From IMG/VR virus record IMGVR_UViG_3300028024_000025, positions 1-23,352 of that record: DNA of 23,352 bases. One strand, written 5' to 3'. Positions 1 to 23,352 of the stretch are shown here, in pieces; within the stretch, counting starts at the first letter, position 1; every line of letters begins with the position of its first letter. Source of the stretch: a virus. Position numbers and translations under genes: made by a program. The notes beneath the pieces were generated by a model. That model searched no databases. It saw only the letters and a list, made by a program, of their open reading frames with translations, and had not been told where the DNA came from.

Positions 1-2
1 TG

Positions 3-83
3 GATGAGGACGAGAAGCCGATGCTGGCGCTCATCCGCGACCTGCGTGATGCCTACGTCAAGAGCAAGGGGGGAGTGGAGTGA
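3..83 (+). CDS. C-terminal end of an unknown early protein (5' end outside window)
   Basis: An open frame enters from the left edge and ends at TGA 81-83, giving 26 residues that start DEDEKPMLALIRDLRD and end KSKGGVE. It is charged and probably helical; I do not recognise a family. It is called coding because the next gene starts with GTG at base 80, overlapping this stop as GTGA, the same junction found at the next nine gene boundaries of this operon. A purine-rich GGGGGGAG stretch in its last codons can serve as the ribosome binding site of the next gene. Confidence 0.6.
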   Translation, partial: DEDEKPMLALIRDLRDAYVKSKGGVE

Positions 84-304
84 GCCTAGAAAAGAAAGCC
101 GCCGAGTTGCTGCTGCTGGAAGCCATCGCCGCCGTCGATAAATCAACGTTTCATGGTGGCCGCTTCGACGGCTGGCAAAGAAAGGGCGGCGTCCATAACG
201 GCCCTGAAATCAGTAGGCGCGTCCGCGTGTACATCGTTGACATGCAGAAGGCACTTGCCCACTACGAGGAAGCACTGGCGTTCTACGAGGCAGCAAAGCC
301 ATGA
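80..304 (+). CDS. Hypothetical small protein, early operon
   Basis: A 74-residue protein from a GTG start that overlaps the upstream stop by 4 nt. The GGGGGGAG run just upstream is a plausible ribosome binding site. The product begins with an Ala/Leu/Glu-rich helix (residues 3-20), has a Gly-rich middle (about 25-42), and ends in a second Ala/Glu-rich helix (about 50-72). No catalytic motif, membrane segment or signal peptide is visible, and I do not recognise the family. The start of the following gene overlaps its stop as ATGA, so it is very likely translated together with its neighbours. Function unknown. Confidence 0.6.
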   Translation: MSLEKKAAELLLLEAIAAVDKSTFHGGRFDGWQRKGGVHNGPEISRRVRVYIVDMQKALAHYEEALAFYEAAKP

Positions 305-1050
305 CCCAATCCGATAAAGACCTACTGACCGAACGCGTGCTGAAGCACATCCGCGAACGGCTGGCGAAGAACAAGAGTAAGAAGGACAAGCAGGTGTTCC
401 TGTCCGATGAAGCGTGGGAACTTATCCTTGCCCGCCTTGCTGCCGGGGAGAGGGAGGAGGGCGCGGTGTACGGAATCATCGACCCTGACTACGGACGCAT
501 CTACACCATCGCCCGCCTGCTGGCGTGGTCGGAGGGCTACGCAATCACGCTGAATGGTTCGTTCACGCGCGACCTCGATCTGGTGGCCGTGCCGTGGACC
601 AATACCGCATGTGAACCGGAGCATCTGGTGCGTCGTCTACTGTCATCGACGGACCTGTTGCGCGCGATTCATCGTGACGATAGCGAGCCGGGGCCGCCTA
701 GCGAGAAGCCACACGGCAGATTGGTGTGGACGTTGGTGTTCGAGAAGTTTGGCGACCCGCGCTTCGTGGATTTCTCGGTACTCCGCCACCCCGCTCCCGC
801 TCCCGCTCCCGCTCCCGCTCCCGCTCCCGCTCCCGCTCCCGGTGTAGTCGAGGAACTGGAGCGGAGGCTGTCCGAGGCCGAGAAACGAGCGGAGGGGTTG
901 GAGCGACCGCCAAGCCTTGATGCCCTTATTAAGGCGATTCGCGAGGCACCAACAACGCTATCTAGGCCGAGTGATTTTACTCGTTATGGATGGAACGCCG
1001 CTCTCAATGCCATCTATGAGCTACGTAAACTGTCAGGAGAAAGCAAGTGA
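301..1050 (+). CDS. Phage protein with GSxxxDxD (nucleotidyltransferase-like) motif and (AP)8 linker
   Basis: A 249-residue protein with three visible parts. Residues 1-160 form a globular domain containing DYGRIYTIARLLAWSEGY followed by GSFTRDLDLVAVPW and, further on, KPHGRLVW and GDPRFVDFSVL. I recall similar sequences among uncharacterised proteins of Gram-negative phages. The GS...DLDL core resembles the GS-x(n)-D-x-D signature of minimal nucleotidyltransferases, but the spacing is shorter than usual, so enzyme function is only a suggestion. Residues 165-180 are an (Ala-Pro)8 linker encoded by a hexanucleotide repeat. Residues 181-202 look like a short coiled coil, followed by a small C-terminal helical domain. 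ATG 301 overlaps the preceding stop as ATGA; the downstream GTG overlaps its own stop as GTGA. No strong Shine-Dalgarno is seen, so translation probably depends on coupling. Confidence 0.75.
   Translation: MTQSDKDLLTERVLKHIRERLAKNKSKKDKQVFLSDEAWELILARLAAGEREEGAVYGIIDPDYGRIYTIARLLAWSEGYAITLNGSFTRDLDLVAVPWTNTACEPEHLVRRLLSSTDLLRAIHRDDSEPGPPSEKPHGRLVWTLVFEKFGDPRFVDFSVLRHPAPAPAPAPAPAPAPAPGVVEELERRLSEAEKRAEGLERPPSLDALIKAIREAPTTLSRPSDFTRYGWNAALNAIYELRKLSGESK
793..840 (+). repeat. Hexanucleotide tandem repeat (GCTCCC)8 in coding sequence
   Basis: Eight perfect copies of GCTCCC run from 793 to 840, in frame with the gene starting at 301, encoding eight Ala-Pro pairs. Because the unit is six bases, copy-number change would lengthen or shorten the linker by two residues without breaking the frame. 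Confidence 0.95.
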
Positions 1051-1328
1051 GCAAAGTCGTTTCGCTGGACAGCCATCGCACCAGCCCGCATCTCTGCGGC
1101 CTCGCGGTCTGCCTGTCGTGCAAACACGAATGGTCGGCAGTCGCGCCGGTCGGAACCGTCGTGGTGATCTGCCCGAAGTGCGATTGCGATGGAGCACTTA
1201 AAGGGTTTATCAGACATGACGGGGACAGTTGGGTCTGCACCTGCGGCTGCGACCTGTTCCGCTATGACCGCAAAGGAGCGTACTGCATCAAGTGCGGCGT
1301 CGAACCTATCTTCGGAGCTAAACCATGA
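1047..1328 (+). CDS. Zinc-ribbon phage protein
   Basis: A 93-residue protein with GTG start in the 4-nt overlap GTGA and an AGGAGA ribosome binding site about 10 nt upstream. Cysteine pairs CLSC (22-25) and CPKC (42-45) fit one zinc ribbon. CTCGC (64-68) with CIKC (80-83) fits a second one. The segment CKHEWSAVAPVG between the first two knuckles matches my memory of a common small phage zinc-finger family in lambdoid and podovirus early regions. Its role in such phages is not known to me; nucleic-acid or protein binding is the usual inference. There is no catalytic motif. Neighbouring genes are short, unknown and translationally coupled. Confidence 0.75.
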   Translation: MSKVVSLDSHRTSPHLCGLAVCLSCKHEWSAVAPVGTVVVICPKCDCDGALKGFIRHDGDSWVCTCGCDLFRYDRKGAYCIKCGVEPIFGAKP

Positions 1329-1555
1329 GCAACGACCCAGAGCGCGAGGCGTTTGAGCAGTACGCAGCGACCTCAATCGCCTACGACTTCGATTTGCAGC
1401 GCCACCAGAACGGCCTGAGTTACGAGAACGATGCAACCGAGGCAGCATGGTGCGCGTGGGCCTATCGTGCCGCCCGCTCTCTCCCGCCAGTCCAGGACAA
1501 GGGGGAGGGGCCACTTGGGACAACTGATGGCGTCTGCAATTGGTGTGGGCGATGA
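1325..1555 (+). CDS. Hypothetical phage protein (ExAFE...W..W..AA type)
   Basis: A 76-residue protein whose ATG overlaps the preceding stop as ATGA; GGAG lies 8 nt upstream. The N-terminal part reads EREAFEQY, followed after a variable stretch by AAWCAWAYRAAR, a small aromatic/Ala module frequent in phage accessory proteins. The N-terminus of the exonuclease fusion at 2353-3261 has the same pattern (RAAFEAV ... CWRVWQAARAA), so the two may be paralogous modules. The C-terminus ends in VCNWCGR, a single CxxC-type knuckle without an obvious partner. No enzymatic function can be assigned. Confidence 0.65.
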   Translation: MSNDPEREAFEQYAATSIAYDFDLQRHQNGLSYENDATEAAWCAWAYRAARSLPPVQDKGEGPLGTTDGVCNWCGR

Positions 1556-1968
1556 TTTCCGAATACCGAGGTCAGTGGCCGTGCCCAACGTGCGGCAATC
1601 CGGGAGGCGTGCTTGACCACGCCGGAAGATCTAACGCACCCGCAGAGCGTCCCGACGCGTGGCCAGTAGTGCTGACGGCGCATGGTGCGGAGGAATTGCT
1701 ACGCATCCTGTCGCCTGAAAGCGATGACCTGAAACTTGTACGCGCCCTCCGCGCCCTCGCCTCCGGGCAAACGGTGTGCGTGCCTGCCGGTGGTGACGAC
1801 GCGAGGGACGCGGCGCGGTACAGGTGGCTGCGCTCTGACGAGTCCACGTTCGCCGTGTTCATGCCGCGCAAGTACGGGCATATCGCGTTCCTAGAGGAAG
1901 GGCTTGACTCACACATCGACGAAGCGATGGATGCCGTCAACATCCCTACACCGGAGAAGCAGGAGTGA
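1552..1968 (+). CDS. Hypothetical phage protein with CxxC knuckle and DAARYRWLR motif
   Basis: A 138-residue protein. The start chosen is ATG 1552, which overlaps the previous stop as ATGA, rather than the in-frame ATG-like codon at 1540, because every neighbouring junction uses the 4-nt overlap. Residues near the N-terminus contain CPTCG. The middle is a helical region, and residues from about 90 on contain DAARYRWLR followed by a spaced HIDEAMDAV ending. That DAxRYRWLR...ID.AM pattern is a common signature of uncharacterised phage proteins. It ends in TPEKQE, whose codons form one copy of a 14-bp direct repeat and also supply the GGAGAAG ribosome binding site of the next gene. Function unknown. 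Confidence 0.65.
   Translation: MISEYRGQWPCPTCGNPGGVLDHAGRSNAPAERPDAWPVVLTAHGAEELLRILSPESDDLKLVRALRALASGQTVCVPAGGDDARDAARYRWLRSDESTFAVFMPRKYGHIAFLEEGLDSHIDEAMDAVNIPTPEKQE
1946..1959 (+). repeat. 14-bp direct repeat, copy 1 (CTACACCGGAGAAG)
   Basis: A perfect 14-bp match to bases 2122-2135, at the same position relative to a gene end and in the same reading frame (codons for T-P-E-K). It contains the GGAG ribosome binding site for the gene starting at 1965. Confidence 0.9.
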
Positions 1969-2144
1969 TCGACGCAGATAAGTTCGTGGCCGCGCTGGAA
2001 CGTTCACTGAAAGAGCGATACGACGTTTGCCAAGACTTCGCGGCAACGCCGTCAAGCATCTTGCTCGCCGTGCTGAACGCCGTAGCCGAGGCGAGGGTCG
2101 AGGCCGACGCCGCCCGCACCACTACACCGGAGAAGAAAGCGTGA
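1965..2144 (+). CDS. Small hypothetical protein (59 aa) flanked by direct repeats
   Basis: GTG 1965 overlaps the previous stop TGA 1966-1968 as GTGA, with GGAGAAGCAGGA upstream. The frame runs 59 codons to TGA 2142-2144. The product begins MIDADKFVAALERSLKERYD, is helical and charged, has a central ILLAVLNAVAEARVEADA helix, and ends TTTPEKKA. No motif or family is recognised. The gene is bracketed by two copies of a 14-bp repeat, one in the end of the upstream gene and one in its own end, both in the same frame. It is supported as coding by the conserved overlap pattern at both ends, not by similarity. Confidence 0.6.
   Translation: MIDADKFVAALERSLKERYDVCQDFAATPSSILLAVLNAVAEARVEADAARTTTPEKKA
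2122..2135 (+). repeat. 14-bp direct repeat, copy 2 (CTACACCGGAGAAG)
   Basis: Second perfect copy of the repeat at 1946-1959, in the last codons of the 59-aa gene. It provides the ribosome binding site for the gene starting at GTG 2141. Confidence 0.9.
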
Positions 2145-2356
2145 ACGACGTGCGCGACTTGCTGGCGAAACTACACGGTGCCCGTGAGCGCATCAACCCA
2201 AACCAGCACTACGACCACGACGGGCTGACCATGCGCGGTGAACAACTGCTGGAAGTGACCGACGCAGCTATCACGCTGCTCAAGGCTTTAGGTGATGACG
2301 CCATAGCAATGCCACGCCTCAAGCAACTACTCGAAGTTTTGGAGGACTTACCATGA
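2141..2356 (+). CDS. Hypothetical helical protein
   Basis: A 71-residue protein from GTG 2141, in the GTGA overlap with the preceding stop and preceded by GGAGAAGAAAGC. The same frame is open further upstream to 2027, but that longer version would overlap the 59-aa gene and lacks a ribosome binding site. The product is mostly helical with a heptad-like C-terminus (DAAITLLKALGDDAIAMPRL and onward), and has no membrane segment or recognised motif. Its stop overlaps the next ATG as ATGA, and its last codons contain GGAGG, a strong ribosome binding site for the exonuclease fusion. Function unknown. Confidence 0.6.
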   Translation: MNDVRDLLAKLHGARERINPNQHYDHDGLTMRGEQLLEVTDAAITLLKALGDDAIAMPRLKQLLEVLEDLP

Positions 2357-3261
2357 CCGTGGATGAGCGCGCAGCATTCGAGGCGGTAATGGCGTCGCTG
2401 GAATGGCCCACCGGCAACGGGGCTTGCCATGAAATGTGCTGGCGCGTGTGGCAAGCCGCCCGAGCCGCAGCACCGGCCACGGAGAGGGCGGAGCGCATTT
2501 TCATCGACTGCGAGTTCAACGGCGGGCGCGGCGCGCTGATTTCGATGGCGCTGGTATCTGACTACGGCGAGTTCTACGAGGTCGTGGAGTGCTCCGAGAC
2601 GATTCAGCCGTGGGTTGCAGCTAACGTCATTCCGGTTCTCGGTAAGCCGCCGATTGCGATGGGCGAGTTCTACAACCGCCTGTTCAAGTTTCTCGACCTG
2701 CACAAGAATCCGGTCATCGTCGCCGACCATCCCGCAGACCTCGCGTACTTCGCCAATGCCGTCATCACGGATAACGTCGGCTCGCGCTACGCAAGAGATT
2801 GGCGGGCCGAGTGCGTGGCTGACCTGCCGTATAAGAGCCTAGTTCCGCACAACGCGCTGGAAGATGCTCGGGCCATCAAGCGCGCTGCGGAACCTGACAT
2901 GCCATACGAAGGCCCTACGCTTGACGAACTCGCAGCCGCCCCCGCTCAGGCCGAGCAGCCGCGAGCAGTGCAGCAGGTTCCGGAGTTCTCCGAACGGCTG
3001 CGGCATTTGCTGAATGCCGCCAGCGCGGAGAACGCCAGCAACACGCCTGACTTCATCCTCGCGCAGTACGTCCAGTCCTGCCTCACCGCCTACAACGCGG
3101 CGGTGCTGAGCCGCGAGGCGTGGTACGGGCGGGTCAATGTAGGGCCGGGAGGCGGTTCCGGCGCAGCGCCCGCCCACGACAGCACGCTGACCACGACGGA
3201 CACCAACGCCGCTACTGCGGGGGCAACCGAAACGAAGGGCGGTAGCGAGGTAACGAAATGA
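2353..3261 (+). CDS. DEDDh-type 3'-5' exonuclease domain in a three-module fusion
   Basis: A 302-residue protein with ATG in an ATGA overlap and GGAGG 8 nt upstream. Residues about 48-180 look like an RNase H-fold 3'-5' exonuclease of the Rv2179c-like type: FIDCEFNGG gives the D52-x-E54 motif, VIVADHPADLAYF supplies a third Asp (D125 or D129), and HNALEDARA gives H166...D171 of the DEDDh class. Residues 1-40 are a separate small module (AAFEAV...CWRVWQAARAA). Residues 212-259 are a third module ending QSCLTAYNAAVLSREAWYG. In my recollection the two flanking modules occur as parts of other small phage proteins, so this is a mosaic. A low-complexity Thr/Ala/Gly tail follows. The likely role is trimming of RNA or DNA 3' ends during infection; the substrate cannot be read from sequence. 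Confidence 0.75.
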   Translation: MTVDERAAFEAVMASLEWPTGNGACHEMCWRVWQAARAAAPATERAERIFIDCEFNGGRGALISMALVSDYGEFYEVVECSETIQPWVAANVIPVLGKPPIAMGEFYNRLFKFLDLHKNPVIVADHPADLAYFANAVITDNVGSRYARDWRAECVADLPYKSLVPHNALEDARAIKRAAEPDMPYEGPTLDELAAAPAQAEQPRAVQQVPEFSERLRHLLNAASAENASNTPDFILAQYVQSCLTAYNAAVLSREAWYGRVNVGPGGGSGAAPAHDSTLTTTDTNAATAGATETKGGSEVTK

Positions 3262-3500
3262 GCTTTCGAGGCAAGCCCCTGATCGTCGCCCCTCGCCCCT
3301 GGTGGCGGCATCGCATCTTTCCGTGGGGCTGGTATTCGCTCAGTCAGGACGCGCTGCCGACGTATGGCGAGATGAACGCAGACGGTCACTACTCGCCGAA
3401 CGATGGTGGCGGCGGGCCTTTTGTATGGTCGCCGAACGCCCCTGATAACAGCGGGGGGATTATCAAGCCGAGCGGTGGCGACACAGCGGGGAAGGCGTGA
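3258..3500 (+). CDS. Small hypothetical protein with tailspike-like DGGGGxFxW...GGxIIKP motif
   Basis: An 80-residue protein whose ATG overlaps the preceding stop as ATGA; GAGG lies about 10 nt upstream. The N-terminal half is Trp- and Pro-rich (APRPWWRHRIFPWGWYSLS). The C-terminal half, HYSPNDGGGGPFVWSPN followed by DNSGGIIKPSGG, closely follows the GYYSAGDGGGGQFYWS ... DNGGTVIKP segment (residues 121-151) of the tailspike encoded at 5216-6961 on the opposite strand. That segment normally sits between the head-binding and beta-helix parts of tail fibre and tailspike proteins. Whether this is a decayed fragment or an independent small protein is unclear. Its stop overlaps the start of the excisionase-like gene as GTGA. 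Confidence 0.55.
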   Translation: MSFRGKPLIVAPRPWWRHRIFPWGWYSLSQDALPTYGEMNADGHYSPNDGGGGPFVWSPNAPDNSGGIIKPSGGDTAGKA

Positions 3501-3805
3501 GCGCAGCCCGCCCCCTGGCGCAGCTGCTGACGGTGCGCGAGTGCGCCGGACCGTTGCGCTGCTCACCCAAGCAAGTGCGCCGGCTGATCGACGGCGGCGA
3601 GCTCAAAGCCGTTAGACTCGGCATCGGGGCGAGGTCGGATCGGGTTCATCCGGACGATCTCGAGGACTACATCAACAGAAGCCGGAAGGCACACGCATGC
3701 CCATCGAGCGCCGCGGCGAAGCCTGGCAGGTCACGGTCAATTGGCACGGTCAGCGCCATCGTCGATCTTCTCGCTACTGGTCCCGCACTCAGGCGAGTGA
3801 AGTAG
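3497..3805 (+). CDS. Excisionase / AlpA-like helix-turn-helix protein
   Basis: A 102-residue protein from GTG 3497 (GTGA overlap, GGGGAAGG upstream). Residues 10-62 form a MerR-like winged HTH of the excisionase/AlpA (HTH_17) type: LTVRECAGPLRCSPKQVRRLI, then GGELKAVRLG and HPDDLEDYINRS. Such proteins bend DNA at att sites to direct excision, or act as local regulators; its place directly before the integrase supports excisionase. The last 36 or so residues are read in a frame overlapping the integrase start by 109 nt and are low-complexity, so only the N-terminal two thirds look constrained. The overlap suggests coupled expression of excisionase and integrase. Confidence 0.7.
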   Translation: MSAARPLAQLLTVRECAGPLRCSPKQVRRLIDGGELKAVRLGIGARSDRVHPDDLEDYINRSRKAHACPSSAAAKPGRSRSIGTVSAIVDLLATGPALRRVK

Positions 3806-4650
3806 AACGCCAGCTCATCAACGAGCTGCACGCAAGCTCAGTCGGTCGGCAGCCCGATCGCACCTTCAATCAAGCCGTCGAAAAGTGGGTCGCGGAGGAA
3901 CTCCCGGCCATCAGTGACCAAGCGCGCGAGAAGTCGCACCTGCGCGCGCTGGCGCCGTTCATGGAAGGCAAGTTGCTGACCGAGGCCCCGGAAGTCGCGG
4001 CCGCAGCGAAGAAGGCGTGGAGCGACCTGTCGGCCGGCACGGTCAATCGCAGGCTTGCAATCCTGCGTCGGCTCGCGAACCTCGCATGGAAGAAATGGGG
4101 CTGGCTCGATCAGCCCGTCGGCCAGCGCGTCAGCCTGCTGCCGAACAAGCACCAGCGGCATGCCTATGCGACGGCAGCGCAGGTCGAAGCACTGGCCCGC
4201 GAGATGCCGCGCGCCGGCGGCTACGTCCTTCTGGCTGCGTACACCGGGATCCGTCGCGGGCAATTGTTGCGACTCACGCGCGCCGACGTCGTGGACAACT
4301 GCTTGAACCTCGGCACCGAAGGCAAGACCGGCCAGCCGCAGCTGGTGCCGCTGCACCCGCGCGTGCGCGCGGTGGCGCGCCGCTTGCCCATCTGCACGGC
4401 GCAGATTCTGCGCGACGAATGGGACGACGCCAGGCGCACTGCAAAGCTCGGCAATCTGCGATTCCACGACCTGCGACACACCGCAGCTTCGTGGTTGTTG
4501 CAGAGCGGCGCGAGCCTTAAGCACGTCTCTGATTTGTTGGGACATTCGGACCTTCGAATGGCCCAGCGGTATGCGCACTTGCAGGTGGCGGACCTGCGTC
4601 GCGCGGTGGCACGGATGCCACAAACCCGCCACAGACGCAAAACGGCCTAG
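3697..4650 (+). CDS. int: Tyrosine-recombinase integrase
   Basis: A 317-residue phage integrase catalysing site-specific recombination between attP and the host tRNA site. The N-terminal part (1-50) resembles an arm-binding domain, residues 55-140 a SAM-like core-binding domain, and residues 155-300 the catalytic domain. Catalytic residues are visible: R186 in YTGIRRGQLLRL, K210, H257 and R260 in FHDLRHTAASWLL, H283 in LLGHSD and nucleophile Y292 in RYAHL. ATG 3697 is preceded by GGAAGG at about 9 nt. The gene lies inside the end of the excisionase-like gene and stops 33 bp before the tRNA-derived attP core, the usual arrangement for a tRNA-targeting integrase. GCCACA repeats lie both in its last codons and beyond the core, where arm-type sites would be expected. 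Confidence 0.93.
   Translation: MPIERRGEAWQVTVNWHGQRHRRSSRYWSRTQASEVERQLINELHASSVGRQPDRTFNQAVEKWVAEELPAISDQAREKSHLRALAPFMEGKLLTEAPEVAAAAKKAWSDLSAGTVNRRLAILRRLANLAWKKWGWLDQPVGQRVSLLPNKHQRHAYATAAQVEALAREMPRAGGYVLLAAYTGIRRGQLLRLTRADVVDNCLNLGTEGKTGQPQLVPLHPRVRAVARRLPICTAQILRDEWDDARRTAKLGNLRFHDLRHTAASWLLQSGASLKHVSDLLGHSDLRMAQRYAHLQVADLRRAVARMPQTRHRRKTA
4617..4633 (+). repeat. Putative integrase arm-type sites, int side (GCCACA x2)
   Basis: GCCACA occurs at 4617-4622 and 4628-4633, an 11-bp helical-turn spacing, inside the last codons of int. The same element recurs on the other side of the tRNA-derived core at 4806-4831. Direct repeats flanking the core on both arms are what arm-type integrase binding sites look like; the assignment is inferred. 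Confidence 0.5.
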
Positions 4651-4683
4651 ACCGCCATCTCCCTGATTCCTCGACCTAAAAGC

Positions 4684-4734
4684 TGGTGCCGGCGGAGGGA
4701 TTCGAACCCCCGACCTACGCATTACGAATGCGCG
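4684..4734 (-). other. attP core: 3' part of a tRNA-Thr(CGT) gene
   Basis: On the minus strand this reads as the anticodon arm through CCA of a tRNA. The anticodon stem is GCGCA/TGCGT with loop TTCGTAA (anticodon CGT at 4724-4726), the variable loop is AGGTC, the T arm GGGGG-TTCGAAT-CCCTC, the acceptor 3' strand CGCCGGC, the discriminator A, then CCA at 4684-4686. No D arm or 5' acceptor strand follows to the right, so it is not a complete gene. Integration here would restore the host tRNA. Phage genes border it on both sides, so it is attP rather than a prophage end. P22 itself uses thrW, the tRNA-Thr(CGT) gene of enteric bacteria, so the target matches the virion type. Confidence 0.85.
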
Positions 4735-4805
4735 CAGGCCGAAAGACTGGGGTGCTGTCCTGAGGAAGGAGGTGGCGTTTAAGGGCCTTTCTGGACCACT
4801 TTTCC

Positions 4806-4831
4806 GCCACCGGTGCCACAGACCTGCCACA
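4806..4831 (+). repeat. Putative integrase arm-type sites, tail side (GCCAC x3)
   Basis: Three copies: GCCAC at 4806-4810, GCCACA at 4815-4820 and GCCACA at 4826-4831, spaced 9 and 11 bp. The pair TGCCACAGACCTGCCACAGG resembles the int-side pair at 4617-4633. They are in non-coding DNA about 75-100 bp from the attP core, the right place for the second arm. Confidence 0.5.
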
Positions 4832-4913
4832 GGACTTAGGCGCGCTCTCCGCTCATCCTGCGCAGCCCAGCGAGATTCTAGCCTAGGTCAGGTCCGTCAC
4901 CGGCAGCGGGCCG

Positions 4914-4942
4914 TGATTCGATTAGATGCCCTATTCGAATCA
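4914..4942. other. Inverted repeat / hairpin between attP arm and operators
   Basis: TGATTCGATT (4914-4923) and ATTCGAATCA (4933-4942) form a 10-bp inverted repeat with one mismatch and a 9-nt loop. There is no U-tract on either side, so a standard intrinsic terminator is unlikely. It could be a protein-binding palindrome, or a weak transcription barrier between the convergent int and tail operons. Confidence 0.4.
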
Positions 4943-4949
4943 TCCAAAT

Positions 4950-4969
4950 TTATCCCCGTTCGGGTATAA
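4950..4969. promoter_or_regulatory. Operator-like palindrome, copy 1
   Basis: TTATCCCCGTTCGGGTATAA is a 20-bp imperfect palindrome, half-site TTAT(A)CCCG. A second copy follows 27 bp on (start to start). Paired palindromes of this size are typical of dimeric HTH repressors; TATCC...GGATA-type HipB operators look similar, but no cognate repressor is in the window. Confidence 0.5.
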
Positions 4970-4976
4970 CGCTGGT

Positions 4977-4996
4977 TTATCCCTGAGCGGGTATAT
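4977..4996. promoter_or_regulatory. Operator-like palindrome, copy 2
   Basis: TTATCCCTGAGCGGGTATAT repeats copy 1 with the same half-sites. Its last base overlaps the stop codon of the 75-aa gene ending at 4996. The two copies share TTATCCC-x-G-xx-CGGGTATA. Confidence 0.5.
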
Positions 4997-5223
4997 CACA
5001 CAACCTGCTCTACCGGATTCGACAGCGGCCCGAAGGTCTCCTCGACGTGCGGGTCGCGGGCGTCGGCGATGGTCCAGTGCTTCTGGTTCTTGTCCGCGTT
5101 TAGCCTGGCAACGTGCGCGACGATGCGCTCGGTGTAGTCCGAGGCGTAGGCTACGTCGCGGCCTTGGAGATATTCGGGGATGGAGATCAGGCGCATCAGG
5201 AATTCGTCTGTTGGCTTAAACAT
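4996..5223 (-). CDS. Hypothetical protein, last gene of the tail operon
   Basis: A 75-residue protein. The chosen ATG at 5223 overlaps the end of the tailspike gene by 8 bp (ATGTTTAA), whereas the longer open frame would start inside the tailspike. The product begins MFKPTDEFLMRLISIPEYLQ and is a soluble, mixed-charge protein with one long helix (about 28-47). No signal peptide, membrane segment or known motif is seen. Its position after the tailspike suggests a late protein, but nothing shows a role in the virion. The operator-like palindrome 4977-4996 touches its stop codon. Confidence 0.55.
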   Translation of the reverse strand: MFKPTDEFLMRLISIPEYLQGRDVAYASDYTERIVAHVARLNADKNQKHWTIADARDPHVEETFGPLSNPVEQVV

Positions 5224-6961
5224 CAAACTGCCCGAAGGCACGGAGCGTCGAAGTGTTTGTGAAATTTGCTTCGCTCATATTTGCGTGGCTCGCCGCGCCG
5301 CCCTGTGCGAGGTTGAAATTTCCGTCGCCAGTGTTTGCTCTGCCCCCTATCGCGCCAGTGATAGTTGCTAAACTGTCGTAGTAGTAGACGTAAAGTCCGG
5401 AGACAGAAGAGCCGTTAAACGAAAACGGCAGGCCACCGATCTGCGCCGCGCCAGTCGAGCTACCTTTTGCGGTCAGAGTAATGCTCACTTCAAAAAACAC
5501 GCGGTTCCCGACTCTGGTGTATCGACCAGTTTGCGTGCCGTAGGTCATGCCAGTGCTTGCGCCTCCGAATAGAAGTGTCGGAGTAAAAGTCGTGTACCTG
5601 AAATAGTCCAAGACATTCGCTTGGTTCAGAGCAGCATTTCCGAACTGTGCTCCATAAAGTTGAAGGCCCAAGCCCGCCCGCTGCCTATCAATCAGTGTCC
5701 CTGTCCCGCCGTCCGTTATCGGATTCGCTGTGCCGCCTGCATTTGATGGGTGCCACACCTCGTTATATAGGCCACCAACGATAGTCACGCCATTTGTGAC
5801 GGTCGCATCAATGTAGGCTGGTGCAATTCTGTTGTCATTGCCGGTGATTAAGTAAGCATATGTCATGCTCTCGGCTGTTTCTTCGAGATAGCGATTGCCA
5901 TCCCCGCCTAACTGTTGAACACCTGTCGTTCCGCCCGTGCGCTTGTTGTCCCTCCATACGTTCGCATTAACGGCGGCACCATTACCGACCTTGGTGTGAG
6001 TGGTGTTGTTCTCAAAGAGGCAATGTTCAGTTTTGTTGAAATAGGCATCAGACGTGGCGCCAACGCCCATTTGCTGCCCAATGAAAAACCCTTTTATCCA
6101 CGCTCGAAGAACGCTACCGAACTCACTTAAATTTTGGTTGATTCCAATGGAAGCTCCAGCCGCTCCGCTCTTTGAGAGTTTGATGTCCGTGAGAACGGGA
6201 CAAAACAAACTTCCCGGAGTTACAGGGCCAATGGCCGTTCCCGTTCCGGTGTACTGGAGTTCGCATGTGCCCCAACCGTCCCCCACTAATCCTGCCGGAA
6301 GTTTGGTTCCGACCTGATAGAGCAGAGTTGAATCAAACGAATAGGGCGCAGATGCAGCAGGTATGCGAATAATTCTCTGCGCTGCTAGCGCGGCATTTAT
6401 CGCCGCTGAGTTGGTAGCGGCGGACTGCGTTGGGCTTGCCCCAAACTCCAAGATGGTCAATCTAGCACTAACCTCTTTCAGCCACCTTCCTGCCCCACTA
6501 ACTGCCGTGGGCTTGATGACCGTGCCGCCGTTGTCAGTGGCTACGCTTGAGGCGGACCAGTAGAACTGACCTCCGCCGCCGTCTCCTGCGGAGTAGTAGC
6601 CGAGCAGGTTGGCGTCTTGGTGGTCGTACCCGCCGATTATTCCTCGCAACGCCGCAAGATTCACGAACTGGAGACCGCCAACAGCGATGCGATCTTTGGG
6701 ACCTTCGATGCTGGCGAGATTCTGGTCCTTGAGCTGATAGGAATAGTTCTGCTCGGCGATGTAGATGTCGTTCACCGGCCTGCCGAGGCTGTCCGTGCGC
6801 TGCGGATTCGCGATCGGAATCGTCAATCCGACGTCGGAGAATAAGTTCAGAGGATTGGCGACCGGATCCTGCCCGTAGGAGCCAATGTAGATGTAGCCGT
6901 TCAGTACCGGCTTGCCAGAGCTGCTGATGATCTGCTCGATCTGGCGGAGTGCGATGGTCAT
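5216..6961 (-). CDS. P22-type tailspike (receptor-binding protein)
   Basis: A 581-residue trimeric-spike candidate. Residues 1-100 follow the P22 tailspike head-binding domain: GKPVLNGYIYIG, a DPV loop, TIPIANPQ, then NYSYQLKDQNG-like strands that dock the spike on the tail. Residues 121-160 are the GYYSAGDGGGGQFYW / GGTVIKP / GRW connector common in phage fibres. From about 170 (ILEFGASP...NSAAINAAL) a right-handed beta-helix of the pectate-lyase type begins and continues to about 450. Residues 454-581 (FRYTTFTPTL, GRYTRVGNRVFF, GLPFSFNG) are a beta-rich C-terminal module shared by many tail fibres. The likely role is binding or cleaving host surface polysaccharide. No catalytic residues can be assigned. 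GAGGG lies about 11 nt before ATG 6961. The distal part is clearly AT-richer than the neighbouring genes. Confidence 0.85.
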   Translation of the reverse strand: MTIALRQIEQIISSSGKPVLNGYIYIGSYGQDPVANPLNLFSDVGLTIPIANPQRTDSLGRPVNDIYIAEQNYSYQLKDQNLASIEGPKDRIAVGGLQFVNLAALRGIIGGYDHQDANLLGYYSAGDGGGGQFYWSASSVATDNGGTVIKPTAVSGAGRWLKEVSARLTILEFGASPTQSAATNSAAINAALAAQRIIRIPAASAPYSFDSTLLYQVGTKLPAGLVGDGWGTCELQYTGTGTAIGPVTPGSLFCPVLTDIKLSKSGAAGASIGINQNLSEFGSVLRAWIKGFFIGQQMGVGATSDAYFNKTEHCLFENNTTHTKVGNGAAVNANVWRDNKRTGGTTGVQQLGGDGNRYLEETAESMTYAYLITGNDNRIAPAYIDATVTNGVTIVGGLYNEVWHPSNAGGTANPITDGGTGTLIDRQRAGLGLQLYGAQFGNAALNQANVLDYFRYTTFTPTLLFGGASTGMTYGTQTGRYTRVGNRVFFEVSITLTAKGSSTGAAQIGGLPFSFNGSSVSGLYVYYYDSLATITGAIGGRANTGDGNFNLAQGGAASHANMSEANFTNTSTLRAFGQFDV

Positions 6962-6975
6962 TTTTCTGAGCCCTC

Positions 6976-7003
6976 AAAAAGAAAGCCCCGCCTGGGCGGG
7001 GCT
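6976..7003 (-). terminator. Intrinsic terminator after the gp16-like gene
   Basis: On the minus strand AGCCCCGC-loop-GCGGGGCT (8-bp perfect GC-rich stem, 4-nt loop, 6984-7003) is followed by TTTCTTTTT. It lies between the gp16-like stop (7020) and the tailspike start (6961), with no obvious promoter after it, so partial read-through or RNA processing must supply the tailspike message. Confidence 0.85.
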
Positions 7004-7019
7004 CGTGTGCTGGATTGGT

Positions 7020-9065
7020 TTACTTCGCGCCGCTCTGCAGTGCTTCCGGCAGCACGCCGGCGCCAGCACCGAGGCCGGCACCTTCGAGTGCGGGGATTAG
7101 GTTCGGCGCGATGGCGGCGCTCGTGGCGGCCTTCACCGGCGCATTCGTCACGGCAACCGAGAGCGGCTCCGTGAGCATGCCGCCGACGCCAGGCACGAGA
7201 CGACCGAGCGAGCTGATGATCTTGCCAAGCGCATCGGTCGCACGAGCGCCTCCGAGCAGGCCGTTCTTTCGGATGCCTGGCGGGCCCTGCAGCAGCTGCC
7301 CGGCCTTGCCGATCTTCGTGAGCATGTCGACCTCGCTCGGCGAGAACAGCACGTCGAGCTTGCCGGACTGCTGAAGCGAGCGCAGGCCCTTGTTGTAGGC
7401 GTCCTGAAGGAAGATGTCGCCGCGGCCCTTCGTCGCCTGCTCGCGCAGACCGTAAAGCACCTGCCCGCGGATCTGATTCCACGCACCCGGGTCGGCATGC
7501 GTGAGGAAATCGCGCAGCTCCGTGACTTCGGAGACCTTCGCCTGCGGGCCGATCACGAACTTGCGCAGGAAGTCGTCCGGTGCCGTCTCGCTGCCCTGCA
7601 CGCGCACGTCCTCGAGCGCCGGGATGGCGTTCTCGAGCACGCGGCGGGCCTTGGAGGCAGCGCGCGCCTGGCGGAAGAACTCGGCGCCGCGCATTTCGTT
7701 GGAGCCCGTGACGGTGTCGAGCACGCCCTCAAGCTCGCCACGCACGACGCCGAGCGCCTTGTTCGTGGAGCCTGCGCCAGCTGCGATCGGGTTCTCGCGC
7801 GCGTCGTTGAGCGCGTTCTTCAGGTTCTCGGCGACGTCGAGCGTCAGCCCACCCTGACCGTCACGCATATTTGCAAGACGGTTTCGTACTCCGTCAGGCA
7901 GGGCCTCGAATAGGTTCTTGTCCTCGAGGGTGTTGATGACGCCGCGAGCGAACAGGCGACCGTTACCGATGGGCGTGTCGCGTCCAAGCTGATCGCGGGC
8001 AATTCCCCAGAGCGCGTTCTCGTAGGTGTCGCCACGACGAGCGGCATCGGAGAGGGCCTGCATGACGCGCGCGCCGGCCTCCGGATTGTTGAGAGGCGCA
8101 GGCATGTGGCCGCCCATTGCAGCCAGGCGCTGATTGAGCGCGCCCACGGCGTCCTTGTATTGCGAAGCGAGTGCTGCACCGGCGTCACGATGGCGGAGCC
8201 ACTCCTCGAGGCCTGACTGATTCGGGTCCTGCGTGATCTGGCCGAGCGTCGGGTTATCGACGCCCGCATCTTTCAGCGTGGCGAGGTTGCCGAGGAATCC
8301 CTCGGGAATCTCGCCACCCTTGCGGAGGGCCTTGCCGACCTGATCCGTGAGGTATTGCTGAGTGTCTTGGCTGAGCGCGTTCCAGTCAATGCCCTGCTGC
8401 TTCAATGTGGCCTGCAGCTGGATCTGGATGTCCTGCGGTTTCGAGGTGATGTTCTTCAGCGCGCGCACGACACCGGCGCCCGCATCGATCAACTTCTGAC
8501 TGGCAGCGCCGACCGCAGCGCCTGCAGCAGCACCGCCCGCGACCTGCATGCCCTTGTCGCCCCAATAATTCTTGTCGGCGGCGACCGGCTGCGCGGCGCC
8601 GGAGGCCGCACCAGCGGCGGCACCACCAGCGGCGGCAGCCGTGAGGCGCCCTGCGCCAGCAGCGATCGCGGCCTTGCTGGCTGCAACGCCGCCGCCGCCC
8701 GCGGCGAGGTTCACCGGCGACACGACGTTGCCGATGATGCGTGCGACGTCCCAGCCTTCCGGCGGGTGGTAGTCGGCTTCGCGCGCCTTCACGTAATCGC
8801 TGACGGACTGCGCAAGGCCGGTGTCGCCAGCAAAGCCTGGGAGATTCGCGGCTGCGCCGGCCCTGGTGATGAGCTGCGCGGCGCCGAACATCGGGTCGGT
8901 GATGCCGGTGCCAATGCGCGAGGCGACGCTGTCGGCCTGCTGTTTGGCCTGCGGTGGCGGCAGGTTCGCGAAAATCTGCTCGAGCTCCTGCTCGGTCGGC
9001 GGTGAGTCGCCCTCGAGGACGACTTGCCGCCCGCTCTGCTGGTCCTGGACCGTGTAGCGCGGCAT
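7020..9065 (-). CDS. Ejection (DNA transfer) protein, gp16-like
   Basis: A 681-residue protein in the position of P22 gp16, the last ejection protein, slightly longer than P22 gp16 (about 609). The N-terminus MPRYTVQDQQSGRQVVLEGD is a small beta-rich tag seen at the start of internal virion proteins. Residues about 120-200 are Ala/Gly-rich and hydrophobic (AAAAGGAAAGAASGAAQPVA), suitable for membrane interaction during DNA delivery. The remainder is long-helical. The C-terminus (about 610-681) is again Ala/Gly/Val-rich. No lysozyme or transglycosylase motif was found. The ATG overlaps the gp20-like stop by one base (TGATG), indicating coupled translation. Assignment rests on synteny and composition. 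Confidence 0.7.
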   Translation of the reverse strand: MPRYTVQDQQSGRQVVLEGDSPPTEQELEQIFANLPPPQAKQQADSVASRIGTGITDPMFGAAQLITRAGAAANLPGFAGDTGLAQSVSDYVKAREADYHPPEGWDVARIIGNVVSPVNLAAGGGGVAASKAAIAAGAGRLTAAAAGGAAAGAASGAAQPVAADKNYWGDKGMQVAGGAAAGAAVGAASQKLIDAGAGVVRALKNITSKPQDIQIQLQATLKQQGIDWNALSQDTQQYLTDQVGKALRKGGEIPEGFLGNLATLKDAGVDNPTLGQITQDPNQSGLEEWLRHRDAGAALASQYKDAVGALNQRLAAMGGHMPAPLNNPEAGARVMQALSDAARRGDTYENALWGIARDQLGRDTPIGNGRLFARGVINTLEDKNLFEALPDGVRNRLANMRDGQGGLTLDVAENLKNALNDARENPIAAGAGSTNKALGVVRGELEGVLDTVTGSNEMRGAEFFRQARAASKARRVLENAIPALEDVRVQGSETAPDDFLRKFVIGPQAKVSEVTELRDFLTHADPGAWNQIRGQVLYGLREQATKGRGDIFLQDAYNKGLRSLQQSGKLDVLFSPSEVDMLTKIGKAGQLLQGPPGIRKNGLLGGARATDALGKIISSLGRLVPGVGGMLTEPLSVAVTNAPVKAATSAAIAPNLIPALEGAGLGAGAGVLPEALQSGAK

Positions 9066-10198
9066 CAGTGGGCCACCACGACGAAGCGGCCGACCTGTTG
9101 CGGCTGTGTTTGCGCGCTCTGCGCGACGCCGCGGGCCAATGGCTTGCCGCCGGCCTTGAGGCTCACGCCGCTGAAAAAGTTGCGCACTTTCTCCAGCTCA
9201 TGCTCCAGAGATTTGTCGTCCTGCAATGGGTCGAGGTTCGCAATCGAATTCGCAAGTGCCGCCAGCTCTCGTTCGCTCGTTGAGCCGAGGCCAGACGCGC
9301 CAGTCGGCGACGACCGCTTCATGTCCATCAACTTGTCCAGGGTGAGCATGGATTTCAGCGTGTCGATAGCGCGAACCTTCGCGGCCGTATCACCGGTGTT
9401 ATCCAAGGACGCGAGCCTTCCGAAAATCGGGCCCGTAACGCCCTTAGGCACCGCTTTCAGAACTTGATCGATCTGTTCATTGACCATGCCGGCCGATTCA
9501 ATCGTCTGCTGGTTCGCATCCGCCATCGCCTTCGCCTTCTCGGAGACCTTAGCGTTCTCTTCCTGAGTTTTCCGACCTTCATCGGCGTTCTTGCGCGCAT
9601 CCTCGCGCCGCGCGAGCTCCATCTGCTGCGCGGTCTGCATGATCTTGAGACGCTTGTCCTGCACCTCGAGGCCCTTCAGCACGGCCTCGTTCTGCTGCGC
9701 GAGCAGGTCCTTCATGTCGCCGGCCATGATGATCCGCGAGCGCGCGCGCAGCGTCTGCTCGTCGGGCGAGAGGCCGATCATTTCGCGCAGCTTCGTGGTG
9801 TCCTGGCCCTGCCCATCTTTCTCACGGATCGTCGAGGCGAGGAAGCGATTGCGCTCGGCGGGGTCCTTGATATCGAGCAGCGCCTGGTAGGTGCGCGAGG
9901 CGTCCTCGGACTGCTTCGACATCGTGCTGAGCGCGCTCTGGTCGCGGATGTTCGCGATGTTGACGGCGAACTTCGCCGCCTCCGGGTCGAGCCGGTTCAG
10001 CCTCATCAGCGTCTTCAGGTTCTCGGGCTGCGTGAGGATGTTCAGTCCGCCGCTGGTGTTCGCCACCTGGTCCGTGAGGCCTGCGGCCTCGAGCTGCTGC
10101 TGTTTCTGCTCGTGCTGTTGAGCGATGCCGAGCGCAAGGCGCAGCGAGCCGGAGAGGTCCGGCACCAGTGAGGCGCCGTTATAGTCAGGAATGGGCAT
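9065..10198 (-). CDS. Ejection (DNA transfer) protein, gp20-like
   Basis: A 377-residue protein in the slot of P22 gp20, one of three proteins carried in the virion and ejected with the DNA. The sequence is almost wholly helical. Residues about 165-235 are a long Glu/Lys/Ala/Gln-rich coiled coil (LEVQDKRLKIMQTAQQMELA and onward), and a second helical region lies at about 240-345. It begins MPIPDYNGASLVPDLSGSLR and ends with a basic/hydrophobic tail. There are no enzymatic motifs. It overlaps the gp7-like gene by 14 bp upstream and the gp16-like gene by 1 bp downstream, so all three ejection genes are translated as one block. It is shorter than P22 gp20 (about 471). Confidence 0.7.
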   Translation of the reverse strand: MPIPDYNGASLVPDLSGSLRLALGIAQQHEQKQQQLEAAGLTDQVANTSGGLNILTQPENLKTLMRLNRLDPEAAKFAVNIANIRDQSALSTMSKQSEDASRTYQALLDIKDPAERNRFLASTIREKDGQGQDTTKLREMIGLSPDEQTLRARSRIIMAGDMKDLLAQQNEAVLKGLEVQDKRLKIMQTAQQMELARREDARKNADEGRKTQEENAKVSEKAKAMADANQQTIESAGMVNEQIDQVLKAVPKGVTGPIFGRLASLDNTGDTAAKVRAIDTLKSMLTLDKLMDMKRSSPTGASGLGSTSERELAALANSIANLDPLQDDKSLEHELEKVRNFFSGVSLKAGGKPLARGVAQSAQTQPQQVGRFVVVAH

Positions 10199-11033
10199 AG
10201 CGCTCCTTCAGCTCGTCGGTGAGCGAGGGGTAATCGATCGCGAGGAAGCCGGCGACGCGCGCCGTGTGCTGCGGGAAGTGCCGCTCGACTTCCTCGGCGT
10301 TGAAGCCGATCGACATCTTGCCGATCTTGTCGGAGAGGCCGTCGATCCAGTCCCACTCATAGAGCGTTAGTGGCCCGATCTTGCCGATGGGCTCCATGTT
10401 CTGCTTGAGCCGCGGGTCGGAGAAGAAGATCGCGGCGGCCGCGAGTCCGGTCTGGATCAACTGCTGCGTGCCAGCCGCCTGCGCCTGCTGCCCGCCGATG
10501 ACGCCCTGCGCCAATGCGGAGCCCTGCTGGGTCAGCAGGTTGCCGATGTTCGCGCCGGTGCTGGCACCGAAGGCGCCCTGGTTCACCGCGGCGTTCTGCC
10601 CGGAGTTCGCGAGGTCGCGCGTGCGCCCGAACAGCTGGTTTTCGATCGCCATGGCGAGATCGGTCGGCACGTTTGCCGCCTCGCGCAGCGCAAGGCCCGA
10701 GCGCGTGAGGCCGCCGGCGGCGAGTTGCTGCTGAACGGTCTTCATGCGCTGGTCGACGAGCGGCTGCAGCGCTCCGCCGGGGCTCAGCAGCGCCTTGATG
10801 CGGTCGGCGAAGCCCTCCGGAGAGGCGCCAGAGACTTCGCCAGGCAGCGCATTGGTGCCGGCCTGGATGAAGGGAGCGAGTGCCGCACGGATGGCGTCGA
10901 ACTGCCGACGCTGTTCAGCGATCGCCGAGCCAGCGGATGACGCCTGGGCGTTCGCCGCGGCTTCGGCCGCATCCTGACCGCCTTTTCCGCTGTCGAGCAG
11001 TCCGGGGCCCAGAACCTTGTGCAGATCACCCAT
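10185..11033 (-). CDS. Ejection protein, gp7-like, with peptidase S74-like C-terminal domain
   Basis: A 282-residue protein at the position of P22 gp7. Residues 1-200 are an Ala/Gln/Gly-rich helical ejection-protein body. From residue 203 the sequence changes to FFSDPRLKQNMEPIGKIG, LTLYEWDWIDG, GFNAEEVERHFPQ and AIDYPSLTDELKERY, the pattern of the intramolecular chaperone domain of endosialidases and tail fibres (peptidase S74). S205 and K210 have the Ser/Lys spacing of the self-cleaving dyad. The domain is short (about 78 residues, usually over 100), so activity is uncertain; cleavage before S205 would release it. It overlaps the gp14-like gene by 8 bp. P22 gp7 (229 residues) has no such domain to my knowledge, although similar tails occur in related podoviruses. 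Confidence 0.75.
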   Translation of the reverse strand: MGDLHKVLGPGLLDSGKGGQDAAEAAANAQASSAGSAIAEQRRQFDAIRAALAPFIQAGTNALPGEVSGASPEGFADRIKALLSPGGALQPLVDQRMKTVQQQLAAGGLTRSGLALREAANVPTDLAMAIENQLFGRTRDLANSGQNAAVNQGAFGASTGANIGNLLTQQGSALAQGVIGGQQAQAAGTQQLIQTGLAAAAIFFSDPRLKQNMEPIGKIGPLTLYEWDWIDGLSDKIGKMSIGFNAEEVERHFPQHTARVAGFLAIDYPSLTDELKERYAHS

Positions 11034-11424
11034 TGCGCACCTCGTAGACGTTCAATTCGCCCATGGATAGCTCCTCGTTCTTGCGCATCCCGAGCGCGCG
11101 GCACATAGCCGAGGCTCGCCGATGCTCTTTTGAATGCGCGGTCCTGATCAGCTTCACGCCGCTGGCAAACAGGTACGCGAAATGCTCGCGTACCAAAGTT
11201 AATGAGCCCTTGCCGACGTCGCCTGGCAGCAGGCAGCCATGCATCTCGGTCAGGTGCTGGCGTACCAAGTACGCGATGAAACCGCGGCCGAGTTTCAGGT
11301 AGTGCGCCGCATCGCCACAGGGCGGAACGAAGTCCGGCTTCTGCGCGCGCTCGAAATATGGCGCAACGGCCGGATGCCGCATCACCTCGAGCACTCGTCG
11401 AAGTGAGGTCTCGCGCTCGATCAT
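11026..11424 (-). CDS. gp14-like protein (DUF2824, GNAT fold)
   Basis: A 132-residue protein in the P22 gene 14 position. The N-terminal VMRHPAVAPYFE segment and the central EMHGCLLPGDVGKGSLTLVREHFAYLF...KLIRTAHSKEHRRASAMCRALGM match the DUF2824/GNAT pattern: the strand-turn-helix with G-x-G-x-x-S corresponds to the acetyl-CoA loop, and the final helix-strand to the GNAT core. P22 gp14 is needed for normal head assembly, but its exact role is unresolved, and acetyltransferase activity is unproven. The ATG overlaps the previous stop as ATGA. It is shorter than P22 gp14 (about 172). Confidence 0.7.
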   Translation of the reverse strand: MIERETSLRRVLEVMRHPAVAPYFERAQKPDFVPPCGDAAHYLKLGRGFIAYLVRQHLTEMHGCLLPGDVGKGSLTLVREHFAYLFASGVKLIRTAHSKEHRRASAMCRALGMRKNEELSMGELNVYEVRNG

Positions 11425-11747
11425 CCGAGGGTCAGTTCGTCACCGAAGAGCGTGAGGTTCAGCGCATTCGCGGCGCTGCCGAACGCCTGGAAGATTTCAG
11501 CGGCATCCATGACCCAGTAGCCATAGAGGTCGATGTAGTCGTTGGCCGGCACGGCCTTGGCCGTCGCGATCTCCGTGCCAGCGGCATCGGCGCCGATGGA
11601 TCCGGTGAAGCCGGCCGCAGCGTTCGTCACATTGGCCACGTGGATCTGCCGGATGATCGTCTTCGTGCCGGCCGGGACGGTGTATTTCGTCGCGGCCGCG
11701 CCGGACAGCAGCCCTGGTCCCGCGAGTCGCTTTGCGGTCTTCGCCAT
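11421..11747 (-). CDS. Putative virion beta-sandwich protein
   Basis: A 108-residue protein with an AAGGAG ribosome binding site about 10 nt before ATG 11747. After a short basic start (MAKTAKRLAG) the sequence is all-beta in character: ATKYTVPAGTKTIIRQIHVAN, then alternating Val/Ile/Thr strands ending LNLTLFGDELTLG. Small proteins of this type (TVPAGT...I.V.N) are common in phage structural clusters and are often called decoration or tail-associated proteins. It sits in the P22 gene 26 (tail needle) interval, but is far too short and has no coiled coil, so it is not a classical needle. Function inferred only from context. Confidence 0.6.
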   Translation of the reverse strand: MAKTAKRLAGPGLLSGAAATKYTVPAGTKTIIRQIHVANVTNAAAGFTGSIGADAAGTEIATAKAVPANDYIDLYGYWVMDAAEIFQAFGSAANALNLTLFGDELTLG

Positions 11748-11765
11748 GTCGGTACTTCTCCTTGA

Positions 11766-12077
11766 TTAACGGACCACGAACATGGGCTCGACCTGATCCT
11801 CGTCGCCGCAATCCATGTGCAGGTGATTGGTGATCTGCACCGTGGTATGCACCACGGTCACTGGCGGCATCAGCGCCTCGACGTCGTTGTCATCCGAGCT
11901 TTCGCCCTCTACCAGCTGCTGCTGGTTGGTGACGGACGTGATGCTGGCCGCGTTGGTGCCGATCTGCGCGATCAGGTCGTCGATGAACTTCTCCCACATT
12001 TCCGACAGCCGCACGCGGCCATCCTTGCCGACGACGCCGATCGGCTCGCCATAAGTCGGGCGCGAGTTGATCGTCAT
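11766..12077 (-). CDS. Small late protein in the tail-needle position
   Basis: A 103-residue protein with ATG in an ATGA overlap with the gp10-like stop. It starts MTINSRPTYGEPIGVVGKDG. Residues about 24-55 are a predicted amphipathic helix (MWEKFIDDLIAQIGTNAASI and on, ending QQQLVEGE) that could be a short coiled coil. The acidic middle (ESSDDNDVEA) is followed by a beta-rich end with a His/Cys/Asp cluster (NHLHMDCGDEDQ). P22 carries the 233-residue trimeric needle gp26 in this place; this protein could be a short plug, but that is positional inference only. Confidence 0.6.
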   Translation of the reverse strand: MTINSRPTYGEPIGVVGKDGRVRLSEMWEKFIDDLIAQIGTNAASITSVTNQQQLVEGESSDDNDVEALMPPVTVVHTTVQITNHLHMDCGDEDQVEPMFVVR

Positions 12078-13417
12078 TGCGCGGTGATCGAATCAGCGGC
12101 GATCTCGACGTCGGTCGTCGTGTACCACAGCAGGCCGGCGTAGCCGTCGAAGCGGCCCAGCCCGCCGATCGGCTGCCAGCGCAGACGCTGGTCGTAGTTG
12201 CCGACCACGCTCATCGAGCGATAGCTCGGGTTCGACCACAGCTTGCCGTTGCGCGATAGCGACAGGCCGACCGTGCCGGCGCCCACGCCCTGCGCGACGC
12301 CCAGCTCGACATAGGCCAGTGTAAAGACGGCCTCTTCGCCGGAGCGCGCGTAGGTCAGTATCTTGCGGGCGAACTTGCCGGCCGTATCGGCGCTGGCATC
12401 GTCGAGCGTGTTCAGCGAGTCGGTGCCCTGCACGTACCAAGTGCCATCGAACAGCAGCGCGTTGAAGAAGTCCCACGTGCCGCGCTCGAGCAGCGTCCGC
12501 AGGCCGTTGTCGACGAAGCTCCACTCGCCGCCCTGCAGCAGCAGCGTCAGGTTCGGCAGACCGAATACGTAGCAGTCGGCTCCGCGCCAGTTGAAGCGCT
12601 GCGCGGTGATGGCCGCGAGCTCGGCGGGCGTGTAGTCGCGGTTCAGCAGTTCGTTGATGACATCAGGCGATACGAGCTGGGCCGTGCCCTCGCTGAACAG
12701 GAAGATGCCGTAGCCGTTGCCCTTGTCCTTGCCGACGAAGAGCAGAGAATCCTTCGTCTTGATCTTGGCGCCGACGTAGCCGACCTCGATCTGCGCGTTG
12801 TTCACGCGCTGGAACGGCGCCGTGTCAGGCCCGACGTCGCGGAAGCGCTCGATGGAGTCGGCGCCCAGGGCGAAGATGTCGTTGCGGATGTTCTCAATGG
12901 CCTTATTGAGGTCCGGCAGGCTCTCGGCGTCGAAGAACGACAGCGAGCCGATGGCGCCGGCATCGCCGACGTCGCTATAAATCAGCGGGCCTCCGTCCGC
13001 GGGCACGAACACGAAGCGGCCGTCGATCTCCGTCACGTCGATGCAGGCCGGCAGGTCAGGGTCTGCGATCGCCGTCAGCACGCCGGCAGTCGTCAGCGTG
13101 TAGTTGCCGCCAGCGACGCCGGTGACGATGGCCATCTGCGTGAAGCCGGCGGCGAAGCGCACGAGGTCTGCGCCGAGGATGGTGCCGACTTCCGTGAGGA
13201 CCGCGCCGGCGCGCGAGTAGAGCTTCGTGCCCCAGATCGCGTAGTGCGTGCCGTTGAACTCGAACTGCCCGCGCGGCGCGCCGAGCGTGGACACGAGCTG
13301 CGTCACCGCCGGACGGCTGATGATGCGGCCGCCGACGTTCATCAGGTTGTGCAGGTACTCCGTCTGCTTCGGGACAACCTTCGAGCCGCGGATGCCCTTA
13401 GGAAGAGGAATCTGCAT
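12074..13417 (-). CDS. Tail hub / packaged-DNA stabilisation protein, gp10-like
   Basis: A 447-residue protein matching P22 gp10 (472 residues) in place, length and pattern. It starts MQIPLPKGIRGSKV, followed by a beta-propeller-like series of short strands (HYAIWGTKLYSR, VDGRFVFVPADGG-like repeats, ALGADSIERF, YVFGLPNLTLLL, DGTWYVQG). It ends with NYDQRLRWQPIGGLGRFDGYAGLLWYTT, which corresponds to the YDKRVLWKRVGRIRKNVGFKLRV end of P22 gp10. In P22, gp10 forms the hexameric hub below gp4 and helps retain packaged DNA. The start overlaps the gp4-like gene by 20 bp, with GAGAGGA just upstream. Confidence 0.8.
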   Translation of the reverse strand: MQIPLPKGIRGSKVVPKQTEYLHNLMNVGGRIISRPAVTQLVSTLGAPRGQFEFNGTHYAIWGTKLYSRAGAVLTEVGTILGADLVRFAAGFTQMAIVTGVAGGNYTLTTAGVLTAIADPDLPACIDVTEIDGRFVFVPADGGPLIYSDVGDAGAIGSLSFFDAESLPDLNKAIENIRNDIFALGADSIERFRDVGPDTAPFQRVNNAQIEVGYVGAKIKTKDSLLFVGKDKGNGYGIFLFSEGTAQLVSPDVINELLNRDYTPAELAAITAQRFNWRGADCYVFGLPNLTLLLQGGEWSFVDNGLRTLLERGTWDFFNALLFDGTWYVQGTDSLNTLDDASADTAGKFARKILTYARSGEEAVFTLAYVELGVAQGVGAGTVGLSLSRNGKLWSNPSYRSMSVVGNYDQRLRWQPIGGLGRFDGYAGLLWYTTTDVEIAADSITAQ

Positions 13418-14069
13418 CGAGGTCCTCTCCGCCGAAGAAGGTCTGCGCCTGCTGCCCGCGAGTTGATCCGGCGCCGCGTGGCAGCAACTTCGAAGGCACC
13501 AGGCTCGGGATGCTCACGCTCTGGTAGCGCGCGCGCAGGCGCTCGCCGGTCTTGGTGGCGAGCATCTTCACGTCGTCCGGTACTGGCACGCGGCACAGCG
13601 GGCCCATCTGGACGGCGAGAATCGCCGCGAGTGCGGTGGTAGCGCCGCGCTGTTCCTGAAGATCGTCGCCGGCCTCATCGGGTATCAGCGTGCAGGTGAT
13701 GCCGTGCTCGCCGTCTGATTCGGTGGCAGGGCTGTCCTGCGATGCGTTCAACGCATAAGTGAAGCTGTCGGCGCCCGGTACGGTGGCAATCGTGACGCGC
13801 CCGTTGTAGGCTGACTGGCTGGCGCCGGCGATCACGACCGTCTGGCCGGCGGTGAAGCCGTGTGCGGTCAGCGTCACCGTGGCGACGAGGCCCGAGCTCG
13901 TGACGCTGATCAGCGAGCCGAAAAAGACCTCATCCGAGACGAGGCCCTCAATCAGTCCGACCAGCTCATCGAAGCCGACCTCGAACAGCTCCGGGTCGGC
14001 CGGATTCACCTCGCTGTGCGCGCCGACGAGGTTCAGCGCGCGCGCGACGATCTTCGTGCAATCCGTCAT
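13398..14069 (-). CDS. Tail adaptor (head-completion) protein, gp4-like, with inserted beta domain
   Basis: A 223-residue protein; P22 gp4 is 166. Residues 1-50 (CTKIVARALNLVGAHSEVN, then ELVGLIEGLVSDE) and 128-190 (DLQEQRGATTALAAILAVQM, KMLATKTGERLRARY) are the helical halves of a gp4-type adaptor that bridges portal and tail hub. Between them, residues about 54-127 are a beta-rich insert, VTLTAHGFTAGQTVVIAGASQ, AYNGRVTIATV, DSFTYAL, a pattern seen in Ig-like or fibre add-on domains of phage tails. The insert explains the extra length. GGAG lies 6 nt before ATG 14069. Confidence 0.75.
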   Translation of the reverse strand: MTDCTKIVARALNLVGAHSEVNPADPELFEVGFDELVGLIEGLVSDEVFFGSLISVTSSGLVATVTLTAHGFTAGQTVVIAGASQSAYNGRVTIATVPGADSFTYALNASQDSPATESDGEHGITCTLIPDEAGDDLQEQRGATTALAAILAVQMGPLCRVPVPDDVKMLATKTGERLRARYQSVSIPSLVPSKLLPRGAGSTRGQQAQTFFGGEDLDADSSS

Positions 14070-14085
14070 GGGCTACTCCGCTCGC

Positions 14086-14331
14086 CTACTTGCGCTTCCG
14101 GCCTTCGGCTTTGGCGGGAACCGGCGTCGGCGCGGGCTCAACTGGAACCGACTGCGGCTCGACCTTGGCGACCGCCTTGATCGACGCCCGAAAGCCCTTG
14201 GCCTCGAGCGCTTCGTGCTCGGCGGGATCCTTCACGACGACGTAGAACAGGGCCTTGCCGTGCACCGGCAACGCGCCATGCTTGGCGTCGTCGCGATAAA
14301 GCATCTTCGGGTAATCCTTCGATTCGGCCAC
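14086..14331 (-). CDS. Small hypothetical protein after the coat gene
   Basis: An 81-residue protein from GTG 14331 with an AGGAG site 6 nt upstream. Residues 1-45 form a small domain (DYPKMLYRDDAK, GKALFYVVVKDPAEHEALEAKGF); residues 50-81 are a Lys/Val/Pro/Ala tail ending KAEGRKRK. Similar short proteins with a YPKMLYR start and a basic tail are frequent next to phage capsid genes; their role is unknown to me. It is the first gene after the coat terminator, so its expression depends on read-through. Confidence 0.6.
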   Translation of the reverse strand: MAESKDYPKMLYRDDAKHGALPVHGKALFYVVVKDPAEHEALEAKGFRASIKAVAKVEPQSVPVEPAPTPVPAKAEGRKRK

Positions 14332-14356
14332 GAAGCTCTCCTGAAATTGGGGTGTG

Positions 14357-14392
14357 AAAAGAGGAAGGGCCCCGAGATGGGGCCCTTTCCTC
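14357..14392 (-). terminator. Intrinsic terminator after the coat gene
   Basis: On the minus strand GAGGAAAGGGCCCC pairs with GGGGCCCTTCCTC around a 5-nt loop (14361-14392, one bulged base), and is followed by TTTT (14360-14357). It lies between the coat stop (14418) and the next GTG start (14331), where a partial terminator would favour coat over tail expression. Confidence 0.8.
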
Positions 14393-14417
14393 CGTTACCG
14401 CTTTGCTGCTTCCGGCT

Positions 14418-15686
14418 TTAGCCGAACGCCGTCGCCTGGTTGGGCAGGTAGATGCCCGCCATCTGCGGCTCGAGCACGTTCGCCGACACCCAGCACGTGA
14501 GACGGTACTTCGCGCTCAGGTCATCGATGCTGCCCTGACGCGCGAAGATGATCTCGATGCCGGAGTCGGTGACTTCGCGAGTCACCGCAACCGTGGGTCC
14601 CAGATCGTCGATCGCGAACTTGCCCTGGAAGAGCGTCACCGCACGCTTCACCCAGAAGATCGACGGCGACTTCGTCGCGCTGTTGAGGCGCGTGATGGCT
14701 GCCGTGTCCGCCGGGGTGGTCGTGACGTTGCCGTACTTCTTGAACGCCGACGCCGCCTGGTCGACCGGGATGATCGCCGGGCTGATGACCAGCGCACCGG
14801 TGCCGCCGCCCGAGATGACGCGGAACGTCTGGAGACGGCCCGTGTCCTTCTTCGAGATCATGCCGACCGAGTTGACGCCCGCGATCGTGAAGCAGTCGCC
14901 GTTGGCCATCAGGTTGTCCGACACGTTCAGCGTCATGTAGCGGTTGTCCGCTGCCGAGCTGTTGGTGCCATCGAACACCGTCGGGGTCTTGCGCTGGTTG
15001 GCGCCGAACACCGCCGTCACGGGATCCGCCGCGCCGGTGAGGCTGGTGATCACGTTCGACTGCAGCGTCTCGAAGCCCGCCACCGAAGGCAGGATCGACC
15101 GCTCGTAGGCGTTCATGACGACGTCCGTGCCGCCCGGAGTGCGGGCAGCCAGGGCATTCGCCATCATGCGAGCCATCGACGGATTCAGCGCCAGGGCGCG
15201 CTCTTCGCTGACGTTCACCTCGCGCTCGGCAAGCGCGGTTGCGCCCTTCGCCAGGTGCGAGTAGTCCGTGAAGTCGCTCGTCTCGGTGCAGACCAGCGAG
15301 CCGTACAGCGACACCTTGTCGCTGACCAGCGAGTCGATCTTCGTCGAGAGCGCCTGCGCCGCTGCGACCGCCGCCTTGTCACGCCGGCGCGAGTCGTTGA
15401 GCTCCTGCGCGTTCAGTGTGAAGGGGTGGTTGAGCACGTCGCCGTCCGCCAGGGTCATCGGAACCGTGAGTTCCGTGATGTCCTTGTAGGTGCCGGTGAC
15501 GTCGCGACCGGTCGTCACTTCGCCGATCATCGGGACCGGGCGCCGGATCGTGAGACCCGAGTGCTCGACATCCTCCATGCTCGGCGTGAAGACGTCGCAG
15601 TTGCGAGCCGTGAGGTTCGCGTTGTTGAAGCCCTCGATGACCTTCTCGAAGAAGATCATCTGGGATTTGGAAAATCCGTTTGCCAT
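14418..15686 (-). CDS. Major coat protein, P22 gp5-like
   Basis: A 422-residue protein, close to P22 gp5 (430). It starts MANGFSKSQMIFFEKVIEGF and continues with the P22-coat pattern DVFTPSMEDVEHSGLTIRRPVP and VTGTYKDITELTVP, then a long helical spine (NAQELNDSRRRDKAAVAAAQ), the HK97 core, and a beta insertion region around 200-330 (NRYMTLNVSDNLMANGDCFTI). It ends with ITFARQ-like and LTCWVSANVLEPQMAGIYLP strands. It forms the icosahedral shell with help of the scaffold encoded just upstream. AAGGAAC precedes ATG 15686. The gene is followed by a strong intrinsic terminator, consistent with high, separately ended expression. Confidence 0.88.
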   Translation of the reverse strand: MANGFSKSQMIFFEKVIEGFNNANLTARNCDVFTPSMEDVEHSGLTIRRPVPMIGEVTTGRDVTGTYKDITELTVPMTLADGDVLNHPFTLNAQELNDSRRRDKAAVAAAQALSTKIDSLVSDKVSLYGSLVCTETSDFTDYSHLAKGATALAEREVNVSEERALALNPSMARMMANALAARTPGGTDVVMNAYERSILPSVAGFETLQSNVITSLTGAADPVTAVFGANQRKTPTVFDGTNSSAADNRYMTLNVSDNLMANGDCFTIAGVNSVGMISKKDTGRLQTFRVISGGGTGALVISPAIIPVDQAASAFKKYGNVTTTPADTAAITRLNSATKSPSIFWVKRAVTLFQGKFAIDDLGPTVAVTREVTDSGIEIIFARQGSIDDLSAKYRLTCWVSANVLEPQMAGIYLPNQATAFG

Positions 15687-15703
15687 TGGTCAGGTTCCTT
15701 GTA

Positions 15704-16636
15704 TCAGTTGAGGGAGATGCCCTTGCGCCGGCACTCCTCCTTGAACGCAATCACGTCCTTCATCGGCCGCTTGTTCGCGTGGACCTCCTCGCGCATGCGC
15801 TCGAGGGCCTTCTGCGGGTCGGTGGTCGATGAGGTTGGGCGTGCGTCGGAGGCGCTGTCGGGCTGGGGCGCTTTGCCACGGGGCTTGAGCGTCAGCTTCG
15901 ATGCGTACTCGGTGAGGTTCTTGATCGCGCGGACCGGGGTCTTCTTCAGGTCGCTGGCAATCTCCGCCAATTTCTTGGGGTTCTTGCCGAGCGCATACAT
16001 GACGACCTCGGAGTTATCGAACAGGCTGATGATGTGCTGAGCGGCATCGCGGCCAATGGCCGTGATGACCTCGTTCTCCGCCGCCTCGAAGTCCGGCGCT
16101 TTCAACTTCGCCGCACGTCCGTAGTAGGCATCGAGTGCCGTATCGTCCTGCTCGACGTCGGCCTGGGCCTGCGCCGGTACCGTCTTGCGGATCGTCTCCG
16201 CCGCGGTCACCTGCACCTGCTCGGCCACCCAGCCACGCATCGCTGCTTCGTGCGCCGCGTCGTCCGCGAAGTTCTCCCGCTTGGGGAGTGGCTTCGGTCC
16301 GGCGTCGGCCCGGTTCCGCTGCTCGAGCTGCATTCGCAGCAGCTCGTTCTCGGCGGTCAGGGCCTCGGCGCTCTTCACAGCTTCGCGCTGCCTGGCTTTC
16401 CACTTCTGCTTTGCCTTGATGTGCGCAGACACGCTCATCAGGCCGCGATCAGAGCCGGCGGGAGCTCCTTCCTCAACGACCTCGAAGCCTTCCTCACCTT
16501 CGGCCTGCTGCGCTTGCTGCTGTTCGCCTTCGGCTGCCGCGCCCTGCTGCTGCGCTTTGCCCTCGGTCGACTGCTGCTCCTGCTGCTGGCCTTCGATGAT
16601 CTGCTCTTCGGTCTTTTCCGCCACTTCATTGCCCAT
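15704..16636 (-). CDS. Scaffolding protein, gp8-like
   Basis: A 310-residue protein (P22 gp8 is 303) directly before the coat gene. Residues 1-60 are extremely Gln/Glu-rich and disordered. Residues 65-115 form a charged helix (HIKAKQKWKARQREAVKSAE and on), 130-235 are helical, and the C-terminus (about 280-310) is a basic helix-loop-helix, REEVHANKRPMKDVIAFKEE then CRRKGISLN, as required for binding coat protein in P22. No protease motif is seen, so it should be recycled rather than cleaved, as in P22. GAGGG lies 6 nt before ATG 16636. The 95-bp gap to the portal gene holds a weak CCCGG/CCGGG hairpin without a U-tract. Confidence 0.8.
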   Translation of the reverse strand: MGNEVAEKTEEQIIEGQQQEQQSTEGKAQQQGAAAEGEQQQAQQAEGEEGFEVVEEGAPAGSDRGLMSVSAHIKAKQKWKARQREAVKSAEALTAENELLRMQLEQRNRADAGPKPLPKRENFADDAAHEAAMRGWVAEQVQVTAAETIRKTVPAQAQADVEQDDTALDAYYGRAAKLKAPDFEAAENEVITAIGRDAAQHIISLFDNSEVVMYALGKNPKKLAEIASDLKKTPVRAIKNLTEYASKLTLKPRGKAPQPDSASDARPTSSTTDPQKALERMREEVHANKRPMKDVIAFKEECRRKGISLN

Positions 16637-16731
16637 GGTTTTCCCTCGTTTGGTTCGAGTACGCCTGAAATCGTCAGGACGACAGCCTTTCTCCCGGGGC
16701 TGAGCCGGGCCTTCCGATTACCAGCGGAGGG

Positions 16732-18795
16732 CTACTGTGCTGAGACCAAGCGCAAGCGCGGGCGCGGTGGCGCCTCGGGCTTGTCCTGCTGAATCTGGGG
16801 CTGCAACTGCTGATGCGTGGACATCGCGGTCTCGCGCGCCTTCGCCATGTTGAGCGCGGCCGTCGCAAGGTTCGCCTGGGTGCGGCTGTCCTTCTCGTGG
16901 ATCGTCGACACGCGCTCGGCGGCCTGCATGCGCTGGTTCTGCGCCATCGACTGCATGAGCTGGTCCTGCGAGTTCGGCTGCCCCTGCTGGGCCTGGGCCT
17001 TCTGCAATACCTGCATGTCCTCCGGGGTCTCCGGCTTGCGCACGCCCTGCAGCAGCATCTGCTGCCGGATGTAGTCCTTGATGTCGTCCATGCCCTGCGT
17101 GGGCAGGAGCTCGATGATGCGCATCATCACCACGCGCTGCAGCGGATCGGTCGGATCCATGCTGCGCACGATGTCCTTGAGCGCCTCGACCGACTGCTCG
17201 CGCTGCGTGTGATAGCTAGGGCCGGTGTCCGGCACCACCTCGAAGCGGCCCTTGCTCGGGTCGTTCGAGTACGTGATCTGGCCCTGCTTCACGCCGACCT
17301 GCAGCAGTTGGCGGCGCTGCATGTCGCCGGCCTGCGTGACGACGTTGATCGAGCGCGTGCGCTCGGCATACACCTCGGCGGCGATCCAGCGGAATACCTC
17401 GCCGGCATGCCGCATCGCCGTCTTCACGTTGTCGAAGATCGGCTGCGTGTTCATGTCGACGCGCTTCAGCACGGCGTTGATCGCCTTACCGCTTGCCTGC
17501 GGGTCCGCGATGTCCTGCGGCGCGCCGCCAGTGCCCTGCTGGATCAGCTCGCGCACGGTGTTGAGCAGCTGCTGCGCCGAAGCCGCCTGGCTCGCGCCTG
17601 GCAAGAAGCCCAGCGGGCCGGCCTGCTCAAGCTGCCCGGTCTCCGGGTGGCGCAGCGCGCGCGCAAGCAGGTACGGATGCTGATGGCGATCCTGCGACCA
17701 TACCTGCTTCACGCCCTCGACCTGCGCCGGGTCGAAGATCGGCTTGTCCTCGGTCGCGCTCGCTGCGGATTCGGCCATCAGCGAGGCAGCCATGTTCAGC
17801 AGGCGCTGGCCGTCCATCTTCTTGCGGATCACGCCATGCCAGTGGTCGACGCCGTCAATGTGCGCGACGTAGCCGTACACCGGAATCACCGGAATGTATC
17901 GTCCCGCGATACGGCGCTCATCCTCGAGCACCTCGCCGCCGCAGAAGATCGTGCGGTAGACGTTGCGCTTGCGGATCTTCTTCTTCGACAACTGCACATA
18001 GCCGGCGGCCTTGAGCTCGCCTTCCTCGTTCTTCAGATCCTTGGCGCTGACCTTGACGATGTCTTCGGTCTCCGGATGGCCGAAGGTGTAGAGCACGTCA
18101 TCCTCGACGCGCACCTCGTAGCGGATCGCCTCGTAGACCAACTTCGGCGCGGTCCAGTTGAAAATGCGCCGGTCGGTCGGCCGCATCGACGAATCGTTCT
18201 TCGCATCCGGGTACTTCGTCTTGAAGCCTTCCGGCGAGTGCGGGATCAGAATCGTGCAGCGCTGCGCGTCCGACTTGTCGCGCTTGCGCGCCGACGAATC
18301 CCAGATCACCGTCGCGTAGGCATTGGCGAGCTCGCTGAAGCAGACGCACTGGTCCTCGTTGTCCGGATCCTCTTCGTCCTCATACTCGGTCGCCAGGTGG
18401 AAGGCGCCGACGCCGCAGGCCATGGCTTCGAATACCGCCTGGTCGATCGATGTCTGCCCATTGCGTCGCCGCAAGTCGCGGCGGAACAGGCCTTCGAGCA
18501 GCTCGGCGTCATCGTCGGTGCTGTCATCGTCGTCCGGCACGTACGTCACGCCGATGCGGTTCTCGGTCCACTGCGCGTACGTGCGGTATAGATACTCGGC
18601 TGTCTGGTCGAGCTCGATGCGCGCGCGGTTCTCGAAGGTCGGCTCGAGGAAGCCTTCCCACTGGCCGCCGGTGACCATGGCGAAGCGGATTTCCTCGTTG
18701 CTCTTGTCGCGCTGCTCCACCGTCGCGTTGAAGTCCTGGTAGAAGTCCTGCTTGTAGCCCTCCAGCTTCGATGCCTGCTCGTCCGTATCGGCCAT
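16732..18795 (-). CDS. Portal protein, P22 gp1-like
   Basis: A 687-residue protein (P22 gp1 is 725). The N-terminus LEGYKQDFYQDFNATVEQRDKSNEEIRFAMVTGGQWEG and the following RARIELDQTAEYLYRTYAQW match P22-type portals. There are acidic patches at about 87-98 (DDDDSTDDDAE) and 138-148. The helical core includes HWHGVIRKKMDGQRLLNMAASLMAES, and the C-terminus (about 600-687) is a Gln/Ala-rich helical barrel-like tail. The dodecameric portal is the DNA entry and exit vertex to which terminase, gp4 and the tail attach. AAGGTG lies 7 nt before ATG 18795; the terminase stop is only 3 bp upstream, indicating one transcript. Confidence 0.88.
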   Translation of the reverse strand: MADTDEQASKLEGYKQDFYQDFNATVEQRDKSNEEIRFAMVTGGQWEGFLEPTFENRARIELDQTAEYLYRTYAQWTENRIGVTYVPDDDDSTDDDAELLEGLFRRDLRRRNGQTSIDQAVFEAMACGVGAFHLATEYEDEEDPDNEDQCVCFSELANAYATVIWDSSARKRDKSDAQRCTILIPHSPEGFKTKYPDAKNDSSMRPTDRRIFNWTAPKLVYEAIRYEVRVEDDVLYTFGHPETEDIVKVSAKDLKNEEGELKAAGYVQLSKKKIRKRNVYRTIFCGGEVLEDERRIAGRYIPVIPVYGYVAHIDGVDHWHGVIRKKMDGQRLLNMAASLMAESAASATEDKPIFDPAQVEGVKQVWSQDRHQHPYLLARALRHPETGQLEQAGPLGFLPGASQAASAQQLLNTVRELIQQGTGGAPQDIADPQASGKAINAVLKRVDMNTQPIFDNVKTAMRHAGEVFRWIAAEVYAERTRSINVVTQAGDMQRRQLLQVGVKQGQITYSNDPSKGRFEVVPDTGPSYHTQREQSVEALKDIVRSMDPTDPLQRVVMMRIIELLPTQGMDDIKDYIRQQMLLQGVRKPETPEDMQVLQKAQAQQGQPNSQDQLMQSMAQNQRMQAAERVSTIHEKDSRTQANLATAALNMAKARETAMSTHQQLQPQIQQDKPEAPPRPRLRLVSAQ

Positions 18796-18798
18796 GAA

Positions 18799-20058
18799 TC
18801 ACCTTCGCATCGAGTTGGAACGGAAAGCGTTGAACGCAGCAGGGACGCTGTAGTCGACCGGCTTGGGCGCCTGCACGCGGCGCACGCCTTCGAGGGCATA
18901 GCGCAGCGCATCGATTACGTGGTTGTCCTTGTCCTCGAGGATCGGCAGGACTTCCTGCGTCTTCGGGTCGACCTTGTAGCGGTACAACGTGAGCTCATCT
19001 ATCAGGTGCCGGCAGCGCGGGTGCACGACGATGTCGAATGAGCGCAGGAACTCGATGCCTTCCTCGACCGACTTCGCGCCCTTCACGGCCGCGTTGATCC
19101 GCGGGAAGCCGTGCTTGCGCATGTAGCTGATCGTCTCCGGCCGGCTGCTGTCGGCGGTGATGAACCACTTGTCCGACTCCGGTACGCGCGCAAACAGGTC
19201 AGGCAGCATGTCGATCTCGCAGCCAACCATGTAGGCCTCGTGGTCGATGTAGAGCGTGCGGCCCTGCTGGTAGCAGCGCACCAGCACGCTCGGGTCGACG
19301 GCGAAGCCCCAGTCGGCGCCGAGGCGGAACTGCGCGCCAGGCGCCGTCTCGAATTCTTCGATGCGCCAGTTGCGGAACACGCGCGCCTCGCTGCGCTGTT
19401 CGTATCCGCCCAGCCACACGTGCGCGTATTTCTCCGGGTCGCGCGAGCGGTCGAACTCCATCTCCGCGCGCAGCACCTCGGGAAACCACGGGTTGTCCTC
19501 GAAGTTGGCCTCGACCACGATCGCGTCCGGCGGCCGGCTAGGCCCGCGGAGCAACACGTCGACCGGATCCGTCGCGTCGCCAGGGTTCCAGCTGAACCAC
19601 AGCTCCGAATTCGGCAGGCGAATCGTCGGCCGGATCAGATCGAGGCTGCGCTGCGACAGGCTCTGCGCTTCCTCGCCCCAGAGGATGCGGAAGCCTTCCA
19701 GCGACTTGATGCTCTCGCTGGTGTGGTCCTGCATGCCCTGAAAGATGATCTGACCGCCAGCATTGTCGCCGGTCATCACGCGAATCAACGTCTGCTGCAC
19801 GTCGAAGTAGTAGCCGACGTTCAGATCCTGAATCTTGTGCTCGAGCAGCTTCTTGACCGACTGCGTCAGCGACTTCTGCACCTCGCGCACGCAGACTGCA
19901 TCTGTGCCGGGGACGATGATCGTCTCCTGCAGCAGGTGCTCAGCGAAGAAGTGCGACTTGCCGGAACCGCGGCCGCCGTGGGCGCCCTTGTAGCGCGACG
20001 GAACCAGCAGGGGCTGGAAGGCGCGCGCGACCTTACGATCCAGCTCGCGGGTCGACAA
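18799..20058 (-). CDS. terL: Terminase large subunit
   Basis: A 419-residue packaging motor of the PBSX/Terminase_3 type. The ATPase domain has Walker A GGRGSGKS (28-35), Walker B FRILWGEEA (123-131) and coupling motif SWNPGD (156-161). The RNase H-like nuclease domain shows GADWG with D249, ADSSRPET with D303 and DNHVIDALRY with D383. The start is TTG 20058: an in-frame TGA lies only two codons before it, AAGGTGA sits 6 nt upstream, and the next Met (about 95) is beyond the Walker A motif. The gene overlaps the small-subunit gene by 26 bp. The nuclease makes headful cuts in P22-like phages; packaging type here is inferred. Confidence 0.92.
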   Translation of the reverse strand: MSTRELDRKVARAFQPLLVPSRYKGAHGGRGSGKSHFFAEHLLQETIIVPGTDAVCVREVQKSLTQSVKKLLEHKIQDLNVGYYFDVQQTLIRVMTGDNAGGQIIFQGMQDHTSESIKSLEGFRILWGEEAQSLSQRSLDLIRPTIRLPNSELWFSWNPGDATDPVDVLLRGPSRPPDAIVVEANFEDNPWFPEVLRAEMEFDRSRDPEKYAHVWLGGYEQRSEARVFRNWRIEEFETAPGAQFRLGADWGFAVDPSVLVRCYQQGRTLYIDHEAYMVGCEIDMLPDLFARVPESDKWFITADSSRPETISYMRKHGFPRINAAVKGAKSVEEGIEFLRSFDIVVHPRCRHLIDELTLYRYKVDPKTQEVLPILEDKDNHVIDALRYALEGVRRVQAPKPVDYSVPAAFNAFRSNSMRR

Positions 20059-20335
20059 TCGTCACCTTGACTGCGCCGACCAGCTGCACCGGGCCGCCAT
20101 CAGCTCCGGTGATCGACTGCGCCGGCTTGCCCTCGATGCGGTCCGCGATCTCGCGCACGGCCCACTGCTGGCCTTTCATGCCGGCGCTCACCAGCTTGGC
20201 CGCGACCTTCTCGAGGCCCTTCTCCGCGGTGCCTGCGCCCTTGGCGCGGGCAAGCGCGCGACGCAGTGCCTGCGTGAACATCTTGCCCTTCGCGGCGTTG
20301 TCGTTGTCGGGCTGACCGCCACGCGAACGAGCCAT
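20033..20335 (-). CDS. Terminase small subunit-like protein (DUF5681 type)
   Basis: A 100-residue protein beginning MARSRGGQPDNDNAAKGKMFTQALRRALARA. The GGQPxNxNAxKGK start and the following helical stretch (KVAAKLVSAGMKGQQWAVRE, IADRIEGKPAQ) are the signature of DUF5681-type proteins found next to large terminases. It probably recognises the packaging site and hands the DNA to TerL. GGGG precedes ATG 20335 by 9 nt. It overlaps terL by 26 bp. No separate HTH can be identified with confidence, so a different DNA-binding role is possible. Confidence 0.75.
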   Translation of the reverse strand: MARSRGGQPDNDNAAKGKMFTQALRRALARAKGAGTAEKGLEKVAAKLVSAGMKGQQWAVREIADRIEGKPAQSITGADGGPVQLVGAVKVTIVDPRAGS

Positions 20336-20347
20336 TCGATTTTTCCC

Positions 20348-20548
20348 CTAAATCCCTGATTCCGCTGATGCCGCTGATGCCTGGTCGTTGCGCAGATGGC
20401 CGCTGCTGGTATGTGCAGCGGCCTCCGGATTCACCATCAGCTCGGTCTGCGCATACAGCAGCAGCGCTACGATCGCAGTGGCGATGACCTGCATGGACGC
20501 AAGCGCGAGCAGCGCCCATGCCATGCGACGGTCAGCCTTGCGCGCCAT
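20348..20548 (-). CDS. Small single-span membrane protein
   Basis: A 66-residue protein: basic start MARKADRRM, one membrane segment at about 10-32 (AWALLALASMQVIATAIVALLLYA), then a polar, Ser/Ala-rich tail of about 33 residues. It lies 3 bp after the holin-like gene and 12 bp before the terminase small subunit. The position suggests a lysis-associated or accessory membrane protein, for example a second holin or antiholin, but there is no spanin-like coiled coil and no lipobox. Family not recognised. Confidence 0.6.
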   Translation of the reverse strand: MARKADRRMAWALLALASMQVIATAIVALLLYAQTELMVNPEAAAHTSSGHLRNDQASAASAESGI

Positions 20549-20551
20549 GGC

Positions 20552-20776
20552 TCAGCTGTGCGGCGAAACGTCCGGGCCCTGCGACGCTGGCTGCACCAGC
20601 GGACCCCTAGCCGTCACGCGGCCCCAGAGCGCGATCAGCAGACCGACCACCTGCACGAGGTCATCGGCGAAGCCGCCGGCGTCGATCGAGATGCCATGCT
20701 TCGCGAGTAGCGGCGCGACGACAGCGATGAGCAGGCCCCAGATGGTCTTGCTCGTGAGAATCGACTTACTGTCCAT
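20552..20776 (-). CDS. Holin-like membrane protein
   Basis: A 74-residue protein. ATG 20776 is preferred over TTG 20791 because GAGGAG lies 7 nt before it. Residues 10-26 (KTIWGLLIAVVAPLLAK) and 40-56 (DDLVQVVGLLIALWGRV) form two hydrophobic helices separated by a short turn HGISIDAGGF, with a polar C-terminal tail. This is the arrangement of small two-span phage holins, and the KTIWGLLIA start is typical of holin-like proteins near terminase genes. Such proteins form the membrane hole that times lysis. No endolysin gene is adjacent within the window, which lowers certainty. Confidence 0.65.
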   Translation of the reverse strand: MDSKSILTSKTIWGLLIAVVAPLLAKHGISIDAGGFADDLVQVVGLLIALWGRVTARGPLVQPASQGPDVSPHS

Positions 20777-20787
20777 CGTGGTACTCC

Positions 20788-21342
20788 TCAATTGGCCGGC
20801 GAGATGCCGGTGACTGGATGAACCTCCCAGGCGGTTGCGCGCCAGAGCCGCTTCGCGTGGCCCGTGTGCACGGCGTTGTCCCAGTGCTCTTCGTCGAAGA
20901 ACATCCAGCCGTCGACGGTGACGCGCTTGCCCTTGAGCTTGCGCAGCTGCGCGACCGTGCCGACGCTCGGCTGGAAGGCCGGCGTGACCTCGACGATCAG
21001 CCCGTTCTTCGGGTCGTCCTTCGGATGCAGCCCCAGAACGATGTGCACGTCGCGCGCGGACGCCGAGTGGCAGTTCGCCGTCTCGAGGCCGCCGCGCTTC
21101 ACGAGCAGCACGTAGCCGGTGAGGTGCGCGCCCTGGCTGTCCTTCCAGCGCTCACGGTCATTGCCTGGCGCGAGGATCGCCTCGAGCGTGATGCTGGAAT
21201 CGATGCCAGGCGCGAGCGTGCGGTTCTTCATCTCGTCGAGCGCCCATAGCCGCTGATCCGGCGAGTCGCCGTGCGGAGGGCACACAGCCGCCGCGGCGAG
21301 CAGCGGCAGCGCCAGCAGGATCGCCGCTATGCGCGCTTGCAT
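20788..21342 (-). CDS. Exported hypothetical protein (possible OB-fold)
   Basis: A 184-residue protein; the start is ATG 21342, overlapping the previous gene by 16 bp, because MQARIAAILLALPLLAAAA is a clear signal peptide. The mature part has exactly two cysteines (C21, C91). The C-terminal half, ARDVHIVLGLHP, IVEVTPAF, LRKLKGKRVTVDGWMFFDEEH and LWRATAWEVHPVT, has the strand pattern of an OB-fold-like domain. I recall similar sequences in bacterial exported proteins of unknown function. No nuclease active site is visible. C21 lies at the predicted cleavage region but the preceding residue is Val, so a lipoprotein is unlikely. It probably acts in the periplasm or outside the cell. Confidence 0.65.
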   Translation of the reverse strand: MQARIAAILLALPLLAAAAVCPPHGDSPDQRLWALDEMKNRTLAPGIDSSITLEAILAPGNDRERWKDSQGAHLTGYVLLVKRGGLETANCHSASARDVHIVLGLHPKDDPKNGLIVEVTPAFQPSVGTVAQLRKLKGKRVTVDGWMFFDEEHWDNAVHTGHAKRLWRATAWEVHPVTGISPAN

Positions 21343-21752
21343 AGACGGAACGCTGCGCTGGGAGCCACGGTGGAGCGCTCCGTGGCCGGAGGCGTGATCG
21401 TGTTCGCGCCCGCAACGAGCGTCGTGCCGCTGATGGCCGTTGCTCCTGGCGCTGTGCCGGCCGTCGTCACGAGGTTCGTTCCGGTCACGCTGTACGTCGG
21501 ACCGGCTGCATCGGTCGTGTTCGTCGCGCGCCCGGTGCCGAGCGTTGCGCCGGCGGTGCCGCTCGCTGCCTGCGCCCAGAGCGAGTAACCCTGATAGGTC
21601 GTGACCTCGGTCCAGCCGGAAGGACATGTGGTCTTGTACGACAGCATCAGGATGTTGGCCGGGATCCCGACGTTGGTGGCGCCCGTGTAGGCCTGCGGAT
21701 ACGCCGAAGCGCAGAACAGCAACGCGAAGGCGCAAAGCATGGCGTTCTTCAT
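21327..21752 (-). CDS. Exported protein with tail-collar-like C-terminus
   Basis: A 141-residue protein; ATG 21752 shares its A with the upstream TGA (TGATG). Upstream in-frame codons belong to a shadow reading of the preceding gene. Residues 1-19 (MKNAMLCAFALLFCASAYPQ) are a signal peptide with a likely ASA cleavage site. The mature part starts with IPANILMLSYKTTCPSGWTEV, the CPxGW pattern of phage tail-collar or short-fibre domains. A Thr/Gly/Ala-rich stretch follows, and the end APSAAFRLCKRA resembles the last strand of collar domains. C43 and C138, one at each end of the mature domain, could form a disulfide. A virion-type fold on an exported protein is unusual; function unknown. Confidence 0.65.
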   Translation of the reverse strand: MKNAMLCAFALLFCASAYPQAYTGATNVGIPANILMLSYKTTCPSGWTEVTTYQGYSLWAQAASGTAGATLGTGRATNTTDAAGPTYSVTGTNLVTTAGTAPGATAISGTTLVAGANTITPPATERSTVAPSAAFRLCKRA

Positions 21753-22300
21753 CAGAGGGCTCCCCAATAGAAGGTGGCGTGAACCGAGGCCGTCTTCGTG
21801 AGGCAGCCCGTCGAGCTGTAGACGACGGTGATGCCGGTCGAGAACGCCACGGGGAACTGCAGCCAGTTGAACGGATTGCCCGAGCTCGCCGCGATCGGCA
21901 CGCAATACGCCGGCGTGACCGCGCCGTCTCCTGGTGCGCTGGTCGCGTTGAAGACCATCAGGAATCCGGCGTTCGTGTCGCTGGTGACAGTGAGCCAGAA
22001 CAGGTTCCCTGCGCTGGCCTTGATCACGTGACTCGATTCGAGCGCAGTCGAGTTGCCTGGCGCGACGCCTTGGGCCGTCGGCGAGCCGCTCTTGATATTG
22101 ATGTCGAGCGCGTTGCTCGTGACCGTGACGTCCTGCTTCGTGTTCGTCGTGCCGGTCGAGCGGCCCCAGAGGGTGCCATCGCCGACGCGCGGGAAACCGT
22201 CGTTGACCTGGTCGAACGCATAGCTCGCGCCGAAGAACGCCGGGAACGCCAGAACGACGCCCAGCAGCAAGGCCGCGATGCGGCCGCGATTGTTTTTCAT
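21752..22300 (-). CDS. Exported protein with virion-like beta domain
   Basis: A 182-residue protein with GGAAGG about 9 nt before ATG 22300. MKNNRGRIAALLLGVVLAFPAFFGASYA is a strong Sec signal peptide with an SYA cleavage site (28/29). Residues 85-182 (TALESSHVIKASAGNLFWLTV, NAGFLMVFNATSAPGDGAVTP, FPVAFSTGITVVYSSTG) follow the pattern of small beta-sandwich proteins common in phage structural operons (LKASAGTL...VFNATSAP). The only two cysteines, C133 and C166, are in this domain and could pair after export. Phage particles assemble in the cytoplasm, so an exported version probably acts at the cell envelope. A short CCGGTG/CACCGG hairpin (22318-22332) precedes the ribosome binding site. Confidence 0.65.
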   Translation of the reverse strand: MKNNRGRIAALLLGVVLAFPAFFGASYAFDQVNDGFPRVGDGTLWGRSTGTTNTKQDVTVTSNALDINIKSGSPTAQGVAPGNSTALESSHVIKASAGNLFWLTVTSDTNAGFLMVFNATSAPGDGAVTPAYCVPIAASSGNPFNWLQFPVAFSTGITVVYSSTGCLTKTASVHATFYWGAL

Positions 22301-22348
22301 TTGGCAATACCTTCCCGCCGGTGTCTCACCGGGATTTCAGAAATGGGG

Positions 22349-22714
22349 TTACGTCAGGTCCGTCTGCGGAGCGCTATCCAACACTAGCTGCTGCTGTTGT
22401 ATAGCGCGCGATGCTTCGATTTCTTTCTGCAGGTTCGCGAGGGCGCGCCAGGCGACCTTCGTCGAGTGGCGCACGTTGTCTGAGTCAATGGTTCCGGCGT
22501 CCAGCAGGTGGCGCGTCAGCGCGTCGAGCTCGTCACCGGATTTGCTGCGGTCCCAGTGAAGCGGCTTGCCCGGGTTGTGCTGGTCGTTCCCGATGCGCGA
22601 GAGCTCGGCGACCGCCACCAGCGCATCCGGGAAATAGCGCAGCACGCCACTGAATAGCGGCAGCGCCTTGCGCTCCTTCGCATCCGTCGGCAGCGCGACT
22701 ACCTGTTCGCCCAT
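22349..22714 (-). CDS. DUF5664 / dATP-dGTP diphosphohydrolase-like protein
   Basis: A 121-residue protein from ATG 22714, or 123 residues from GTG 22720; neither start has a good ribosome binding site, and both overlap the end of the DUF7220-type gene. The body, FSGVLRYFPDALVAVAELSRIGN, NPGKPLHWDRSKSGDELDALTRHLLD and VRHSTKVAWRALANLQKEIE, is a helical pattern I recognise as the DUF5664 type, described as the N-terminal region of phage dATP/dGTP diphosphohydrolases. The likely role is hydrolysis of nucleotides or control of dNTP pools; substrate and activity are unproven. Downstream, 48 bp separate it from the exported-protein cassette. Confidence 0.65.
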   Translation of the reverse strand: MGEQVVALPTDAKERKALPLFSGVLRYFPDALVAVAELSRIGNDQHNPGKPLHWDRSKSGDELDALTRHLLDAGTIDSDNVRHSTKVAWRALANLQKEIEASRAIQQQQLVLDSAPQTDLT

Positions 22715-22932
22715 TGCCACTTGATCCGATTGAAGATCCGCCGCAGCACATACGAGCGCACGAGCGAGATCGCGGTGAAGACGAGGCCGATGTTGAAGGC
22801 CACGCGCGCGGTGAGCGCATCGAAGCCGAATATCGGCAGGATGAGCATGTTGGCCATCCAGTTGATGCTGAAGCCGACGACGATATTCGCCACGGCCTCC
22901 ATCACCGAGCCGAGCTTCGACTGGCCGCTCAT
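22699..22932 (-). CDS. DUF7220-type small membrane protein
   Basis: A 77-residue protein from ATG 22932, overlapping the metallophosphoesterase stop as ATGA; the longer open frame into that gene is not used. It begins MSGQSKLGSVMEAVANIVVGFSINWMANMLILPIFGF and continues with a second hydrophobic helix VAFNIGLVFTAISLVRSYVLRRIF, ending with basic residues RIKWQWANR. The KLGSxxEAxxNIxxGFxIN start is typical of the DUF7220 family of small phage membrane proteins. A holin-like role is possible but not shown. Confidence 0.75.
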   Translation of the reverse strand: MSGQSKLGSVMEAVANIVVGFSINWMANMLILPIFGFDALTARVAFNIGLVFTAISLVRSYVLRRIFNRIKWQWANR

Positions 22933-23352
22933 ACCGTCACCGCCTGGTTGCAGTAGTCGATCGTGTCCTGATCGAGCACGCTGACCAGCTGCGGCCACAG
23001 CAGGCGACCGCGGACGAAACGCAGCACCACAAACCCGCTGCGCCAGTTGCGCGGGTTGTCCTCCATGTAGTTCAGGAACTGCGGGCCGTTGGGCTCCGCC
23101 AGCGTTCCGGTATCGACGCCCCAGCGCGTGCCGTTGTAATCGTCAAACGGCGTGACCTTGAGGCTGTGTAGGTGCCCGGTGACCGTGGTCTTGCCGGAGT
23201 TCACCGTGTTGTTGTGCGTCGCGTGAATCCCGCCCTTGTAGCGGTGCTTCACCACGACTTCGTCATTGATCCAGACCGACCAGCACGGGCGCCAGCGCGG
23301 GAAATGATCCTTCAGGTGCACGCCGTGCATCTGCGCGTACTCGGGCGCCACC
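22929..23352 (-). CDS. Metallophosphoesterase (calcineurin-like), C-terminal part
   Basis: The gene runs off the right edge; 141 codons are visible. VTGHLHSLKVTPF contains the GHxH metal-binding motif near the C-terminal end of calcineurin-like phosphoesterases, followed by the conserved YNGTRWGVDTGTLAEP segment. GGIHATHNN before it supplies a further His-rich metal-site region. The first conserved blocks (DxH, GNHD) must lie outside the window. Phage members are thought to act on nucleic acids or nucleotides. It ends in an ATGA overlap with the DUF7220-type gene. A start at 23351 is not meant; the true start is upstream. Confidence 0.85.
   Translation of the reverse strand, partial: VAPEYAQMHGVHLKDHFPRWRPCWSVWINDEVVVKHRYKGGIHATHNNTVNSGKTTVTGHLHSLKVTPFDDYNGTRWGVDTGTLAEPNGPQFLNYMEDNPRNWRSGFVVLRFVRGRLLWPQLVSVLDQDTIDYCNQAVTV

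Follow-up and report, generated by a model that had tools for sequence, protein, structure and literature searches.

Predicted export of a jelly-roll phage domain with a matching cysteine pair, encoded next to a holin-like gene in an uncultured tailed phage

In tailed phages, the cytoplasm is regarded as the site where virion proteins fold and assemble. Phages also encode small exported proteins that act in the cell envelope, such as the exclusion lipoproteins Cor and Llp. XepA of the Bacillus subtilis prophage PBSX is an exported beta-sandwich protein of the lytic cassette which, according to the accessible text of its description, is absent from phage particles and toxic in plate assays (PMC6834076). 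Furthermore, genes with Sec signals and of unknown function have been noted as striking in phages of Porphyromonas gingivalis (PMC10367356). The latter follow the Bacteroidetes Q rule, and the accessible part of that study describes neither a virion-type domain nor a cysteine pattern, unlike the locus considered here. In the literature that we searched, in which the coverage of subscription papers was thin, arrays of exported virion-type domains are not described.

We analyzed a 23,352-base viral record of IMG/VR (IMGVR_UViG_3300028024_000025) from an uncultured tailed phage, hereafter the window, which, at only this length, is probably a fragment of a genome. Using computational approaches, we determined export-type N-termini, cysteine pairs, family relations and the co-occurrence of signal and cysteine pair for three consecutive genes, denoted A, B and C. 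The features of this locus are as follows.

21752–22300, minus strand: gene A, 182 aa, exported-type (open reading frame and Sec-type N-terminus)
22217–22300, minus strand: predicted signal peptide of A, residues 1–28, cut after SYA (the heuristic scorer preferred a cut after residue 18)
21755–22069, minus strand: jelly-roll beta-sandwich domain of A, about residues 78–182 (AlphaFold model, pLDDT mostly >90)
21902–21904, minus strand: Cys133 codon of A, present or absent together with Cys166 in 49/49 aligned members
21803–21805, minus strand: Cys166 codon of A, present or absent together with Cys133 in 49/49 aligned members
21327–21752, minus strand: gene B, 141 aa, exported-type, with a CPSGW...C end (open reading frame and Sec-type N-terminus)
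21702–21752, minus strand: predicted signal peptide of B, residues 1–17 (N-terminus scoring)
21612–21626, minus strand: CPSGW motif of B, residues 43–47, including Cys43 (sequence and motif relatives)
21339–21341, minus strand: Cys138 codon of B (sequence)
20788–21342, minus strand: gene C, 184 aa, exported-type OB-fold protein (open reading frame, alignment and model)
21283–21342, minus strand: predicted signal peptide of C, about residues 1–20 (N-terminus scoring)
21280–21282, minus strand: Cys21 codon of C, invariant in 41 aligned members
21070–21072, minus strand: Cys91 codon of C, invariant in 41 aligned members
20552–20776, minus strand: holin-like gene directly 3' of C (weak PHROG holin match, E 0.014, and a ribosome-binding site at the junction)
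20348–20548, minus strand: 66 aa single-span membrane protein past the holin-like gene, possibly an inner spanin (sequence only)

The open reading frames bear out the coordinates and frames of the initial annotation, and A-B-C is an overlapping run that continues into a holin-like gene. The TGA stop of A shares the tetranucleotide ATGA with the ATG start of B, the start of C lies 16 nt ahead of the end of B, and a GGAG past the stop of C is followed by the holin-like ATG at 20776. Downstream of the holin-like gene and the short membrane protein are the terminase and other late genes, and A is preceded by a dATP/dGTP diphosphohydrolase-like gene and a DUF7220 gene. The C-terminal part of a metallophosphoesterase-like protein (22929–23351; PHROG match, E 1e-6) runs into the end of the window. 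On the plus strand, a tyrosine-recombinase-like integrase gene was read from the sequence at 3697–4650, and the phage is therefore probably temperate. Exported adhesins or exclusion factors could then serve the lysogen, for which lambda Lom, an exported protein encoded past the tail tip gene, offers a precedent. However, A-B-C follows the strand order of the late genes and has lysis and packaging genes beside it, and we regard such lysogenic conversion as very unlikely.

All three proteins start with N-termini of the Sec type, with predicted cuts at MKNNRGRIAALLLGVVLAFPAFFGASYA/F in A, MKNAMLCAFALLFCASA/Y in B and MQARIAAILLALPLLAAAA/V in C. The signals were called with a crude in-house heuristic scorer and compared with 5000 shuffles of each protein's own N-terminus; the score of the real sequence was reached by no shuffle of A, by 8 of B and by 6 of C. 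Among the other genes of the window, just two short membrane proteins, namely, the one at 20348–20548 and the product of the holin-like gene, scored as signals. The initial annotation had assigned Sec signals to all three proteins and counted exactly two cysteines in each mature part, and both claims agree with our predictions: the pairs are C133/C166 in A, C43/C138 in B and C21/C91 in C, whereas the additional C7 and C14 of B both fall inside its signal. The pairs are above chance, given that they are conserved as pairs in the families of A and C. Thus, the sequences support one disulfide-capable pair in each predicted mature protein, with the disulfide itself presumably formed. None of the three carries a lipobox: LLFC in B has F before Cys14, AAVC in C has V before Cys21, and the signal of A is free of cysteines. 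Accordingly, A-B-C is not a lipoprotein set, which sets it apart from Cor and Llp.

The AlphaFold model of A matches uncharacterised phage proteins in BFVD (E 2e-9), the best match being a protein of Ralstonia phage RSK1, and weaker fold matches include viral spikes, turrets and XepA. In a search of the PDB with the same model, there was no match at E 0.001, and the closest entries were varied viral and non-viral beta-sandwiches. Searches with the sequences of A and B against Pfam, PHROGs, NCBIfam, PADLOC and the PDB yielded nothing usable, with no match to the PADLOC anti-phage defence profiles at E 0.1; tblastn against cultured phages returned nothing useful even at E 10, and plasmid records contained no A-type match to L145.

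The similarity to XepA deserves consideration, because the exported A, B and C might all be lysis helpers which disturb the membrane or wall before or together with holin action. XepA and its relative YomS, from PBSX and SPbeta, are beta-sandwich proteins of phage lytic cassettes, as A appears to be, and XepA is exported (PMC6834076); A resembles XepA in its signal, with export judged from sequence, and in its location beside a holin-like gene. In the fold comparison with A, XepA ranks among the better matches (Z 6.9, rmsd 2.9, 88 residues aligned), A-B-C runs straight into the holin-like gene, and homologs of C are found near endolysins (see below). In addition, Caulobacter phage KSC has an A-type gene adjoining its SAR endolysin and spanin genes, and Synechococcus phage DSL-LC07 has one adjoining a lysozyme gene, in both cases encoding a protein without a signal. 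However, the same Z of 6.9 is reached by many unrelated beta-sandwiches, the regions in which exported A-type genes are found are in many cases those of the tail or head and not lysis cassettes, and the collagen-like and glycine-rich fibre domains described below are atypical of lysis parts. Moreover, XepA is a two-domain pentamer from a phage of a Gram-positive host, with no disulfide pair described in the accessible text (PMC6834076), and we found no sequence relation between A and either XepA or YomS, nor a sequence match in the PDB. A role of all three proteins in lysis is thus doubtful, albeit a serious contender.

To characterize the family of A, we searched IMG/VR with a DNA pattern built on two motifs of A, KAxxGN and FxTGI, and recovered 89 stretches, many of which are clearly related to A; for instance, pairwise tblastn of A against one of them (L130) gave E 9e-30. 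Both motifs and the sequence relation hold for A itself, which matches the family profile at E 1.3e-34, being part of that profile. A is therefore, by sequence comparison, a member of a large jelly-roll domain family that is widespread in uncultured phages. A gene at 11421–11747 of the window, considered as a cytoplasmic copy of A, was rejected for want of a profile match.

Within this family, the predicted export signal and the cysteines go together. In the motif-defined set, all 27 exported members have at least 2 cysteines in the domain, versus 4 of the 22 non-exported ones, and in the profile set, which covers all fetched viral loci, the respective counts are 31/33 and 5/25 (Fisher p of 6e-10 and 5e-9, values inflated by the kinship among the members). 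The start codons were picked to favour a signal, which should weaken this contrast, not create it. In the profile table, one member with a doubtful signal call (L107) is scored as exported; two (L057 and L114) are of the exported type but lack the domain pair, and of these L114, with a plausible signal and no cysteine, is tabled as non-exported. The number of cysteines in the mature protein is even in every exported member of both sets, with no odd count. The export state changed at least three times along the well-supported (starred) branches of the A-type tree and 7 times on the best tree; an independent-pairs test gave p 0.25, with just three pairs on supported branches, so that significance was out of reach. 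The two cysteine columns of A are filled together or not at all in every one of the 49 aligned rows, and other subfamilies have complete pairs elsewhere in the fold (columns 99/145, 86/160 and 86/162), so that complete pairs occur at no fewer than three places. The sequence evidence thus says that virion-type domains were repeatedly placed behind predicted export signals, with cysteine pairs gained.

In annotated phage records, none of the six A-type relatives has a signal or two domain cysteines (at most one). The proteins of cultured phages S-SRP01, S2B, Cr30, KSC and DSL-LC07 belong to the same jelly-roll family as A by sequence but, unlike A, lack a signal and carry no more than one cysteine in the domain. 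Some of these genes are located in structural clusters; in Synechococcus phage S-SRP01, the gene lies between the capsid assembly and capsid genes. In Caulobacter phage Cr30 (L206, 2901–4996), the A-type gene is directly ahead of an annotated beta-1,4 xylanase gene. The presence of signal-less relatives near structural genes supports the view of the initial annotation that A is virion-like. Sequence comparison thus identifies A, and probably also B, as a version of a domain usually seen on phage tails or heads, to which an export signal and a matching cysteine pair have been added.

Exported A-type genes also tend to have exported neighbours. Exported genes were found at 14 of 36 scored positions adjacent to exported members versus 1 of 23 adjacent to non-exported ones (5/19 versus 0/8 at position -1 and 9/17 versus 1/15 at +1). 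Many exported A-type genes reside among tail, baseplate, portal and head genes. In one genome (G007), the tape measure and J-like tail tip genes are followed by three exported fibre-like genes and a homolog of C (names assigned by eye), and the first of these fibres, of 1276 aa, ends with an A-type domain (E 2e-26). In another (G006), the C homolog is preceded by genes for two exported proteins, namely, a fibre of 1841 aa and a glycine-rich protein. Thus, the order of exported fibre-like genes followed by C is also found outside the window. Separately, consecutive exported fibre-like genes, two of them with A-type domains, form a long run at positions 3903–9621 of L139, and three consecutive exported proteins of the virion-decoration type are encoded on the minus strand of G003 (7355–8812, L061), a record that also holds a C homolog. 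The recurrence of such genes across uncultured phages strengthens the proposal of the initial annotation that the export of these domains would be a system of its own.

The gene contexts raise the possibility of two-compartment assembly, whereby true fibres or decorations in need of disulfides would fold in the periplasm and dock on particles only at lysis. Late docking is established for the tail fibres of phage T4 in extracts, and exported proteins occupy the fibre position in other genomes, including the complete fibres of 1276 and 1841 aa; an exported collagen-like relative of B that matches tail-fibre families (L160, see below) would also fit. On the other hand, the window contains a fibre gene without a signal (5216–6961), and the literature that we searched offers no precedent for Sec-exported fibres of tailed phages, which leaves this scenario unlikely. 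By eye, neither A nor B resembles the product of 5216–6961, so they are not evident copies of the window's own fibre.

In protein B, the CPSGW motif lies near the start of the mature part and a cysteine near its end. Two scans of IMG/VR for CPxGWx(D/E)V revealed five proteins that resemble B beyond the motif (L159, L160, L162, L164 and L173), each with a predicted export signal and grouped here with B as CPxGWTEV...C proteins; because the scans were built on a cysteine, they cannot demonstrate an association between signal and cysteine. The C-terminal cysteine of B recurs in L159 and L160, L162 has LILCKP further in, and L164 and L173 end with the fetched stretch. L160 is an exported collagen-like protein which matches tail-fibre families, partly via the collagen repeat. 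The initial annotation had considered B to be virion-like with a tail-collar-like CPxGW end. B is indeed probably virion-like, judging from the CPxGW...C end that it has in common with the fibre-like L160, whereas the resemblance to the tail collar domain found no backing in Pfam or PHROG profile matches.

Gene C has a different background. It first matched a plasmid of Gemmatirosa and the 642 kb genome of an uncultured phage, and the profile built for C detected 45 bacterial loci, from Bacteroidota, Acidobacteriota, Gemmatimonadota and other groups, compared with eight viral contigs in IMG/VR. This distribution led us to reject C as a phage invention. Both cysteines are invariant in the alignment of 41 rows, which also shows the motifs KNR, E, DxH and WRATxWE, and nearly all members have a signal or membrane anchor upstream, as judged by eye. 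The model of C (pLDDT 95) is an OB fold, with Z values of up to 9.4 in comparisons with known OB folds. PDB 3f1z, a putative nucleic acid-binding lipoprotein from Klebsiella, is likewise an exported OB fold (111 residues aligned with C, Z 9.3), but the two are only 8% identical and the Z is tied with those of tRNA synthetase OB domains. The charged residues of the family (L009–L053) are strictly conserved, no Pfam model reaches its cut-off for C, and two members (L032 and L039) have an extra N-terminal part with an SH3-like look. The chromosomal neighbours of the bacterial homologs are varied, and a tally of neighbours revealed no shared partner, so that placement in prophages or in a constant operon was rejected.

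In viral genomes, homologs of C occur near endolysin genes, with an amidase immediately ahead in L002 and GH108 genes nearby in L004 and L005. Near the GH108 endolysin and C homolog of L004 are also an exported protein with a right-handed beta-helix look by eye and no Pfam match (5631–6986) and a small exported protein (6983–7297). By its sequence relations, C is the phage version of exported OB-fold proteins that form a widespread, uncharacterised family in bacteria, and transfer from bacteria to phages is the likelier direction. The initial annotation's view of two virion-like proteins with export signals is supported, whereas C is not virion-like, and its place in a virion-derived set is not supported. 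As hypothetical functions, the initial annotation had raised receptor masking, superinfection exclusion or a secreted decoy.

The explanation that we favour, tentatively and at somewhat less than an even chance, is that A and B are free, adhesin-like envelope proteins that block surface sites, and that C is an envelope protein on the side of lysis. A and B would be domains of the fibre or head-decoration type that a Sec signal now directs to the periplasm and a disulfide holds together. Their expression is probably late and shared with the holin on one transcript, and both would fold in the periplasm and then work as free, non-virion proteins, in the envelope as well as outside the cell. Their most likely role would be to take up surface sites on the dying cell and its debris, thereby keeping progeny or competing phages from adsorbing there. 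C, a presumably captured host envelope protein beside the lysis genes, would probably aid or time the breakdown of the envelope. Two observations weigh against free proteins: exported fibres of 1276 and 1841 aa are costly as decoys and have the look of whole fibres, and many exported A-type genes have tail and head genes around them, as would be expected of genuine virion parts. Much of the evidence is also compatible with an XepA-like lysis role or with true fibres that mature in the periplasm, and both stay in contention. In more general terms, it is about equally probable as not that tailed phages commonly make a second set of fibres or decorations through Sec, oxidised in the periplasm, either as free blockers or for docking after lysis, with disulfides repeatedly marking this route.

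The switch within the A family between signal-less, cysteine-poor and exported, cysteine-paired members is a clear sign, at the level of sequence, that phages use the periplasm for fibre-like proteins. A signal, an even number of cysteines and a virion-type domain make up a simple rule by which receptor blockers, adhesins or late-docking fibres may be sought in uncultured phages. The recurrence of this combination across uncultured phages suggests that the delivery of tail-like proteins into the cell envelope is frequent among phages.
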